Assembly (NCBI RefSeq): GCF_000245015.1
Contig: NZ_JH600070.1
Location: forward strand, 124,001-188,000
Length of the DNA stretch: 64,000 nt
Direction of reading: 5' to 3'
DNA from: Beggiatoa alba B18LD
Lineage (GTDB): Bacteria > Pseudomonadota > Gammaproteobacteria > Beggiatoales > Beggiatoaceae
Below the pieces are notes generated by a model. That model had not been told where the DNA came from. It ran no database searches and saw only the letters and a program-made list of their open reading frames with translations. Below are positions 1 to 64,000 of the stretch, piece by piece; the stretch's first letter is position 1, and each line of letters begins with the position of its first letter. The position numbers and the translations under genes are program-made.

Positions 1-722
1 TTGTCTGCTTGTAATAAGTCGTTTAATACGGAGATTTCGCGGAAGGCTTGGGCAAGACGAGATTCTTGTTGATTAATGCGTTTTACAACAAACCACATGA
101 TAAGACTTGATAATACAAGCGCAATACAGCCTAGTATCAGCATTTGTATGAGGGTTGCGTGATAGGCGTGGCTTGCTTCCTCTGCTGATTTTTTAGCTTC
201 AAGTTCGCGGGCGGTGCGGATAGTTTGCAATTCATCCATGACTTGATTGCTCATAGATTGCGCTTGTAAAACGAGCAGACGGGCTTTGTCGGATGAGCCT
301 ATTCGTGATAATTCAACGACTTGATTAAGAATCGTTTGCCCTTTTTCTAATAGGTTTTTTTGTGAGTCTAGCAATTGTCTTTCAAGTGGGGAAATATCCA
401 GTTGATAAAGTTGCGTTTTTGCCTCAATAAATAGCCCAGCATACGCGCTGTAACGTTCCCATTCTGCTTCTATCTCAAAAGGGTCTGTTAAGTTTGTAAT
501 GGTATGAACGCTTAACATTCGCTCTCGCACCATATCGCGCATTTGTGTGATTAATTGGGATTTAACATTGTTATTTCTCACTAATTTTTCTAGCTCTGTA
601 TTTAAAGCGGTTAGGTTTTTAATACCGATTAAGGTTGCAAGGCTTAAAATCAATAGAACACCCATAAATCCTAAAAGCACAAGTGCTGCCTGTCTGCGAG
701 AAAGTACGTTATGGTGTGTCAT
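1..722 (-). CDS. Membrane sensor protein, N-terminal part (3' end outside window)
   Basis: An uninterrupted minus-strand frame begins with ATG at 720-722 and stays open to the window edge, giving about 240 residues. Residues about 10-35 form one membrane helix (AALVLLGFMGVLLILSLATL), a helical Gln/Glu-rich periplasmic stretch follows, and a second helix lies at about 189-211 (MLILGCIALVLSSLIMWFVV). After it comes a charged coiled-coil start (RINQQESRLAQAFREIS). This is the layout of four-helix-bundle sensor inputs found on chemoreceptors, histidine kinases and diguanylate cyclases. The output domain lies beyond base 1, so its class cannot be read. The frame is visible only by direct translation because the stop codon is missing. 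Confidence 0.72.
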   Translation of the reverse strand, partial: MTHHNVLSRRQAALVLLGFMGVLLILSLATLIGIKNLTALNTELEKLVRNNNVKSQLITQMRDMVRERMLSVHTITNLTDPFEIEAEWERYSAYAGLFIEAKTQLYQLDISPLERQLLDSQKNLLEKGQTILNQVVELSRIGSSDKARLLVLQAQSMSNQVMDELQTIRTARELEAKKSAEEASHAYHATLIQMLILGCIALVLSSLIMWFVVKRINQQESRLAQAFREISVLNDLLQAD

Positions 723-849
723 GAGCGTCTATATATAATGAATTAGGGTGTATGCATGGATAGGGAGATAGGGTTAACTCACCTTTTTTTGATAAGGTTA
801 TATCAATATTTAATTATTATAAATAAAACGAATACCTTTATAGATTTTT

Positions 850-2196
850 TTAATAGTTTTTTTCTATGGTTTCAACCCGTTGTGTGGGTATATTTTGACC
901 ATTCACATTTAACCTATTATTTTTCCAAGTAATCTCTGTTTTATACTGTTGATTTGTTTGTGTCGCAATTAATAAACCTTGTTTTTCCCAATGTTGCAAG
1001 CGTGCTTCGATTATCGTAGCGGATACTGCCTCTGGTGTTAGCCAATAGTATGTGATTGTTTGTATTAGTTTATTTAAAAATGGTTTAGGGGCTTCTAATG
1101 AGAATTCATAGATAAAGTTTGTGGGGAGTGTGTTTAGGGTGAAAATGGATACAGAAGGTAAGTTATCTATATGAACCTTCAATTGCGCATTCACCGTGCC
1201 TGCATCAGTCAGTGCGCTTAGTTCGCTAATATTGACAGTAGGATTATGTTTTAAAAGTGGAATTCCATCTCTCATCATTATTCCCAAAAGCCAAAAATTC
1301 AGTTGTGTTGGCGAGGTAAATTGTAAATTTTGTAATTGATTTAGTTGAACAATAATATTTTGCAAACTTTCTTTATGTATTTGATTTAAATCTAAAACAA
1401 TTTTTACATTTTGATAGTTATGCGTGTTTAATTGTAATTGTTTGCTGGTTATCAAAAATTGTAGATTTAAGTAGGTATCATTCGGTACATTATAACTATT
1501 GATAGTTAATTCACTTAGTTGAATTTTTCCTATGAATGGATTAGTTAGCGTTAATGTGCCAATTTGTAAATGACCATGTCCTAGTAATAGATGGGCAATG
1601 CTTTCTTCTACTGTTGCTTGTAATTGTAAGTCTTGGATTGTTAATTCGCCTAACTTGGATTGGCTGTGTAATGCGGGTAATTTCAAGGTTGTACTGGCAA
1701 GATGTCCCGTTTGGCTTAAATTAACTTCACCTGTTAGCCCTTGCCATTGCATTGCATTATCTGCTTGTTGCAAGCGTAATCGTTCCATGTTCAACGTATT
1801 GTTGACATCACCATTGGCTTGTAATTCGGTACGAATAAAAAACGGGCTTGCTTGTCCTGTGAGTTGATTAGGTGGGGTATTATTGGATAAATCTGCTTGA
1901 ATATAGGTATAAATTACGGCGGGTTTTAGCGGTAAAAATCCATGTTCGATTTGATGTGTTAGCGTAATTGTTTGTACTGTGTCGTTTGCTTCGCGTAGTA
2001 ATAATGTTGATTCAGCCGTTGAATTTAACCAACCGCGTTGGTAATTGCTGTTGACGATTTTTAAATTATCAGGCAATTGCATTGAAATGAGCGTAAATTG
2101 CTCTTCAGCTTTAATTCCTGTGATATAAGGGATTAAGCCACTGATTATCAGTAGAAAAATACTGAATATTAAGAAAATACGGGGCTTTTTCATCAT
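850..2196 (-). CDS. DUF945 (YdgA-like) family protein
   Basis: A 448-residue protein with one N-terminal membrane helix (about residues 6-28, IFLIFSIFLLIISGLIPYIT) and a long periplasmic region rich in beta-strand-like segments. The opening pattern of helix, short polar stretch, then YQRGWLNSTAES is the hallmark of the DUF945 family (E. coli YdgA/YihF), whose biochemical role is poorly known. The start may be either of two adjacent ATG codons (2196 or 2193); no good ribosome binding site precedes either. It stands alone: the neighbouring minus-strand kinase gene ends 237 bases upstream beyond a terminator-like hairpin. The family call is firm; no function is claimed. Confidence 0.8.
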   Translation of the reverse strand: MMKKPRIFLIFSIFLLIISGLIPYITGIKAEEQFTLISMQLPDNLKIVNSNYQRGWLNSTAESTLLLREANDTVQTITLTHQIEHGFLPLKPAVIYTYIQADLSNNTPPNQLTGQASPFFIRTELQANGDVNNTLNMERLRLQQADNAMQWQGLTGEVNLSQTGHLASTTLKLPALHSQSKLGELTIQDLQLQATVEESIAHLLLGHGHLQIGTLTLTNPFIGKIQLSELTINSYNVPNDTYLNLQFLITSKQLQLNTHNYQNVKIVLDLNQIHKESLQNIIVQLNQLQNLQFTSPTQLNFWLLGIMMRDGIPLLKHNPTVNISELSALTDAGTVNAQLKVHIDNLPSVSIFTLNTLPTNFIYEFSLEAPKPFLNKLIQTITYYWLTPEAVSATIIEARLQHWEKQGLLIATQTNQQYKTEITWKNNRLNVNGQNIPTQRVETIEKNY

Positions 2197-2263
2197 GAGA
2201 ATGGTTCATGTGTAAAGGTAATAATTTTTAAGTTTATTAAAAGATTAAGGCTTTATCAAAAAA

Positions 2264-2353
2264 TATAGTAAACGTACCATAAAGTGATTTAAATTTAGGA
2301 CTGGCAGTCCTGTGAAGACTGCCAGTCCTCCGCGCTGTTTTATAGTGCGTTTA
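2264..2353. repeat. Family B palindromic repeat, full copy
   Basis: The core reads GGACTGGCAGTCCT, a short spacer, then AGACTGCCAGTCCT, forming a strong hairpin. It is flanked by ends that are themselves inverted: AGTAAACGTACCATAAA on the left and TTTATAGTGCGTTTA on the right. Related copies are at 14911-14986 and 36161-36235, with core-only copies near 19629 and 63908. Complementary outer ends plus an inner hairpin suggest a small non-autonomous mobile or REP-like element. Confidence 0.75.
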
Positions 2354-2369
2354 GTTGGCTGTTTTATAG

Positions 2370-2410
2370 TATAAAACCTGATAGATGAAGCTCTATCAGG
2401 TTTTTTTTAA
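2370..2410 (-). terminator. Rho-independent terminator downstream of the CHASE kinase gene
   Basis: AAAACCTGATAGA and its complement TCTATCAGGTTTT flank a short loop just after the stop of the minus-strand kinase gene at 2434. The run of T/A on both sides makes it potentially bidirectional. Confidence 0.65.
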
Positions 2411-2433
2411 GGATAATACGGCTAAGAGAGGGA

Positions 2434-4263
2434 TTAGGTCGGTAAGTAGAAATTGAAAATTGTGCCTTCTTGTTCAGCTTTTTCAATATCAATATCAACC
2501 CGTCCGCCCATTAGTCGCCATAAATGTGCGCTGATGAGTAAACCCATCCGAATGCCTTTTTCAGAGGTTGCCGTTTCGGCACGCGCAAGACGCTCAAGGA
2601 AGCGGTCACGTTGTTCAACTGTCATGAGGCTCTTAAGGTGGGACTTAATCGCAAAGTGCAAGCCGATTTTGCCTTCATGTAAGGCTTCACGTCGTACAGA
2701 AAAGGTAATCTGACTACTTTCACTTAAATCAGACATATGATTTAACAGGTTGATTAAAATCTGATGCAAACGTGTGGAGTCAACTTTGATAGTGCCAATA
2801 TTTTCAGGACAATCGATGGTCAACTGGTTATTGTTTTTCTTCATCAATGGCCCTGCAATATTTGCAACTTCTTGCATCACTTCTACAACGTTGTATAAAC
2901 CAATATGTAGTTCAATTTTACCCGATTTGATTTTTGATAAGTCTAAAATCCCTTCACTTAACGACAGCAAGTATTTGGCTGAGGTATGAATTTTATCAAT
3001 ATCTTGGGTAATAAGGGGGTTGTCTAAATCGTCTGCATCTTCTGTGAGCAATTCACTGTAGCCGATAATGGCATTTAACGGTGTGCGCAGTTGATGGCTC
3101 ATATTTGCTAGGAAGCTAGATTGCGATTGATTCGCCGCTTCGGCTAATTCTGCTAAACGATACGCGCGATGAATAAAGGCGTAGAAATATCCTGCAAATA
3201 GACTCGTAATTAATAAGCCTAAACATAAGACACCTAACGCTTGCCAACCTTCGCCAGTTACTAAGTTATAACCTGGAGAAGGGGTGCAAACAACTTCCCA
3301 GTGTTGTCCTGCACTGGTAAAGCGGCTAGTCACTTGGAAAGCGGGTGGGGCTTCGCTAAATAATTCTTCTTCGGTTAAACGGTTTAAAATATCGTCTTCA
3401 ATATCACCTGGGTAGTAGTATAAAAACTGTGGCGAGTTGGCATCTGTTACTTGGAAAACGCGAATATCAACGGGGCGTGGTTCTAAATAACTCGCCATTT
3501 CAATGTCTAAAATATCGCCCAGTTGGTAAATGCCAACAACAAAGCCTTGTAAGGCTTCACGTCGTTTTTCAATACTATCAATAACAATATCTTGTCTATA
3601 AATGGGTAAAAAGATAGCTAATCCATATAAGTTAGAATCATCCACAAATAACATATCAGGAATGGCTTGAATTTCTCCTGTATCTCGCACAGTCTGTAAT
3701 ACTTTTTCAACTTTTGGATAACTGGCGATGTCAAACCCTAATCCATTCAAATTGCGACGCTTAGGCTCAATATATAAGAAGGGATAATATTCTGGACGTG
3801 TTAATGCGGGCACTAACTGGCTTTTTTCAGTGACTTCTACCGTATCATATTGAACAATACGGTAATTAGGTTGATATTGACGTGCTTGTTGTTCAAAATC
3901 TGTTTTGCCTTCTGTGGCAACACGAGGAATCCATGTGACCGCTTTTAAGGCGGGTTGTTGCGCTAGAACACTTTGTGAAAAGCGGTTAAAGGTTGTGGTG
4001 TCAATATTATTACCATTTGCCCGAAACAGGTTTTGAAAGGTTTGCAACACTTTCCAATGTAAGGCAAACGCCCGTTCAATGGCTAATGCGCGGTCTTCGG
4101 CGGGTTTTGTAAACTCACTTTGAATCTTGCGTTGTTCCCATTCCAGTGTGATGTAGTACATAACAACAGACAACACTATCCCTATACTCAGGGTTAAAAT
4201 AACGGGCATGTAACGTTGCCATATCAACAAACTGGTATTTATTAATTTTTTCTGTAATTCCAT
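2434..4263 (-). CDS. CHASE-domain sensor histidine kinase with degenerate ATPase domain
   Basis: I start at the ATG at 4263 (609 residues) because GGAG lies seven bases upstream; the same frame stays open 26 codons further to 4341, without a binding site or a sensible topology. Order: membrane helix about 19-40, CHASE-type extracytoplasmic domain about 60-330, second helix about 341-364, HisKA with His390 in SHQLRTPLNAI, then an ATPase-like C-terminus ending FYLPT. The HisKA box is intact. In the ATPase domain the Mg-binding Asn of the N box is apparently replaced (NLLNHM), no DxGxG box is recognisable, and the second Gly box is reduced to KGIRMGL. It may therefore accept phosphate or bind a partner rather than autophosphorylate. 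No response regulator gene adjoins it. Confidence 0.82.
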   Translation of the reverse strand: MELQKKLINTSLLIWQRYMPVILTLSIGIVLSVVMYYITLEWEQRKIQSEFTKPAEDRALAIERAFALHWKVLQTFQNLFRANGNNIDTTTFNRFSQSVLAQQPALKAVTWIPRVATEGKTDFEQQARQYQPNYRIVQYDTVEVTEKSQLVPALTRPEYYPFLYIEPKRRNLNGLGFDIASYPKVEKVLQTVRDTGEIQAIPDMLFVDDSNLYGLAIFLPIYRQDIVIDSIEKRREALQGFVVGIYQLGDILDIEMASYLEPRPVDIRVFQVTDANSPQFLYYYPGDIEDDILNRLTEEELFSEAPPAFQVTSRFTSAGQHWEVVCTPSPGYNLVTGEGWQALGVLCLGLLITSLFAGYFYAFIHRAYRLAELAEAANQSQSSFLANMSHQLRTPLNAIIGYSELLTEDADDLDNPLITQDIDKIHTSAKYLLSLSEGILDLSKIKSGKIELHIGLYNVVEVMQEVANIAGPLMKKNNNQLTIDCPENIGTIKVDSTRLHQILINLLNHMSDLSESSQITFSVRREALHEGKIGLHFAIKSHLKSLMTVEQRDRFLERLARAETATSEKGIRMGLLISAHLWRLMGGRVDIDIEKAEQEGTIFNFYLPT

Positions 4264-4827
4264 GAGAAGGCTCCAAATCAGTACGTATTGTTCTATTGTT
4301 TTCTTGTCGTTATTCTCAAGGTTGGGCAAGATTTGTACCAAATGATGAGATATTAAATAGATATTCCGCTTTTTGCTTATCGGGTTTAGTAGTCTATCTT
4401 ATTTTACTACGAGAATCTGGAAACAAATCGCTACAATTTATTTTATTCTTTTCCCCTGTATAGCCAAAATTTTGACAAACTGTCATGAACTGAGAATTTT
4501 TTAACGGATAGCAATTAAGGCTAGCTTAATAACGAATTATGAATGGTTGAGTAGTTTTTAACTATCTAATTTATTTTAAATATTTCTAGTAATGTTTTAT
4601 TCTGGTGTGGCACACTTTATAAATATCAATCAGCATATTTCTTCACTTAATCTGTTTGTATAACAATTCTGACTGTATTAAATATCTGTCGTGATATAGT
4701 AACCCACAGTATGACAAGCCTACCGCATCAACAGTTAAAGTGTTTGATAGCATCACTCAGGACTTGCATTGTTCCCTACCGCCAAAACTGTAATTATTCA
4801 CTGCCTCAGTGCCTAAAGGGTATTGAA
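4264..4827. other. Divergent intergenic region, no gene seen
   Basis: This 564-base AT-rich spacer separates the minus-strand kinase from the plus-strand patatin gene and must hold both promoters. In-frame extensions of both neighbours reach into it (to 4341 and 4711) but lack ribosome binding sites and would displace the membrane helix or signal peptide. I found no convincing promoter hexamer pair, RNA gene or repeat. Confidence 0.5.
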
Positions 4828-7134
4828 ATGATGGTCATTCGCGTTTGTACTCCACTCATTTTTGCTTGTATTTATCTTCTATTATTTGTTTTACAACCTG
4901 TTGAAGCGGGCGAACATGCCGCAACAACCATGCAAACAACTGCCACAAAATCCACACGTGCTGTTGTACAACCTAAAGCGGTTACTGCATCTCCGACTCA
5001 TCCTAAAATCGGTATTGCACTGTCAGGCGGAGGTGCACGCGGTATGGCGCATATTGGCGTATTAAAAGCGTTAGAAGAACTACATGTTCCCATTGATTAT
5101 ATTGCAGGCACTAGTATGGGTAGCGTGGTCGGCGGGTTATACGCGAGTGGTCTGAGCACTGAAGATTTAACAAAAGCCGCTTTCGATATCGATTGGGCGG
5201 GCATGTTTCGCAGTGAACCCGATAGGGAACAACTCACTTATCGAGAAAAACAAAATCAACGCCGATTATTTAGTTTAGAGGCTGGTGTTAGCGAGCAAGG
5301 CTTATCCGTTCCGAGTGGTTTTATTGGTGCGCAAGATTTATTTCTTAACTTACGCTATATGACACAAGACCTCTATGTCGATAGCTTTGACCAGTTACCT
5401 ATCCCTTTTAAAGCAGTCGCTACCGATTTAAATTCTGGCGAAGCCGTTTTATTAGAAAAAGGCGATTTAGCCCTTGCTTTGCGTGCCTCAATGGCGGTGC
5501 CGTTTGCGTTTTCACCTGTAGAAATTGATGGCAAAGTGCTGGTTGATGGCGGAATTTTAGACAATATTCCTACAGATGTTGTCAAACAAATGGGGGCAAA
5601 TTTAGTCATTGCCATCAATATTGAAACCCCGCTTGAAAAAATTGAAGCCAATAGCTCCTATTTAACGGTTGCAAAACAATCGCTCTATGTCTCCCTGATT
5701 CAAAATAGTCGTAAAGCCATGAAAGATGCAGACATGGTGATTATTCCTGATATCGATGAATACAGTTCAACCGATTTTAATAAAGCAGCAGGATTGATTG
5801 AGAAAGGCTACGAAGCGACAATGAAAAAACGCGATTTACTCGCCGTATTCGCCTTAAGCCCTGAAGAATATGCAGAATATAAAGCCAAACTTCGCAGTAA
5901 AGCCACTTACTTTAAACCTTTTCATAATAATGCTGTTATTCCTGTAGAAGTCAGTTTTTCAGGTAATCAACGCACTAGCAGTAAAATTTTAATAGCGAAA
6001 GCGGAACATTTAGTTGGCAAACCCATTTCAAAAGAAGATATAGAACATGTCACCCGTCGCATTATGTCCCTCAATGAATTTGAACAAGTTTCTTATAAAA
6101 TTGAAAAAACGACCGATGGTCATGACAAAATTAATTTTGAAGTGAAAGAAAAAAGTTGGGGCTCAGATTATCTCCGTTTCGGTTTTAACGCTTCTACAAC
6201 CTTCGATGATAAATCCGACTTTAACCTACTGGTTCGTCATGAACGACTTAATATGAATGCGTTAGGCGGTGAATGGATTAACGAACTAACTGCAGGCACA
6301 AATTACAGCTTTAAAACCCAACTCTATCAACCCTTAGACTATAAACAACGCTTTTTCGTTGAACCTTATGCTGGTTGGCTACGCACTTTTCCCTCGATTT
6401 TTAGGAATAAACAAGGCATTGGAGAATATGACATCAACGGCTTAGAGTTTGGCGGCAATGTGGGCGTGAATATCAGCAATGTCGCGGTTATCAAATTAGG
6501 AATACAACATGACCAACTTTCCTACGATGTCCGCTTAGGCAAGGCTGAAGAATTACCCACAGGCAATTTTAACCGCACAGGGGTTGTGCTAGACATGGGC
6601 TATGATGATTTAGATGACCGTATTTTCTCCCTACGTGGGACAAAAGTGCGAATTATTGGGCATCAATATGAAGACTCTTTAGGCTCTGATGCGGATTATC
6701 AAACCCTCTCCGTTTACTTCCGCCAACACCTCCCCATGGGCGACCAAGCCACACTGATGGCAGATATAAACTTTGATTCAACCTTAAATTCTAACGCGCC
6801 TGCTTATGAAAGCTTTAGCGCGGGCGGAATTAATTTACTTGCAGGCTATCCAGAAGGCGATATCGGTGGACAACACGCCTTAGTCCTAAAAGTGGGAGGA
6901 CTCTTCAAATTTAAATCATTACAACAATATATCCCTGGAGATGTTCGCTTATTAACCTCACTCCACGCAGGCAACGCATGGGACAGATTAGAAGATGTTC
7001 AAGTGAATGATTTACTTTTTGGTGGATTGGGCGCAGTTGTTTGGGATAGCCCGCTAGGCATGGTTTTACTCGGAACAGGTTACACTGAAGCAGGCAGTAT
7101 GCGCTTCCTGCTCTCACTGGGAAACCTGTTTTAA
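4828..7134 (+). CDS. Patatin-like phospholipase with POTRA and outer-membrane barrel (type Vd autotransporter, PlpD-like)
   Basis: The start at 4828 is chosen because AAAGGG precedes it and the protein then begins with a signal peptide (cleavage near PVEA, residues 24-27). An open extension back to 4711 would bury that signal. Predicted length 768 residues. The patatin domain carries the oxyanion loop SGGGARG (66-72), nucleophile Ser96 in GTSMGS and catalytic Asp240 in VDGG, so the Ser-Asp dyad is intact. A POTRA-like segment follows (about 375-450), then a BamA/surface-antigen-type beta barrel whose final residue is Phe (LLSLGNLF), as in outer-membrane porins. This architecture matches PlpD of Pseudomonas, a phospholipase A that exports its own passenger. 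Expected location: outer membrane with the lipase exposed or released. Confidence 0.92.
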   Translation: MMVIRVCTPLIFACIYLLLFVLQPVEAGEHAATTMQTTATKSTRAVVQPKAVTASPTHPKIGIALSGGGARGMAHIGVLKALEELHVPIDYIAGTSMGSVVGGLYASGLSTEDLTKAAFDIDWAGMFRSEPDREQLTYREKQNQRRLFSLEAGVSEQGLSVPSGFIGAQDLFLNLRYMTQDLYVDSFDQLPIPFKAVATDLNSGEAVLLEKGDLALALRASMAVPFAFSPVEIDGKVLVDGGILDNIPTDVVKQMGANLVIAINIETPLEKIEANSSYLTVAKQSLYVSLIQNSRKAMKDADMVIIPDIDEYSSTDFNKAAGLIEKGYEATMKKRDLLAVFALSPEEYAEYKAKLRSKATYFKPFHNNAVIPVEVSFSGNQRTSSKILIAKAEHLVGKPISKEDIEHVTRRIMSLNEFEQVSYKIEKTTDGHDKINFEVKEKSWGSDYLRFGFNASTTFDDKSDFNLLVRHERLNMNALGGEWINELTAGTNYSFKTQLYQPLDYKQRFFVEPYAGWLRTFPSIFRNKQGIGEYDINGLEFGGNVGVNISNVAVIKLGIQHDQLSYDVRLGKAEELPTGNFNRTGVVLDMGYDDLDDRIFSLRGTKVRIIGHQYEDSLGSDADYQTLSVYFRQHLPMGDQATLMADINFDSTLNSNAPAYESFSAGGINLLAGYPEGDIGGQHALVLKVGGLFKFKSLQQYIPGDVRLLTSLHAGNAWDRLEDVQVNDLLFGGLGAVVWDSPLGMVLLGTGYTEAGSMRFLLSLGNLF

Positions 7135-7169
7135 CACGGTTTATTTAAACAGATGAACGGGGTAGCCTT

Positions 7170-7805
7170 ATGACGGAACTTGAAAATGTTTTTAAAAACA
7201 ATGAAAAGTGGATAGCCGAAAAACTATCAATCGACCCTGATTACTTCAACCGATTATCACAAGGGCAAACCCCTGAAATTCTTTATATTGGTTGCTCTGA
7301 CAGTCGAGTGACTGCGGAAGAACTGATGGGTGTTCAACCAGGTGAAGTATTTGTACATCGCAATATTGCCAACATGGTGATTAGTATTGATTTAAACATC
7401 ATGTCTGTCCTTAACTACGCGATTAAACACCTGAAAGTAAAATATGTCGTTGTCTGTGGACACTACTGCTGTGGCGGGGTCAAAGCCGCCATGCAATCGC
7501 AAGACTTAGGGATTTTAAACCCATGGCTTAGAAATATCCGCGATGTTTACCGACTACACAAAAAAGAATTAAACGCTATTACTGACGAAAACCAACGTTA
7601 CAACCGATTAATTGAACTCAACGTTCAAGAACAATGTATCAACCTCATTAAAACCGCTGCTGTACAACAAGCCTATAAAGAAAGAGGCTTAACCGTACAT
7701 GGTTGGGTTTTTGACATTTATACGGGAAAACTGATTGATTTAAAAATAGATTTCAAAAAAATCTTAAAAGACATTATGGAAATCTACGATTTAGGTATCA
7801 AATAA
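7170..7805 (+). CDS. can: Beta-class carbonic anhydrase
   Basis: A 211-residue cytoplasmic enzyme interconverting CO2 and bicarbonate. The zinc ligands are present: Cys42 with the Asp44/Arg46 dyad in CSDSRV, and His98/Cys101 in CGHYCCGG. HRNIAN at about 63-68 is also diagnostic. Length and motif spacing match E. coli Can. It follows the patatin gene by 35 bases on the same strand and precedes a metallo-beta-lactamase gene by 43, so the three could be cotranscribed, though the functions do not obviously connect. A gamma-class carbonic anhydrase-like gene lies about 0.8 kb further on, on the other strand. Confidence 0.95.
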   Translation: MTELENVFKNNEKWIAEKLSIDPDYFNRLSQGQTPEILYIGCSDSRVTAEELMGVQPGEVFVHRNIANMVISIDLNIMSVLNYAIKHLKVKYVVVCGHYCCGGVKAAMQSQDLGILNPWLRNIRDVYRLHKKELNAITDENQRYNRLIELNVQEQCINLIKTAAVQQAYKERGLTVHGWVFDIYTGKLIDLKIDFKKILKDIMEIYDLGIK

Positions 7806-7848
7806 TCCTTAATATTCGCCAATTCCCCCAATATCAGGAGTTTCACCG

Positions 7849-8544
7849 ATGACAACGGAACAACCTTTTTCAATAACAGCCCTAGAATTAGGACCGATGG
7901 AAAATTTTATTTACCTCATCCGTGACCACGCCACTAACCGCGCCGCTGTCGTCGACCCTGCTTGGGACGTGCCTGCCATTATCGCTGCTGCACAAGCCCA
8001 ACAAATCCAAATTACCGATGTTTTACTGACCCACAGCCATCAAGACCATATCAACGGCTTAAATGCATTATTAAAAGTCTATGACGCACAAATTCACTTA
8101 CTCAAACCTGAAGCACAATTTTGGGGCAATTATTTAGACTTACCGACATTGCATCACGGTGGCGATGTGATCCAACTGGGAAAAACTGATATAGACGTTT
8201 GGCACACACCAGGGCATACACCCGGCTCAGCCTGTTACCACTTAGGTGGAAATATTATTACAGGGGATACCCTATTTGTTTTCGGCTGTGGACGTTGCGA
8301 CTTAAAAGGCGGTAATCCAGAACAAATGTTTCATACCCTTAAACACATGGGCAGTGCCTTATCAGCAGATACCGTTATCCACCCCGGACATAACTACGCC
8401 CAAAAAACCACGACGACTATCGCAGAACAACTCGCGGGCAACCCCTTCATGCACTTTGATAAAGTCAATGATTTTGTTGAATATCGAATGCACATCCATG
8501 ACAAAATCCGCGATGCGCCCTATATGGCAGTGCCAAAGGCTTAA
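7849..8544 (+). CDS. Metallo-beta-lactamase-fold hydrolase, glyoxalase II/ETHE1-like
   Basis: A 231-residue protein with the metal-binding motif THSHQDH (His62, His64, Asp66, His67), a second histidine site in HTPGHTPGS and the bridging Asp in TGDTLFVFGCGRCD. The GDTLF..GCGR segment is shared by hydroxyacylglutathione hydrolases and persulfide dioxygenases. The C-terminus (DFVEYRMHIHDKIRDAPYM) is not the classical GloB tail, so I cannot separate thioester hydrolase from persulfide dioxygenase or a generic hydrolase. In a sulfur-oxidising cell the persulfide role would be attractive, but that is inference. AGGAG eight bases before the ATG supports the start. Confidence 0.85.
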   Translation: MTTEQPFSITALELGPMENFIYLIRDHATNRAAVVDPAWDVPAIIAAAQAQQIQITDVLLTHSHQDHINGLNALLKVYDAQIHLLKPEAQFWGNYLDLPTLHHGGDVIQLGKTDIDVWHTPGHTPGSACYHLGGNIITGDTLFVFGCGRCDLKGGNPEQMFHTLKHMGSALSADTVIHPGHNYAQKTTTTIAEQLAGNPFMHFDKVNDFVEYRMHIHDKIRDAPYMAVPKA

Positions 8545-8562
8545 CGACAACTATAAATTGAT

Positions 8563-8620
8563 TATCTGAATCAGGATTTTCAGGATTAAACGCTTAACTT
8601 GTGAGTCCCGATTCAGACAA
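8563..8620. repeat. Partial family A repeat (inner arms only) between convergent genes
   Basis: TCTGAATCAGGA and its near complement TCCCGATTCAGA flank a short loop, corresponding to the inner GTCTGAATCAGAATT/AATTCTGATTCAGAC arms of family A. The outer arms and the AGACCTGCTAGG hairpin are missing. It sits between the 3' ends of two convergent genes and could fold in either transcript. Confidence 0.6.
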
Positions 8621-8628
8621 ATTAACCA

Positions 8629-9150
8629 CTAAACCTGCTTTAAACCCGTCAAATACCGCTTAAAATTCTCCACATAATGCGTGGCAGACTTCTGCAAGCC
8701 GAGAACTTCCGCATCAGTCACCATCCGTTTTACCTGTGCAGGACTCCCAACCACCAGCGAATTATCAGGAATCACTTTTCCCTCAGCTACTAACGCATTT
8801 GCCCCAATAATACAATTTTTCCCAATCTTCGCATTGTTCAAAATGACTGCATTAATTCCAATCAAACTATTATCACCTATCGTACAACCATGTAACATCG
8901 CCAAATGCCCCACCGTCACACCTTTCCCAATCGTTAGCGGGACACCTTTATCCGTATGCAATACAGATCCATCCTGAATATTCGTATCTTCACCAATCAC
9001 AATTGGCTCATTATCGCCACGAATAACCACGTTAAACCAAATACTCACCTGATTATGCAACACCACCGAACCGATAACCGTCGCATTTCCCGCAATAAAA
9101 TGACTATCCCCCACTAACTGCACTTTCCGCTCATCTAACTGATACAGCAT
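8629..9150 (-). CDS. Gamma-carbonic anhydrase family protein (YrdA-like hexapeptide protein)
   Basis: A 173-residue left-handed beta-helix protein: successive hexapeptide turns such as [24 protein letters not shown] and IGKNCI run from about residue 20 to 140. The metal-ligand histidines of the family can be seen in VLHTD and [10 protein letters not shown]. The family includes true gamma-carbonic anhydrases and inactive relatives such as YrdA, so activity is uncertain. The start is well supported by GGAGGAAATA before the ATG. That binding site lies across the end of argE, only nine bases away, so the two genes form an operon with coupled translation likely. Confidence 0.9.
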
Positions 9151-9159
9151 TATTTCCTC

Positions 9160-10311
9160 CTACAAACAAAAATGTTGAATCATTTGCTTTAAAATTCTAA
9201 GCATCGGCTGAATACGCTCAATCCCTAAATACTCATCAGGTTGATGCGCCTGCTCAATATCCCCCGCGCCTAAAATAATCGTTTCCATGCCCAACTGTTG
9301 CAAATAAGGAGCTTCCGTTCCAAACGCAACACCCACCGCGCTATGCTGTGTCAACTGCTCCGTTAAACGCACAATCTCAGCCGTTGCAGGCGTTTCCATT
9401 GCCTCAATCCCCTCAAACAACGCCCTAAAACTCACCTGCAAACCACTATCCGCCAACACCGCCCGCACACGTGCATGTAACTCTGCCCGCAACTCCTCAA
9501 TTTTCATCATCGGCAAGGGACGCAAATCGATATGCAACTCACATTCAGCACAAATCCGATTTGGATTATCCCCGCCATGAATATGTCCTAAATTCAACGT
9601 TGGCACAGGCACAAGAAAGTGCGCATTTTGATAAGTTGCCTGCAAAGACTCACGCCAACGCAACAATTCGCTTAATACCCGATACATCCCTTCTAACGCA
9701 TTATTGCCCAAAGCAGGATTACTCGAATGTCCTGACGCACCCACTAAACGAATTGCCTCCATAAAAATACCCTTATGCAAGCGCACAGGACGCAAACCTG
9801 TAGGCTCACCAATCAACGCATAACGCGCTTTCGGATACCCCAATTTAGCCAAAGCCCGCGCCCCCGCCATTGTCGACTCCTCATCAGCCGTTGCAAGCAA
9901 AATTAGCGGCTGTTTCAACTGCTTAATCGCCAACTCCTCCACCGCCTGCAAAGCAAGGGCAAAAAACGCCTTCATATCACTCGTGCCTAAGCCATACCAA
10001 CGATTATCTTTCTCCTGCAACTGAAAAGGGTCAGTTTGCCAACGCCCCAAATCAAACGGCACGGTATCCGTATGCCCTGCCAGAACCAACCCACCCGCAC
10101 CAGTGCCGAAGGTTGCGACTAAATTATACTTTTCCTGTGCAGGATTCACGGGCAAAACTTCACAACGAAATCCTAAATGCGTACACCAATCTGCTAACAA
10201 CTCAATAACAGCACGATTACTCTGGTCAAATTGCGGACTTGCAGAGCTTACAGACGGCAAAGCAATTAATTGATGCGTGAGAGAAAAAAGAGAAGGGAGC
10301 TTGAATGACAT
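9160..10311 (-). CDS. argE: Acetylornithine deacetylase
   Basis: M20 family zinc peptidase-fold enzyme that removes acetate from N-acetylornithine in arginine biosynthesis. The ATG at 10311 is preferred because AAGG lies five bases upstream and the product is then 383 residues, the E. coli ArgE length; the frame stays open to 10389. Metal and catalytic residues are visible: His80 in GHTDTVPFD, Asp112 in GTSDMKAF, Glu144/Glu145 in ADEES, and a late His in EQAHQPDEYL. GASGHSSNP and GGDNPNRIC are also ArgE-like. It is cotranscribed with the downstream gamma-carbonic anhydrase-like gene. Related DapE or ArgE-like deacylases share the fold, but motif wording and length favour ArgE. Confidence 0.93.
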   Translation of the reverse strand: MSFKLPSLFSLTHQLIALPSVSSASPQFDQSNRAVIELLADWCTHLGFRCEVLPVNPAQEKYNLVATFGTGAGGLVLAGHTDTVPFDLGRWQTDPFQLQEKDNRWYGLGTSDMKAFFALALQAVEELAIKQLKQPLILLATADEESTMAGARALAKLGYPKARYALIGEPTGLRPVRLHKGIFMEAIRLVGASGHSSNPALGNNALEGMYRVLSELLRWRESLQATYQNAHFLVPVPTLNLGHIHGGDNPNRICAECELHIDLRPLPMMKIEELRAELHARVRAVLADSGLQVSFRALFEGIEAMETPATAEIVRLTEQLTQHSAVGVAFGTEAPYLQQLGMETIILGAGDIEQAHQPDEYLGIERIQPMLRILKQMIQHFCL

Positions 10312-10440
10312 GAGAACCTTGAAAACGGTAAAAAATAGACCAATAGTGCATGATTGTTTACACTGTTGATTGTGGCGGAAGCCACCCATTGAAACAAGTT
10401 TTTATCTCGGATTTTCCATTCACTTGCAAAGGATTCACAC

Positions 10441-11019
10441 ATGGAACATAAATTACCCGAACTTCCCTACGCAATGGACGCGCTTGCCCCCCATATTTCT
10501 AAGGAAACATTAGAATTTCATTACGGCAAACATCATCAAACCTACGTCACCAATTTAAACAATCTGATTCGTGGCACTGAGTTTGAAAACGCAAGCCTTG
10601 AAGATATCGTCAAAAAATCCTCAGGCGGGGTATTTAATAACGCCGCTCAAGTGTGGAATCACACATTTTACTGGCATTGCTTAAGCCCTAAAGGTGGCAA
10701 TGAGCCAACGGGTAAACTTGCTGAAGCGATTAATAAAAACTTCAATTCTTTCACCGAGTTTAAAGAAAAATTCACCCAAACCGCGATTACAACCTTTGGT
10801 TCTGGTTGGGCGTGGTTAGTACAAAAAGCTGACGGCAGTTTAGCCCTTGTCAGCACCAGCAATGCCGCAACCCCTTTAACAACAGGCGACACCCCTTTAT
10901 TAACCTGTGACGTATGGGAACATGCTTATTATGTGGACTACCGCAATGCACGTCCTAAATACGTTGAATCCTTCTGGAATCTCGTTAACTGGGAATTTGT
11001 AGCGGGTAACTTGAAATAA
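10441..11019 (+). CDS. sodB: Iron superoxide dismutase
   Basis: A 192-residue cytoplasmic enzyme that dismutates superoxide. Iron ligands are in place: His27 in FHYGKHH, the second His in WNHTFYWHC, and the Asp and His of [24 protein letters not shown] is more typical of the iron than the manganese type. AAGGA precedes the ATG by seven bases. It is monocistronic: the preceding gene diverges and a strong hairpin terminator follows at 11068. Confidence 0.96.
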
Positions 11020-11067
11020 GTGAAATATTTCGCGGTTTATTAAATTTTTTATCAAATCGCGGTATAT

Positions 11068-11109
11068 AAAAAAGCCTTTAGGTCTATCAAACACCTAAAG
11101 GCTTTTTTT
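11068..11109. terminator. Bidirectional rho-independent terminator
   Basis: A long stem (AAAAAAGCCTTTAGGT paired with ACCTAAAGGCTTTTTTT, loop about nine bases) lies between convergent sodB and the minus-strand ATPase gene. T-runs follow the stem on both strands, so it can stop transcription from either side. Confidence 0.9.
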
Positions 11110-11136
11110 ATAACGCTTGTTTATAAAAGTTTTTTC

Positions 11137-13686
11137 CTAACTCTCTATTTTTGCATCACATCGTTGTAGTTCGATATAAATTACTTTGCCGTGTTTAAGT
11201 AACCACTGTTTAAATAATGGACAACGTAATTGCCAGCCTGTTGTTGTTTCTATAATAAAACCATGTAAGGCTAATTTATCAATTACAATAATATCATCAG
11301 GTTGCTCACCTGCTAATAATTGGAAAACGGTTTGATGACAAGTATGCTCTGTACAAAAATCTGTCCAAAAGCATTGAATAGGATAGTTTTCCCGCTCATT
11401 AACCAACTCTTGTAAAACCATTTCTACATCATTGCGGTTCATCTCGCGTCGATTAGTTTTATTCGCAAGGTCAACCAATTCTTTACACGCACGTTGTAAT
11501 AAAGCGGGATGCCCTTGGGTTTGCTCAAATAATAAATCGGTAGCTTCTTCAGTGTATTGTAAAGGTACAGGTTCTGTGATGAGTTTAATACTGGTTTTTT
11601 TATCAAAGTAATCAACAGATAAGCGTTTAGTTTGTACAAAAAACTGCGCCCAATTTGGTTGATATAATTCTGAAAGCAACGCCGCACCCGAAAATAAGAA
11701 AATCACTTTATCTTGTGCTTGAGAAAAAGCTCGCATTGCGCTGAGTAATTCATCTGCTTGTTCAGGCTGTTTTTTTAATTTCTTATGCAAAGATTCATAT
11801 TCATCTAAAGCAAGAATAATCTTTGTGCCACGAATCTCACTTGCAGCAACAAGCGCACTTTTTAATTTATTAAACGCTTCCACCCAATTTTTTGAGGGAT
11901 GCCATTCAGGGAAATCAGAAAGTTTTAATTGTGTAACCGCTTGTTGATATAAATCCTGAAAAATCGCAACGACACCCGCATTAAAATTGCCGTCTTGGCA
12001 ATCTATTTTAATCAAGGTAAAACCACTGCCGAGCATTTTCGGTAAAAAGTTTAATAAACTGGTTTTACCAACGCGACGTTGACCTTGTAATAAAAATAAG
12101 GGCAATGTCGCAGATGTATTAATGGTATAAGCAAGCGTTTCTTTAATATCATTCCGTTGCATAAAAATCGTTTTATCGTTTTCACTGTCTAACAATAAAG
12201 GCGTGCCTTCGCGGTAACAGTTGCGGGCAATGGGTTCTGCTTTTTGGGCTTCCAGCTCATCATTAGCGAGTTGTTGCGCAATGCGTTGATTTAACAAACT
12301 CAGTGCCTCGTTATAATAATGATTCCAGTCTCTTGATTCTCTTGCTGTTTGTGCGCTAAATTCATCAAATAATTGTTTAAACCGTTTTAGATGTAGCAGT
12401 TTTAAACTAATTGAGGTTTCTTGTTTATAGGTAATTAACTGTTTTTCTAATTGTTCTAAAGATTGCAACCAGTTATCTGATGGTTGATAGTTTGCTTGTT
12501 CAGTGGGAATTTTCGGTATGTTAAAAGTAGTTTCAGGAAAGTCCTTCTTTAACCAATAGCCTGTAGTGGTTGTATGGGTTAATTGTGCAACTAAACGACG
12601 TTGTAACGGGCGTGATGTTAATAAAAAATCGATAAATTCAGTGCCTAATATTGGATTTTTTTGCGCAACAGTTAGTAATTGTATATCCATTGCAGGCAAG
12701 GGAAAAAAGATAACTGCATCATGTATATAAGGGTTATCCGTCAGTGTGACTTGTTGCCGTGCGAATAATAAGTAATAAAGAAAAAATGGAATTCGTGGAA
12801 AAAAAATATAAAAACTGATGATAAATGCCAAGCCTCCTGCCAAGCCTCCTGCCAAGCCTCCTGCCAAGCCTACTGCCAAGCCGAATGCCAAGCCTACTGC
12901 CAAGCCGAATGCCAAGCCTACTGCCAAGCCTCCTGCCAAGCCTCCTGCCAAGCCTCCTGCCAAGCCTACTGCCAAGCCTACTGCCAAGCCTACTGCCAAG
13001 CCTACTGCCAAGCCTACTGCCAAGCCTACTGCCAAGCCTACTGCCAAGCCTCCTGCCAAGCCTACTGCCAAGCCTCCTGCCAAGCCTCCTGCTAAGCCTA
13101 CTGCCAAGCCTCCTGCCAAGCCGAATGCCAAGCCTCCTGCCAAGCCTCCTGCCAAGCCGAATGCCAAGCCTCCTACATAATTACCAAATAAAGAAAAAAT
13201 AAATGTCAATAAAAACCAAAGAACACCCTCTTTAAATAAAGCACTGATAAAACGTTGTAATATATGACCTGCATGCTCACCAATACTAAACAACGTCATT
13301 AATAGCCCTCCTACCACACTATTTTTAAGTATTGAAAATAGCCATGCGCTATTTATCTGGGCTGGTGATAGATTGATAAAAGGACGTAATGCCAGTAACT
13401 GTAAGCGTTCTATACTTTCTGCTTTTCCCCAAAGGTCTAAAAAAGATTCACTAAAATAAGTAGGATATACATTCGGTAAATCCCACGCCCACAGTGCCAA
13501 TGAAAAAGGGATATATAAAATAAAAAACAGTAAAACTACCCAAGAATAACTTTTTAATAAGCTAATGATTAACTGTTGTTTTGTTAACGTTTTTTCATAG
13601 TTTTCTAATAATTCGGGTTCAAATATCATCCAACGCCATAAAGTTAAACTATTGCGCGGAATTGTGGGGCGAGAAAAAGGAGACAT
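11137..13686 (-). CDS. Membrane AAA/ORC-like P-loop ATPase with a 29-unit GLAx repeat
   Basis: An 849-residue protein. Hydrophobic helices occupy the N-terminal third (about residues 45-68 and 105-170). Residues about 170-286 are 29 consecutive four-residue units Gly-Leu-Ala-X (X = Gly, Val or Phe), long enough to cross the membrane several times. The C-terminal half is a soluble ATPase: Walker A GQRRVGKTS (about 532-540), Walker B IILALDEYESL (about 618-628), a downstream sensor-like LFSGAA, then a winged-helix-like tail. AAGGA eight bases before ATG supports the start. The gene lies 16 bases downstream of a second, smaller NTPase-like gene, so the two are almost certainly cotranscribed. Role unknown; the ATPase half resembles AAA/ORC-type STAND regulators. 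I recognise no close named family for the whole protein. Confidence 0.85.
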   Translation of the reverse strand: MSPFSRPTIPRNSLTLWRWMIFEPELLENYEKTLTKQQLIISLLKSYSWVVLLFFILYIPFSLALWAWDLPNVYPTYFSESFLDLWGKAESIERLQLLALRPFINLSPAQINSAWLFSILKNSVVGGLLMTLFSIGEHAGHILQRFISALFKEGVLWFLLTFIFSLFGNYVGGLAFGLAGGLAGGLAFGLAGGLAVGLAGGLAGGLAVGLAGGLAVGLAVGLAVGLAVGLAVGLAVGLAVGLAGGLAGGLAGGLAVGLAFGLAVGLAFGLAVGLAGGLAGGLAGGLAFIISFYIFFPRIPFFLYYLLFARQQVTLTDNPYIHDAVIFFPLPAMDIQLLTVAQKNPILGTEFIDFLLTSRPLQRRLVAQLTHTTTTGYWLKKDFPETTFNIPKIPTEQANYQPSDNWLQSLEQLEKQLITYKQETSISLKLLHLKRFKQLFDEFSAQTARESRDWNHYYNEALSLLNQRIAQQLANDELEAQKAEPIARNCYREGTPLLLDSENDKTIFMQRNDIKETLAYTINTSATLPLFLLQGQRRVGKTSLLNFLPKMLGSGFTLIKIDCQDGNFNAGVVAIFQDLYQQAVTQLKLSDFPEWHPSKNWVEAFNKLKSALVAASEIRGTKIILALDEYESLHKKLKKQPEQADELLSAMRAFSQAQDKVIFLFSGAALLSELYQPNWAQFFVQTKRLSVDYFDKKTSIKLITEPVPLQYTEEATDLLFEQTQGHPALLQRACKELVDLANKTNRREMNRNDVEMVLQELVNERENYPIQCFWTDFCTEHTCHQTVFQLLAGEQPDDIIVIDKLALHGFIIETTTGWQLRCPLFKQWLLKHGKVIYIELQRCDAKIES
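12826..13178. repeat. 12-bp coding tandem repeat (about 29 copies)
   Basis: On the plus strand the unit reads CAAGCCTCCTGC, CAAGCCTACTGC or CAAGCCGAATGC, repeated without interruption. Because 12 is a multiple of three it stays in frame on the minus strand, and the third position sets X = Gly, Val or Phe in the encoded GLAX units. Units are nearly identical at DNA level (one unit has GCTAAG instead of GCCAAG), which points to recent expansion. It also leaves long open frames on the plus strand that are not genes. Confidence 0.95.
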
Positions 13687-13702
13687 GGTTGATATTCCTT
13701 AA

Positions 13703-14590
13703 TTAGTTTTTATTGTTTTTCCAAAGGCTATCTTTCAATCCTTTGAGTGAATTGATTAATGGCAATACAAAGCGGAGTTTTTTGACCTGAAAAAACAAAA
13801 ATTGTGCAGCATAAGCCAGTTTAGAAACTATTTTATCAATCCAATGAGTGAGCGGCGTTTTCGTATTTTGTTTAAAAGAATTCTTCCACTGTTCAATCCA
13901 TTCAGTTAGTCCGTCATCATCAATTTGTTCTAAACAGGCTAAGTCAGGTTTTATATGCACTAAAAAAGCATATGGATACATATGTTTTTCAATATAAACA
14001 CACAGCACTTGTTGTGCTTTTTTAGACAATTTTTGATTAATCTCGCTTAATGTCGCCAAAATTTTCTTTTGTCCAAAATGATGTTTTTTTATTTCAATAC
14101 GGGTGGGAATATCTAAATTTGACGGTCCAGCATGTTGACCCAAATAAAAACTACTTTGGTTATACCGCTCACGAGTTGCACAGACTAATTGAATTCTTCC
14201 CCTATTTTTTAAGGCGTTTAAATTGTCTAAAAAATCTAATTGATAGGCTGCATCTAATTCAACAGTATCCATTAATGCATCAAAGTTTTCTAAGAGTAAA
14301 AAAACTTGTTTTGGTTGTTGTTCTAACGCATTAACAATATCTCCCCACGATTGAGCCGTTATATTTTGACTTCCTGCTTGCGCCGACATTGCTTGTAAAA
14401 AACTGACGTATCGATTACGGCAAGTCTTCATATTAACTAATAATACAAGTGTATTATCAGGTGGATAGCTTTTAATGTCCTGTAAAACTCGTTCTCGTCC
14501 GTATTCAGCAAAGCCACATAAATTAACAGCATGATGTTGATTCAGTTCTTTAATCATCAATTCTGTTAATTCATGAAATAAATAAGCCAT
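13703..14590 (-). CDS. STAND-like NTPase homologue with degenerate P-loop
   Basis: A 295-residue protein that reads like an AAA/STAND ATPase core that has lost its P-loop. NLCGFAEYGRERV sits where a Walker A would be, without the Lys-Ser/Thr. The following strand VFLLLENFDAL resembles a Walker B with Glu-Asn replacing the acidic pair, and IQLVCATRERY resembles a sensor 1 strand. Basic, partly hydrophobic C-terminus. It is the first gene of a two-gene unit with the GLAx membrane ATPase 16 bases downstream, and a GGGGGG ribosome site precedes its ATG. A regulatory or adaptor subunit for the active ATPase is plausible. This is inference from context; no family name is assigned. Confidence 0.68.
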   Translation of the reverse strand: MAYLFHELTELMIKELNQHHAVNLCGFAEYGRERVLQDIKSYPPDNTLVLLVNMKTCRNRYVSFLQAMSAQAGSQNITAQSWGDIVNALEQQPKQVFLLLENFDALMDTVELDAAYQLDFLDNLNALKNRGRIQLVCATRERYNQSSFYLGQHAGPSNLDIPTRIEIKKHHFGQKKILATLSEINQKLSKKAQQVLCVYIEKHMYPYAFLVHIKPDLACLEQIDDDGLTEWIEQWKNSFKQNTKTPLTHWIDKIVSKLAYAAQFLFFQVKKLRFVLPLINSLKGLKDSLWKNNKN

Positions 14591-14639
14591 GATATTCCCC
14601 CCAAAAAACCATCAATTAATGGATAAGCTAACCTGATGA

Positions 14640-14722
14640 AAAAAGAGAGTAACCTCTGCTAGTCTTTCGCGTGTTCCGACAAACCTACTAGGGTTTAAAA
14701 ACCTAGTAACGCGAGTACGGCG
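14640..14722. repeat. Degenerate family A repeat
   Basis: Recognisable pieces in order: AACCTGATG, a damaged AGACCTGCTAGG hairpin (CTACTAGGGTTTAAAAACCTAGTA), CGAGTACGGCGAGTTTCTTTTAATAAAGACAAGAGCTTG. These correspond to family A outer arms and hairpin with many substitutions, so this looks like an old copy. Confidence 0.5.
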
Positions 14723-14753
14723 AGTTTCTTTTAATAAAGACAAGAGCTTGAAT

Positions 14754-14864
14754 GTTGTAGGGTGGAATAGCGTAGCGTATTCCACCTTGAAATTCTGCAA
14801 CAACTGAGCAAAAACAGATTATAAATCGTATGGTGGAATACGCTTTGCTATTCCACCCTACATT
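14754..14864. repeat. Family C paired palindromes (GGTGGAATA)
   Basis: Two REP-like palindromes, GTAGGGTGGAATAGCG..CGTATTCCACC at about 14757-14786 and TGGTGGAATACGC..GCTATTCCACCCTAC at about 14831-14862, lie in inverse order about 45 bases apart. Each folds on itself and the pair also folds together. A decayed relative is at about 36062-36090. Similar GTAGGGTG palindromes are common in many bacterial genomes. Confidence 0.75.
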
Positions 14865-14910
14865 TTTTAGTTGAAAATTCTAAACGGTTTTCGCCACTCG
14901 CCGAACTAGC

Positions 14911-14986
14911 GTTAATTTAAATTTAGGACTAGCAGTCCTCACAGGACTGCCAGTCCTTCGTGTCGTTTTATAGTGCGTTTACTTAG
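14911..14986. repeat. Family B palindromic repeat
   Basis: GGACTAGCAGTCCT and AGGACTGCCAGTCCT flank a short loop, followed by the family right end TTTTATAGTGCGTTTACTTAG. The left end is partly lost compared with the copy at 2264-2353. Confidence 0.75.
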
Positions 14987-14989
14987 TTT

Positions 14990-15210
14990 AACCTGAGTTC
15001 GGCAAGTTTCTTTTAAAAAGACAACAGCTTGTCTGAATCAGAATTTTCAGAATTAAAAAGACAAGAAAATTAAAAGAATAAAAAATTATGTTTTTAATTC
15101 TGCTAATTCTGAAAATTCTGTTAATTCTGATTCAGACAAAAAAAGACCTGCTAGGTTTTCAAAACCTAGCAGGTCTCTGTTTTGTTTTATAAAACTTCGT
15201 CGAGAGTTAA
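14990..15210. repeat. Family A composite palindromic repeat, copy 1
   Basis: Order: outer arm AACCTGAGTTCGGCAAG, TTTCTTTTAAAAAGACAACAG linker, inner arm GTCTGAATCAGAATT, AT-rich middle, inner arm AATTCTGATTCAGAC, hairpin AGACCTGCTAGGTTTT/AAAACCTAGCAGGTCT, and a decayed right outer arm. It lies directly after the stop of the minus-strand DUF255 gene. Confidence 0.8.
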
Positions 15211-15213
15211 TCA

Positions 15214-17316
15214 CTAACCCATCTCATACGCCTGCAACGCTTCTTCTAACGCCGTTAAACTGTGAATTGGCGCACTACATTGATAACCATGACAAATATA
15301 AGCAACTGCTTCGCCTTGTGGCTTGCAATTAGCTAAAACGCCCGTTAATGGTTCGCTTAAATGGTTTGGAATCGCAAAGCATAAACGTTGGGGCGCGTAA
15401 TCATGCTGACAAACTGCTTGCCATTCGGCTAAATGTTTCGCATCAGCACGAATAATAATGAGTTGTGGCGGAAATAAATAATCTTCTACCGCTAACAATA
15501 ACGTATTGTGAGCATATGCAATTTGTTCAATCGCAGGTAATGCAATGTTGACAGTCCGCGCAGCAGCGCGTAAATACTCATCATTGCCCAATAAATGCCC
15601 TAATCGCCCTAAAACAACTGCCGCAACACCATTGCCAGAAGGAATTGCTTCATCGGCTAACGGTTTTAAACGCGCAATCAGTTGTTCATGATGATTTCCT
15701 GTGAAAAAGAATCCGCCTTTTTCTTTATCTTCAAACTCATGTAGTAAAACATCGACCAACTCTAACATAAATGCATAATCGCTGTTATTCCAACGACATT
15801 GCAACAATGTCAGGATGCCTTCAATTAAAAACGCATAATCGTCTAAATAAGCATTTAAATGTGCTTTACCGTCTTTATAAGTGGCTAATAATTTGCCATT
15901 TTTCCATAAAGTACTACGGATGAAATTTAAAGATTGTTCAGCCGCGTGAATATAATCCGTGCGTTTAAAAATTCGTCCTGCGGTTGCAAGGGCTTTAATC
16001 ATCATGCCATTCCAAGCGGTTAAGATTTTTTCATCCCGTTGTGGGTGAACGCGCTGTTCACGGGCTTGAAAAAGAATCGCAAGGGCTTTGTCTAAACGGG
16101 CATTGACTTCTTCTAGGGATAAATCAAATTTTACTGCGACTGCTTCACGGTCATGCCAACCGAATAAATGCCAATGTGTTTCTTCAAAATTGGCAGGGCG
16201 GTTTAAACCAAATTGATAGGCAAATGGCGCGTATAGTTCAGGCGACAATAAGCCCTTGATTTCTTCAGGTGTCCAGACATAAAATTTACCTTCCACACCT
16301 TCTGAATCGGCATCTAAGGTGGAATAAAAACCGCCTTCGGACAATTGCATTTCGCGTAAAACCCAATCCGCTGTTGCCTGCGCAACCTGTTTATATAATG
16401 GGATTTTTGCCAGTTGCCACGCTTCGCTGTAAATGGTTAAAAATGGCGCGTTGTCATACAGCATTTTTTCAAAATGCGGAATCATCCAATAATCGTCGAC
16501 AGAGTAGCGACAAAAGCCCCCGCCAACTTGGTCATAAATCCCGCCTAATGCCATGCGTGTGAGGGTGTGCATGGCAATTTGTAATCCATCTTCATCAGGA
16601 TTTTCTTGATGTGCCGTAATGTGATAGTGATGAAATAATCGCTCGACATTGGTTAAATGGGGGAATTTCGGAGCTTTACTGAATCCACCCCATTCACTGT
16701 CAAAACTTTGCTCGATTTGTTGGCGAGCTGTATTGAGCAATTCAGGGCTAATGGTGGTTATGCTAACCCCTTCAGTGCGGGGGGTATCATGATATTCAAT
16801 TGCTTGGGCAAGTTGTTGGCATTGTTCAACAATACCATGACGATTTTGTCGATAGAATTCGGCGACGCGGTAAAGAATATTTTTAAATGCGGGTAAATTA
16901 AAACGGGGTTCTTTTGGGAAATATGTCCCGCCGAAAAAAGGATAATGCGCGTCAGGGGTTAAAAACATGGTTAAGGGCCAACCGCCAGCGCGACGGGTTA
17001 GGATTTGGTGCGCCATTTGATAAATTTTATCGAGGTCGGGACGTTCTTCGCGGTCAACTTTAATATTGATGAATAATTCATTCATTACTTGCGCGGTTTC
17101 TGGGTCTTCAAAAGATTCATGTGCCATGACATGACACCAATGACAAGCGGAATACCCCACGGATAATAAAATGGGTTTATCTTGTTCACGTGCTAAACGC
17201 AGGGCTTCTTCTCCCCATGGATACCAATGTACAGGATTATTTGCATGTTGTTGTAAGTAGGGACTGGTTTCGTGAATGAGGGCGTTGCTATGAACGGTCT
17301 CTGATGTAGCAGACAT
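15214..17316 (-). CDS. DUF255 thioredoxin-domain protein (YyaL/SPATA20 family)
   Basis: A 700-residue cytoplasmic protein with an N-terminal thioredoxin-like domain (about 5-170) carrying the active-site-like motif CHWC at 58-61 in [15 protein letters not shown], followed by a long alpha/alpha-barrel region resembling N-acylglucosamine epimerase/glycoside hydrolase folds ([40 protein letters not shown]). These blocks are diagnostic of the YyaL/SPATA20 family. The biochemical activity of the family is unsettled. AGGAG seven bases before the ATG supports the start; 55 bases upstream is the glycosyltransferase gene on the same strand. Confidence 0.92.
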
Positions 17317-17371
17317 GAAAAGCTCCTGAGTAAATTGGCTTAAATATCAATAGTCAAAAAGGCTGATAGAA

Positions 17372-18328
17372 TCACAACGCATCATCATGTTGTTGATTTT
17401 GCATTGTGCTTTTACGCCAATTAATTAAATAGTGTGGACGACATTTTACTTCATCGTAAATTTTAGCAATATAAACGCCGATTAATCCTAGTGCTATCAT
17501 TAAGATACTGCTCATGAAGAAAATGAGTAGGATAACGGTTGTAAAGCCACCAATGGCACTGCCCATAAATTTTTTATACAGGGCAATTCCGCTGATGAGT
17601 AAACCAACGCAGAAACTGAGTACGCCTAGAAAGGTGACGAGATATAGTAGGGTGGATGAAAATGCCATGATGGCGGTGAATGAGTATTTTAAGAGTTTTA
17701 ACCGTGACCATGTACTTGTCCCGTGTTGGCGAGCGGGGACAGTAAACGGTAGTTGTGCTGATGTAAAACCCATCCATTGCACCATGCCGCGAAAAAAGCG
17801 ATTGCGTTCTGGTAAATCACAGTAGGTATGGACAACGGTTTTATCGAGTAGTTTGAAATCGCTGTGATTTTTTAGCTCTAAATTAGATAATAGGCTGAAA
17901 ATAAAATAAAAACTGTTTGCTAACCAGCGACTAAACCATGTTTCTTGTCCGCGTTCTACTTTGTAGCCTTCCACCACTTGTAAACCTTGTGTCCATAATT
18001 GCACCATTTGCGGGATTAATTCGGGCGGGTGTTGTAAATCACTGTCCATGACAATGACCGCGTCTGCATGGCGACTGTGTTGTAAACCTGCATAAATAGC
18101 GGCTTCTTTGCCAAAATTACGATTTAGGCATAAAACTGATAAGTGGGGGTAAGTTGGTTGTAATACTTGTAAGGTGGTCACGGTTGCGTCGGTTGAGCCG
18201 TCATCCACGATTAAGATATGCCAGTCAATATGGGGCTGGTGGGTGAGACTTTCGACAATGATGGGGAGGTGTTTATCTATCGCAAGGGCTTCGTTAAAGA
18301 CAGGAATAACAAGGGTTATTTTTTTCAT
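17372..18328 (-). CDS. Family 2 glycosyltransferase, GtrB/DPM1-like
   Basis: A 318-residue membrane glycosyltransferase. The catalytic GT-A domain (about 1-220) shows PVFNEA, VDDGSTDAT and the metal-binding DSDLQHPPE, and two C-terminal helices (about 228-255 and 265-292) anchor it. This matches bactoprenol- or dolichol-phosphate glucosyl/mannosyl transferases such as GtrB and ArnC, which load a sugar onto a lipid carrier. Sugar and carrier cannot be read from sequence. No strong ribosome site precedes the ATG. It may be cotranscribed with the downstream DUF255 gene. No flippase gene (GtrA) adjoins it. Confidence 0.88.
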   Translation of the reverse strand: MKKITLVIPVFNEALAIDKHLPIIVESLTHQPHIDWHILIVDDGSTDATVTTLQVLQPTYPHLSVLCLNRNFGKEAAIYAGLQHSRHADAVIVMDSDLQHPPELIPQMVQLWTQGLQVVEGYKVERGQETWFSRWLANSFYFIFSLLSNLELKNHSDFKLLDKTVVHTYCDLPERNRFFRGMVQWMGFTSAQLPFTVPARQHGTSTWSRLKLLKYSFTAIMAFSSTLLYLVTFLGVLSFCVGLLISGIALYKKFMGSAIGGFTTVILLIFFMSSILMIALGLIGVYIAKIYDEVKCRPHYLINWRKSTMQNQQHDDAL

Positions 18329-18473
18329 AAATCAAATTAATTTTAATTGTTTTCTAATCAATAATGCTTGATAGCTTATTGTTATCCCTATCACTTGTAA
18401 AACGATAAATCTGTCTTTTATCAATATTTGTTTTTAGCGGATGTTTAAGAATTGGAAACATAAGGGTATAGAC

Positions 18474-18503
18474 TTGACAATTTACCCTATTTGCAGGCAT
18501 TAT
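18474..18503 (+). promoter_or_regulatory. Sigma70-type promoter for the EamA leader
   Basis: A perfect -35 TTGACA at 18474-18479 and a CATTAT -10 at 18498-18503 are separated by 18 bases. Predicted transcription start is around 18510, just before a 17-codon leader frame. Confidence 0.6.
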
Positions 18504-18509
18504 CGCGCA

Positions 18510-18690
18510 CCATGAATACTTTTACTTTGAAACACACAAAACGCCGTTGGCTTGCTGCTCTGTGAGTAGCGACGCTCGCGTGCGTCTGTGTGCAACAAGA
18601 AAAGCGTATTTCATAATGATGTAAGCCCATAAAGTTTAAACATCGGCAGAAGCCACAGACTCACAAGGTCTGTGGCTTTTTTGCTTTTTA
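18510..18690 (+). promoter_or_regulatory. Candidate transcription attenuator in the EamA gene leader
   Basis: A short frame at 18512-18565 encodes MNTFTLKHTKRRWLAAL. Downstream, GTCTGTG at 18584-18590 is complementary to CACAGAC at 18654-18660, which is also the left arm of a perfect 10-bp terminator stem (18651-18682) placed before the coding start. The same GTCTGTGTG can instead pair with the ACACAC region inside the leader frame. These mutually exclusive pairings are the layout of ribosome-controlled attenuation. The leader has Arg-Arg-Trp but no long run of one amino acid, so the sensed signal is not obvious. Confidence 0.45.
18651..18682 (+). terminator. Strong intrinsic terminator upstream of the EamA gene
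   Basis: AGCCACAGAC and GTCTGTGGCT form a perfect 10-bp stem with a seven-base loop, followed by six T. It sits before the ribosome site of the next gene rather than after a gene, so it should stop most transcripts from the 18474 promoter unless prevented. Confidence 0.88.
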
Positions 18691-18703
18691 GGAGTGTTAA
18701 AAA

Positions 18704-19618
18704 ATGTTGTCTATTCCTGTTCCTCTCGCTTATATCAGCGTCATTCTTATCTGGTCAACAACCCCGCTCGCAATTAAGTGGAGTAATGAAACAGCGGGGG
18801 TGTTGTTTGGCGTGACGGGGCGCATGTTATGTGCGGCGATTATTTGCGTATTGTTATTGCGCGTTTTACATCAGCCTTTCATGTGGGATAAAGCGGCACG
18901 GCGTATTTATTTTGCAACCAGTTTGGGCTTGTATGGTTCATTGATGGTGACTTATTGGGGCGCGCAATTTATTCCTTCTGGCTTAATTTCTGTTTTATTT
19001 GGACTTTCACCCATTGTCACCAGTTTATTAGCAATGCATTTATTAGTGGGTGAACGGCAATTAAATTTTATTAAATGGTTAGGCTTATTATTAGGGGTTT
19101 TAGGCTTATGGATTATCTTTCGTACAGAAATGGGTGTGGGAACAGATAGTTTAAAAGGCTTATTTGCGATTTTATTGGCAGTATTTTTACATTGTTTAAG
19201 CGCAGTTTTGATTAAACGGTTAAAAGTAACCTTGTCTCCGCTGATGATGACGACAGGAGGCATACTCTGTGCCTTGCCTATGTATGTTTTAACGGGGTTG
19301 ATTTTAGGGGTAGAAATTCCTCATGCAATATCGTTAAAGTCGTTGTTGGCAATTTTGTATCTGGGTTTATTCGGCTCAGTGCTGGGCTTTGTTTTATATT
19401 TCTACTTGTTGAAAAAGATTGATGCAGGACGGGTTGCATTAATTACATTAATTACGCCTATCTGTGCTTTGTTTTTGGGACAGGCTCTAAATAATGAGGT
19501 GATTCATTTTAATATGTGGCTAGGTGCAGTAATCGTTTTAACAGGTTTAAGTGTGTATCAATGGGGGGATAAACGCCAAGTGATGGGTTTATCCTTAAAT
19601 TCAGTGAAAAATATTTAG
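18704..19618 (+). CDS. EamA/DMT family transporter
   Basis: A 304-residue inner-membrane protein with about ten hydrophobic helices in two homologous halves, as in the drug/metabolite transporter superfamily (RhaT/YdcZ/EamA). STTPLAIKW near the N-terminus and GLFGSVLGFVLYFYLLKKI in the second half are typical of EamA repeats. Substrate is unknown; relatives export amino acids, purines or cofactors. AGGAG precedes the ATG at a good distance. A terminator and a candidate leader peptide immediately upstream suggest regulated read-through. A family B core follows the stop and may end transcription against convergent fbp. Confidence 0.9.
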   Translation: MLSIPVPLAYISVILIWSTTPLAIKWSNETAGVLFGVTGRMLCAAIICVLLLRVLHQPFMWDKAARRIYFATSLGLYGSLMVTYWGAQFIPSGLISVLFGLSPIVTSLLAMHLLVGERQLNFIKWLGLLLGVLGLWIIFRTEMGVGTDSLKGLFAILLAVFLHCLSAVLIKRLKVTLSPLMMTTGGILCALPMYVLTGLILGVEIPHAISLKSLLAILYLGLFGSVLGFVLYFYLLKKIDAGRVALITLITPICALFLGQALNNEVIHFNMWLGAVIVLTGLSVYQWGDKRQVMGLSLNSVKNI

Positions 19619-19628
19619 TCTGTTTCAA

Positions 19629-19660
19629 GGCTGGCAGTTCTTGAAGGACTGCCAGTCCTG
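19629..19660. repeat. Family B core hairpin between convergent genes
   Basis: GGCTGGCAGTTCTT and AAGGACTGCCAGTCC form an imperfect hairpin just after the EamA stop. The outer family B ends are absent. It could serve as a terminator for either convergent gene, though no long T-run follows. Confidence 0.6.
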
Positions 19661-19693
19661 AAAATATTCGTTCGCGCCGAATTTGACTTGAAT

Positions 19694-20749
19694 TTAATAG
19701 GCGTACAAAGCGTTTTTAATCGCATCAGCATCGTCTGTTGTGGGGTCTTGATGATAAGCAATAATCCGCGAAACTTCATTTTTTGACCCTAAAATAACAG
19801 GGACACGTTGATGTAATGCGGTTGGAGGAACTTGCATAATTCGTTCATGTCCTGTGGAACTTAACCCGCCCGCTTGTTCTACAATAAACGACATAGGGTT
19901 AGCTTCGTATAATAGACGTAACCGCCCGCCTTGTTTCATCAATTTGCTATCTATGGGGTATAAATATACGCCACCCCGCATTAATATCCGATGGACATCG
20001 GCAACCATTGAAGCAATCCAACGCATATTAAAATCTTTACTGCGAATGCCTGCTTTTCCTTCTAAACATTCGCCAATATAACGTTTAACGGGGCTTTCCC
20101 AAAAACGCATGTTTGACATGTTGATTGCAAACTCTTGTGTATCCACGGGAATCATCATATGCGGATGGGTCAGGATAAATTCACCGACATTTTTATCCAG
20201 CGTAAAGCCATTTACGCCGTTACCTGTTGTTAAAACCAACATCGTGGCAGGGCCATAAATCGCATATCCTGCGCAAACTTGTTGCGTTCCTACTTGCAGA
20301 AAATCTTGCAGTGTCGGATTTGTAACACCTTCAGGGCAACGTAGAATAGAGAAAATTGTCCCAATAGACACATTATTTTCTATATTAGATGAACCATCTA
20401 ACGGGTCAAACACTAACAAGTACTTACCGCGTGGATATTGCGAAGGAATGGGATAAATTTCCTCCATTTCTTCCGAAACCATTGCCGCTAAATGTCCCGC
20501 CCATTCATTGGACTGTAAAAAAATTTCGTTTGAAATAACATCCAGTTTTTTCTGTACTTCTCCCTGTATATTGACGTTATCTGTCGCGCCCATGATGTCC
20601 ATTAACGCGCCATGATTCACAGCATTGGAAATAAATTTGCAGGCAGTCACGATATCGTTGAGCAATGCGGTAAATTCGCCTGTTGCCCCTTGAGTATGTC
20701 TTTGTTCTTCTATAATAAATTGTGTAATAGTCATGCGGTTATTGTGCAT
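19694..20749 (-). CDS. fbp: Class I fructose-1,6-bisphosphatase
   Basis: A 351-residue cytoplasmic enzyme hydrolysing fructose 1,6-bisphosphate to fructose 6-phosphate for gluconeogenesis or the Calvin cycle. The metal-binding block [14 protein letters not shown] is intact (about 121-134), as are [21 protein letters not shown] and the C-terminal [20 protein letters not shown] substrate region. A GGAGAG site lies five bases before the ATG at 20749; the internal ATG five codons later is less well placed. Monocistronic and divergent from the downstream-numbered signalling gene. Confidence 0.95.
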
Positions 20750-20987
20750 GATGCTCTCCTCTGCTGGTGGTTGTGGAACTATTATTAATATATAAATATT
20801 TTTTTTGAATTCTACAGAAACTATAAGAATATTTTTAATTATAATTCTTTATCGTTTGGATAAAACATTATCGTGCTTTGTGGGAAGTGGTATATTGTGA
20901 AAATCTAACGAGAATAAAAAAATCGTTATAACATGGATTAAATTAAATATTTTTAGTTGGTATTTGTATAAAAGAGGGTTGTTTTTC

Positions 20988-22769
20988 TTGAAAAAAAATC
21001 TAGGGTTATTTGACCCCAGTGCATTGATGTCATTGGTGGATACAAACAAGCAACAACATGTTGCGCAACAATTACGCATTGCAACAACTATTTTCGACGT
21101 TGCAGCTGAGGCGATTGTTGTCACCGATAAAACCAATACGATTTGCGCCGTTAATCCTGCTTTTTCACGGATTACGGGCTATAGCAAAGCGGAGGTTTTA
21201 GGTAAAAATCCACAGTTTTTAAGTTCTGGTCGCCATGATGTCAATTTTTACCGAAATATGTGGCAAATATTGAATCAAGCAGGACAATGGCAAGGGGAAA
21301 TTTGGAATCGACGCAAAAGTGGGGAAATCTATCCTGAATGGTTGACAATTACAAAAATCGAGGATGAAACAGGGGATATTTTCGCGTTTATCGCCATTTT
21401 TACCGACATCAGCAAGATAAAGCAGGACGAGGAACAACTTTGGCGACAAACTAATTATGATTTTCTCACAGGCTTGCCAAATAACACCTTATTAAATGAC
21501 CGCTTATCTAACGCGCTCATTACGGCAATGCGGGAAGAACATTTAGTGGCGTTGTTATTTATTGACCTAGACCATTTTAAAGTGATTAACAATACATTAG
21601 GTCATGCTGCGGGGGATTTATTACTACAAAAAGTGGCGCAACGGCTATTAGGCTGTGTCACCGAGATGGATACCGTTGCACGGTTTAGTGGGGATAAATT
21701 CACGATTGTCTTAAATAGTGTTGAGAAAGAGGATGAAATTGCAGTTATTGCTGAAAATATTATCGAACAGTTGACTGCTCCTTTTGAATTAAATGGACAT
21801 TCGGTTTTTGTAGGAACAAGTATTGGGGTTACGGTGTATCCAACGGATGCCAATGACGCAGATATTTTGCTCCGCAATGCGGATATTGCGATGTATCGTG
21901 CTAAATCATTAGGACCGAATGTTTATCAATTCTTTACCTCAACCATGAATGAGCAAATTCATACCCGTATGAGTTTGGAACATGATTTACGCCATGCGAT
22001 TGAGCGTGAAGAGTTAGAACTTTATTACCAACCGATTGTTGATTTAGAAACAGGATTTGTGGCGAAAGCAGAAGCCTTGTTGCGTTGGGAACATCCCAGC
22101 AGAGGCAAAGTACCGCCCTATGAATTTATCCCACTTGCAGAAGAAACGGGATTAATTACAAAGTTAGGTGAATGGGTGTTATATACCGCCGCTCGTCAAA
22201 TGAGCCAATGGCAAACACAAGTCAGTATGCCGATTAGCATTTCTATCAATGTATCAACGCATCAATTAAAACGAGGCTTAAGTATAGCGACCATTGCGGA
22301 TGTCTTAAGTTATTCGCAATTAGCCTCTCAGCTTTTAACCTTAGAGATTACAGAAAGCCTGTTAATGGAAGATACTGTCGCTAATATTCAATGGTTTCAT
22401 AAGATTAAAGAGTTGGGCGTTAAGATATCTATTGATGATTTTGGAACGGGTTACTCTTCACTGAGTTATTTAAAACGATTTCCTTTAGATTTTTTAAAAA
22501 TAGACCGCTCGTTTATCAGAGATGCAATTAATAAACAAGAAGATGCTTCACTGGTTAAAGCTATTATTGCAATGGCACAGGGTTTAAAACTAAAAGTGAT
22601 TGCAGAAGGGGTAGAAACACAAGAACAACTCTCTTTTCTCCATCAACTTCATTGTGAATATGTACAAGGGTTCTATTTTTTTAAACCTTTATCTGTCACC
22701 GATTTTGAAAAGCACGTCCTTGAAAAACATAATGTTCCTTTATTAAAAAAAAGACAATCCAAAAGCTAG
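20988..22769 (+). CDS. PAS-GGDEF-EAL cyclic-di-GMP phosphodiesterase
   Basis: The start is uncertain: no ATG lies near the frame's beginning. I place it at a TTG at 20988 behind AGAGGG; TTG 20964 and ATG 21027 are alternatives. Order: PAS domain (about 30-145; AEAIVVTDKTN, GRHDVNFYRNMW), GGDEF domain (about 155-320), EAL domain (about 335-590). The cyclase signature is degenerate (RFSGDKF for GGDEF), so cyclic-di-GMP synthesis is unlikely. The EAL site is complete: AEALLRWEHP, EITES, IDDFGTGYSS and LKIDRSFI. Probable function: signal-controlled phosphodiesterase giving pGpG. No membrane helices. First gene of a run of three cyclic-di-GMP genes. Confidence 0.9.
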   Translation: MKKNLGLFDPSALMSLVDTNKQQHVAQQLRIATTIFDVAAEAIVVTDKTNTICAVNPAFSRITGYSKAEVLGKNPQFLSSGRHDVNFYRNMWQILNQAGQWQGEIWNRRKSGEIYPEWLTITKIEDETGDIFAFIAIFTDISKIKQDEEQLWRQTNYDFLTGLPNNTLLNDRLSNALITAMREEHLVALLFIDLDHFKVINNTLGHAAGDLLLQKVAQRLLGCVTEMDTVARFSGDKFTIVLNSVEKEDEIAVIAENIIEQLTAPFELNGHSVFVGTSIGVTVYPTDANDADILLRNADIAMYRAKSLGPNVYQFFTSTMNEQIHTRMSLEHDLRHAIEREELELYYQPIVDLETGFVAKAEALLRWEHPSRGKVPPYEFIPLAEETGLITKLGEWVLYTAARQMSQWQTQVSMPISISINVSTHQLKRGLSIATIADVLSYSQLASQLLTLEITESLLMEDTVANIQWFHKIKELGVKISIDDFGTGYSSLSYLKRFPLDFLKIDRSFIRDAINKQEDASLVKAIIAMAQGLKLKVIAEGVETQEQLSFLHQLHCEYVQGFYFFKPLSVTDFEKHVLEKHNVPLLKKRQSKS

Positions 22770-22800
22770 CAATTACATAATTTTGTAAAATGGTCAGCAA

Positions 22801-23970
22801 ATGATTAGAGATACAATCCTTGTGGTTGATGACACCCCGATGAGTATAGCTATCTTGGTTTTTTTTCTCACTCAAGAAGGGTTTGAAGTCGTTACTGCAG
22901 AAAATGGTAAAGTTGCGCTAGAAACAGCGAAAAATATCCATCCTGATTTAATTCTCTTAGATGTCTTAATGCCTGTTATGGATGGCTTTACCGCGTGCCA
23001 ATACCTAAAAAGCACACCCAAGACTAAGGACATTCCCATCATTTTTATGACCGCCCTCACAGAAAATGACGATAAAATTAAAGGGTTTTCACTTGGGGCT
23101 TCTGATTATATTACGAAGCCTTTTCAAGCAACTGAAGTGCTTGCCAGAGTGAACACCCACTTACAAATTTATCATCTTAAGCAACAGCTCCAACAACAAA
23201 ACAGTCAATTGCGGGAAGAAATTAAAATCCGTGAGTCTATTCAACATATTTTGCAAGAAAATACTCGCTTGCTGATTGAACGCAGTGCCGAATTACAGCA
23301 GCGCAATACCGAATTAGAAGAATTAACCACTCAATTACAGCGCGAGATTTATAAACGTCAAAATGCAGAAACTGAATTAGCTAAAGCTAACCGTGATTTA
23401 GCCTATTTAGTGAATCATGACGGACTGACTAAAATTGCAAATCGCCGTCGTTTTGATGAATATCTTTACCAAGAATGGCATCGTCATTTACGAGAACGCA
23501 TTGATTTATCTCTACTCCTTTGCGATGTGGATTTTTTCAAGCCTTATAATGACTACTATGGACATCAAGCAGGTGATGAATGTTTACAAAAAATTGCCCA
23601 AACTTTCGCCCACGTTGTAAAACGCGCCACTGACCTCGTCGCCCGCTATGGTGGCGAAGAATTTGCCATTCTCCTGCCTCACACAAAAGCAGAAGGTGCA
23701 CACCAAATTGCAACCAATCTGCAACAAGCTGTGATTAACCTCAATATCCCCCATCAAAAATCTTCAATATATCCATATGTTACCATCAGTATTGGTTATG
23801 CAACCCTTACCCCACAACAATATCACAATGAAAGTATGCTGATTAAAAAGGCAGACCAAGCCCTCTATCGTGCGAAGGAAAATGGTAGAAATCAAATCAA
23901 CGCCTATAATCCCAACTTTGATAATCAAGACGATAAACGCCCTCAAAATACGGCTGTTGGTGAAAACTAA
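22801..23970 (+). CDS. Response regulator diguanylate cyclase (REC-GGDEF)
   Basis: A 389-residue protein: receiver domain 1-125 with acidic pair Asp10/Asp11, phospho-acceptor Asp54 in LILLDVLMP, Thr in FMTAL and Lys in YITKPF; a Gln/Glu-rich coiled coil (about 125-200); GGDEF domain (about 205-375). The active site is RYGGEEFAI, and an RATD inhibitory site sits five residues before it, so product inhibition by cyclic-di-GMP is expected. It follows the EAL gene by 31 bases on the same strand, pairing a phosphodiesterase with a cyclase. The cognate kinase is not adjacent. Confidence 0.95.
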   Translation: MIRDTILVVDDTPMSIAILVFFLTQEGFEVVTAENGKVALETAKNIHPDLILLDVLMPVMDGFTACQYLKSTPKTKDIPIIFMTALTENDDKIKGFSLGASDYITKPFQATEVLARVNTHLQIYHLKQQLQQQNSQLREEIKIRESIQHILQENTRLLIERSAELQQRNTELEELTTQLQREIYKRQNAETELAKANRDLAYLVNHDGLTKIANRRRFDEYLYQEWHRHLRERIDLSLLLCDVDFFKPYNDYYGHQAGDECLQKIAQTFAHVVKRATDLVARYGGEEFAILLPHTKAEGAHQIATNLQQAVINLNIPHQKSSIYPYVTISIGYATLTPQQYHNESMLIKKADQALYRAKENGRNQINAYNPNFDNQDDKRPQNTAVGEN

Positions 23971-24246
23971 CTGCGTTAATATACTGATGAAAAAATTGAA
24001 GCATCATACAACGACATAAATAATCTTACTTATTAAGACAAGTTTAAAAATAAACCTGTAGGGGAAGTATGCAAGGCTCGTTTATAATGCCAATTAAACG
24101 CATTTTTCCGCAGGGCTTAAGAAAAACAGTAATGCTAGGGATAGACCTTTTTTAACCTGTATCAATTCACGAAAGACACAAGGTAAATAACATGGATAAG
24201 TTCATTAATTACCCCTGTGTTTATTTTATATTGTTAAGCATGACGT

Positions 24247-25329
24247 ATGACCAATTCGCCTGATGTACTTCTCATTGTCGAAGACCGATTAGTGGATACA
24301 CTTATCCTAACGCGGTTTCTCAATAAAGCTGGTTTTAAAGTGATTTCTGCCAAAACAGGTGAAGAGGGTATTCAATTAGCGATTACAACATTGCCTGATT
24401 TAATCCTCTTAGATGTCATGATGCCTGGTATTAACGGCTTTGATGTCTGTAAAAAGCTAAAAACTCAGAAAGATACTTCAGAAATTCCCGTTGTATTTAT
24501 GACCGCGCTAACCAATACCCCAGATAAACTCAAGGCTTTTGATGTAGGGGCTTCTGATTACATTACAAAACCCCTTAAACATGAAGAAGTGCTCGCCCGC
24601 ATCAACGCACACCTAAAAATCCGCAAACTACAACGCGAATTACAAATTCAAAACCAGAAATTACAAGAAGAAATTGCTGAAAGAAAATTAGCAGAAGCAA
24701 AATTAGAAGCCGCTAATCGAGAACTGCAACAAGAAATTACTGAAAGAAAATTAGCAGAAGCAAAATTAGAAGCCGCTAATCGAGAACTACAACGCCTTGC
24801 AAACTTGGACGGACTCACGCAAGTTGCAAACCGTCGTCTTTTTGACCAGCAAATAGAACAAGAGTGGAAACGCCATTTACGCGAAAAACAAACCCTTTCA
24901 GTGATTTTATGCGATGTTGACCACTTCAAAAACTATAACGATAACTATGGGCATATTGCAGGTGATAACTGTCTGCAACTGGTTGCAATGTGTATTCAAA
25001 ACGCACTGCATCGCTCTGCCGATATTGTCGCACGTTATGGGGGAGAAGAATTTATTGTTATCCTTCCCAACACCAAAGCAGAAGGCGCGATTCAAGTGAG
25101 CCAGCTTTTAATTGACGCAATCAAAAATCTCAACATTCCCTATGAACACTCCCCCCTACAAAACTACGTAACGGTTAGTTTAGGAGTAGCAAGCGTTATC
25201 CCTGATTTTGAATTAAACCACTTAAGTCTAATAGGCACAGCAGACAAAGCACTCTACATTGCAAAAGCCCAAGGGCGAAACCAAGCTGTTTATTGTGAAG
25301 TGGTGAAAACTTCCTCAAATATACGGTAG
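24247..25329 (+). CDS. Response regulator diguanylate cyclase with duplicated coiled-coil segment
   Basis: A 360-residue paralogue of the preceding gene. Receiver: Glu12/Asp13, Asp56 in LILLDVMMP, Thr and Lys present. GGDEF: RYGGEEFIV with RSAD inhibitory site five residues upstream, so catalytic and feedback-regulated. Between them the linker contains a tandem duplication of 21 residues (units starting EIAERKLAEAK and EITERKLAEAK), encoded by two nearly identical 63-base units at 24670-24732 and 24733-24795. Its last 40 bases overlap the 3' end of the convergent acetyltransferase gene. A 276-base spacer separates it from the preceding cyclase, so it probably has its own promoter. Confidence 0.95.
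   Translation: MTNSPDVLLIVEDRLVDTLILTRFLNKAGFKVISAKTGEEGIQLAITTLPDLILLDVMMPGINGFDVCKKLKTQKDTSEIPVVFMTALTNTPDKLKAFDVGASDYITKPLKHEEVLARINAHLKIRKLQRELQIQNQKLQEEIAERKLAEAKLEAANRELQQEITERKLAEAKLEAANRELQRLANLDGLTQVANRRLFDQQIEQEWKRHLREKQTLSVILCDVDHFKNYNDNYGHIAGDNCLQLVAMCIQNALHRSADIVARYGGEEFIVILPNTKAEGAIQVSQLLIDAIKNLNIPYEHSPLQNYVTVSLGVASVIPDFELNHLSLIGTADKALYIAKAQGRNQAVYCEVVKTSSNIR
24670..24795 (+). repeat. 63-bp tandem duplication inside a cyclase linker
   Basis: Two adjacent 63-base units differ at only a few positions and encode 21 residues each, exactly three heptads, so the duplication lengthens the coiled coil without shifting its register. Confidence 0.9.
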
Positions 25330-25820
25330 ATATACACAGGAAACCCCTTAAATTGGCTCATCTGCTCACGTTGTAGCCCGTTTCGCGTTGCAACTCGTTG
25401 CGAAGCGACATTATTCACATGAATGATAGAAATGACTGACGGGGCTAATTTCTGCGTAAATGCTTGCGACAAACAGGCTTTTGCTGCCTCTGTCGCATAG
25501 CCCTGTCCCCAATATTCAGGCTGAATATGATACCCTACCTCTAATTCATCCCGATTGCCCACAAACTGCCAAACTAAACCGCACTGCCCAATAAAAGCCC
25601 CAGTCGATTGACATATCAAAGCCATCAAGCCCACATTATCATTTTCATAGCGGGCTATCTGCCGTTGAATCCACGTTACACAATGCTGTTGCACAGCGTC
25701 AGGTGGCGATAAATATCGAATTGCCTGAGCATTTTCCCAAAATGACAACAAGGTTGGTGCATCCGCTAACGTTAAAGGGCGGAAAATTAAACGCTTTGTT
25801 TCTAATTGATTCAGCAACAT
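25290..25820 (-). CDS. GNAT family N-acetyltransferase (RimJ/RimL-like)
   Basis: A 176-residue acetyltransferase. It opens with LETKRLIFRPLTLADA, typical of the RimJ/RimL branch, and carries the acetyl-CoA loop region VGYHIQPEYWGQGYATEAAKA, then NVASQRVATRNGLQRE. Substrate unknown (ribosomal protein N-termini or small amines in relatives). The 3' end overlaps the convergent diguanylate cyclase by 40 bases, an unusual arrangement that leaves no room for a separate terminator. Upstream lies a solo palindrome at 25854. Confidence 0.9.
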   Translation of the reverse strand: MLLNQLETKRLIFRPLTLADAPTLLSFWENAQAIRYLSPPDAVQQHCVTWIQRQIARYENDNVGLMALICQSTGAFIGQCGLVWQFVGNRDELEVGYHIQPEYWGQGYATEAAKACLSQAFTQKLAPSVISIIHVNNVASQRVATRNGLQREQMSQFKGFPVYIYRIFEEVFTTSQ

Positions 25821-25853
25821 AAAATCCTTTTTTATCTTAATACAGGTTAAAAT

Positions 25854-25897
25854 AACTTGAGTTCGGCGAGTTTTATAAAACTCGCCGAACTCAGGTT
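25854..25897. repeat. Solo outer-arm palindrome of family A
   Basis: The two outer arms of family A are joined directly: GAGTTCGGCGAGTTTTA meets its exact complement TAAAACTCGCCGAACTC, a perfect 34-base palindrome extended by AACTT/AGGTT ends with one mismatch. No inner arms or hairpin. It lies between divergent genes, not at a gene end. Confidence 0.88.
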
Positions 25898-25997
25898 CAG
25901 GTTAATATATCGATGACAGCAATGAACATCCATGCTAATAAAAGATTTTCCGCTCAGGTAAAATGAAGCACTTAAAATTTAAAAGGTAACATTCACA

Positions 25998-26546
25998 ATG
26001 TCACAAGACCCCACGCACTTAATTTGGATTGATTTAGAAATGACAGGGTTAGAACCTGCACATGAATCTATCATTGAAATTGCCACCGTTGTTACAGATG
26101 TAAATCTCAATATTATTGCTGAAGGACCTGTGATTGCGATTTATCAACCCGAAAATTTACTTGCGGCAATGGACGAATGGAATACACGCCAACATAACGA
26201 ATCAGGGCTGGTCAACCGTGTTCGCAATAGCACAATAGACTTAGCCCATGCAGAACAAATAACCCTAGATTTTTTACAACAATATGTCCCTGCGGGAAAA
26301 TCGCCAATGTGTGGCAATACAGTCAGTCAAGACCGCCTGTTTTTACATGCCTACATGCCTGCGTTAGAAAAATATTTTCATTATCGTCAAATAGATGTCA
26401 GCACACTAAAAGAATTAGCCCGACGTTGGATGCCACAACTGCCCAAATTTTCAAAAACTGCACAACATCTTGCAATGTCAGACATTCATGAATCTATCGG
26501 CGAATTAAAATACTATCGGGAACATTTTTTGCGATTGCCTGTTTAA
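25998..26546 (+). CDS. orn: Oligoribonuclease
   Basis: A 182-residue DEDD-family 3'-5' exonuclease that degrades very short RNAs, notably pGpG. The first acidic motif is in [12 protein letters not shown], the second in [16 protein letters not shown], and the terminal HxxxxD-type block is in [17 protein letters not shown]. Length equals E. coli Orn. AAGGT precedes the ATG. Its position just beyond a cluster of cyclic-di-GMP enzymes fits functionally, since EAL enzymes release pGpG, although orn is a general housekeeping gene. Monocistronic. Confidence 0.97.
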
Positions 26547-26666
26547 GTCAATGTGCATGAATGAATATCTGATTCGTACCTTTTACGCGCCACTATTCGC
26601 ACTTACATTCTGTATAAGTCGTTTAATAATGCACGATAACTTACATTTTCGTGTAGGAGTAGATTC

Positions 26667-28184
26667 ATGAAAGATAAATCCGTACTGCCCTTGCCGTTAT
26701 ATCGTGCTAGCCAAGTACGTGAATTGGACCGCGTTGCAATAGAAGAAATGGGCATACCAGGTATTTGCTTAATGGAACGCGCAGGAAGTACAGCCTTCCA
26801 AGTCATGCAAAGCTGTTACCCCAAATTAAAACGCATTATCGTTTTATGCGGTACAGGGAATAACGGTGGAGATGGTTATGTCATTGCCCGTTTAGCCTTT
26901 TTAGCAGGTTACGACGTAACAGTTTTACAACTTGGCAATACAAACCAGTTAAAAGGTGAAGCACGCCTCGCTTTTGAAGCCATGCTAAGCGTAGGCTTAT
27001 CCCCACAAGTCTTTTCTGAGAAAAAACTTGCCATTGTTGACCTAATCGTCGATGCCCTCTTAGGCACAGGCTTAGACCGAGAAGTTGCGGGCAAATTTCG
27101 TGATGTGATAGAAGCCGTGGGACGGCGAACTTGTCCTGTTTTATCACTAGATATCCCCTCAGGACTACATGCCGATACAGGCAAAGTGATGGGAGCGGCG
27201 ATTAAAGCAGATATTACCGTGAGTTTTATCGGCTTAAAACAAGGGCTATTCACAGGTGATGGCCCAGAGTATTGCGGCAAAATCTATTTTGATGATTTAC
27301 AAGTCCCTGAAGCCATTTATAAACAAGTTCGTCATACCGTATCGCGTTTACCCGATGCCCTTTGCCGTGAAGCCTTTGCCCGTCGTCCACGTAATGCCCA
27401 TAAAGGCTCATTTGGACATGTCTTAATTATCGGCGGTGAACAAGGTATGAGCGGGGCGGCACGTTTAGCCGCTGAAGCAGCAGGACGAGTGGGTGCGGGC
27501 AAAGTTAGCATTGCAACACGGGCATCACATGCCGATGTACTCAATTTAACCCGCCCTGAAATTATGTGTCATGGTATAGAAACCGCCAAAGAGTTAGCCC
27601 CCTTAATCGCCAATGCAGATGTAATTGCTATCGGAACAGGATTAGGACAAGGCGCGTGGGGAAAAGCCATGCTAGAGGCAATACGACATGTTGAAAAACC
27701 CATCGTCATTGATGCTGATGCCCTGAATTTACTGGCACAATCCCCTTTCCGCCTGACCAATAGCGTTATTACTCCCCACGCGGGCGAAGCTGCACGCTTA
27801 CTCCATTTAAGTGTGGATGAAGTGGAAGCAGACCGTTTTGCAGCGGTACAAGCCCTACAGTTACGCTTTGGTGGTCTTTGCATCCTTAAAGGCGCGGGAA
27901 CGTTAATTGCGGATACACAAGGACAAATTGCGATTTGTACCGCAGGCAATCCTGGTATGGCAACAGGTGGCATGGGTGATGTTTTAACAGGTGTGATTGT
28001 TGGCTTATTGGCACAAGGATTTAACCCTTTACAAGCCAGCTATTTAGGTGTGTGCTTACATGGCAAAGCAGGCGATAAAGCAGCATTAGAGGGTGAGCGC
28101 GGTTTATTACCCAGCGATTTATTCCCATGGTTACGTTATTTTGTGAATCCTGAGTTACACACAGAGGAAAAGCTAGCTCCATAA
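26667..28184 (+). CDS. nnr: Bifunctional NAD(P)H-hydrate epimerase / ADP-dependent dehydratase
   Basis: A 505-residue enzyme that repairs hydrated NADH and NADPH. The N-terminal YjeF-type epimerase (about 1-225) shows CGTGNNGGDGYVIARL and DALLGTGLDR with LSLDIPSGLHADTG. The C-terminal ribokinase-like dehydratase (about 235-495) shows HKGSFGHVLIIGG, DADALNLLA, TPHAGEAARLL and NPGMATGGMGDVLTG. Length and fusion order match E. coli Nnr (YjeF). In many gammaproteobacteria tsaE follows; here a family A repeat comes instead, nine bases after the stop. AGGAG eight bases before the ATG supports the start. Confidence 0.95.
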   Translation: MKDKSVLPLPLYRASQVRELDRVAIEEMGIPGICLMERAGSTAFQVMQSCYPKLKRIIVLCGTGNNGGDGYVIARLAFLAGYDVTVLQLGNTNQLKGEARLAFEAMLSVGLSPQVFSEKKLAIVDLIVDALLGTGLDREVAGKFRDVIEAVGRRTCPVLSLDIPSGLHADTGKVMGAAIKADITVSFIGLKQGLFTGDGPEYCGKIYFDDLQVPEAIYKQVRHTVSRLPDALCREAFARRPRNAHKGSFGHVLIIGGEQGMSGAARLAAEAAGRVGAGKVSIATRASHADVLNLTRPEIMCHGIETAKELAPLIANADVIAIGTGLGQGAWGKAMLEAIRHVEKPIVIDADALNLLAQSPFRLTNSVITPHAGEAARLLHLSVDEVEADRFAAVQALQLRFGGLCILKGAGTLIADTQGQIAICTAGNPGMATGGMGDVLTGVIVGLLAQGFNPLQASYLGVCLHGKAGDKAALEGERGLLPSDLFPWLRYFVNPELHTEEKLAP

Positions 28185-28192
28185 AGGCTAGT

Positions 28193-28416
28193 AACCTGAG
28201 TTCGGCGAGTTTCTTTTAAAAAGACAACGGCTTGTCTGAATCAGAATTAACAAGATTTAAAACCTTTAAACCAAAAAATTAATGTGAATCACGCTTTTTA
28301 ATCCTGCTAATTCTGAAAATTCTGTGAATTCTGATTCAGACAAAAAAAGACCTGCTAGGTTTTTAAAACCTAGCAGGTCTCTGTTTTATTTTATAAAACT
28401 TGCCAAACTCAGGTTA
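28193..28416. repeat. Family A composite palindromic repeat, copy 2
   Basis: A complete copy: outer arm AACCTGAGTTCGGCGAG, inner arms GTCTGAATCAGAATT/AATTCTGATTCAGAC around an AT-rich centre, hairpin AGACCTGCTAGGTTTT/AAAACCTAGCAGGTCT, outer arm CTTGCCAAACTCAGGTT. It fills the gap between convergent nnr and the P-II-like gene, and its last bases overlap that gene's stop codon at 28414-28416. Confidence 0.9.
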
Positions 28417-28830
28417 TTCAACTAAATCTGGATGTTGTTTTATTTCTTCAGGTAAAAAGTAATCTGTCGCACGGGCAACACGTTCAACATAAATAATCCC
28501 ACTGTGTGGTTGATTAATATGTGCTTCATGGTAGAGATAGTTAAAAATTTCTGTGGCGCGTCGACGTGAAACCAGCACTGTGAGCATGTCTTTTTCTAAT
28601 TCAACAACAAAACGTGTGCGGTATAAGCTACTACTACCTGTACCGCGTGCACGGTAAATATTTGCAGTGGTAACGCCTTTTTCTGCGCGTAGTTTTTCTA
28701 AAACGATACGCGCTTCGCCCTGTGGCAAAATACAAGTAATCAGGCGATAAGGGTAACTTAAGGCAGTTCTATTATTGCTGTTGTCAGCCAGTTGAGTTTT
28801 AGAGTTCATCTTGATTATCGCCTTCATCAT
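28414..28830 (-). CDS. P-II-like nitrogen-regulatory-fold protein, second copy
   Basis: About 138 residues from ATG 28830, which has AGGTGA at good distance; ATG 28809 and the open frame to 28860 are alternatives. The P-II ferredoxin-like fold is recognisable in YRLITCILPQGEARIVLEKL, GVTTANIYRARGTG, the beta strands KDMLTVLVSRRRATEIFNYL and SGIIYVERVARATDYF. The canonical T-loop with uridylylated Tyr and the GDGKIF nucleotide loop are absent, so it is not GlnB or GlnK. It overlaps the upstream P-II-like gene by about 30 bases and so is translationally coupled to it. Together with the transporter gene it forms a three-gene minus-strand operon. Likely ligand-sensing regulator of that transporter (inference). 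Confidence 0.82.
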   Translation of the reverse strand: MMKAIIKMNSKTQLADNSNNRTALSYPYRLITCILPQGEARIVLEKLRAEKGVTTANIYRARGTGSSSLYRTRFVVELEKDMLTVLVSRRRATEIFNYLYHEAHINQPHSGIIYVERVARATDYFLPEEIKQHPDLVE

Positions 28831-29197
28831 AACGCTGATCACCTGAGTGTAAACGTTCAATCAGTTCAGGCGGAACATACGTTGCTGCTTTTTCTAAATG
28901 GGTCATGTACATAAAACCCATTCCTGGTGTGTCTAATTTAGCGGCAATGAAGATTTTCTCGAAAATATGGTCAGCTAAATCACTGGAAACAACCATTTTA
29001 ATGATTTCTTTTTCTGCGTCGATGGTAATGCTGAGTAAGCCTAAACGTTCAGCTAACCCAACACCCCGCGCGAAAAAAATCGTTGCTCCTTGCGCACCTG
29101 CTTCCCGCGCCGCATGAACAACTGCATCAGCAACCCCCCGTTGTACGATACAGGTAATTAACACAACATCTGTTAAAACGACAATTTCTTTACTCAT
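28799..29197 (-). CDS. P-II-like nitrogen-regulatory-fold protein, first copy
   Basis: A 132-residue P-II-fold protein: VVLITCIVQRGVADAVVHAA, GAQGATIFFARGVG, a beta strand IDAEKEIIKMVVSSDLADHIFEKI, then GMGFMYMTHLEKAATYVP. As in its neighbour, the classical T-loop Tyr and the GDGKIF loop are missing, so adenylyl-nucleotide and 2-oxoglutarate binding cannot be assumed. The two copies share fold and ending pattern but little identity, indicating an old duplication or a heteromeric design. It begins 14 bases after the stop of the DUF1538 transporter gene and overlaps the next P-II-like gene. Confidence 0.88.
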   Translation of the reverse strand: MSKEIVVLTDVVLITCIVQRGVADAVVHAAREAGAQGATIFFARGVGLAERLGLLSITIDAEKEIIKMVVSSDLADHIFEKIFIAAKLDTPGMGFMYMTHLEKAATYVPPELIERLHSGDQRYDEGDNQDEL

Positions 29198-29210
29198 AAT
29201 CCTTACGTCA

Positions 29211-31004
29211 TTAAATAATAGGGTTAGTAGAAAGGATGGGGGGTTTTATCGCGGGTTTAGCGCGTTTAGCATCTTCTAAAATAAGATGAACTTGTTGTTT
29301 GGTTTTATGGCTACGGCGAACTTGCCATTCTATCCATAAGCCTGTAATTAAGACGGTTAAAATAGGACCAATCGAGGCTAGAGCCAAAATACCAAAGCCT
29401 TCTAATGCGTGTAGTGAATTGCCTAAACCTAGTCCTAAAGCAAGCACTAACGGCACGGTAACAGGACCTGTCGTAACGCCCGCACTATCCCATGCAATAT
29501 TGACATATTCTTCTTTACACATAATGGTCAGAATAATTGCAACGACATATCCGGGTATGAGCAGATAAGCAAGTGGCACGCGGTAGATAAGCATTAACAC
29601 ACCACAGCCAATACCAAACGCAACCCCTAAAGAAACCGCATAAATTAATAAATTCTTTTTGTAAGAACCTTGGGTTAAGGTTTCGACGGTTAAACCAACG
29701 GCATGTAAAGCAGGTTCTGCTAACGTTGCGCCAAATCCTAAAAACCACGCAAAGACAAAAATAATCGTTGCACCTATCCAGTGTTCACTAAAACGTTCAA
29801 ACACGCTGGGTACTAAACCGCCTGTTTGTGTGCCTAATTTAGTTAAACCGTGAGTTAATCCTAAATTGAAGACAATCATACCGATGATTGCCAAAATAAT
29901 GCCGTAGGCGACAAATTTTTGTTTGGGAATTTTTTCTTTTAAAATAAAGACCATCACGCAAAATAAGAAAATCACTAACGGCACAATTGCCCGAATTCCT
30001 GAGATGATTTCAAAAAAAGGCGTAGTTTCATACCAAGGTAATGCACCTGTCACAACCCCTTGTTGTACTATGCTTAAAATGGTTTCTACAGGCACAGTTG
30101 CCTTGATGTAAACCCCCAATAGTAGTACACCCAAAATGGGGAAAATTGAGGCGAGGGTGACAATGCCAAATCCTGCCAGTGCGTTATCACTACGCCCTGT
30201 TGCAGCAGCAATCCCAATTCCTAAAGAAAGCACTAAAGGTACGGTAACAGGCCCCGTTGTGACTGCGCCACAATCCCATGCTAAACCTAAAATATTGCGC
30301 AAATCGCTATCGCCGTGCATGTAAAAACTTAATAATAGTGTTGGAATTAACGTCATATAAATCAGTGGTTTTAAATTCCACAATTTAATTAAACGTAACG
30401 TTGCCACCACCGCCGCCAAACCTACGCCAATGCCAACAACCAGCACTAATGCACCGCTGCGATGATTGAGTATGAAATATAAATAAGTTGCTTGATAAGG
30501 GTCGACAATACTGCCCGCTGCTTTCAACGCACCAATCGCAGGTTCGGCTAAAGTAACCCCTATGCCAAGCAGAAAAACAATGAATAAAACGCCGTTTAAA
30601 CCCAATTTACGCGGTAACACATCGCCAATATTTTCACCAAACGGCATTAATCCATATTTCAGCCCTTCCATGAACAGCATAAGCCCAATAACAACAGCAA
30701 ATAATCCAAATAAGATAACCTGCAACTCATTAATATTTGCGAGTAAAATATACTCCTGAAATAAATAGAGATAAAAAGCAATCGGTAAAATTGCTCTTAA
30801 TTGGTCAAACAAACGCACTTGTATATAAGGTTGCAATAATCGATAAACATCTAACCAACGTAGATGAATCTTAGGCGGGGTGTAGTGTAATTCATGCCCT
30901 TCAGGGTCATACTCTGGCTTATGGGTAATTTGGTTATAACTAACAATCTTCTGTTGGACAGTAGCGGCACTCATGACCTCGCCGTAACGATATTTTTTAT
31001 ACAT
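29211..31004 (-). CDS. Fused double-DUF1538 (UmpAB-like) membrane transporter
   Basis: A 597-residue inner-membrane protein made of two homologous halves. Each contains a GVTLAEPA/GATLAEPA motif and later a block AWDCGAVTTGPVTVPLVLSL/AWDSAGVTTGPVTVPLVLAL followed by GFGIVTLASIFPILG/GFGILALASIGPILT. These are signatures of DUF1538. From memory, a paired two-gene version (UmpA/UmpB) from Halomonas was reported to act as a cation/proton antiporter; here both halves are in one chain. A cytoplasmic N-terminus of about 65 residues precedes the first helix. Start uncertain: ATG 31004 or 30974, neither with an ideal ribosome site. Two P-II-like genes follow directly. Confidence 0.88.
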   Translation of the reverse strand: MYKKYRYGEVMSAATVQQKIVSYNQITHKPEYDPEGHELHYTPPKIHLRWLDVYRLLQPYIQVRLFDQLRAILPIAFYLYLFQEYILLANINELQVILFGLFAVVIGLMLFMEGLKYGLMPFGENIGDVLPRKLGLNGVLFIVFLLGIGVTLAEPAIGALKAAGSIVDPYQATYLYFILNHRSGALVLVVGIGVGLAAVVATLRLIKLWNLKPLIYMTLIPTLLLSFYMHGDSDLRNILGLAWDCGAVTTGPVTVPLVLSLGIGIAAATGRSDNALAGFGIVTLASIFPILGVLLLGVYIKATVPVETILSIVQQGVVTGALPWYETTPFFEIISGIRAIVPLVIFLFCVMVFILKEKIPKQKFVAYGIILAIIGMIVFNLGLTHGLTKLGTQTGGLVPSVFERFSEHWIGATIIFVFAWFLGFGATLAEPALHAVGLTVETLTQGSYKKNLLIYAVSLGVAFGIGCGVLMLIYRVPLAYLLIPGYVVAIILTIMCKEEYVNIAWDSAGVTTGPVTVPLVLALGLGLGNSLHALEGFGILALASIGPILTVLITGLWIEWQVRRSHKTKQQVHLILEDAKRAKPAIKPPILSTNPII

Positions 31005-31158
31005 AATGAATTGAATAATATAACTTAATCAGGGTAGCAATAATGTAAGTAATGGAGTGGTTTTCAGGTTAAGCAAAAAGCATTCCGCTTTGCTGGATAA
31101 AATAACTGATTATCATAACAAAGTTAGAATTCAAAATATTAGAAAAAGTCATAATCGC

Positions 31159-31608
31159 TTAAGCACTTTTTGATTCATGTACCGTCAGCCCCGCTTCTTT
31201 AACAACACCATCCCCTTGTAATTTTCCTTGTAACAACACAATACAAGCTTTTCCTTCTGCTTTGAGTGCATCAATTTTATTTAACGTGCGTCGATAATTC
31301 GTAGGGCTAAAAGGCACGGTTAACCACAAAGTTTTCCCCGCCTCTTCTGGTACGGCTAATTTCCAAATCACCTTCATCTTAGAACTGTGACTTAAACCAA
31401 CAGGCGGGCAAATCTCATACGGTATGCTATCTGCGGGCAATACCACAGAAATTTTAATACTATCTAATAAAACCGTATCCCCATGATATTTCTTAACAGG
31501 TTTAGAATTCGTGGCAGCAGGGGCTGTGGTCGCGGTTACAGGATTGATAGGCGTTGATTCTGCTGTATCGCTTATTACTGTTTTTTTCTTTAAAGATAAT
31601 GTTGCCAT
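31159..31608 (-). CDS. Hypothetical protein
   Basis: A 149-residue protein that I do not recognise. GAGGTG lies close before the ATG, so it is probably expressed. The first 40 residues are low-complexity (Thr/Ala/Pro-rich, TATTAPAATNSKP). The rest looks compact and beta-rich, with IKISVVLPADSIPY, KMKVIWKLAVP, KTLWLTVPFSPTNYRRTL and ACIVLLQGKLQGDGVVKEAGL. No signal peptide, membrane helix or cysteine-rich tail, so it is not an obvious substrate of the divergent radical SAM gene 130 bases away. It stands 150 bases upstream of the DUF1538 operon on the same strand and could be part of that transcript, but the gap is large. Confidence 0.65.
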   Translation of the reverse strand: MATLSLKKKTVISDTAESTPINPVTATTAPAATNSKPVKKYHGDTVLLDSIKISVVLPADSIPYEICPPVGLSHSSKMKVIWKLAVPEEAGKTLWLTVPFSPTNYRRTLNKIDALKAEGKACIVLLQGKLQGDGVVKEAGLTVHESKSA

Positions 31609-31739
31609 TTAACACCTCACTATTTGCAATTAAGTCACATGATAGCCTTGTATAACTGCACTATTCTTACAATATAAGTTATAAAAAAACGAGGTATCAC
31701 GCCAAAATAATTCCCCCTATTACTGAAGGAAAATTAAAA

Positions 31740-33143
31740 ATGATGTCACAAACGCTAATAAGCCCGAAAATTGATAAAAATTCACAAATAACCGCTAAAG
31801 AAATCTACATTATTCCGATAGAAAATACAGCGTATTTAATCTATCTCCCTTTACAACGACTTGCTTTTTTAACTGACCCGCAAACTGCCCAACGATTAGA
31901 AACAGTCAAAACAGGCGAAACAAATATTGCAGACCTCGCTATCAGCCAAACAATACCTGCATTATTAAAATTAAATGATAAGCATCCCTTAGAAAATACA
32001 AAAACAGGGCATCCACTACCCACAGCCCTAACCCTTTTTCTAACAACCGCCTGTCAACTACGCTGTAGCTATTGTTATGCCAGCGCAGGCGACACTGCGA
32101 CAGAAATGATGCCATTAGCCACAGCAAAGCGGGGAATAGACTATATTATCAATAATATAGAAAAGAAAAACTTTATTGCAACTAACTGTCAACAACCACC
32201 GCTCTCACGTTTTTATCTCGCCTATCATGGTGGCGGTGAACCCACGATTAACTGGCAAGTCTTACAGGATTCTTATACCTACGCAAAACAACAAACGGAT
32301 TTAAAAGCACTTACGCTATATGCCACTCTAGCCAGCAATGGCGTATTAAAAGACGCACAAATCGATTGGATTGCACAACATATTAATCATATAGGAATTT
32401 CATTCGGCGGTTTACCAAATTTGCACGACAAGCACCGTTTTATGGCAAATGGAACAGGTTCAAGCGACCGAGTCATGCACACCTTGGCACGTTTTGATAC
32501 GCTTCAAGTAAATTACACGCTCCGGTTAACCCTGACGGCTGACCAACTTCCCTATCTTCCTGACACAATCCAATTTATCTGTGAACGCTATCACCCAACT
32601 AAAATTCAATTAGAGTTAATACACAACACAGGACGCGGTGCAAACCAAAATATTATTGTGGCAAGCTCCTTTTTAACCGCTTACCAACAAGCGCAGGCTG
32701 TCGCCCGTCGGTATGGGCATACCTTACATTATGCAACCGCAGACTTACAAAAATTGACCACGCATTATTGCGGTATCAGCCAAGACACATTTGCTTTATC
32801 TCCACAAGGTAATGTTTCTGCTTGTTACGCCAGCTTCTCTGAAAAAGAAAGCCTTGCCCCAGTCTTTTTTTACGGCAAACCTGAAACAACAGGAAAAGGC
32901 TATCTTTTTGACTTAAATAAACTAAACCAACTACGCCAACAAAGCGTTATACACAAACCAGACTGCCAAAACTGCTATGCAAAATGGCATTGTGCGGGCG
33001 ATTGCTATCATGAAGCCTTAACTACCCATTCAACAGTAGCAAGCCCTAGCCGTTGCCAAATTACACGCGCATTGGTAAAAGAACAACTGATTGAAAACAT
33101 TAATTTAAACGCCGATAAATATTGGCAAGCTACCGAAATGTAA
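31740..33143 (+). CDS. Radical SAM/SPASM-domain protein
   Basis: A 467-residue iron-sulfur enzyme. The radical SAM cluster motif is Cys105-x3-Cys109-x2-Cys112 in TTACQLRCSYCYA, followed by the GGGEPT motif that binds S-adenosylmethionine (YHGGGEPTINW). The C-terminus has the SPASM pattern for auxiliary clusters: CGISQD...SACYASF...CQNCYAKWHCAGDCYHE...SRCQI. The N-terminal 90 residues (IYIIPIENTAYLIYLPLQRLAFL) resemble the leader-reading domain of peptide maturases. The family modifies ribosomally made peptides or activates sulfatases; no precursor-like small Cys- or Thr-rich frame is seen within 500 bases, so the substrate is unknown. AAGGA before the ATG supports the start. Confidence 0.9.
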   Translation: MMSQTLISPKIDKNSQITAKEIYIIPIENTAYLIYLPLQRLAFLTDPQTAQRLETVKTGETNIADLAISQTIPALLKLNDKHPLENTKTGHPLPTALTLFLTTACQLRCSYCYASAGDTATEMMPLATAKRGIDYIINNIEKKNFIATNCQQPPLSRFYLAYHGGGEPTINWQVLQDSYTYAKQQTDLKALTLYATLASNGVLKDAQIDWIAQHINHIGISFGGLPNLHDKHRFMANGTGSSDRVMHTLARFDTLQVNYTLRLTLTADQLPYLPDTIQFICERYHPTKIQLELIHNTGRGANQNIIVASSFLTAYQQAQAVARRYGHTLHYATADLQKLTTHYCGISQDTFALSPQGNVSACYASFSEKESLAPVFFYGKPETTGKGYLFDLNKLNQLRQQSVIHKPDCQNCYAKWHCAGDCYHEALTTHSTVASPSRCQITRALVKEQLIENINLNADKYWQATEM

Positions 33144-33680
33144 AAAAATTTATATAAATCTTGAGTAAATTACCTTGAATTTTTCACATTCTCTCACTAA
33201 ATTCTGTTTTAAGTGACCCAATAAAAAAGAATAAAAGTAATGAATTACGTAATACGGTTGCAGCTTAAATATTTTTGAGCGAAAGACTATTGTAAAGACC
33301 ATACAATAAACAAAAAACGTAAATGTGCATTACTCATGTCTTTATCAAAAATCTAATATTATCTTATTAATAGAGCGATATCCAATCCTATCATTTTCTA
33401 ATAAAATGATAAGTGGCTCTTATCTCCGAAAAACAGCTTTGTTTGCCAATAAGCTAACATAACGATTCTTCACCTTTGAAATAATAACGATGAATAATCG
33501 CTGACTAGAAACAAAATAGCTAATTCAGAAAGCGACCCTGTGAGTAATCCTATTCATTTTGCAATTTTTAGCAAAAAGACAGTTAATGGCGGATTTTTCC
33601 AATTCCGTTGAGCTTGCTGTTACCTTAAATAGATTCTCAATCTGCGTTTAGTTTTTCCACTGTTTCTAGGAGAAATTGTC
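33144..33680. other. Gene-free region between radical SAM and Sel1 genes
   Basis: This AT-rich spacer of 537 bases has no frame with a ribosome site. A palindrome TATCATTTT/AAAATGATA around 33384-33406 is not followed by a T-run. I could not identify an RNA gene or a clear promoter. Confidence 0.4.
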
Positions 33681-34394
33681 ATGAGACCGCATGATTTCCC
33701 ACTTTATCACTGGTTTTTTGAAGATGAACTGACTCAAGAACAGGTCACGGAGCTTTGCAAAGAAGGCAACCGTTTTTTGCATGGCGAAGAAAATAATGGT
33801 ATTCGTGAAGTAAAAAAAGCAATTGATTGTTTTAAACAAGCCTCCCGTTACAACTGCATGGAAGCCATCATTGCACTTGGACACATTTACACACATTACC
33901 CCCCACATCAAAATGCCACAACAGCATTTTATTGGTATCGCCGTGCTTATGAACAAGGTAGCATTGAGGCTACTTATCAATTGGGTTTGTTATACCGTGA
34001 TGGTAAAGGCGTGGCAGTGAGCCACGAAACGGCGGCGGCTTGTTTCCTAGAAGCCGCAGAAGCAGGACATGCAGAAGCTCAATGTCAATTGGGCATGTTG
34101 TTTCATAAAACCATGCATTACCCATATGATAATTATACGCCTGCAATTGGTTTGTTCAAAAATCGGGCAAAAGCCCACTTTTGGCTAGAAAAATCTGCTA
34201 AACAAGGCTGTAAACAAGCACAATATGAGCTTGGGCAATGGTACGAAAAAGAAGCAACGTATCGCGCTCATGATGGTAATCTTGATGCTAAAGTAAATCA
34301 TGACCTTGCTATAAAATGGTACGAAGAAGCCCGTAAACAAGAGTGTCATCAAGCTGAACTGTGCTTGAAATACTTGCAAAAATCGCCTAAATAA
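33681..34394 (+). CDS. Sel1-repeat protein
   Basis: A 237-residue helical-repeat protein. Several Sel1/TPR-like units are visible: AIIALGHIYTHY, ATTAFYWYRRAYEQGSIEATYQ, LGLLYRDGKGVAVSHETAAA, AEAGHAEAQCQLGMLFH, AHFWLEKSAKQGCKQAQYEL and LAIKWYEEARKQECHQAEL. Sel1 arrays mediate protein-protein contacts; no signal peptide is present, so it is probably cytoplasmic. AGGAG before the ATG supports the start. A family A-type hairpin at 34474 probably ends the transcript. Confidence 0.88.
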   Translation: MRPHDFPLYHWFFEDELTQEQVTELCKEGNRFLHGEENNGIREVKKAIDCFKQASRYNCMEAIIALGHIYTHYPPHQNATTAFYWYRRAYEQGSIEATYQLGLLYRDGKGVAVSHETAAACFLEAAEAGHAEAQCQLGMLFHKTMHYPYDNYTPAIGLFKNRAKAHFWLEKSAKQGCKQAQYELGQWYEKEATYRAHDGNLDAKVNHDLAIKWYEEARKQECHQAELCLKYLQKSPK

Positions 34395-34473
34395 GCGTTT
34401 CACCCCTAATTTTTAAAATGCGTTTAATTTCCTCAAATAACCCAAATTTGACAAAATGCTAAACGTAAAATAA

Positions 34474-34512
34474 AGACCTGCTAGGTTTTAAAAATCTAGC
34501 GGGTCTCTGTTT
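34474..34512 (+). terminator. Family A hairpin acting as terminator of the Sel1 gene
   Basis: AGACCTGCTAGGTTT pairs with AAATCTAGCGGGTCT and is followed by CTGTTTTTTC. It is the internal hairpin of family A without the arms, 80 bases after the Sel1 stop. Confidence 0.65.
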
Positions 34513-34602
34513 TTTCTGACACTTCATGTTTTTAGTGGATAGCATTGTTTTATAATAAAGTTTACACACTCATTTTATTTTAAAAGAAAAGGATATTTCT
34601 CA

Positions 34603-35055
34603 ATGACCTTACAAGCAACAACGTTAACATGGTTAGCCCAAAATGCTTATGATGTGAATAACTGGGACAAGTTAGACGAACATGGCAATAATGCACTGGC
34701 AAAGGCAATTATGCGTAACGAATCCGCAATTGCTTATGACTTATTAGCCTTAAACACCTTAGATTTAAATCATCGCAATAATGACGGAAACAATACATTA
34801 TGGTTCGCTTGTTTTCGTGACAATATTGAAATGATTGAGGCATTAGTAAAAGCGGGCGTGGATATCAACAATCAAAATGCAGCGGGAGCAACCTGTTTAA
34901 TGTATGCCTCTTCCGCCAGTAAAACTGCTGTTGTAAAAGCCTTATTAGCACAAGGTGCAGATTATCAACTGAAAAGTCAGGATGATTTCACTGCCTTAGA
35001 TTTTGCAGGTAATGCGGAAATTCTGCGTTTGTTAAAACCACTGTTTAAAAAATAG
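34603..35055 (+). CDS. Ankyrin-repeat protein
   Basis: A 150-residue protein with about three to four ankyrin units: DEHGNNALAKAIMRNESAIA, NNDGNNTLWFACFRDNIEMI, NQNAAGATCLMYASSASKTA and SQDDFTALDFAGNAEILRLL. Ankyrin units bind partner proteins. No catalytic domain, signal peptide or membrane helix. AAGGA precedes the ATG. Monocistronic by spacing; the composite repeat at 35059 begins immediately after the stop. Confidence 0.92.
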   Translation: MTLQATTLTWLAQNAYDVNNWDKLDEHGNNALAKAIMRNESAIAYDLLALNTLDLNHRNNDGNNTLWFACFRDNIEMIEALVKAGVDINNQNAAGATCLMYASSASKTAVVKALLAQGADYQLKSQDDFTALDFAGNAEILRLLKPLFKK

Positions 35056-35058
35056 TTT

Positions 35059-35255
35059 TAACCTGAATTCAATTTTAGGACTGCTAACCCTTGAAAAACT
35101 GGCAGTCCTAAATTCTAAAAATTTACTTGCCAAACTCAGATAAATTATTTTCCTCCTTCTCATTTTTCATCAGAATTAAAAAGACTCACTCACATTATTC
35201 CCTTATTTAAGGGTTTTAATCCTGAAAATCCTGATTCAGATAATTTTTTAATTTT
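35059..35255. repeat. Composite of family A and family B repeat pieces
   Basis: AACCTGAATTC and CTTGCCAAACTCAGATAA (family A outer arms) enclose a family B-type core, GGACTGCTAACCC...CTGGCAGTCC. They are followed by a damaged family A inner-arm region ending CCTGATTCAGATAA. It looks like one element inserted in or recombined with another. Confidence 0.6.
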
Positions 35256-35642
35256 ATCTAGTTAATCCTATTGAAAAACAAGAAGTAAGAAAATAAGTTA
35301 TTCGATTAAAATAGCTGAAGCTGTTTTACATCTGGAAATACAGTAACCATCTGTTTTAGTTTTTGAATTTCGCATAACTAGGGGTTGGTGTAATACCATC
35401 AGATGTGCTACTTTCATTAGAATGAATATACAATTTACTTCTAATTTCTTGCTAGGACTATACTTAACTTGTTTAGCACTACCCAATTTTAATATCTTGT
35501 AAATGTTGTCGTTTAACCTAGACTTAGTGAACTTTTGTTTTTTTAAGTTACACAGTTGATTTTGAATTAATATTCTTAGGTTAATATTTTATGATTTCAA
35601 CTCTGTAACTTTTTTCTAACTCTATCTAATACGGTAAGCAAC

Positions 35643-36065
35643 ATGGATGATGATAAAAATGAAATTGTTATTGGTTTAACTATTACTGATTTTAATGAGT
35701 TACCCTCAGAAATAACCAAAATATTGGGTGTTCAACCCTCTAAAACTTGGTGTAAAGGAGATTTAATTAGCAAGAGCGGGATTATCCGTCATAAACAGAA
35801 TGGTTGGAAATTGTGTTCATCTCTGTCTAAATCTCAATCATTTAAAGAACATGAGAAAGATTTATTAGATAAAATCCTTCTATTTAAAGATAAGTTTAAA
35901 AACTTACCTTCAGAATGTAATGTTGAGTTTAGTTGTTATGTTGATATTTATAACGAGGATATTCCTGAGCTATCTTTAGAGAAAGATACAGTTAAAGTGT
36001 TATCTGAAATAAATGCTAGTGTCGATATTGATATTTATTTCCTCTATGAACCAGAAGCCGAGTAG
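35643..36065 (+). CDS. DUF4279 domain protein, possible orphan immunity protein
   Basis: A 140-residue acidic protein. IVIGLTITDFNELPSEITKILGVQPSKTWCKGD followed by a HKQNGWKL segment matches the layout of DUF4279. Base composition is visibly more AT-rich than the surrounding genes, suggesting acquisition. About 480 bases downstream on the same strand lies a decayed RHS-core fragment. Small AT-rich genes next to RHS fragments are commonly immunity genes of polymorphic toxins, so I suggest, without proof, an immunity role. A terminator follows at 36096. Confidence 0.75.
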   Translation: MDDDKNEIVIGLTITDFNELPSEITKILGVQPSKTWCKGDLISKSGIIRHKQNGWKLCSSLSKSQSFKEHEKDLLDKILLFKDKFKNLPSECNVEFSCYVDIYNEDIPELSLEKDTVKVLSEINASVDIDIYFLYEPEAE

Positions 36066-36095
36066 GGTGGACATTGCTCACCTTACGACTAAGAT

Positions 36096-36132
36096 AAAGC
36101 CATCTGTCATCATTAATAGATGGCTTTTTTTA
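36096..36132 (+). terminator. Rho-independent terminator after the DUF4279 gene
   Basis: AAAGCCATCT and AGATGGCTTT form a 10-bp stem with a 12-base loop followed by a run of T, 31 bases after the stop codon. Confidence 0.9.
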
Positions 36133-36160
36133 TGGAAGAAAACAATGCAAATCAAAATAT

Positions 36161-36235
36161 ATAGCAAACGTGCCATAAAGTGATTTAAATCTAGGACTGG
36201 CAGTCCTTCGCATCGTTTTATAGTACGTTTACTAT
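36161..36235. repeat. Family B palindromic repeat, shortened copy
   Basis: Both outer ends are preserved (ATAGCAAACGTGCCATAAAGTG and TTTTATAGTACGTTTACTA), but the centre has a single GGACTGGCAGTCC instead of the double core at 2264-2353. This shows that the outer ends define the element. Confidence 0.8.
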
Positions 36236-36320
36236 GCTTATCGAGTTATCTCCGACCATTTAAGCAATCCATGCTTAATCATCGATGTACAAACAAGCAT
36301 AATCGCGCAACGCTTAAATT

Positions 36321-36543
36321 AACCCGAGTTCGGCGAGATTTATAAAATAAAACAGATACCTGTTAGGTTTTCAAAACCTAGCAGGTCTTTTTTTGTCTGA
36401 ATCAGAATTCACAGAATTTTCAGAATTAGCAGAATTAAAAAGCGTGATTCGCATTAATTTCTTGGTTTAAGGGGTTTAAATTCTGTTAATTCTGATTCAG
36501 ACAAGCCGTTGTTTTTTTGAAAGAATATCGCCGTACTCAGGTT
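36321..36543. repeat. Family A composite palindromic repeat, copy 3
   Basis: A complete copy in the opposite orientation to copy 2: the AGACCTG hairpin (here GATACCTGTTAGG) comes first, then the inner arms, then TTGAAAGAATATCGCCGTACTCAGGTT. It abuts the RHS fragment at 36548. Confidence 0.9.
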
Positions 36544-36547
36544 AAAT

Positions 36548-36634
36548 TACGATGCATTTGGTAATATCACCCAAGATACTAATCCTGAGTTTAAACCGTT
36601 TGGTTTTGCGGGTGGGTTGTATGATGTTGATAAC
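36548..36634 (+). pseudogene. RHS/YD-repeat core fragment
   Basis: One plus-strand frame reads [15 protein letters not shown] then [14 protein letters not shown]. The YDAFGN...[10 protein letters not shown] pattern is the conserved end of the RHS core just before the variable toxin tip (normally continuing D-T-G-L-V-R-F-G-A-R-D-Y-D). It has no start codon and is cut on both sides by family A copies, so it is a relic of an RHS polymorphic toxin gene. Confidence 0.85.
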
Positions 36635-36934
36635 CTGAGTTCGGCGAGTTTTATAAAATAAAACAGAGACCTGTTAGGTTTTCAAAACCTAGCAGGTCTG
36701 TCGGAACACGCGAATCGGTTTGAAGGACTGGCAGGGACTACTCTCTTATTTTTTATCAAGATTCATCAAACAAGATTAAAACCTTGTCTGAATCAGAATT
36801 TTCAGGATTAACAGGATTTAAAACCCTCAAACCAAAAAGTTAGGTGAATCATGCTTTTTAATCCTGCTAATCCTGAAAATCCTGATTCAGACAAGCTGTT
36901 GTCTTTTTAAAAGAATATCGCCGAACTTAGGTTA
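36632..36934. repeat. Family A composite palindromic repeat, copy 4 (expanded)
   Basis: It begins with AACCTGAGTTCGGCGAG and the AGACCTGTTAGG hairpin. About 90 bases of unrelated sequence follow (with a family B-like GGACTGGCAGGGAC piece), then the inner arms and the end ATCGCCGAACTTAGGTT. It is longer than the other copies. It interrupts the RHS fragment on its right side. Confidence 0.8.
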
Positions 36935-36942
36935 AAAATAAC

Positions 36943-36976
36943 AAAGCCTCTCCCATATTCGTGGGAGAGGCTTCTA
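36943..36976 (-). terminator. Rho-independent terminator of the dihydrolipoyl dehydrogenase gene
   Basis: AAGCCTCTCCCA and TGGGAGAGGCTT pair over a short loop, 45 bases beyond the stop of the minus-strand gene. T-rich sequence follows on both strands. Confidence 0.85.
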
Positions 36977-37018
36977 TTTTTTGCGATTACATTTTTTCGT
37001 GTTTAAACAAGGGTGTTG

Positions 37019-38776
37019 TTATGCCCAAGGGGTTTTACGTGGGGCATATAAATCGGTGATTTCCCCTGTTGCGACTTCTGCGGCAAAGGCGATTGTTTCC
37101 GATAAAGTTGGATGGGCATGAATCGTTAAGCCTAAATCATGCACATCTGCCCCCATTTCATAGGCAAGCATGGTTTCTGCGAGTAAATCCCCTGCGTTCA
37201 CGCCGACAATGCCCGCACCAATAACACGCTTGGTTTTACGGTCAAATAACAGTTTGGTCATGCCTTCATCACGTCCTAAACTGAGTGCACGCCCGCTTGC
37301 CGCCCATGGGAATACGCCTTTTTCGTATTCGATACCTTTGGCTTTAGCTTCGGTTTCTGTTAAGCCCATCCATGCAACTTCGGGGTCTGTGTAGGCAACG
37401 GAGGGAATGGTGCGGGCATCAAAGTAGGATTTATGTCCTGAGGCATTTTCTGCCGCAATTTTCCCTTCATGTACGGCTTTATGTGCCAACATGGGATTGC
37501 CGACAATATCCCCAATTGCATAGATATGTGGAATATTGGTGCGCATTTGTTTATCAACGGGAATAAAGCCCATTTCGTTGACAATCACGCCTGCTTTATC
37601 TGCGTCAATCAGTTTACCGTTGGGTCTTCTACCCACAGCAACCAGCACTTTGTCATATATTACAGAGGCGGGCGCATTCGCCCCTTCAAAATGGACTTTT
37701 AGACCTTCGGGAAGGGATTCTATTTGGGTCACTTTGGTGTTGAGGTAGATATTGGCGTATTGTTTTTCTATCCGTTTTTGTAAGGGTTTGACAATGTCGC
37801 GGTCGCAACCTGTAATGAGTTCGCCTAACAGTTCGACGATACTGATTTCTGAGCCTAAGGCGTTGTAAACGGTTGCCATTTCTAGCCCAATAATGCCACC
37901 ACCGATGACCAGTAATTTTTTAGGTACATCGGTCAGCCGTAGCGCGTCGGTAGAGTCCATTAAGCGTCGGTCATGGTAGGGAAAACTGGGAATTTTTGTC
38001 GGTTGTGAGCCTGCGGCAATGATGGCCGTTTCAAAGGAAATGGTTTTAATACCTTCCGTTGTTTCTACTTGTAAAGTATGCGGGGAGGTAAATTTGCCCG
38101 TTCCTGTGACAACTTGTACTTTGCGTTGTTTAGCAAGTCCTGCTAAACCAGAAGTTAAGCGTTTAATAACGCTATCTTTCCAATCGGCGAGTTTTTTTAG
38201 GTCAATAATGGGTTGGGTGAAGCTCACGCCGTGTTTACCCATTTCTTGGCTTTCGTTGATGATAGCGGCGGTGTGTAGCAGGGCTTTAGAGGGGATGCAA
38301 CCCACGTTGAGGCAAACTCCGCCTAATGTGTTGAATTTTTCTACTAAAACAACTTTTTTGCCTAAGTCGGCAGCACGGAAGGCGGCTGTGTAACCGCCAG
38401 GCCCTGAGCCTAAGACGAGCACTTCTGCTTGTATATCACTAGAGCCTGCGGGAACATTGGCTGCTTTGGGGGCTGGCTCGCTGGTAACGCTGGGCGCAGG
38501 CACTGGCGCGGGTTTACTCGCTACAGCACCACTGCCACTGGTTTCTAAGAGAAGGACGAGTGAGCCTTCTGAGACTTTATCGCCGAGTTTAACTTTTAAT
38601 TCTTTTACAGTCCCTGCGACAGGGCAGGGGACTTCCATCGTCGCTTTGTCGCTTTCTAAGGTGAGAAGAGATTGATCTTTTTGTACGGTATCACCGACTG
38701 CAACCAGCAGTTCAATGATAGCCACGTTTTTAAAATCTCCGATATCAGGGACATGAACTTCTATGATATTGCTCAT
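37019..38776 (-). CDS. lpdA: Dihydrolipoyl dehydrogenase with N-terminal lipoyl domain
   Basis: A 585-residue FAD enzyme that reoxidises dihydrolipoamide, normally the E3 subunit of pyruvate or 2-oxoglutarate dehydrogenase. An N-terminal lipoyl domain (1-80) has the lipoylated Lys44 in ESDKATMEV. An Ala/Pro linker (about 82-112) leads to the flavoprotein, with GSGPGGYTAA, redox Cys155/Cys160 in GGVCLNVGCIPSK, GGGIIGLE for NAD, and the catalytic HAHPTLSE near the C-terminus. A fused lipoyl domain on E3 is known in some bacteria. The usual aceE/aceF partners are not adjacent: the upstream neighbour is a dynamin gene. AAGGAG before the ATG supports the start; a terminator follows. Confidence 0.96.
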   Translation of the reverse strand: MSNIIEVHVPDIGDFKNVAIIELLVAVGDTVQKDQSLLTLESDKATMEVPCPVAGTVKELKVKLGDKVSEGSLVLLLETSGSGAVASKPAPVPAPSVTSEPAPKAANVPAGSSDIQAEVLVLGSGPGGYTAAFRAADLGKKVVLVEKFNTLGGVCLNVGCIPSKALLHTAAIINESQEMGKHGVSFTQPIIDLKKLADWKDSVIKRLTSGLAGLAKQRKVQVVTGTGKFTSPHTLQVETTEGIKTISFETAIIAAGSQPTKIPSFPYHDRRLMDSTDALRLTDVPKKLLVIGGGIIGLEMATVYNALGSEISIVELLGELITGCDRDIVKPLQKRIEKQYANIYLNTKVTQIESLPEGLKVHFEGANAPASVIYDKVLVAVGRRPNGKLIDADKAGVIVNEMGFIPVDKQMRTNIPHIYAIGDIVGNPMLAHKAVHEGKIAAENASGHKSYFDARTIPSVAYTDPEVAWMGLTETEAKAKGIEYEKGVFPWAASGRALSLGRDEGMTKLLFDRKTKRVIGAGIVGVNAGDLLAETMLAYEMGADVHDLGLTIHAHPTLSETIAFAAEVATGEITDLYAPRKTPWA

Positions 38777-38883
38777 TATTACTCCTTATGGTGTTTTGAG
38801 TATAACCACGCATTATCATGGGTATAGAGAATGCGTGGGGTAGCGATGGGCTTGTGACCCGTTTATGTGGGTAATGGGGGTAA

Positions 38884-40659
38884 TTATTCCAACGCAAGGT
38901 TGGGGTAATCGTTTTGCAATCGGTTTTTTAGCACTTCTAAAGCTTGCTGGGTTTGTTGTTGTTGTGTGGTGAGTTGGGCGATGTCTTTGGCTTCGTTAGC
39001 AAGGTAGGCATCAAATTTTAAAAAGTGTTTATCCACATCAAATTTTAAATTTTGAATGTAGGGGCGGAGGTGTTCGTGAATACGGCGTTTCAGTTCTTCA
39101 CTGGTTCTTTGAATGTTTTCGTTGTATTCCGTGATAACTTGGTGTTTGCTCCATTGCGCCCCGCCTCCAACGACGACAAGCCCTAAAGCAACGACTAAAC
39201 CACCTGTTACGTCTAACCAGATGCCTTGTGAAAGGGTCGCAAGAATACCACCAACCGCTGTAACCCCGCCCCCTGTTGCAAGTACTGCGACAATATTCCA
39301 AAGCGGGTTATTGTCGGTCATTGGTTGCATGTGTTTGCCGTCGTTTTTTACGAAAATATTAAAGTATTCTTTAAGTTCGCCTAAAATGCCGTTGCGTTTT
39401 TCTGCGATATGGGTAAAAACAGTATCGTTGTTGATTAAGGGGTTTTTTTGCGTCACTTGAATTTTTAATTCAATTTGGGCAACCATTTGTTGTACGTTGT
39501 GAGCAACATCAAAAATTCCTGAATTCAGGCGTTCTTGTAAAACGTGTGTGAGTTCTTTTTGTAACCGATTTTTAAAATCTTCTAACCATTCGTTAAACGA
39601 TTTCGTATTACTCAGTTTATTAATCAGGGGTAAGTTTTTGATGGTTCTGCCTAATAGACTGAATAAGCCAAGCTCTTCACTCATTTCTTGTTCTAAGTCT
39701 TTGGCAACTTTATGATAACCTTCAAGGGTGTAATTAATAACGCGGTCAACTTCGTTAATAGAATGTTGTTCGCGTTGTACGAGTAGTTGCTTCACTTCTA
39801 AGCGAAAGGCTTGGTCAGCTTCTAATTGTCCTTGACGGGTTTGTAGCCCTTTTTGTAGTTGTTCTAAAATGTGTAAAGCTGTTTTAACGCCATTATGTAG
39901 TTTTAAAACAACGGCATTGCTACCCGTGATATTTTCTTGAATATAGGCACGAATGAGATGAAAACCGCTTTTATCGGTTTGCCCTGCTAATTCATCTTTT
40001 GCAGAAACGCAAAAAGTACGCGGGTTGTCAATTCCACGTTTTTGAGCTTCTCGCACGACGTTGTTTAAGTTAATGTTTAACCCTTCAGGACTTGCCGCGA
40101 GTAAATCGGCTTGTTGAAGAATGAAAATAACTTTTTTGTGCCATTCTTGATGAATATAACTGAGGAATTTCCAAGCAGATTCTTGATAGGGATTGATGCA
40201 GGGAAAAACAAAAATAATTAAATCGCTGTGGGGGATAAAATGCTCTGTAATTTCTTGATGTTCTTTAATTGTAACGTTATTTGTGCCTGGTGTGTCGACA
40301 ATAGCGAGTTCTTTTAAAATATCGATAGGTAGGGTAATTTTCTTTAAATGTTCGTTAAGCACATGTGTGCTTTCTTTTTCACCGTAAACGATTTGTTGGA
40401 CGGTGTCTGTGCAAGGGTCTGGCGCGACTTTGCATATATCACGACTGAGTAAGGCATTAATAAAACTACTTTTACCCGCTTTTACTTCGCCAACGACCAC
40501 AAACATAAAGGGGTCAGTTGTCCGCATTCGTAGTTCGCTGACCCAGTCTGTTAATTCTTTGTTACCAACGGCGATGGAAATATCTTGTAATGCTTTTAAA
40601 TGCGTCGCTAAATCGGTTCGATAATATTGCAATTGTTGGTCAAAAATTTGATCGTTCAT
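38884..40659 (-). CDS. Bacterial dynamin-like GTPase
   Basis: A 591-residue protein. The G domain (about 48-250) has P-loop GEVKAGKSS (57-65), a switch Thr region (DPCTDTVQQI), and G3 VDTPGTN. The G4 position reads LQQADLL rather than TKxD, so nucleotide specificity may be altered. Long helical stalk segments follow. A hydrophobic hairpin at about 448-500 (WNIVAVLATGGGVTAVGGIL and GGLVVALGLVVVGGG) should insert in the inner membrane, as in the paddle of bacterial dynamins. The family remodels or repairs membranes; relatives also act in stress and phage defence. Monocistronic by spacing; no second dynamin gene adjoins. Confidence 0.9.
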   Translation of the reverse strand: MNDQIFDQQLQYYRTDLATHLKALQDISIAVGNKELTDWVSELRMRTTDPFMFVVVGEVKAGKSSFINALLSRDICKVAPDPCTDTVQQIVYGEKESTHVLNEHLKKITLPIDILKELAIVDTPGTNNVTIKEHQEITEHFIPHSDLIIFVFPCINPYQESAWKFLSYIHQEWHKKVIFILQQADLLAASPEGLNINLNNVVREAQKRGIDNPRTFCVSAKDELAGQTDKSGFHLIRAYIQENITGSNAVVLKLHNGVKTALHILEQLQKGLQTRQGQLEADQAFRLEVKQLLVQREQHSINEVDRVINYTLEGYHKVAKDLEQEMSEELGLFSLLGRTIKNLPLINKLSNTKSFNEWLEDFKNRLQKELTHVLQERLNSGIFDVAHNVQQMVAQIELKIQVTQKNPLINNDTVFTHIAEKRNGILGELKEYFNIFVKNDGKHMQPMTDNNPLWNIVAVLATGGGVTAVGGILATLSQGIWLDVTGGLVVALGLVVVGGGAQWSKHQVITEYNENIQRTSEELKRRIHEHLRPYIQNLKFDVDKHFLKFDAYLANEAKDIAQLTTQQQQTQQALEVLKNRLQNDYPNLALE

Positions 40660-40933
40660 GCTGGGTATCCATCATAAAATGGTACAAAGTCTGTGTGATG
40701 CGTTCTGTCATCATTGGTTTATAACATGGATTGTTTATCCATCATTTACAATAGCTTTTAAGATAACAGGCTTTATAATCGTTTTTAATGCAAGGAATGC
40801 GTTGATATGTGCAGTATTGTATCAGGTTTGAAGGAATTTCTTTTAAATAGTCGTTTCTTGCAAAACGTGTAAAAATAAAGACGTATTTTATTAAAATTAA
40901 ACCTAAAAAACGAATAATTATAGTCTATTTCTT

Positions 40934-41401
40934 ATGAAAACCATTCGTGAGCAAATTATTCAGCGCATTATGTCTCAACTAGAAACCATCACGAGTATTA
41001 ATGGTTATGAAAATACTATCGGTTCTGGGCATGTTTACCGTCAAGAAGCGGTGATTAAGCAGGCGAGTCCGCCTGCTGCTGCTGTGTGGGAATTGGAGGA
41101 GGAGCGCAAACGTAATGCTTATGGGGGAACAGTGCGTATTTTAAAAGTACGTGTAGAAGCCATTGTCAACGCGCCTGTTGATAAGCATCCCGCGTCTGTC
41201 AGCAATGCGTTATTAGGCGATATTGAAAAAGCCTTAATTATTGCTGATACCTCATTAGATTCTTTAATTGATGATATTCAAGATATTGCCGCAGAAATTG
41301 CTCATTTTCCACATGATAAAAGTCTGGCAGGCGCGGCGATTGATTTTGAAATTAAATATACAACGGAATGGGGCGACCCGTATTCGCAAGGGTATTCGTA
41401 A
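40934..41401 (+). CDS. Orphan phage tail component-like protein
   Basis: A 155-residue protein. IREQIIQRIMSQLETITSI, GSGHVYRQEAVIKQASPPAAAVWELEEER and the later NALLGDIEKALI recall small phage or tailocin head-tail/tail-terminator proteins, where a similar spacing of helix, PPA strand and helix is seen. This is resemblance by eye only. No other phage gene lies nearby; neighbours are a dynamin and a secreted propeller gene. It could be a remnant of a lost prophage or a co-opted protein. No clear ribosome site precedes the ATG. Family A repeat copy 5 begins five bases after the stop. Confidence 0.5.
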   Translation: MKTIREQIIQRIMSQLETITSINGYENTIGSGHVYRQEAVIKQASPPAAAVWELEEERKRNAYGGTVRILKVRVEAIVNAPVDKHPASVSNALLGDIEKALIIADTSLDSLIDDIQDIAAEIAHFPHDKSLAGAAIDFEIKYTTEWGDPYSQGYS

Positions 41402-41405
41402 TAAT

Positions 41406-41680
41406 AATCTGAGTTCGGCGAATTTCTTTTAAAAAGACAACAGTTTGTCTGAATCAGGATTTTCAGGATTAAAAGATTGTCTGAATCAGAATTTTCAGAA
41501 TTAACAGAATTTTCAGAATTAAAAAGACAAGAAAATTAAAAGAATAAAAATTATGTTTTAATTGTTTTAATTGTTTTTAATTGTTTTTAATTCTGCTAAT
41601 TCTGCTAATTCTGTGAATTCTGATTCAGACAAAAAAAGACCTGCTAGGTTTTGAAAACCTAGCAGGTCTTTTAGTTTAAA
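41406..41680. repeat. Family A composite palindromic repeat, copy 5
   Basis: It begins AATCTGAGTTCGGCGAA, has the left inner arm twice (GTCTGAATCAGGATT and again GTCTGAATCAGAATT), an expanded AT-rich centre with repeated AATTGTTTT units, the right inner arm and the AGACCTGCTAGG hairpin. The right outer arm is missing. It lies between convergent genes. Confidence 0.8.
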
Positions 41681-41699
41681 AAAGCCAATAGGTTAGCCT

Positions 41700-44360
41700 T
41701 TAATCAATATCCACAACTAAACTTTCTTGGTTAACGATTAAAGTTCCATCTGCAAGGCGATAGCCAAAGCGAATGAACAGTTGTCCTGTTGCGACAAATT
41801 GTCCTTGATACATAATCACTTCATTTTGTTCGGCTAATGTTACGTTGTGTTTAAACGGCACTAAAGCTGTAACATCTTTTCCATCCCAGACTTGAATACT
41901 GTTGTCTTCTCCTAGCATGAAATAAAGGGTTTGATTAGGTAATAGGGGATGTTTAAACGCTGCATACACTACGATATCCGCCGTTTGTCCAAGATGTTTT
42001 GTTTCAGGTTGTATCGTACCTCGAATATTAACAGGGCTTGTCAAGGGTAAGTAAAACCCTTTTGCTGTCTCTGTGCAGAGGTTAGGCAGTTGAATCCCCC
42101 CTTTAAAAATGGCATCCGTTGGGAAAGCGGTGTTTACGGTGTAAGCCCCAAGTGTTCCAGAGAAAAGTTCTGGTTCTGGATTATTGCGGGTGTAGCTGGC
42201 AATGCCATCTTTTAAGAAATCACGCCCATATAAGGTGTTTTCATCATAGGCATCAATACGCCAGTTATAAATGCTTGTTAAGGGGGCAACAGGACACCAT
42301 ACGTTTTTTTCGGGGTAGTAGCGGGCAATGGTGTTGTAAGAACGCGCATAAACGGTATTTGAGGCAGACAGGGTTAATTCACTGCCTGTAAAGCTGATGT
42401 TTTCGTCATTGTTATAAGACTCAATTTTTGCTTGTAAACCGTGATTAATCATTGTCCAAGTCGCACCTTGATCGGTGCTTTTAAAAATGCCTTTATAGCT
42501 TTGTGCATATAAGGTGTGTGTGTCTGTGGCAATGCCTATTTGTACAAGACTGCCGAGTAAGTCCATGCTGCCAATGACTTGCCAAGTTTTACCATCATCT
42601 GTGCTACGGTAGAGCGCGCCCGCTATTTTGTATAAAACTTGTGGGGTTATGGGGTCAACAATAAATGTGCTGGATGTGTTGGTTTCTTCAAACAGTGCTG
42701 ACCATGTCGCGCCGTCGTCTGTGGTTTTAAACACACTTGCCTTTCCATTAATAAAGTTTGTGATGAGATATAGGACTTTATTGTCATAAGGAACGGTTAG
42801 TAAGTGATGGATAAGATTTGGGCAAGTTTGTAACGTAGTGGGTAATGGGTGGCGGATTTCCGTTTCACCTTGCACTTGGATAGATAGGGATTGGCAATCA
42901 TTGGTATAGCCGTAGAATTTAAACGGGGTTTGATAGCTATTTACGGCTAAATTTGTTGTTGATAAGGAAAGACTTGTTAGGGTTTGCCATGTTTCGCCTC
43001 TGTCTGTGGATTGGAAAAACTCGCCATTAGAGTAGATATAAACGGAAGGGGTATCGATTGCCGCAACAGAATTGGGTGAAAAAACGGCTTCAATATTGCG
43101 GGTTTCATGAATCCCTTGGTTTTTAAGTTGCCAATGATTACCGCCGTCGGTGGTTTTCAAAATTCCATAACTGCTCGCTAAATATAAAATATCAGCATTA
43201 TTGGGGTCTATTACAGCATCATGAATTCTGTTGTATGACATGGTACTGTAAGGCAATCCTGCTTGTAATAATGTCCATGTGTTACCGCCATCAATACTTT
43301 TATATATGCGATTAAATTCTAAGCCAGCATCTTGGATGGGTGGATAACGTAAACTACGATAATAGCTTGGGAAATTTTTATAATTTGCTGTTTGAATCGC
43401 GTATAAGGTTTGCGGTTGTTGGGCATTCGCAACTAATTGGATTTTGCGAGTGTAAAAATCGTCGCTACTGGTCGGGAAGAGATTTAGCGTTGTTAAATTA
43501 TCCCCCGTCAAGGTGCTACGGTTTAATGTCCATGTTTCAGTATTGGGCATTAATGTGAGGCTATAGAGGGTTGCTGGTTGGGTTGGTATAACGGTGGCGA
43601 CCTTAAAAGTGGGGGAGGCAGGATGATTGGTTGCTGTCCAGTGTTTACCGCCATCTGTGCTTTGATATAAGCGCGCTACGGTGATTGTAGCGTCGCCTTG
43701 TCCTGTTGTCTGGTAAGCGGTTGTATAGATGGTTGCAGGATTATTGGGGTCTGCAAATAAATCGGGTGAGAAAGATAAACGTTCGTTACCATTATCTTGC
43801 CAAGTATTGAACATTTCCTCCCAACGTTTTCCGCCATCTTGTGAACGGTAAATTTTTCCAGCAATTGACCCTTCTGCAAGATTGACATATATCGAACTGG
43901 GTGTTGTTGGTGCAATCAAGCGGATTTGTATGCGTTGTTCGGGGGGATAATATCCTCCTTCTTGAATCGGCAGTTCAAATCCTGCATCCGCAGTGACTGC
44001 AACCCATTCTCCCTGTATTCCTTCCCGTTTATAAAATACGCCTGTTTTTGCCTGTAATGCGTACCAAATGTCGGCATGAGGGTCTTTGACAGGCACAGAA
44101 TAGGGGTATTCATAAGATTCTTTTGGAACAAGAGGGGCTTGTGATAATACCCAGTTTTCGCTTTTATCAGTGCTGTAGTAAAGCGTAGTGTTGTTTCCCA
44201 TTTCGGAAAATAGGGTATAAGGCGTTGTTTGTGTATCCACCCAAAGACGATAAGCCGAGCCGCCGTCAGGTTGATGACCAATTGTCCAGTTATTTTCGCC
44301 CGCGAAACTTTGCATACTGGAGAGTAAACCTCCCCATAAAATCAATGTATAAAACTTCAT
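41700..44360 (-). CDS. Secreted Asp-box (BNR/sortilin-like) beta-propeller protein
   Basis: An 886-residue protein with an N-terminal signal peptide (cleavage likely after MQSFA). Asp-box motifs S-x-D-x-G-x-x-W recur along the chain: YRSQDGGKRW, YQSTDGGKHW, YKSIDGGNTW, LKTTDGGNHW, FQSTDRGETW, FKTTDDGATW, YRSTDDGKTW and FKSTDQGATW, with a degenerate one in YYSTDKSENW. Eight good copies imply one large or two smaller beta propellers as in sortilin, sialidases and xyloglucanases. No catalytic signature for a sialidase is seen. A beta-sandwich-like C-terminal region follows (about 740-886). Predicted periplasmic or extracellular, perhaps binding polysaccharide or protein. Alone on its strand here. 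Confidence 0.88.
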   Translation of the reverse strand: MKFYTLILWGGLLSSMQSFAGENNWTIGHQPDGGSAYRLWVDTQTTPYTLFSEMGNNTTLYYSTDKSENWVLSQAPLVPKESYEYPYSVPVKDPHADIWYALQAKTGVFYKREGIQGEWVAVTADAGFELPIQEGGYYPPEQRIQIRLIAPTTPSSIYVNLAEGSIAGKIYRSQDGGKRWEEMFNTWQDNGNERLSFSPDLFADPNNPATIYTTAYQTTGQGDATITVARLYQSTDGGKHWTATNHPASPTFKVATVIPTQPATLYSLTLMPNTETWTLNRSTLTGDNLTTLNLFPTSSDDFYTRKIQLVANAQQPQTLYAIQTANYKNFPSYYRSLRYPPIQDAGLEFNRIYKSIDGGNTWTLLQAGLPYSTMSYNRIHDAVIDPNNADILYLASSYGILKTTDGGNHWQLKNQGIHETRNIEAVFSPNSVAAIDTPSVYIYSNGEFFQSTDRGETWQTLTSLSLSTTNLAVNSYQTPFKFYGYTNDCQSLSIQVQGETEIRHPLPTTLQTCPNLIHHLLTVPYDNKVLYLITNFINGKASVFKTTDDGATWSALFEETNTSSTFIVDPITPQVLYKIAGALYRSTDDGKTWQVIGSMDLLGSLVQIGIATDTHTLYAQSYKGIFKSTDQGATWTMINHGLQAKIESYNNDENISFTGSELTLSASNTVYARSYNTIARYYPEKNVWCPVAPLTSIYNWRIDAYDENTLYGRDFLKDGIASYTRNNPEPELFSGTLGAYTVNTAFPTDAIFKGGIQLPNLCTETAKGFYLPLTSPVNIRGTIQPETKHLGQTADIVVYAAFKHPLLPNQTLYFMLGEDNSIQVWDGKDVTALVPFKHNVTLAEQNEVIMYQGQFVATGQLFIRFGYRLADGTLIVNQESLVVDID

Positions 44361-44549
44361 AAAATACCTTTGTCATTAGTTGAACAGTACTTTTTTAAGT
44401 ACCTATTTGATAACAAAGATATATTATTAAGTGATTAAAAAATACTAGGGTTTTTCCTGATGGAGGTTTGTGTAAGAACTTTATGCGTAAAAAAACGGTT
44501 TATCTTCCTATAAATGGTTACATCTTGTTTTTAAAACAAATGATAGCAT

Positions 44550-45215
44550 TTAAGGGTGTTGACGTAACCAAGCAATACGGTCAGTTAATCGTTTTTGCCA
44601 TTGAGGGCTTAAGCCTTCTGCATGGGCAATGGCTTCTAGCTGTGAAATTTCAGGACGGTGTTCTAGGACATTTTGCCAAAAATAAGCGATGGTTAAGTGG
44701 GGATTTGGGCAACTGATGCGTTTAAAACTATCGCCTTGGTTTAGTTTGCCTGCTTGTAGTACGCGATAGTACCAGCCTGTTATGTTGTGTTCTTGAATAA
44801 ATAGAGAAAGTTTTTCTATACCAAATTTATGGTTGATTTTCCAGCAAGGGCTACGTGGTTGGCTCACTTGTAGGGTGCAATCCCCAAGTTGGTATATATC
44901 ACCAATACAAACATTGTGCTCATGTAAGCCGATACTGGATAGATTTTCACCCAAACTACCTGCAACAAATTGTTGTGCTTCATGTGGGTATTGAGCAGCT
45001 AATTGGGCGTAATTTTCTGCGGCGTAATGATGAATCGCTTTTTCTGCTCCACCGTGTACTCGTTTGTCGGCTTGATAGTCACCAATCAGTCCTAATTCAT
45101 TTATTTGAATTGTGTTATTAATGGGAAGTTTATAAATGCCTGTCAGTTGTCCCTCTGGGGGTAAGGGGCGAAGTGTGCCGATAAAGAGTTGTGTTAATAC
45201 CGTGTCTGCTGTCAT
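44550..45215 (-). CDS. MOSC-domain protein, YiiM-like
   Basis: A 221-residue protein of the molybdenum-cofactor sulfurase C-terminal (MOSC) group. Indicative blocks are DKRVHGGAEKAIHHYAAENY, GSLGENLSSIGLHEHNVCIGDIYQLG and the conserved Cys in QPRSPCWKINHKFG, which in related enzymes contacts the molybdenum cofactor. E. coli YiiM, the closest architecture, reduces hydroxylated purine analogues. GGGAGGGG before the ATG supports the start. It lies 24 bases after trpC on the same strand, so they may be cotranscribed with no evident functional link. Confidence 0.9.
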   Translation of the reverse strand: MTADTVLTQLFIGTLRPLPPEGQLTGIYKLPINNTIQINELGLIGDYQADKRVHGGAEKAIHHYAAENYAQLAAQYPHEAQQFVAGSLGENLSSIGLHEHNVCIGDIYQLGDCTLQVSQPRSPCWKINHKFGIEKLSLFIQEHNITGWYYRVLQAGKLNQGDSFKRISCPNPHLTIAYFWQNVLEHRPEISQLEAIAHAEGLSPQWQKRLTDRIAWLRQHP

Positions 45216-45239
45216 AAATTTTCCCCTCCCCCTGATGAA

Positions 45240-46043
45240 TTAGGCGTAAAACAGGTGTTGTAAGGCTTCCCCTGGATCAACCGCACGCATGAAGGCTTCT
45301 CCAACAAGAAAAGTATCCACCCCTGCATCTCGGAAAATTTTCACATCTTGTGGTGTATGAATCCCGCTTTCAGTGACGACAATTCGCCCTTTAGGAATAT
45401 CGCCCAATAAATCTAGTGTAGTTTCTAGGTAGGTGTTAAATGTGCGTAAATCACGGTTATTAATCCCTATCAATGTTGTATTTAAGGGGAGTACCCGTTC
45501 TAATTCTTCGCGATCATGTACTTCGATTAAGACTTCCATCCCTAAATGGTAAGAAAGCCCTGCTAAATCTTGTAGTTGTGCATCACCTAATGCCGCCGCA
45601 ATGAGTAGAATGCAATCTGCACCAATCGCACGGGCTTCATAGACTTGATAAGCATCAATTGTAAAATCTTTGCGCAATATGGGCAGGGCACAGGCTGCTT
45701 TTGCTTGTTGTAAATAGGCTTCTGTTCCTTGAAAAAAATCATGGTCAGTGAGTACGGATAAGCAGGCAGCATGGCTACGTTCGTAGCTTTTGGCAATTTC
45801 TTCAGGGTTAAATTGTGGGCGTATGATGCCTTTGCTGGGTGAAGCTTTTTTGATTTCAGCAATAACGGCTGCTTGACGAACGCGCAAACGTGCTTCAATT
45901 GCCCCAATAAAATCACGTGGCGCGGCAGTATCTGCTGCAATGGCACTGAGAGTTTTTAGGGAGCGTTTTTCTGCCCGTTCAATGATTTCTTCAGTTTTGC
46001 GCCGTAAGATTTTTTTGAGGATATCAGGTAGTTGATTAGACAT
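45240..46043 (-). CDS. trpC: Indole-3-glycerol phosphate synthase
   Basis: A 267-residue TIM-barrel enzyme closing the indole ring in tryptophan synthesis. Catalytic residues are visible in [16 protein letters not shown] (Glu and Lys), [15 protein letters not shown] (Lys), [20 protein letters not shown] and [11 protein letters not shown]. It is monofunctional: no phosphoribosyl anthranilate isomerase domain follows, and trpD/trpG do not adjoin, so the tryptophan genes are split in this organism. The downstream MOSC gene is 24 bases away. Confidence 0.96.
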
Positions 46044-46150
46044 GGTGTAATGTGTCAGTCATCGAAAAAGTGATAGTTTACCGACTTTTTCTAGTTGTGC
46101 TAAGTCTATTAAAATCCTTTAAAAAGGAAAGTTCTCTTATATTGACTGGG

Positions 46151-47092
46151 TTATTGTTTCTCTTCATCCTCCCACTCTAATTCGGCAAATGCAGCTGTTA
46201 CATTACGTTTATGATAGTTATCAAATAGTAACCAGTGATTTTTTTCACTTTGCCCCACTTGTTCAATCGCGCTTTCAATGGGGCGCATTTGTTGAATATA
46301 GGCGCGGACTTCTTGGCGAATGGTTTTCAAATATTGTAATTGTTTTTTTAGGCTTAGATGCCAATCCGCTTCTTTAATTTCCCCATGTCCTGCAATGACT
46401 TGTTTAACCGTTTGCTGTTGCAGTATTTCTAAAACGTTAATCCAGCCTGATAAATTGCCATCTAAAACGGGAATTCTGTCAACAAATAATAAATCTGCAA
46501 GCCATAATGTGTCGGTACTTTCATCATATATGCTTAAATCATTGTTAGTATGAGCAGTCGGGTAGGCTTTGAGTTGAATAATGCGCTCGCCTAAGTCTAA
46601 TGTTAAGGTCTCTGCGACGGTTTGCGTGGGATAAACCAGTATTTTATCGTTTAAGGGTTCGTCTAATAAGCGAGAAAAAGCACTGATATAGCTGGTGGCA
46701 TGGCTGGCAAGTGCTTCAGAAAAGCGGGTATTGGCGATGTATTGAGGATGATCATCTAAAAAAGCAGCATTCCCGAAAATATGATCAGGGTGCATATGGG
46801 TGTTGATGACGTAACAAATTGGGACAGTGGTTGTTTGTTGAATGCGAGCACGCAATGCTTTACCAACCATTAATGATCCCCCCGTATCAATCACAGCAAC
46901 ACAGGTCTTGCCAACGATAAAGCCAATATTGGCAATATCGCCTTTATTTTCCACATTGGTATCTTCATGTAGTCCATAATGAACATAAATACCATGCGCA
47001 ACTTCCTTTATTGTAAGGCTTGCATAGGCAGGGGAATAATATAAGGCTGAAAATAGGCTTATTAAGCAAATTTTAAATAAATTTTGCATCAT
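46151..47092 (-). CDS. SoxH-like secreted metallo-beta-lactamase-fold hydrolase
   Basis: A 313-residue protein with a signal peptide (cleavage near SPAYA) and the metal motif THMHPDH (His99, His101, Asp103, His104), a further site in AYPTAHTNNDLS and the bridging Asp in LWLADLLFV. FIVGKTCVAVIDTGGSLMVGKAL is typical of the SoxH-related quinoprotein-associated hydrolases. SoxH is linked to sulfur oxidation and PQQ-dependent systems, but no sox or PQQ gene is in this window, so substrate is unknown. GGAG precedes the ATG by six bases. Predicted periplasmic. Confidence 0.88.
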   Translation of the reverse strand: MMQNLFKICLISLFSALYYSPAYASLTIKEVAHGIYVHYGLHEDTNVENKGDIANIGFIVGKTCVAVIDTGGSLMVGKALRARIQQTTTVPICYVINTHMHPDHIFGNAAFLDDHPQYIANTRFSEALASHATSYISAFSRLLDEPLNDKILVYPTQTVAETLTLDLGERIIQLKAYPTAHTNNDLSIYDESTDTLWLADLLFVDRIPVLDGNLSGWINVLEILQQQTVKQVIAGHGEIKEADWHLSLKKQLQYLKTIRQEVRAYIQQMRPIESAIEQVGQSEKNHWLLFDNYHKRNVTAAFAELEWEDEEKQ

Positions 47093-47251
47093 GGTTTGCT
47101 CCTCTAAAGGTCTTTTTTGTAAGCATAAGGCAGAAAATGTGTATTAATTGTGCATTCTTTTTTTATAAAGAGGGAAAGTTATCGTTATTAATAGGGATAT
47201 TAGATAATAATTGATTTATTGAGTCACTATTTTTAGTTAGGGGTGCTGATC

Positions 47252-48361
47252 ATGATGAATTTAACGCTCTCTAAGAAAACAATCTTGGTCATTGACGACA
47301 TGCCAGATAATGTGCGCTTATTACTGAAACTACTGACAGAAGCAGGGTTTCGGGTATTAGTTGCACGTGATGGGCGTGAAGGGATTGCACGGACTGAATA
47401 TATTCAGCCTGATTTAATTCTATTAGATATGATGATGCCTGAAATGAATGGATTTGATACGTGTAAGATATTAAAATCACAGGATAAAACAAGGCATATT
47501 CCCATTGTTTTTATGACAGCAATTGCTGATACAGCCAGTAAAGTGCGAGGATTTGAATTAGGGGCGGTAGATTACATTACAAAACCTTTTCACAGTGCTG
47601 AGGTTTTAGCGCGTGTTAATGCACAATTACAAATTCATCAGTTACAAAATACATTACGTCAACAAACAATTGTACTAGAAGAAAAAAATAGAGATTTAGA
47701 AGCCTTTGCGCAGATGGTCGCACATAATTTAAAAAGTCCTTTATCTTCATTAATTAATGTCTTAGATATGGTTGCAGATGAAATTACCATACAATCTGAA
47801 AGTTATGAAAAAATACGTTGGTCGATTCAAGTTGGATGGGATATGAATCAATGTATTGAAGCATTATTATTATTGGCGCGTGTGGGCGGTGAAACAGTAT
47901 TAGAGTTAGAGCCTTTAGATATGGTGAGTTTAATCAATACTGTGGTTCATCAACGCTTGGATTATAGCATTAAGAAAAAACGCGCCATTATCAACATGCC
48001 CGAGGAATTACCCATTGCGCAGGGCTATCCGCTATGGGTTTTAGAAATATGGAGTAATTATCTGAGTAACGCTCTAAAATATGGTGGAACTCCTCCCATG
48101 CTAACCATCGGCGCAGATGAACAAGACAATAAAATGTTGCGTTTTTGGGTAAAAGATAATGGAACAGGGATTACGCAAGAACAACAACAAAAATTGTTTA
48201 TGCCATTTAGTCGTTTAAATTTGCAAACTGAAGGGTATGGGCTAGGACTATCAATCGTGCGTCAAATTGTTGAAAAACTAGGTGGGCAAGTTGGTATAGA
48301 AAGCCAATTAGGTCAAGGAAGCCTGTTTTATTTCACACTGCCTGCTTATCCAATTGAATGA
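47252..48361 (+). CDS. Response regulator-histidine kinase hybrid (REC-HisKA-HATPase)
   Basis: I start at ATG 47252 behind AGGGG; a GTG nine bases earlier is possible. 369 residues: receiver (1-125; Asp15/Asp16, phospho-Asp59 in [20 protein letters not shown]), short coiled coil, HisKA with His in [11 protein letters not shown] (about 157), HATPase with [17 protein letters not shown] and GYGLGLSIV. All kinase boxes are intact. A receiver in front of a kinase means its kinase activity can be controlled by an incoming phosphate. Soluble. It overlaps the next gene, a membrane hybrid kinase, by four bases (ATGA), so the two are translated together and probably form one relay. Confidence 0.94.
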
Positions 48362-51300
48362 ATAACCTCTTTTATTCCTCGCTCTTTCAACGGCTGTTAA
48401 AATTCTCCTTAATGGGAGTTGCTGTTATACCACATGGTTATGTCGCCAGTGTTTTACTGGTAGCACTTAGCTATTTTCTGATGGGCAAATTATTATTATT
48501 AATGGCAATTCCACCAAGCTATACCGCTGTTGCTGTCTGGCTGCCTGCGGGGATTGCTTTAACTGCTGTTTTACTCAAAGGGACATCTATACTTTTAGGC
48601 GTGTTTTTAGGCTCTTTTACGCTGAATACATTCAATTTGCTTGATAGTACGAGCTTTTTTAGTTTAATCAGCTCTATCACTTTAACAAGCTGTATCGGCA
48701 TTGGGGCGAGTTTACAAGCGTGGGCAGGCGCATGGCTATTACGACGATTTATCGGTTTTCCCTGTGAATTAAAACAAGAAAAAGAAATCGTTATCTTCCT
48801 CTTTTTTGTTGCAATGGGCAGTTGTTTAATCAGTGCAACAATCAGTATTACAGCGCAATATTATTGGGGACTGTTAAATAAAGAATATTTTACTTTCAAC
48901 TGGTTAACTTGGTGGGTTGGCGATAGCATTGGAGTTATGATTGCAACCCCTATTTTGCTCAGTTGGTTTGAAAAAACGCGCACAGTTTGGCAACGTCGCC
49001 GTTTATTTCTAGCACTACCACTTGCTATCACTTTACTAGCTGTTTTAAGCACTTATCTTTATATCAGTCATATAGAACAAGCACGGATTATTAAAACGTA
49101 TCAAGATAAAGCTGGTTTACTCGCACAAACGTTACAAACAGAAATAGAAATGCAATTAACGGCTTTACAAGCAATTAATCTATTTTTTAGCAATAATCCC
49201 CAAGCAACACAACGCGAATTTCACGCACTGACTCAGCCACTCTTAGCAACAACGCCATTTATTCAAGATATTATTTGGTGTGTCGCGCTACCCCATTCAG
49301 AACGTGCATATTATGAAGCAGAAAACAAAACGCATTTACCCCTGACACAATTGAGTGAATGGAGTGAACAAAAGCAAGCCGCAAAAAATCGCCCTTTCTA
49401 TTTGCCTATTCACGCGATTGAATCACGACAACCAGAAAATACACTGGAAATAGGCACAGATTTATCGACCGTCTTGACCCAACTAGACCAAAATATCAAT
49501 GAGATACAAATTTATTACGCCGATTTATCTCATCACGCACCACAACGCGAGCTGAATCTGATTCTCGCCGCTCCCATCAGTTATACATTAACAAACAATG
49601 TACATAAAAGTTTTATCATCGTTCAATATCAATTAGATAATTTGTTTAAAACAATTTTTTCTCGTGAGGAAAATACACCGTTTTCGATACAACTCAGTAA
49701 TGTGTTAAATCAACGAAAAACATTAGTGTTATATGAAAATCAAGAACCTAATAATAATTTAATAAAAGATTTACGAGATATTACTTTTAAAATCCCGATT
49801 ACGGTTGCTAAACAACAGTGGATTTTACAGCTAACCTTATCAAACACCTATTTATTAAAAAATCCCTCTTTACAATCATGGGGGATTTTATTAATTGGCT
49901 TATTTTTCTGTTGCTTATTAGGCGCATTTCTACTCCTCGTCACAGGACGCACCGCATTAGTTGAAAAATTAGTTAATGATAGAACCGCAGAACTTGCTCA
50001 AGTTAATTTAACTCTACTTGCCAATATTAATGAACGTAAGCAGATAGAAACAGTTTTACAACAACGTGTTATTGAATTAGCAGAAGCACGTAAAAGCATG
50101 TTTAATTTACTCTCGGAAGCCATTTCTTCGCGTAAACGTGCTGAGTTATTAACGGTTGAATTACAAGAAACCTTGCGTTTTTCAGAAAAAATGCGGATTG
50201 AACTCAGTTTTGCTAAAGAAGCCGCTGAAGCAGCCAATCGATATAAAAGTATTTTTTTAGCCAATATGAGCCATGAACTGCGTACCCCGTTAAACGGCAT
50301 TTTAGGCTATACGCAAATCTTGCGACGTGACCAATCGCTAGGACAGCCACAAAAAGAAAAATTGCTCAGTATCCAACGGAATGGCGAGCATCTGCTCACG
50401 TTGATTAATGATGTTTTAGATTTATCAAAAATTGAAGCAGGCAAATTAGAATTACATCGCAATAATTTTAAATTTGACTTATTTTTTAAAGATATTGCTG
50501 ATTTATTCACCCTGCGCTGTGGACAAAAAGGGCTGCAATTCCTCACGCAACCCTTATCTAGCCTTCCAAAAATTGTGTATGGTGATGAAAAACGCTTGCG
50601 CCAAATCTTATTGAATTTACTCAGTAATGCAGTGAAATTTACAGTTAATGGTGAAGTCTATTTCCGCGTTATTTATAGCAATAACCGCGCTCGTTTTGAG
50701 GTGGAAGACACGGGTATTGGTATTGCTACTGAACAACATGACGCTATTTTCTTACCGTTTAAACAAGTCGGCGATTTAAGTCATCAAATGGAAGGCACAG
50801 GTTTAGGCTTGAGTATCAGTAAGAAATTAGTAGAACTGATGGATGGCACTTTATATGTTGAAAGTGTGGTTGGTGTTGGTTCAGTTTTTTGGTTTGATAT
50901 TGAATTGCCTGAAATTGTGATGGAAGCTCCAAGCCAAGAGCCATTAGAAGAGAAAAAGCAATATTCATTAATACAGATAAAAGGCAATAAACAACGGATT
51001 TTAGTGGTTGATGATATTGCAGAAAATCGTCAAGTTTTGAGCCAATTGTTGAAAGAATTTGGGTTTGAAGTGCAAACCACTGAAAATGGAGACAGCGCAC
51101 TGAAACAAGCAACGCAATTTTTACCTGAAGTCATTATTACCGATTTGCGGATGCCCGTGATGGATGGCATTGAGTTAACAAAGAAGTTACGTCAACAAGA
51201 TGTTTTTAAAGAAACCTTGATTATCATGCTATCCGCTCATGTCTTTGATAGCGATAAACAAGCCAGTATTGAGGCAGGCTGTAATGAGTTTTTAACCAAA

Positions 51301-51609
51301 CCATTACATATTGAAAGTTTATTAAAAATCCTACAAGCCTATTTTCATATCGATTGGAGTTATGACGTTGATACGGAAGAAACTAGCGACAGTAGTGATA
51401 CCACTGTACCGCCTAATTCACAACAAGCGGAAGCCTTATTGGAGTTTATTAATGCAGGCAATATTCGCCGCATCATTGAATATGCAAGACAGTTACAAGT
51501 AACCCACCCTGCTTTACAGTGGTTTACCGATGATATTATTCAACTCGCTAAAGAATTTGATATTGATAAATTAAAAGCGTTAGTGAGTCCTTATATTGAT
51601 AAATTGTAA
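48358..51609 (+). CDS. MASE1-CHASE hybrid sensor histidine kinase
   Basis: A 1083-residue inner-membrane sensor. N-terminal MASE1-like array of about eight helices (20-240; [35 protein letters not shown]), a periplasmic CHASE-like domain (about 245-500), one helix (about 505-527), HisKA with His near 639 in [12 protein letters not shown], HATPase with [15 protein letters not shown] and GTGLGLSIS, then a receiver (about 880-1000) with phospho-Asp near 928 in [10 protein letters not shown]. The ending is a helical extension of about 70 residues. Translation is coupled to the upstream REC-kinase. The final phosphate acceptor is not obvious in the window. The signal sensed is unknown. Confidence 0.94.
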
Positions 51610-51617
51610 TGTCTTGC

Positions 51618-52862
51618 TTAAGCCTGAGGTAATAATCTCCCCATTAAAAATCCTTCAACGCGGTTTAACATTTGGCGAATGGTGTCAGGGTTTTCAGGGT
51701 CAAATCCATATTCTGTGCGTGCTTCTAAGGGTAATGCTTGTTTTAAATGACGCAATTCAGAGCTTAACGCTAATAAGCTATCATTACTCTGCGGTAAAGT
51801 GCGTAATGTGTGTAATAACTCGTCGAATGGACTTTCGTCTTGTTGTAGCGCGGTGGAAATAGCGCGGGTATTTAAATAAATTTTTTCTACCCAAACACTG
51901 CCTAAACCCACATCGGTTGCAATCGAGCGAATTTCATTACTCCAGCGTTCTGTATTGCTATGCAATTCTGCATGTGCTGGGCATGTGCCTTCTATCATGA
52001 TGCGTAACGCAAGCGGGCGACCATCTGCTGTTTGCAAGGTTGCTAAGACAGTTTCCCGTACTTTATCCACAATTTCATCTGCCGTAGCGATGTGAGCGAC
52101 ATCAACGGTACACACGCCCCAACGTAAAACATCCACAGGACAGTGAGTAAGTGTGGTTTTATGTTCATCGTTCACAGTGACCAGTGTGCAACCTTTCGCA
52201 CCTGTTTCACGCACATGTCGCCCTTGTAAATTGCCTGAAAACACAATATACGGGTCAGCATGAAGAATTTCACGATTATGTACATGACCTAACGCCCAAT
52301 AATCATAACCTTGTGTTAATAAATCTTGCACGCTGCAAGGTGCGTAATTATCGTGTCCTTCTCGACCATTGACGGCGGTATGCAATAAACCGATGTTGTA
52401 ATAGCCTGCAATGGCTGGCGGATAATTTAGGCTGATATTGTCTGTTACTGCTTTTGTCGCAAAACTTTGTCCGTGAATCGCAACGCCAATCTTTTCTAAA
52501 ATCACGGTTTCAGGCGAATGGGTGCTAAATTCCTTTACATTATCAGGCAGGCGCAATTGTTTTGTAATGCTACTGCCCGCATCGTGATTGCCTAACACAA
52601 TGAAAACAGGGATATTGACCTCACGTAAACGGGTCATTTGCTGATTAAAAAATAAACCCGTGTTGTAATCCTTCCAATCCACATCGTACAAATCCCCCGC
52701 AATCAGTAAAAAATCTACGGCTTCCGCGCAGGCTAAGTCGACAAGATTAATAAACGCCCGACGGGTCGCGCTTTGCATTTGTTCAGCGGGGACACCTTCA
52801 TAGCGAGCTAATCCGCATAAGGGACTGTCTAAATGAATATCCGCAGCGTGGATAAATTTCAT
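51618..52862 (-). CDS. SbcD/YhaO-type DNA repair exonuclease
   Basis: A 414-residue calcineurin-like metallophosphoesterase. It opens FIHAADIHLDSPL (Asp and His ligands), continues LLIAGDLYD, VLGNHDAGS and GLLHTAVNG, ending YWALGHVHNRE and VFSGNLQGRH, the five-motif set of Mre11/SbcD nucleases. The closest type is YhaO of Firmicutes-style clusters rather than E. coli SbcD. The expected ATPase partner (SbcC or YhaN) is not in the window, which is unusual. AGGAG precedes the ATG. Its 3' end is nine bases from that of the convergent hybrid kinase. Confidence 0.9.
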   Translation of the reverse strand: MKFIHAADIHLDSPLCGLARYEGVPAEQMQSATRRAFINLVDLACAEAVDFLLIAGDLYDVDWKDYNTGLFFNQQMTRLREVNIPVFIVLGNHDAGSSITKQLRLPDNVKEFSTHSPETVILEKIGVAIHGQSFATKAVTDNISLNYPPAIAGYYNIGLLHTAVNGREGHDNYAPCSVQDLLTQGYDYWALGHVHNREILHADPYIVFSGNLQGRHVRETGAKGCTLVTVNDEHKTTLTHCPVDVLRWGVCTVDVAHIATADEIVDKVRETVLATLQTADGRPLALRIMIEGTCPAHAELHSNTERWSNEIRSIATDVGLGSVWVEKIYLNTRAISTALQQDESPFDELLHTLRTLPQSNDSLLALSSELRHLKQALPLEARTEYGFDPENPDTIRQMLNRVEGFLMGRLLPQA

Positions 52863-53478
52863 CGAAATTACTCCTATAAAACGATTCTCATGATTAAGGC
52901 TACTCTAAATTTTATTTTTAGGCAATAACTATATGTATATATTTTATTATTTAAATGTCAAGTGAGAGTTTAAAGCACTTATAAATGAATAAAGTCGCAG
53001 AGAATAATCAGCGATTTAATAGAATTAAATGCAGATGTATTAAAAAAATAGAGAATCATGAATACAACGACATTTAGAAAAAAAGGAAGTGGAAAATAGC
53101 CATACTTGGGATTGTCAAGTTAAAAAATTTATTTAATTTGTTATGTAACTTATTTAAAAATATGAATTTTTATTTCAGTCTGTTTTTGTTTATTAGCATG
53201 GTATTTTGCAGCGTTTGAAACATTTCGGTAAAAAACCGCGAGAATAAAACATAAAACTCATGAAGTGTTAGCGTTTACGCTGATATAACCGTGTTAAAGG
53301 TTTGCCACCGCTTTATTAAATCAGGGTGATTTGAAAAATCAGCGGAGATATAGGGAGTTTCACGTAAGATGAATTGCTTAGATTTGGTCTAGTTAGTGCT
53401 TAAGTTTAGATTAATCATTTGTTTTGTGTGCATTAATACCTTACTAAATCAATTGTTATTCGCTGTAATGGAACACCC
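52863..53478. other. Gene-free upstream region of the TpsA-like gene
   Basis: This AT-rich spacer of 616 bases lies between divergent genes. No frame with a ribosome site, no repeat family member. CGGTAAAAAACCG near 53226 is a small palindrome of unclear meaning. It must carry the promoters of both neighbours and leaves room for a long leader on the adhesin gene. Confidence 0.4.
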
Positions 53479-56283
53479 ATGAAACGCATTTTTTTATTAA
53501 GTTGTCTCTGCTTCCCTTGTCTTGTTAGGGCTGAAATTGTCCTTGATGGGTCTTTAGGGCAAACACTCACCCTGTCCGCACCTGATTATCAAATTGATGC
53601 TACTTTAGGGCAACAAGTTGGCGGTAATTTATTCCATAGTTTTCAAAAATTTAATTTAAATATGGGCGAAAGTGCGACTTTTACAGGGGATGAAACGATT
53701 GCGCGGGTTATCAGTCGTGTGACAGGGGGCGAAGCCTCTTTTTTAGACGGGACATTGCGCAGCACGATACCCCATGCAGATTTTTATTTCATTAACCCAC
53801 AAGGCATTATTTTTGGACAACATGCGCGGTTAGATATTCAAGGGAGTGCCTATTTTTCTAGTGCAGAACGGTTAGTTTTTGCAGATGGTTTAGTTTTTGA
53901 GGCACAAGCGACTGCAACGCCGTTGTTAAGTAGCGCGCCTATCAGTGCCTTTGGGTTTTTAAATTCTCATCCTGCTGGTATTAGCGTGAATCAAGGGCAA
54001 TTAGTTGTGCCAACTGGTGAACAGTTAGCCCTCGTTGGGGGAGAAATTCGCATTCGGGGAGAAAGTTTTTATTTATCCACTGAAGAAACAGGGCATGTCC
54101 CTGAAATTAGTAAAAGTGCTGTTTTACAAGCACCTGAAGGGCGTATTGATTTAGTGAGTGTGGACAGTGCGGGCGAGGTATTGTTTAGCTCAGAAGGGAT
54201 TAATACGTCGACAATCCGTACATTTGCACCGACACGCTTAGAAAATGCTTATGTTGATGTAAGCGGTATGGGTGGTGGGCATATTTTTATTCGAGCAGGG
54301 ATATTGCAGTTACAACAGAGTCATTTGCGCAGTTATAGCCGAAATCAAACGGGTGGATTAGTGCGTTTAAGCGCAGACTCGATAGAATTTGATGGCAGTG
54401 AATTATTTACGCATACCTTTGGGCAGGGAAACGCAACAGATATTATTTTAGAAGCACAAACCCAGATTTGGTTACATGGGCATAATCTTCAAGGTGAAGA
54501 GCAACGTGCCAGCTCTATTGCCGCCTATACCTATAGTAAAGAGGCAAATGGAGGACAATCTAGCGATATTTCTTTGCAAGCTCAACAAATTATTTTTGAA
54601 GAAGGCGGGCATTTTATTGGTAGTGTAGAAGGAACAGGGGGCGGTGGTTTTGTCACGTTTCGCGCAGGGGAACTTATTTTATTTCAGGGTGAGTCGTTAA
54701 GCCGTTGGCGGGCAGGCATTACGGTGGATAATGTCAGCCGAACCAGCAACAGTGGCGATGCGAATAGCGTGTTATTAGAGGCAAAAGAGATTGTTTTTAA
54801 AGATGGCGCAGGTATAGAAGGTGGAACGCGCGGGGTTGGCGACTTAGGAAATTATACGATTCACGCCAGTGACCGCTTAGAATTATCAGGCGTACAAGCC
54901 AGCAATGGGACAGGAAGCCGTATTTTAGCGCGGGTGTTGGGTGGGAGTTTGGGCGGTGGTGGCGGTACGATTAGCATTGAAGCAGGCGACATTGTGCTAG
55001 ATGATGGGGCTATCATCTTAGCTACGACGACAGGGAAAGGTAATGGTGGGAATATTATTATTAAAGTAGATAATACCTTAGCGTTACAAGGAACAACTGC
55101 CAACGGTTCAGGCAGTGGCATTATTGCCAATTCTGAAGGGGCAAGAAATATTAAAAATATTGGTAAAGGTGGCACAATTGTTATAGAGGCAAAAGAATTA
55201 CGGATGCAAGAAGGTGCAATTATTTCAAGTAATTCATTAGGTACTGTCGCCAGCAGTGCAAATGATGCGGGAGAAATTTATATTACAGTTACGGGCGATA
55301 TGATTCTTCAAGGCGTTAATCCCTACGGAGAAACCGAAGAGGGTTTTGGGACAGGCATTTATGCGCGTTCTTTTACGCAACAGCAAGAAACAGGCGTTGT
55401 GGGTAAAGCAGGTAAAATTCGTATTTCTGCAACCCGTTTAATGCTAAAAGATGGCGCATTGTTGAGCAGTAGCACTAACAGCAATCAGGCAGGCGGCGAT
55501 ATAGAAGTTCATGCGCAAGTTTTACTGATTCAAGGCGATTCTAGTCAAATAACGCTACAGTCCCCAAATAGTAATCAACAAGATTTTGCAGAAGATATTG
55601 CACGCCCGCCGCTCACCTTATCGCAAAGTGGCATTTATGCGCGTACCGAAAGCCCTTTTAGCAATGCGGGACAAGGTGGAACGATACATTTATTTATTGA
55701 TAACTTGGTATTAAAAGGTAACGCTAATATTTCAACCGCAAGTACAGGTGATGGGCAAGCAGGTTCTATTGATATTCAAGCACAATCAATGACATTACAA
55801 GATAATAGCCATGTGACAACGGAAGCTGTCAACGCGGGCGGTGGTGATATTTACCTACAAGTCAGTGACATTTTACATTTGCAAGATTGCCAATTAAACA
55901 CACGGGTACAAAATGGAACGGGTGACGGTGGCAATATCACGATTACAGCCCCGCAGTTCATTATCTTAGATAATAGTCAAATTATTACCCAAGCAATTGC
56001 AGGCAATGGTGGCAATATTTACCTGAGTACACAAGAGTTTATTGCTGGTGAAAGCCTTGTTGATGCTTCCTCAGAATTGGGTATTGATGGTGAAATACTC
56101 ATTTCTTCCCCCGCTAAAAATTTAACAGGTTCATTAATCATTCTCTCTGCGAATTTTGCAGATGCCAGTGTTTTAATTAAAGACAACTGCAAAGTTGTTA
56201 AAGATGTAAAAGAATTAAGCCGTTTTACACATAAGATGGAACGGGATGGCGTACCTAAAGCCCCTGAACATTGGTTTGAGTAA
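53479..56283 (+). CDS. Filamentous haemagglutinin-type TpsA exoprotein
   Basis: A 934-residue secreted protein. Signal peptide MKRIFLLSCLCFPCLVRA, then the TPS (haemagglutination activity) domain: LGQQVGGNLFHSFQKFNLN, the conserved INPQGIIFG (NPNG-like motif) and SAERLVFADG. The remainder is a right-handed beta-helix of repeated turns such as GGNIIIKVDNTL, GGTIVIEAKEL, GKIRISATRL and GGNITITAPQF. TpsA proteins cross the outer membrane through a dedicated TpsB (FhaC-like) pore, which is not encoded here, so secretion must rely on a distant partner. Likely adhesin. Ends with a short helical tail; family A copy 6 follows the stop by two bases. Confidence 0.93.
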   Translation: MKRIFLLSCLCFPCLVRAEIVLDGSLGQTLTLSAPDYQIDATLGQQVGGNLFHSFQKFNLNMGESATFTGDETIARVISRVTGGEASFLDGTLRSTIPHADFYFINPQGIIFGQHARLDIQGSAYFSSAERLVFADGLVFEAQATATPLLSSAPISAFGFLNSHPAGISVNQGQLVVPTGEQLALVGGEIRIRGESFYLSTEETGHVPEISKSAVLQAPEGRIDLVSVDSAGEVLFSSEGINTSTIRTFAPTRLENAYVDVSGMGGGHIFIRAGILQLQQSHLRSYSRNQTGGLVRLSADSIEFDGSELFTHTFGQGNATDIILEAQTQIWLHGHNLQGEEQRASSIAAYTYSKEANGGQSSDISLQAQQIIFEEGGHFIGSVEGTGGGGFVTFRAGELILFQGESLSRWRAGITVDNVSRTSNSGDANSVLLEAKEIVFKDGAGIEGGTRGVGDLGNYTIHASDRLELSGVQASNGTGSRILARVLGGSLGGGGGTISIEAGDIVLDDGAIILATTTGKGNGGNIIIKVDNTLALQGTTANGSGSGIIANSEGARNIKNIGKGGTIVIEAKELRMQEGAIISSNSLGTVASSANDAGEIYITVTGDMILQGVNPYGETEEGFGTGIYARSFTQQQETGVVGKAGKIRISATRLMLKDGALLSSSTNSNQAGGDIEVHAQVLLIQGDSSQITLQSPNSNQQDFAEDIARPPLTLSQSGIYARTESPFSNAGQGGTIHLFIDNLVLKGNANISTASTGDGQAGSIDIQAQSMTLQDNSHVTTEAVNAGGGDIYLQVSDILHLQDCQLNTRVQNGTGDGGNITITAPQFIILDNSQIITQAIAGNGGNIYLSTQEFIAGESLVDASSELGIDGEILISSPAKNLTGSLIILSANFADASVLIKDNCKVVKDVKELSRFTHKMERDGVPKAPEHWFE

Positions 56284-56285
56284 TT

Positions 56286-56517
56286 AACCTGAGTTCTGTG
56301 AGATTTATAAAATAAAACAGAGACCTGCTAGATTTTCAAACCCTAGTGGGTCTTTTTTTGTCTGAATCAGAATTCACAGAATTTTCAGAATTAGCAGGAT
56401 TAAAAAGCGTGATTCGCATTAATTTCTTGGTTTTAGGTTTTAAATTCTGTTAATTCTGAAAATCCTGATTCAGACAAGCTGTTGTCTTTTTAAAAGAAAC
56501 TTGCCGAACTCAGGTTA
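56286..56517. repeat. Family A composite palindromic repeat, copy 6
   Basis: A complete copy, same orientation as copy 3: AACCTGAGTTCTGTGAG, damaged hairpin AGACCTGCTAGATTTT/CCCTAGTGGGTCT with T-run, inner arms, AAAAGAAACTTGCCGAACTCAGGTT. It fills the gap between convergent TpsA and CAP-domain genes. Confidence 0.9.
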
Positions 56518-56529
56518 ATTAGAAAAAAA

Positions 56530-56928
56530 CTAGAAGAGCGGAGATGCAAATACTTGTACCCAATAATGTTGATAACAACCATCAACGCGGTACGCATATC
56601 CCAATCCCATTACCGTAAATTCAGGCTTGAGAATATTGGCACGATGTCCTGCACTTTGTAGCCATCCTGCCATAATCTCGTTAGGACTTTGTAAACCCAC
56701 AGATAAATTTTCACCCGCAAATCGAAAAATATACCCCAATGCTTGCAGTCGGTCGCCCACAACCCCGCCTTGTCTATCCACATGATCAATATAATCGTAA
56801 CAAGCCATTTCGTCCGCCTGTTTTTGTGCGCTTTGCATTAAAATAGGCGAAAGCTGTAGCGGTAAAGCTCCTACTTGCTGGCGAGCAGTATTTGTTAATA
56901 CCAATACACGCTGAAATGCGGCATGCAT
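56530..56928 (-). CDS. CAP/SCP-domain protein without signal peptide
   Basis: I start at ATG 56928 because GGAGG lies eight bases upstream; the frame is open to 56964. 132 residues, a bare CAP (cysteine-rich secretory/PR-1-like) domain: VLVLTNTARQQVGALPLQLS, YDYIDHVDRQG, GENLSVG, MAGWLQSAGHRANILKPEF and HYWVQVFASPLF. The cavity His and Glu residues of the family are present (DHVD, GENL, GHRAN, HYWVQ). Bacterial CAP proteins are usually exported, but neither possible start gives a signal peptide, so this may be cytoplasmic or use another route. Function unknown. Confidence 0.88.
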   Translation of the reverse strand: MHAAFQRVLVLTNTARQQVGALPLQLSPILMQSAQKQADEMACYDYIDHVDRQGGVVGDRLQALGYIFRFAGENLSVGLQSPNEIMAGWLQSAGHRANILKPEFTVMGLGYAYRVDGCYQHYWVQVFASPLF

Positions 56929-57108
56929 CTTTATTTCCTCCATTTTTTGAGTGAGATACGACACTAATCGTGATATTTATCGGATTAGAAAGGAACATGC
57001 TAGAATAAAAATAATTGTTTAATCGTTTAGTTTCTGTATAAGTGTCGGATTTTACTCCCTACCAACTGAACAGTTAAAACTTAAACCCGCACCACTGGAA
57101 GACCACCA

Positions 57109-60039
57109 ATGGCAACAGACCCTAAGTTGTTAATATGTTACGCACATCAAGACGAGACATTTAAAAATACGCTGTTAGCCCATTTACAGGATTTGCGCCA
57201 ACAAAAAGCCATCACTGTGTGGGAAGATTTGCAACTACAAGAAGGGGCTTTACAGCTTGCGACCTTAGAATTGGAATTACGTCAAGCAACGGTAATTCTT
57301 CTCCTTGTCAGCCCATTTTTTATGCAGTCTGATTTTATAACCATGCCGAGCTTAATCCGCTTGTTTAAACAATTAACGCTGACGGGTAAACGGGTTGTGC
57401 CGATTATTTTAACTAGTGGCAATTGGGGGGCTTTAGAATTCTGTAAAACACAGGCTTTGCCAAAAGGTGACGTGCCACTAGACCGCACGGTTTATCCCAT
57501 TGAAGAATGGCAAGCGATTGCTAAACGGGTTAATCGTTGGTGTACAGAACAACAAATGACTGCGACGGATGACATGCCAATTCTTGTCGATTTACAGCAT
57601 TTACCAATTATGAGTATGCCCTTAGTCGGACGACGGTTTGCTTTATCCACATTAACCGATGCATTTGAAAGCAAAAATACATTTATTGTCAGTGTTACCG
57701 CCCCTGCAGGGGTGGGGAAATCCGCATTGGTCAATGCATGGTTAGAAAAAATAGCACCTCATTATTTAGGTGCGTCTTATGTCTTTGGTTGGTCGTTTTA
57801 TGGACAAGCCGATGAACAGCCTAGCGTTTCCTCCAGCTTGTTTTTAACCCAAGCCTTGCGTTTTTTTGGACATACAGATGAATTACCTCTAACCGATGAT
57901 GCGAAAGCATTACGTTTAGTCACTTTATTAGCCAATAAACCCACTATTTTAATTTTAGACGGAGTGGAAACCCTGCAATACGCGCCGAGCGTGCGCAGAG
58001 GCGCGTGTGCCGATTTAGGCTTAAAAACTTTTTTACAAATTTTAAAAACCTCTCCATTGGGGGGACAGCGTTTGGTCGTACTGACATCACGGCAAAAAAT
58101 TATTGAATTAAGTGATATTGAGCAACGCGGTTACACTAATTTAGTGCTCGATAATTTAAACGTTGGAGAAAGTGCACGGTTATTAAAATCTTTAGGTATA
58201 AAAGGCTCACCATGGCAACTGGTTTCTGTGGTTAAGACGTATAAAGGTCATGCCTTAGCCTTGATGTTATTAGGAAATTTATGTGTTGATGTCTATGCAG
58301 GCGATGCGACACAACATGCCCGTTTACCCGCGTTATCAGTTGCGGAAGAACAGGGCGGGCAAGCATTACGGGTTTTACAGTTTTACGACGAAAAATTCTG
58401 GACAGTCAATGCGCCAGAACGGATTTTCTTACAAGTGTTAAGCCTGTTAGACCGTCCGTTAACCCTTGTAGAACGGCATGTGTTATTTGAACAAGCACAA
58501 TTAACTAAAGCTGTTCGCAAACTCAGCGAATTAGAATGGGCGGGCGTGATTTTTCATTTAAATAAACTTGGTTTAGTTTATACGCAAGCACAACAAAATC
58601 CGCCAACATGGGACACGCATCCCTTAGTGCGTCAATATTTCCGTGAACAATTACGTACACAACAAAAAGACATTTGGCAAGATGCACATCATCAGCTATT
58701 CGAACACTTCCAAAATTTTCCCACAACCAATCAGCCTGATACCTTAGCCTCTTTAGAGCCTTTATACCGTGCGGTTACTCATGGTTGTTTAGCAGGTGAA
58801 TATGAAGCTGCTTTACGTGTTTATCGTGAGCGGATTTTACGCGGTGATCAATATTTTAGTACCCAACAATTAGGGGCGTTTTCTGCTGATTTAGCTGTGA
58901 TTGCCAGTTTTTTTGAAGCAGGCAATTGGGCAAAACCGATTAATAGCCTCTCTATTGCTGACCAAAGTTGGCTTCTAGCACAAGCGGCTTTTTATATGAT
59001 GGCGTTAGGACAATTAGAAGAAGGATTGATGCCTTTAAAAGGGGCGGCAATGCTTTGTAAAACTCGCCAAGATTGGAAAAACGCGGCAAAAGCGCAAAAT
59101 AACCGCGCGGATTTATTATTGACCTTGGGACGCTTAAGCGAAGCGGAAGAAGTCGCACAAACCGCCATAGAATTGGCTGAAACCAGTCAGCACACCTTTA
59201 CACGATTACTGTGTCATGCCAAATTCGGCAATTTATTACATCAGTTAGGCGAATTAGATTATAGCCATGCAGCTTTTGAATTGGCTGAAATGTTACAAGT
59301 ACAAGACCAGCCAAACGACGGGCAATTGTATTCGCTCATTGGTTCACAATATTGCGATTTATTACTGGATACAGCACAAAGTGCCGCAGAGCGCGAGGCG
59401 ATTTTGTCACGTGCGCAACAGTCCTTACACATTGCAGAAGATGGCTTAGGATTAGTCAGCATTGCCTTTGGACGTTTAACCTTAGGAAAGGTTTTTAATG
59501 CCTTAGCGCGTAGTCAAGAAGCCTTGCCTTTATTAAATTCTGCAGTGCAACAATTGCATCTTGCTGAAGTATTTTTATACATTCCTGAAGCCTTATTAGC
59601 CCGTGCAACGGCGTATCAACAATTGAAAAATTGGGAGTTAGCAAAGCGCGATGTTGACGAAGTATTAGAAATTGCTAAACGTTGCAATATGCACTTGTAT
59701 GAAGTAAAAGCAAATCTATTACTGGCTAACTTACTGTTAGATAGGTATGCCTTACAACTGCAACCAAATGCAACACCATTCTTAAATCAGCTAGGTGTGG
59801 GAGATAATCCGCTCACGCAGGTAGAAACTTTATATAGTCAAACCTCGCGTTTATTGTATGAAATGAACTACCGCTTGCGTTTAGCCGAATTATCATTATT
59901 AGGCGCACGGTTAGCACATTATACCCATGCAACTGATAGTGCTATTCATCATTTAGAAGTGGCTCAATCACGGATTGTTGCGATAGAACAATGGGGATTA
60001 TTAGCCCATTGGGAGCGTGTACGTACAGAAATCGGTTAG
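57109..60039 (+). CDS. TIR-STAND NTPase-TPR protein, candidate defence gene
   Basis: A 976-residue protein. TIR domain at about 1-150 (LLICYAHQDETFKNTLLAHL, ITVWEDLQLQEGA, ATVILLLVSPFFMQSDF). STAND/NB-ARC-like ATPase about 175-520 with Walker A TAPAGVGKSAL (198-208) and Walker B ILILDGVETLQ, then VLTSRQK as sensor. TPR-like helices from about 600 to the end (LLLTLGRLSEAEEVAQTAIE, ALLARATAYQQLKNWELAKR). This sensor-ATPase-TIR design is shared by bacterial NLR-like antiviral proteins and by some regulators. In NAD-cleaving TIRs a Glu lies before the VVLLLSP strand; my hand alignment puts Thr52 there, with Glu54 and Glu56 close by, so enzymatic activity is open. Stand-alone; family A copy 7 begins one base after the stop. 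Confidence 0.88.
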   Translation: MATDPKLLICYAHQDETFKNTLLAHLQDLRQQKAITVWEDLQLQEGALQLATLELELRQATVILLLVSPFFMQSDFITMPSLIRLFKQLTLTGKRVVPIILTSGNWGALEFCKTQALPKGDVPLDRTVYPIEEWQAIAKRVNRWCTEQQMTATDDMPILVDLQHLPIMSMPLVGRRFALSTLTDAFESKNTFIVSVTAPAGVGKSALVNAWLEKIAPHYLGASYVFGWSFYGQADEQPSVSSSLFLTQALRFFGHTDELPLTDDAKALRLVTLLANKPTILILDGVETLQYAPSVRRGACADLGLKTFLQILKTSPLGGQRLVVLTSRQKIIELSDIEQRGYTNLVLDNLNVGESARLLKSLGIKGSPWQLVSVVKTYKGHALALMLLGNLCVDVYAGDATQHARLPALSVAEEQGGQALRVLQFYDEKFWTVNAPERIFLQVLSLLDRPLTLVERHVLFEQAQLTKAVRKLSELEWAGVIFHLNKLGLVYTQAQQNPPTWDTHPLVRQYFREQLRTQQKDIWQDAHHQLFEHFQNFPTTNQPDTLASLEPLYRAVTHGCLAGEYEAALRVYRERILRGDQYFSTQQLGAFSADLAVIASFFEAGNWAKPINSLSIADQSWLLAQAAFYMMALGQLEEGLMPLKGAAMLCKTRQDWKNAAKAQNNRADLLLTLGRLSEAEEVAQTAIELAETSQHTFTRLLCHAKFGNLLHQLGELDYSHAAFELAEMLQVQDQPNDGQLYSLIGSQYCDLLLDTAQSAAEREAILSRAQQSLHIAEDGLGLVSIAFGRLTLGKVFNALARSQEALPLLNSAVQQLHLAEVFLYIPEALLARATAYQQLKNWELAKRDVDEVLEIAKRCNMHLYEVKANLLLANLLLDRYALQLQPNATPFLNQLGVGDNPLTQVETLYSQTSRLLYEMNYRLRLAELSLLGARLAHYTHATDSAIHHLEVAQSRIVAIEQWGLLAHWERVRTEIG

Positions 60040-60040
60040 T

Positions 60041-60240
60041 AATCTGAGTTCGGCGAGATTTTTAAAAAGACAAGCATTTGTCTGAATCAGGATTAACAGA
60101 ATTTAAACCCTTTGAACCAAGAAATTAAGGTGAATCACGCTTTTTAATCCTGCTAATTCTGATTCAGACAAAACAGAGACCTGCTAGGTTTTGAAAACCT
60201 AGCAGGTTTTTTTATCTGAAAATATAGCCATGCTTAGGTT
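60041..60240. repeat. Family A composite palindromic repeat, copy 7 (right end decayed)
   Basis: AATCTGAGTTCGGCGAG, inner arms TGTCTGAATCAGGATT and AATTCTGATTCAGACA, hairpin AGACCTGCTAGGTTTT/AAAACCTAGCAGGTTTTTTT, then a decayed right arm (ATAGCCATGCTTAGGTT). It fills the gap between convergent genes, and the T-run makes the hairpin a plausible terminator for the TIR gene. Confidence 0.85.
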
Positions 60241-60242
60241 TG

Positions 60243-60857
60243 TTAATCATTAATCGCATGAATCATGCTCCAGTAACCGAATAAATTAATCGGCGTTACT
60301 TCCTTCACAATCAGATTATTGTGTGTAATAAATTCTTCTAACGATAAATCTGTTCTAAATCCGATAACTTTTGCAAAAAGGGTTAAAAACTGTTCAAAAC
60401 GTCTAACCCATGAATTTTGATGACTAAAATGGTTTACAAAGAAAATATCACCATGTGGTTTACAGACTCGTTTAATTTCTGCAACGAAAACTTGTGGGTC
60501 TGGCACAACAGAGGCAACATACATGGCGACCACTTTATCAAAGCTATTGTCGGGAAAGCAGAGTTGTTGTGCATCAGCAACGGCAAACGCGACATTTTTT
60601 AAGCCATCACGCTCACTTAAAATCTTCGCCTTGTTTAACATATGGGGCGATAAATCAATACCAATAATCATAACATCGGACGGATAAAGGGGGAGCGATA
60701 AGCCTGTCCCCGCGCCGACTTCTAATACTGTATCCCCTGATTGGCATTTCATCTGCTCTACTGAACGCATCCGCCCTGGATGGAAAACCCAACCAAAAAT
60801 AATATCGTAAACACTTGCATAACGTTTATAAGCATTGACAACGGAGTCTTTATCCAT
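60243..60857 (-). CDS. Class I SAM methyltransferase, PmtA-like
   Basis: A 204-residue methyltransferase. AdoMet motif I is VLEVGAGTGLSLPLYP, with motif II IGIDLSPHMLNKAK, then VADAQQLCFPDNSFDKVVAMYVASVVPDP and IKRVCKPHGDIFFVNHF. The N-terminal YKRYASVYDIIFGWVFHPGR and the C-terminal NLFGYWSMI match the Rhodobacter type of phosphatidylethanolamine N-methyltransferase, which makes phosphatidylcholine. Ubiquinone or other small-molecule methyltransferases share the fold, so PmtA is probable but not certain. No good ribosome site precedes the ATG. Confidence 0.85.
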   Translation of the reverse strand: MDKDSVVNAYKRYASVYDIIFGWVFHPGRMRSVEQMKCQSGDTVLEVGAGTGLSLPLYPSDVMIIGIDLSPHMLNKAKILSERDGLKNVAFAVADAQQLCFPDNSFDKVVAMYVASVVPDPQVFVAEIKRVCKPHGDIFFVNHFSHQNSWVRRFEQFLTLFAKVIGFRTDLSLEEFITHNNLIVKEVTPINLFGYWSMIHAIND

Positions 60858-61267
60858 TTGATTTTTTAAAGCCTTATAAATTACTGAACTTGAAGTTACT
60901 GCGTAAGTAGATTTAAGTCATTCAATTCTTTTGAATGTACTGAATAGTTGGTAATTTTAACAGTTTTTTGAAATTAACGATTAACACGCAGGTTAAAGTC
61001 AATCATATTTATATTCTGATAGCTGGTTTTTTTGTTATATTAAGCAATATAAAAGTCTAATATTTACAGTAAAATAGCGTTACTGTGCTGGGGGTGTACA
61101 CGCGAATAAAGCAGGCTTTGATACACTATGCAGTCAATCATAACGATAACGAAAACCTTATAAATGGCTACCTTAAATTGAATGGTGTCATGCAAATAAT
61201 GAGACATTAACAACACATCCGTTTGTTGGCGTACAGAAAAAATCGAATCACTCAAGGAGAGGCAAGA
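60858..61267. other. Divergent intergenic region upstream of glgC, no gene seen
   Basis: These 410 AT-rich bases between the divergent methyltransferase and glgC hold no frame with a ribosome site, no repeat family member and no obvious RNA gene. The glgC frame is open back to 61223 but lacks a binding site there. Confidence 0.4.
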
Positions 61268-62539
61268 ATGCACGTGGAAAAAAAATCCCGTTTTGTGAGT
61301 CGTTTAACCCGCGATACGCTCGCGTTAATTTTGGCAGGGGGACGCGGTTCACGTTTAGGCCCGTTGGTCGACTGGCGTGCAAAACCCGCTGTGCCTTTTG
61401 GTGGAAAATTTCGCATCGTCGATTTTCCACTGTCTAATTGTCTCAATTCAGGCATTAATCGCGTGGGGGTAACAACGCAATATAAGGCGCATTCATTAAT
61501 TCGGCATATTCAACGCGGTTGGGGGTTTTTACGGGGTGAATTTGGCGAATTTATCGAGTTATTGCCTGCACAGCAACGTTTAGATAAACCGATGTGGTAT
61601 TCGGGAACGGCTGATTCGGTTTATCAAAATTTGGACATTATTCGTAGCCATGAGCCTGAATATGTTCTGATTCTTGCAGGTGATCATATTTATAAAATGG
61701 ATTACGGCACGATGATTGCCCATCATGTCAACCACAAAGCTGATATGACGGTCGGTTGTATTGAAGTGCAACGCGATTTAGCCAAAAGTTTCGGCGTGAT
61801 GAGTGTTGATGAGTGTGGTTGGGTGACACAATTTCAAGAAAAACCCAGCCATCCTGAACCCCTGCCTAATGACCCTAATCAATCGCTTGCCTCCATGGGG
61901 ATTTATTTATTTAACTGGTCTTTTTTATCAGAGCAGTTAATTGAGGATGCAAAAAACGCTGATTCTAGTCATGATTTTGGACGCGATATTATTCCACGTA
62001 TTATCCAATCTCATCGCGTAATGTCTTATCCTTTCCGTGACCCTGTGACTAATAAACGGGCTTATTGGCGTGATGTAGGAACATTGGATTCTTTCTGGGA
62101 AGCCAATATGGAGCTGGTTGCCGTTGAGCCAGAATTAAATTTATATGATAAAGAATGGCCCATCTGGACATATCAAGAGCAATTGCCCTCCGCTAAGTTT
62201 ATTTTTGATGATGATGGACGACGTGGAATGGCAATTGACACAATGGTTTCAGGTGGTTGCATTATTTCAGGGGCAGTGGTTAAGCATTCGCTCTTATTTT
62301 CAAATGTGCGTGTAAATGATTTTTCCCATGTACAAGACAGCGTGATTTTGCCTGATGTGACGATTGGAAAAAATTGCCGTTTACATAAAACCGTCATCGA
62401 TAAAGGCTGTCGTATTGCGGATGGTACGGTGATTGGTGAAAATCGAGAAGAAGATGCAAAACGCTTTTATATCAGTCCTAAAGGTGTTGTTTTAGTTACT
62501 CCTGATATGTTAGGACAACGTATCCATTCCGTGCTTTAA
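61268..62539 (+). CDS. glgC: Glucose-1-phosphate adenylyltransferase
   Basis: A 423-residue enzyme making ADP-glucose from ATP and glucose 1-phosphate for glycogen. The ATG at 61268 is chosen because AAGGAG lies eight bases upstream. Nucleotide loop [16 protein letters not shown], then [61 protein letters not shown] and [16 protein letters not shown] are all standard GlgC blocks; the C-terminal beta-helix ends the protein. No other glycogen gene adjoins. mnmE starts 15 bases after the stop, so cotranscription is possible. Confidence 0.96.
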
Positions 62540-62554
62540 GCGAGTCATGCCTCT

Positions 62555-63889
62555 ATGTTTGAACAAGTTGATACTATTGCAGCGATTGCAACCCCCGCAG
62601 GACGCGGTGGCGTTGGCGTTATACGTATTTCAGGCACGAATGTGCCCGTTATTGCACAATCGATTTTGCATAAATTGCCTAAGCCTCGTTATGCCGCTTA
62701 TAGCCAATTTTTAAATGCACAAGGTGAGTTGATAGACCAAGGCATTGCCCTGTATTTTCCTGCGCCGCATTCTTTCACAGGGGAGGCAGTGCTAGAACTG
62801 CAAGGACACGGCGGGGCGGTGGTGATGGATCAATTACTCGCTGCCGTCCTCAATGCAGGTGCACGTCTTGCCCAACCAGGGGAGTTTTCCGAACGGGCTT
62901 TTTTAAACGGTAAAATTGATTTAACCCAAGCGGAAGCCATTGCTGACTTAATCGACAGCGCGTCTGTACAAGCGATGCGTTCGGCGTTACGCTCGCTACA
63001 GGGTGATTTTTCTCGAAAAATAAATAAGTTATTAGAACAGCTTATTTTATTAAGAACGTATATCGAAGCGGGTATCGATTTTGTTGATGAAGAAATCGAC
63101 TTGTTGGCAGATGGGCAAGTATTGCGACAACTGACTGAGTTACAACACACGGTAAAGGCAATTTTTAATCAAGCACAACAAGGCTTTTTATTAAAAGAGG
63201 GGGTACATATTGCCTTAGTTGGCGAGCCTAATGTAGGGAAATCGAGCTTATTAAACTGTCTGGCTGGGCGCGAAACTGCCATTGTGACTCCAATTGCAGG
63301 CACAACCCGCGACATTGTCCGTGACCAAATTCAATTAGACGGGATGCCCTTACACATTATCGACACGGCGGGATTGCGTGACACAGATGATATTGTTGAA
63401 CAAGAAGGAATTCGGCGCACAAAATTGGCTTTGCAAGCGGTTGATTTAGTCATTTTACTGTTAGATGACCGTTACGCCGATGACCAAGCCACGCCTGAAT
63501 TACTGGCTAGTATTCCGAGTAAACCACTGATTATCAGAAATAAAATTGATTTAAGTGGACATGAAGCAGGCATTAGCCCGCAAGGAATGGTTTATATTTC
63601 GGCAAAAACAGGGGCAGGAGTGGAAGATTTAAAACAGACCTTACGTGAGCGTTTAGGCTTACAAACGCAAACCGAAGGCACTTTTATTGCCCGTCGTCGT
63701 CATTTAGACGCACTAACGCGCACTTTAACCGCGTTGCAAAATGCCATGTCTTACATCCACAGTTATCAAAATGAACTGCTCGCTGAAGAATTACGCCTTG
63801 CACAACAAGCGTTAAGCGAAATCACAGGCGAATTCACCCCCGACGATTTATTAGGGCAAATTTTCTCAACGTTTTGTATTGGGAAGTAA
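62555..63889 (+). CDS. mnmE: tRNA modification GTPase MnmE
   Basis: A complete 444-residue protein. With MnmG it installs the carboxymethylaminomethyl group on wobble U34 of certain tRNAs. The N-terminal tetrahydrofolate-binding domain begins DTIAAIATPAGRGGVGVIRISG; the helical domain carries the inserted G domain with P-loop GEPNVGKSSLLN (about 224-235), G2 GTTRDIVRD, G3 DTAGLRDTDD and G4 NKID. The essential C-terminal CIGK ending is present. Length is close to E. coli MnmE (454). No strong ribosome site precedes the ATG, 15 bases after glgC. The usual neighbours yidC and rpmH are not seen. Confidence 0.96.
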   Translation: MFEQVDTIAAIATPAGRGGVGVIRISGTNVPVIAQSILHKLPKPRYAAYSQFLNAQGELIDQGIALYFPAPHSFTGEAVLELQGHGGAVVMDQLLAAVLNAGARLAQPGEFSERAFLNGKIDLTQAEAIADLIDSASVQAMRSALRSLQGDFSRKINKLLEQLILLRTYIEAGIDFVDEEIDLLADGQVLRQLTELQHTVKAIFNQAQQGFLLKEGVHIALVGEPNVGKSSLLNCLAGRETAIVTPIAGTTRDIVRDQIQLDGMPLHIIDTAGLRDTDDIVEQEGIRRTKLALQAVDLVILLLDDRYADDQATPELLASIPSKPLIIRNKIDLSGHEAGISPQGMVYISAKTGAGVEDLKQTLRERLGLQTQTEGTFIARRRHLDALTRTLTALQNAMSYIHSYQNELLAEELRLAQQALSEITGEFTPDDLLGQIFSTFCIGK

Positions 63890-63906
63890 AATGAACGGGG
63901 ATAAAA

Positions 63907-63958
63907 CAGGACTAGCAGTTTTCCAAGGACTGCCAGCCCTGAGTGGGGTTCTTTTTTT
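63907..63958 (+). terminator. Family B core hairpin and T-run after mnmE
   Basis: GGACTAGCAGTTTTCC and GGACTGCCAGCCCT form an imperfect family B hairpin 18 bases after the mnmE stop, followed by GGGGTTCTTTTTTT. It probably ends the glgC-mnmE transcript. Confidence 0.6.
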
Positions 63959-64000
63959 GCCAAACTGACTTTATAACAATAACGCTTTGCGACGGTTTTC

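Follow-up and report, generated by a model that had tools for sequence, protein, structure and literature searches.

What does it mean that, on the minus strand of Beggiatoa alba B18LD, a transporter gene is closely followed by genes for not one but two divergent P-II-like proteins, P-II-A and then P-II-B? P-II proteins are textbook sensors of nitrogen and carbon, and the question raised by this locus, analyzed here within a window of 64,000 nucleotides (the whole stretch of DNA under study), is whether the two proteins serve an ion transporter directly. The answer we favor, with a probability of roughly 60% for the reading as a whole, is that the operon would encode a fused UmpA-UmpB-like antiporter with its own dedicated P-II gate, the putative parts of this reading being antiport by the fused protein, binding, inhibition, hetero-assembly and a nucleotide ligand.

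The operon and its transporter

The open reading frames on the minus strand confirm the order and the tight packing of the three genes, as claimed in the original prediction (Table 1). The spacing given there needs correction in part: the gap between the transporter and P-II-A is 13 bases (29198-29210) and not 14, while an overlap of about 30 bases between P-II-A and P-II-B is obtained for only one of the possible starts. Namely, the start codon of P-II-B is uncertain, and the overlap amounts to 62 bases for the TTG at 28860, to approximately 29 for an inner ATG at 28827 and to 11 for the ATG of MNSKTQ at 28809. The hairpin downstream of the operon is likely a terminator, judging by its match to the consensus.

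Table 1. Features of the operon and its surroundings, in positions of the window.
Feature	Position	Strand	Basis
Fused UmpA-UmpB-like DUF1538 protein, probable antiporter, 597 aa	29211..31004	-	Pfam, NCBIfam, AF2 model
Extra basic N-terminal arm of the transporter, ~53 residues, two-P-II type	30846..31004	-	AEP motif position
UmpA-like half, invariant E154 and D244	30111..30812	-	NCBIfam and alignment
UmpB-like half, invariant E430 and D506	29304..30002	-	NCBIfam and alignment
P-II-A, divergent P-II-like protein, 132 aa, T-loop shortened	28799..29197	-	Pfam, profile, structure model
P-II-B, second P-II-like protein, more variable, <=148 aa (TTG start)	28414..28860	-	Pfam and profile
Hairpin with T tail, between the operon and the convergent NAD(P)H-hydrate dehydratase gene	28346..28382	.	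Terminator-like sites on both strands, 17 and 15 pairs

That the transporter holds two DUF1538 halves in one chain is borne out by Pfam, which finds two stretches of PF07556 in it (348.8 bits). What is more, NCBIfam models match it in the order UmpA (residues 65-298, 216.3 bits) and then UmpB (residues 335-567, 176.2 bits), and the transporter family, left without a name in the original prediction, can thus be named. UmpAB of Halomonas zhaodongensis is a two-component Na+(Li+,K+)/H+ antiporter made of split DUF1538 proteins, UmpA and UmpB (PMC5484666); its antiport is already known, having been published by others, and it supports the earlier suggestion of a cation/proton antiporter. Both NCBIfam scores lie under the equivalog cut-offs of 490 bits (UmpA) and 500 bits (UmpB), and the fused protein is therefore not filed, by its sequence, as an UmpAB equivalog. 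These cut-offs are narrow, since all 5 split pairs tested from Gammaproteobacteria miss them as well (365.5-388.3 bits for UmpA and 324.5-356.8 bits for UmpB).

Like UmpAB, the transporter of the window is made of DUF1538, with an N-terminal half resembling UmpA, a C-terminal half resembling UmpB, and the AEP and D..GVTT motifs; unlike UmpAB, it is fused in one chain, scores below the cut-offs and carries an extra N-terminal arm. Namely, the first AEP motif lies at a median residue of 153 in the two-P-II type (77 proteins), as compared to 100 in split UmpA (n=82) and 98-125 in fused proteins of single-P-II loci (n=9). The four acidic residues E154, D244, E430 and D506 are the same in 69/69 rows of the transporter alignment. 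The AF2 model of the transporter (pLDDT 88.8, pTM 0.87) had no match in the PDB at E<=0.001 (best Foldseek E 0.036, probability 0.33), its best match by VIA had a Z of 6.7 with an rmsd of 6.7 over 118 residues, and the transporter profile matched none of the PDB sequences up to an E of 5; these negatives do not by themselves establish the fold as new. The fused protein is probably a monovalent-cation/proton antiporter of the UmpAB kind.

Two divergent P-II-like proteins and their partner

Both P-II-A (32.8 bits) and P-II-B (26.6 bits) score above the Pfam P-II cut-off of 25, and among their relatives P-II is found at E<=0.01 in 50/51 rows of P-II-A versus only 25/50 rows of P-II-B. The family profiles of both match solved P-II proteins (best E 6.6e-8 for P-II-A and 8.6e-6 for P-II-B). 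The retained P-II fold of the original prediction is in addition predicted structurally for P-II-A, while for P-II-B it is the profile match that points to P-II. In particular, Foldseek gives 275 PDB matches of the P-II-A model at E<=0.001 (best E 9.7e-8, probability 1.00), and the 50 listed among these 275 come from P-II entries without exception. The best VIA match (Z 12.4, rmsd 3.4, 99 aligned residues) is nearly tied by PstA and a NIF3-related protein (Z 11.1-11.4), and the structure therefore singles out no subfamily.

Alignment with two canonical P-II proteins of the same genome confirms that both proteins lack the T-loop Tyr and the GDGK nucleotide loop, as had been noticed before, and neither has the C-loop Arg pair in the way of canonical GlnB/GlnK; all three elements we take to be functional in canonical P-II proteins. 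In the alignment, their T-loops fall 5 columns short of the canonical ones, and for this reason plugging of the kind performed by GlnK may not work here. Most of the residues which, in canonical P-II proteins, presumably bind phosphate are also missing, which makes nucleotide binding by P-II-A and P-II-B doubtful. Identity with canonical GlnB/GlnK is ruled out by the missing residues together with a tree over 121 columns.

Are these proteins then dedicated to the transporter? Of the 113 relatives found, the best 80 were surveyed, and wherever the locus could be read the fused transporter is followed by P-II-A (77/77) and P-II-A in turn by P-II-B (75/75), with the same gene order and short overlaps across differently labelled phyla; in the face of such constancy, chance open reading frames are unlikely. 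In the window's class, Gammaproteobacteria, a P-II gene lies in the operon at 121 of 122 readable DUF1538 loci, and a search from the P-II side arrives at DUF1538 in all 30 loci retrieved (the top 30 among 54 matches). The neighborhood search proposed earlier thus places P-II next to DUF1538 nearly everywhere readable, and the 75/75 and 30/30 counts rule out chance adjacency; with the P-II fold predicted for P-II-A, neither of the two refuting outcomes named beforehand has come about. The one true exception in the class, L188, has umpA on its own, and no P-II gene turned up there. Four further loci reach a contig edge or come near it (L023, L184, L196, L197), one has an N run within the gene (L213), in L155 the P-II gene sits between two DUF1538 genes, in L156 an insertion, by eye a transposase gene, separates umpB from the P-II gene, and in L199 the P-II gene comes first, followed by CBS and then the transporter. 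The class survey was made without genome G219 and without the extra DUF1538 copies of several genomes; its loci L204, L205, L210 and L211 are the same as L037, L096, L095 and L110 of the fused set, and the tails of L103 and L104 are identical. Flank clustering brought up no further gene conserved next to the two-P-II cassettes: the members of the biggest cluster (16 loci) overlap with P-II-A on the opposite strand and read as an antisense frame, and the next ones comprise 7 loci each.

In the tree, all 48 DUF1538-linked P-II rows (48/48) fall on one side of a branch with 98/97 support, apart from GlnB/GlnK and from P-II proteins linked to Sbt_1, DabA and RND proteins; this tree, of 121 columns, leaves out the T1 and T3 rows, has its other groups thinned and includes no named SbtB or PII-NG. 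P-II-A and P-II-B belong, at the level of sequence, to a P-II clade tied to DUF1538 transporters, and the notion of dedicated partners is strengthened both by this separate branch and by the near-universal adjacency. The 98/97 branch also rules out that they are P-II proteins of another transporter (Sbt_1, DabA or RND), where 6 of the 18 comparison labels are Pfam-confirmed on the neighboring gene and the others were given by eye or by likeness (20 comparison loci were fetched, of which L287 and L288 were dropped for having no P-II match in the chosen frame). An earlier tree, also of 121 columns, grouped the S, F1, alpha and clostridial rows (98/90), a grouping lost in the later tree, where P-II-A forms no resolved group. 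Other divergent P-II proteins in the class genomes adjoin DabA and Sbt_1 proteins.

A seemingly exchangeable sensor part

Two P-II subunits, as originally proposed, are found in the window but are not a general rule: 109 loci of the class survey have a single P-II, mostly together with a CBS-domain gene. A CBS-domain gene and a second P-II gene exclude each other, the former being present in 79/82 single-P-II loci (76/81 by a stricter next-gene count) and in 0/72 distinct two-P-II loci, as counted after removal of duplicate and identical-tail loci. Two sensors are not obligatory, since in L116, L117, L198, L155 and L181 a single P-II stands without a CBS neighbor. For one CBS protein of a single-P-II operon, the closest solved relative is CBS-CP12 (E 6.7e-26), a cyanobacterial fusion of CBS to CP12 which is reported to bind AMP (PMC9406205) and acts on phosphoribulokinase (PMC9406205, PMC9514657); the window operon has no such CBS gene.

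Besides one P-II with CBS and two separate P-IIs, double and triple P-II chains also occur, namely two P-II domains in one chain at two clostridial plasmid loci and three at four class loci. Pfam marks one or two P-II stretches in these long chains, never three, and only one in the clostridial chain, whose first P-II domain was supported on recheck; for the third domain, a single-protein search reaches significance in L192 alone, the other three cases coming from profile comparison. L058 and L113 are counted as two-P-II loci, as their triple appearance was made by upstream-extended frames. The sensor parts of DUF1538 loci look swappable, CBS for a second P-II, and the natural two- and three-domain chains favor, without proving it, a mixed assembly.

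A putative P-II gate and its alternatives

In the mechanism we propose, the two DUF1538 halves would probably lie in the membrane in opposite orientation, each contributing a Glu (AEPA) and an Asp (WD..VTTGP) to the ion path. P-II-A and P-II-B would probably form one mixed trimer at the cytosolic face of the membrane, which would restrain antiport depending on the adenine nucleotide that it carries, as SbtB does on SbtA, with AMP as a first guess; in relatives, a CBS-domain protein would replace the second P-II as the second sensor. The near-constant company of a private branch of P-II sensors suggests that bacteria turn this kind of pump on and off by a direct route.

NifI1-NifI2 is a known example of joint action by two different P-II proteins, similar in this respect to the pair proposed here and unlike it in its target, nitrogenase. 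GlnK-AmtB is a case of linked genes in which P-II gates the transporter (PMC10710835), although GlnK is canonical, with the long T-loop, Tyr and GDGK loop that the window proteins lack. SbtA, like the transporter proposed here, is a secondary transporter built of inverted repeats, and its P-II-like partner is likewise encoded in the operon (PMC8352866), but SbtA is a trimer that carries bicarbonate and pairs with a single kind of P-II, and Sbt_1-linked P-IIs lie on another branch. PII-NG, similarly, is a non-canonical P-II next to a proton-driven cation exporter, CzcABC (PMC7726332), yet the latter is an RND pump, and the RND-linked P-IIs sampled fall outside the window's clade.

Could P-II-A and P-II-B instead be separate homotrimers, one gating the transporter and the other relaying the signal elsewhere, e.g. 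to transcription? We consider this unlikely, even if P-II-B is far more variable (mean column identity of 39% versus 57% for P-II-A) and the two form separate groups in the earlier tree, with bootstrap not settled there, as P-II-B has P-II-A beside it in each of the 75 readable loci and P-II domains occur joined in one chain at the clostridial and class loci described above. Somewhat less probable still is a role of the P-IIs as activators or energy couplers, keeping the antiporter active at high energy, and not as inhibitors; CBS and P-II proteins can act in either direction, and the genes of the operon are conserved together. Since E. coli possesses GlnB and GlnK, the published UmpAB assay was not free of P-II. 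In that assay, E. coli KNabc was rescued by constructs carrying umpA and umpB alone (PMC5484666), and salt tolerance without a P-II of its own argues that UmpAB needed no cognate activator there and that the role of P-II is probably inhibitory or modulatory. Among the points against the proposed gate is that UmpAB is reported to be a heterodimer.

It is improbable that the transporter moves another ion, such as bicarbonate: while divergent P-IIs do adjoin inorganic-carbon transporters in class genomes, the DUF1538-linked ones branch apart from these, antiport by UmpAB has been measured (PMC5484666), and DUF1538 appears in a pH-adaptation gene table of a growth-pH predictor (PMC13255231). Finally, that the genes are only inherited together on a mobile or selfish element, with no contact between their products, as the plasmid-borne cassettes might hint, is hardly credible given the constant order and overlaps across phyla, the repeated rebuilding of the sensor part and real flanking gene families common to at most 7/80 loci.

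Going beyond the gate in the window, one may tentatively propose, at clearly less than even odds, that P-II gating extends to DUF1538 antiporters at large, which would form a large class of ion exchangers served by a P-II clade of their own and by sensor parts that can be exchanged, the window type working as an asymmetric hetero-assembly on a pseudo-two-fold, not three-fold, transporter. None of the openly available papers searched, with subscription papers and preprints outside the search, joined DUF1538 with 'nitrogen regulatory protein P-II', none of the titles and abstract openings among the matches listed dealt with this pairing, and the main text of the UmpAB paper has no 'P-II', 'PII' or 'GlnB' (PMC5484666). 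If the gate proposed here is real, many bacteria would couple their ion and pH balance directly to the state of the cell, through a P-II clade that goes with a Na+/K+/H+ antiporter. The swapping of CBS and P-II modules and the three-domain chains would provide natural material on how P-II assemblies read several signals, and UmpAB, published without regulators, would become testable as a regulated complex.

Layout of the operon and features of the transporter

The first gene of the operon encodes a fused transporter with two DUF1538 stretches (348.8 bits in Pfam), the first half of which matches UmpA and the second UmpB in NCBIfam, both below the curated cut-offs; judged by sequence, it can be named as a UmpA/UmpB relative. 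It is followed, after 13 bases, by the gene of P-II-A, which overlaps that of the second P-II-like protein, P-II-B; the overlap ranges from 11 to 62 bases with the choice of the P-II-B start. Both carry a P-II domain by Pfam (32.8 and 26.6 bits, respectively, with a cut-off of 25). A search of the genome gave two strong P-II genes besides P-II-A, P-II-B not being listed separately, and no second DUF1538 gene.

Features of the operon and its surroundings
Feature	Position	Strand	Description
Three-gene operon	28414-31004	minus	transporter 597 aa, P-II-A 132 aa, P-II-B up to 148 aa
Hairpin	28346-28382		between the operon and the convergent gene
149-aa protein	31159-31608	minus	upstream of the operon; no Pfam family above cut-off, no NCBIfam match

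Among 69 aligned fused proteins, residues E154, E430 (AEPA motif), D244, D506 (D..VTTGP motif) and R204 are invariant, and the AEP and YDSGGVTTS motifs are kept in UmpA and UmpB where these are encoded by separate genes (90 such split pairs). We infer a topology in which both termini are cytosolic and seven helices are followed by an inverted set of seven; the basic residues agree with it only in part. Namely, the N- and C-tails and the loops designated L23, L67, L12b and L34b agree with it, while loops L45 and L56b, which are nearly devoid of such residues, and three outer loops, with 0.8-0.9, speak against it. The AlphaFold2 model of the transporter is confident (pLDDT 88.8, pTM 0.87), and structure searches with it gave no clear PDB match. 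What is more, transporters with two P-II neighbors have an extra N-terminal arm, their first AEP lying at median residue 153 (77 proteins, range 106-154) versus 100 in 82 split UmpA proteins.

Linkage of DUF1538 transporters to a private P-II clade

A scan with the fused transporter gave 113 relatives, the best 80 of which were retained; they come mostly from metagenome bins whose taxon labels may be wrong, and are labeled mostly as Proteobacteria, along with Bdellovibrionales, Gemmatimonadetes, Myxococcota, Elusimicrobia and Lentisphaerae. In this set of the best 80, P-II-A lies behind the transporter in 77 of 77 readable loci (the other three stop at a contig edge), and P-II-B is next in 75 of 75, two further loci stopping at a contig edge. 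In five of the 80, a gene resembling, by eye, a CPA1-type Na+/H+ exchanger lies near the cassette (e.g., L041:2545-5001).

DUF1538 is present in 125 of 369 sampled gammaproteobacterial genomes, and 123 of the 124 other than that of B. alba provided 127 loci, four of which are also counted in the fused set. With five unreadable loci set aside (four contig ends and one run of N), a P-II gene is found within the operon in 121 of 122: in 118 of the 127 it lies, by a scripted count, at most 400 bases downstream of DUF1538, in L155, L156 and L199 it is arranged otherwise, and L188, without a P-II gene, is the sole exception. At L156, an insertion at about 1420-2740, by eye a transposase gene, parts umpB from its P-II gene, which a CBS gene follows. 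In the reverse direction, DUF1538 lies upstream in all 30 fetched loci, out of 54 matches to a P-II protein used as query. DUF1538 is missing from 14 well-known control genomes.

Several comparisons speak for P-II-A and P-II-B as members of the P-II family. Family profiles of P-II-A and P-II-B match solved P-II proteins with best E-values of 6.6e-8 and 8.6e-6, and the model of P-II-A (pLDDT 81.5, pTM 0.66) matches P-II structures in Foldseek (best E 9.7e-8) and in VIA (best Z 12.4, rmsd 3.4 over 99 residues). PstA and a NIF3-related protein come close behind in the VIA comparison, and therefore the fold alone singles out no P-II subfamily for P-II-A. Alignment to the canonical P-II proteins of their own genome shows that the T-loop Tyr, the GDGK loop and the C-loop Arg pair are missing from both, and that their T-loop region is five columns shorter. 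P-II-A still has the pocket glycines and a Lys where canonical P-II proteins have Lys58. Given these losses, canonical binding of ATP and 2-oxoglutarate by either protein is doubtful.

Two trees were built, both from few alignment columns. In one, a branch with 98/97 support sets all 48 DUF1538-linked P-II rows apart, as a private clade, from nine GlnB/GlnK rows and from P-II proteins labeled as DabA-linked (7), Sbt-linked (6) and RND-linked (5). Of these 18 transporter labels, six are confirmed by Pfam on the neighbor (L279, L286, L289, L290, L291, L292) and the remainder were read by eye, L278, L293, L295, L296 and L297 having no confirmed matching neighbor. In the other tree, P-II-A, P-II-B and a joint group of the S, F1, alpha and clostridial rows stand apart (87/92, 98/89 and 98/90); of these, only P-II-B keeps support (98/89) in the tree with the 98/97 branch. 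The two clostridial P-II domains are sisters in both trees (96/87 and 91/87), and consequently P-II doubling probably occurred more than once. Other divergent P-II proteins of gammaproteobacterial genomes adjoin DabA-like or Sbt_1 transporters (L279-L285; L289, L291, L292; Pfam on four neighbors).

Apparent exchange of sensor modules

Among the fetched loci, a CBS-domain gene is present in 79 of 82 single-P-II loci with at least 400 bases available beyond the P-II gene (76 of 81 when the CBS ORF has to lie directly behind it), and in none of the 72 distinct two-P-II loci or the four three-domain loci. All four CBS proteins tested have two CBS stretches in Pfam, and the closest solved relative of one from a single-P-II locus is CBS-CP12 (E 6.7e-26), reported to bind AMP (PMC9406205). 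L116, L117, L198, L155 and L181, where a single P-II has no visible CBS gene beside it, argue against a strict two-sensor rule.

The three-domain loci (L192, L202, L203, L207) encode three P-II-like domains in a chain of about 390 aa. The three aligned parts match P-II-A with hhalign probabilities of 98.4, 99.5 and 97.0 (DUF1538 control under 1), the third being clear by single-protein search in L192 only. At L203:2702-4590, the transporter is split between separate ORFs of 489 and 128 aa. Two large clostridial plasmids (L118, L120) have two P-II domains in 222 aa next to a fused DUF1538 gene; the first of these, not detected by Pfam, was found by the P-II profiles built here (E about 1e-12; hhalign 96.2 and 96.8; DUF1538 control 0.16). 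One genome, G357, has three DUF1538 systems (L192, L214, L215), namely fused with triple P-II, fused with A and B, and split with a single P-II.

Possible mode of action

A P-II gene next to a transporter is an already known kind of arrangement, and P-II control of secondary transporters is established for SbtA (PMC8352866) and AmtB (PMC10710835). For the private clade, the exchange of CBS for a second P-II and the three-domain chains, we found no report in the open-access literature searched. In Halomonas zhaodongensis, UmpA and UmpB form a Na+(Li+,K+)/H+ antiporter functional in E. coli KNabc, the rescue being obtained with umpA and umpB constructs alone (PMC5484666), which means that the exchanger is able to function without its own P-II partner; the terms 'P-II', 'PII' and 'GlnB' are absent from the main text of that paper. 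As UmpAB is reported to be a heterodimer, a P-II docked on it would be either a departure or a hint of a trimer of UmpAB units.

By analogy with SbtA and AmtB, P-II-A and P-II-B, perhaps as a mixed trimer, would dock at the cytosolic face of the fused protein, itself a putative antiporter, and would restrain it in response to a small ligand. AMP may serve as a first guess for this ligand, since the module that replaces the second P-II is related to a CBS protein reported to bind AMP.
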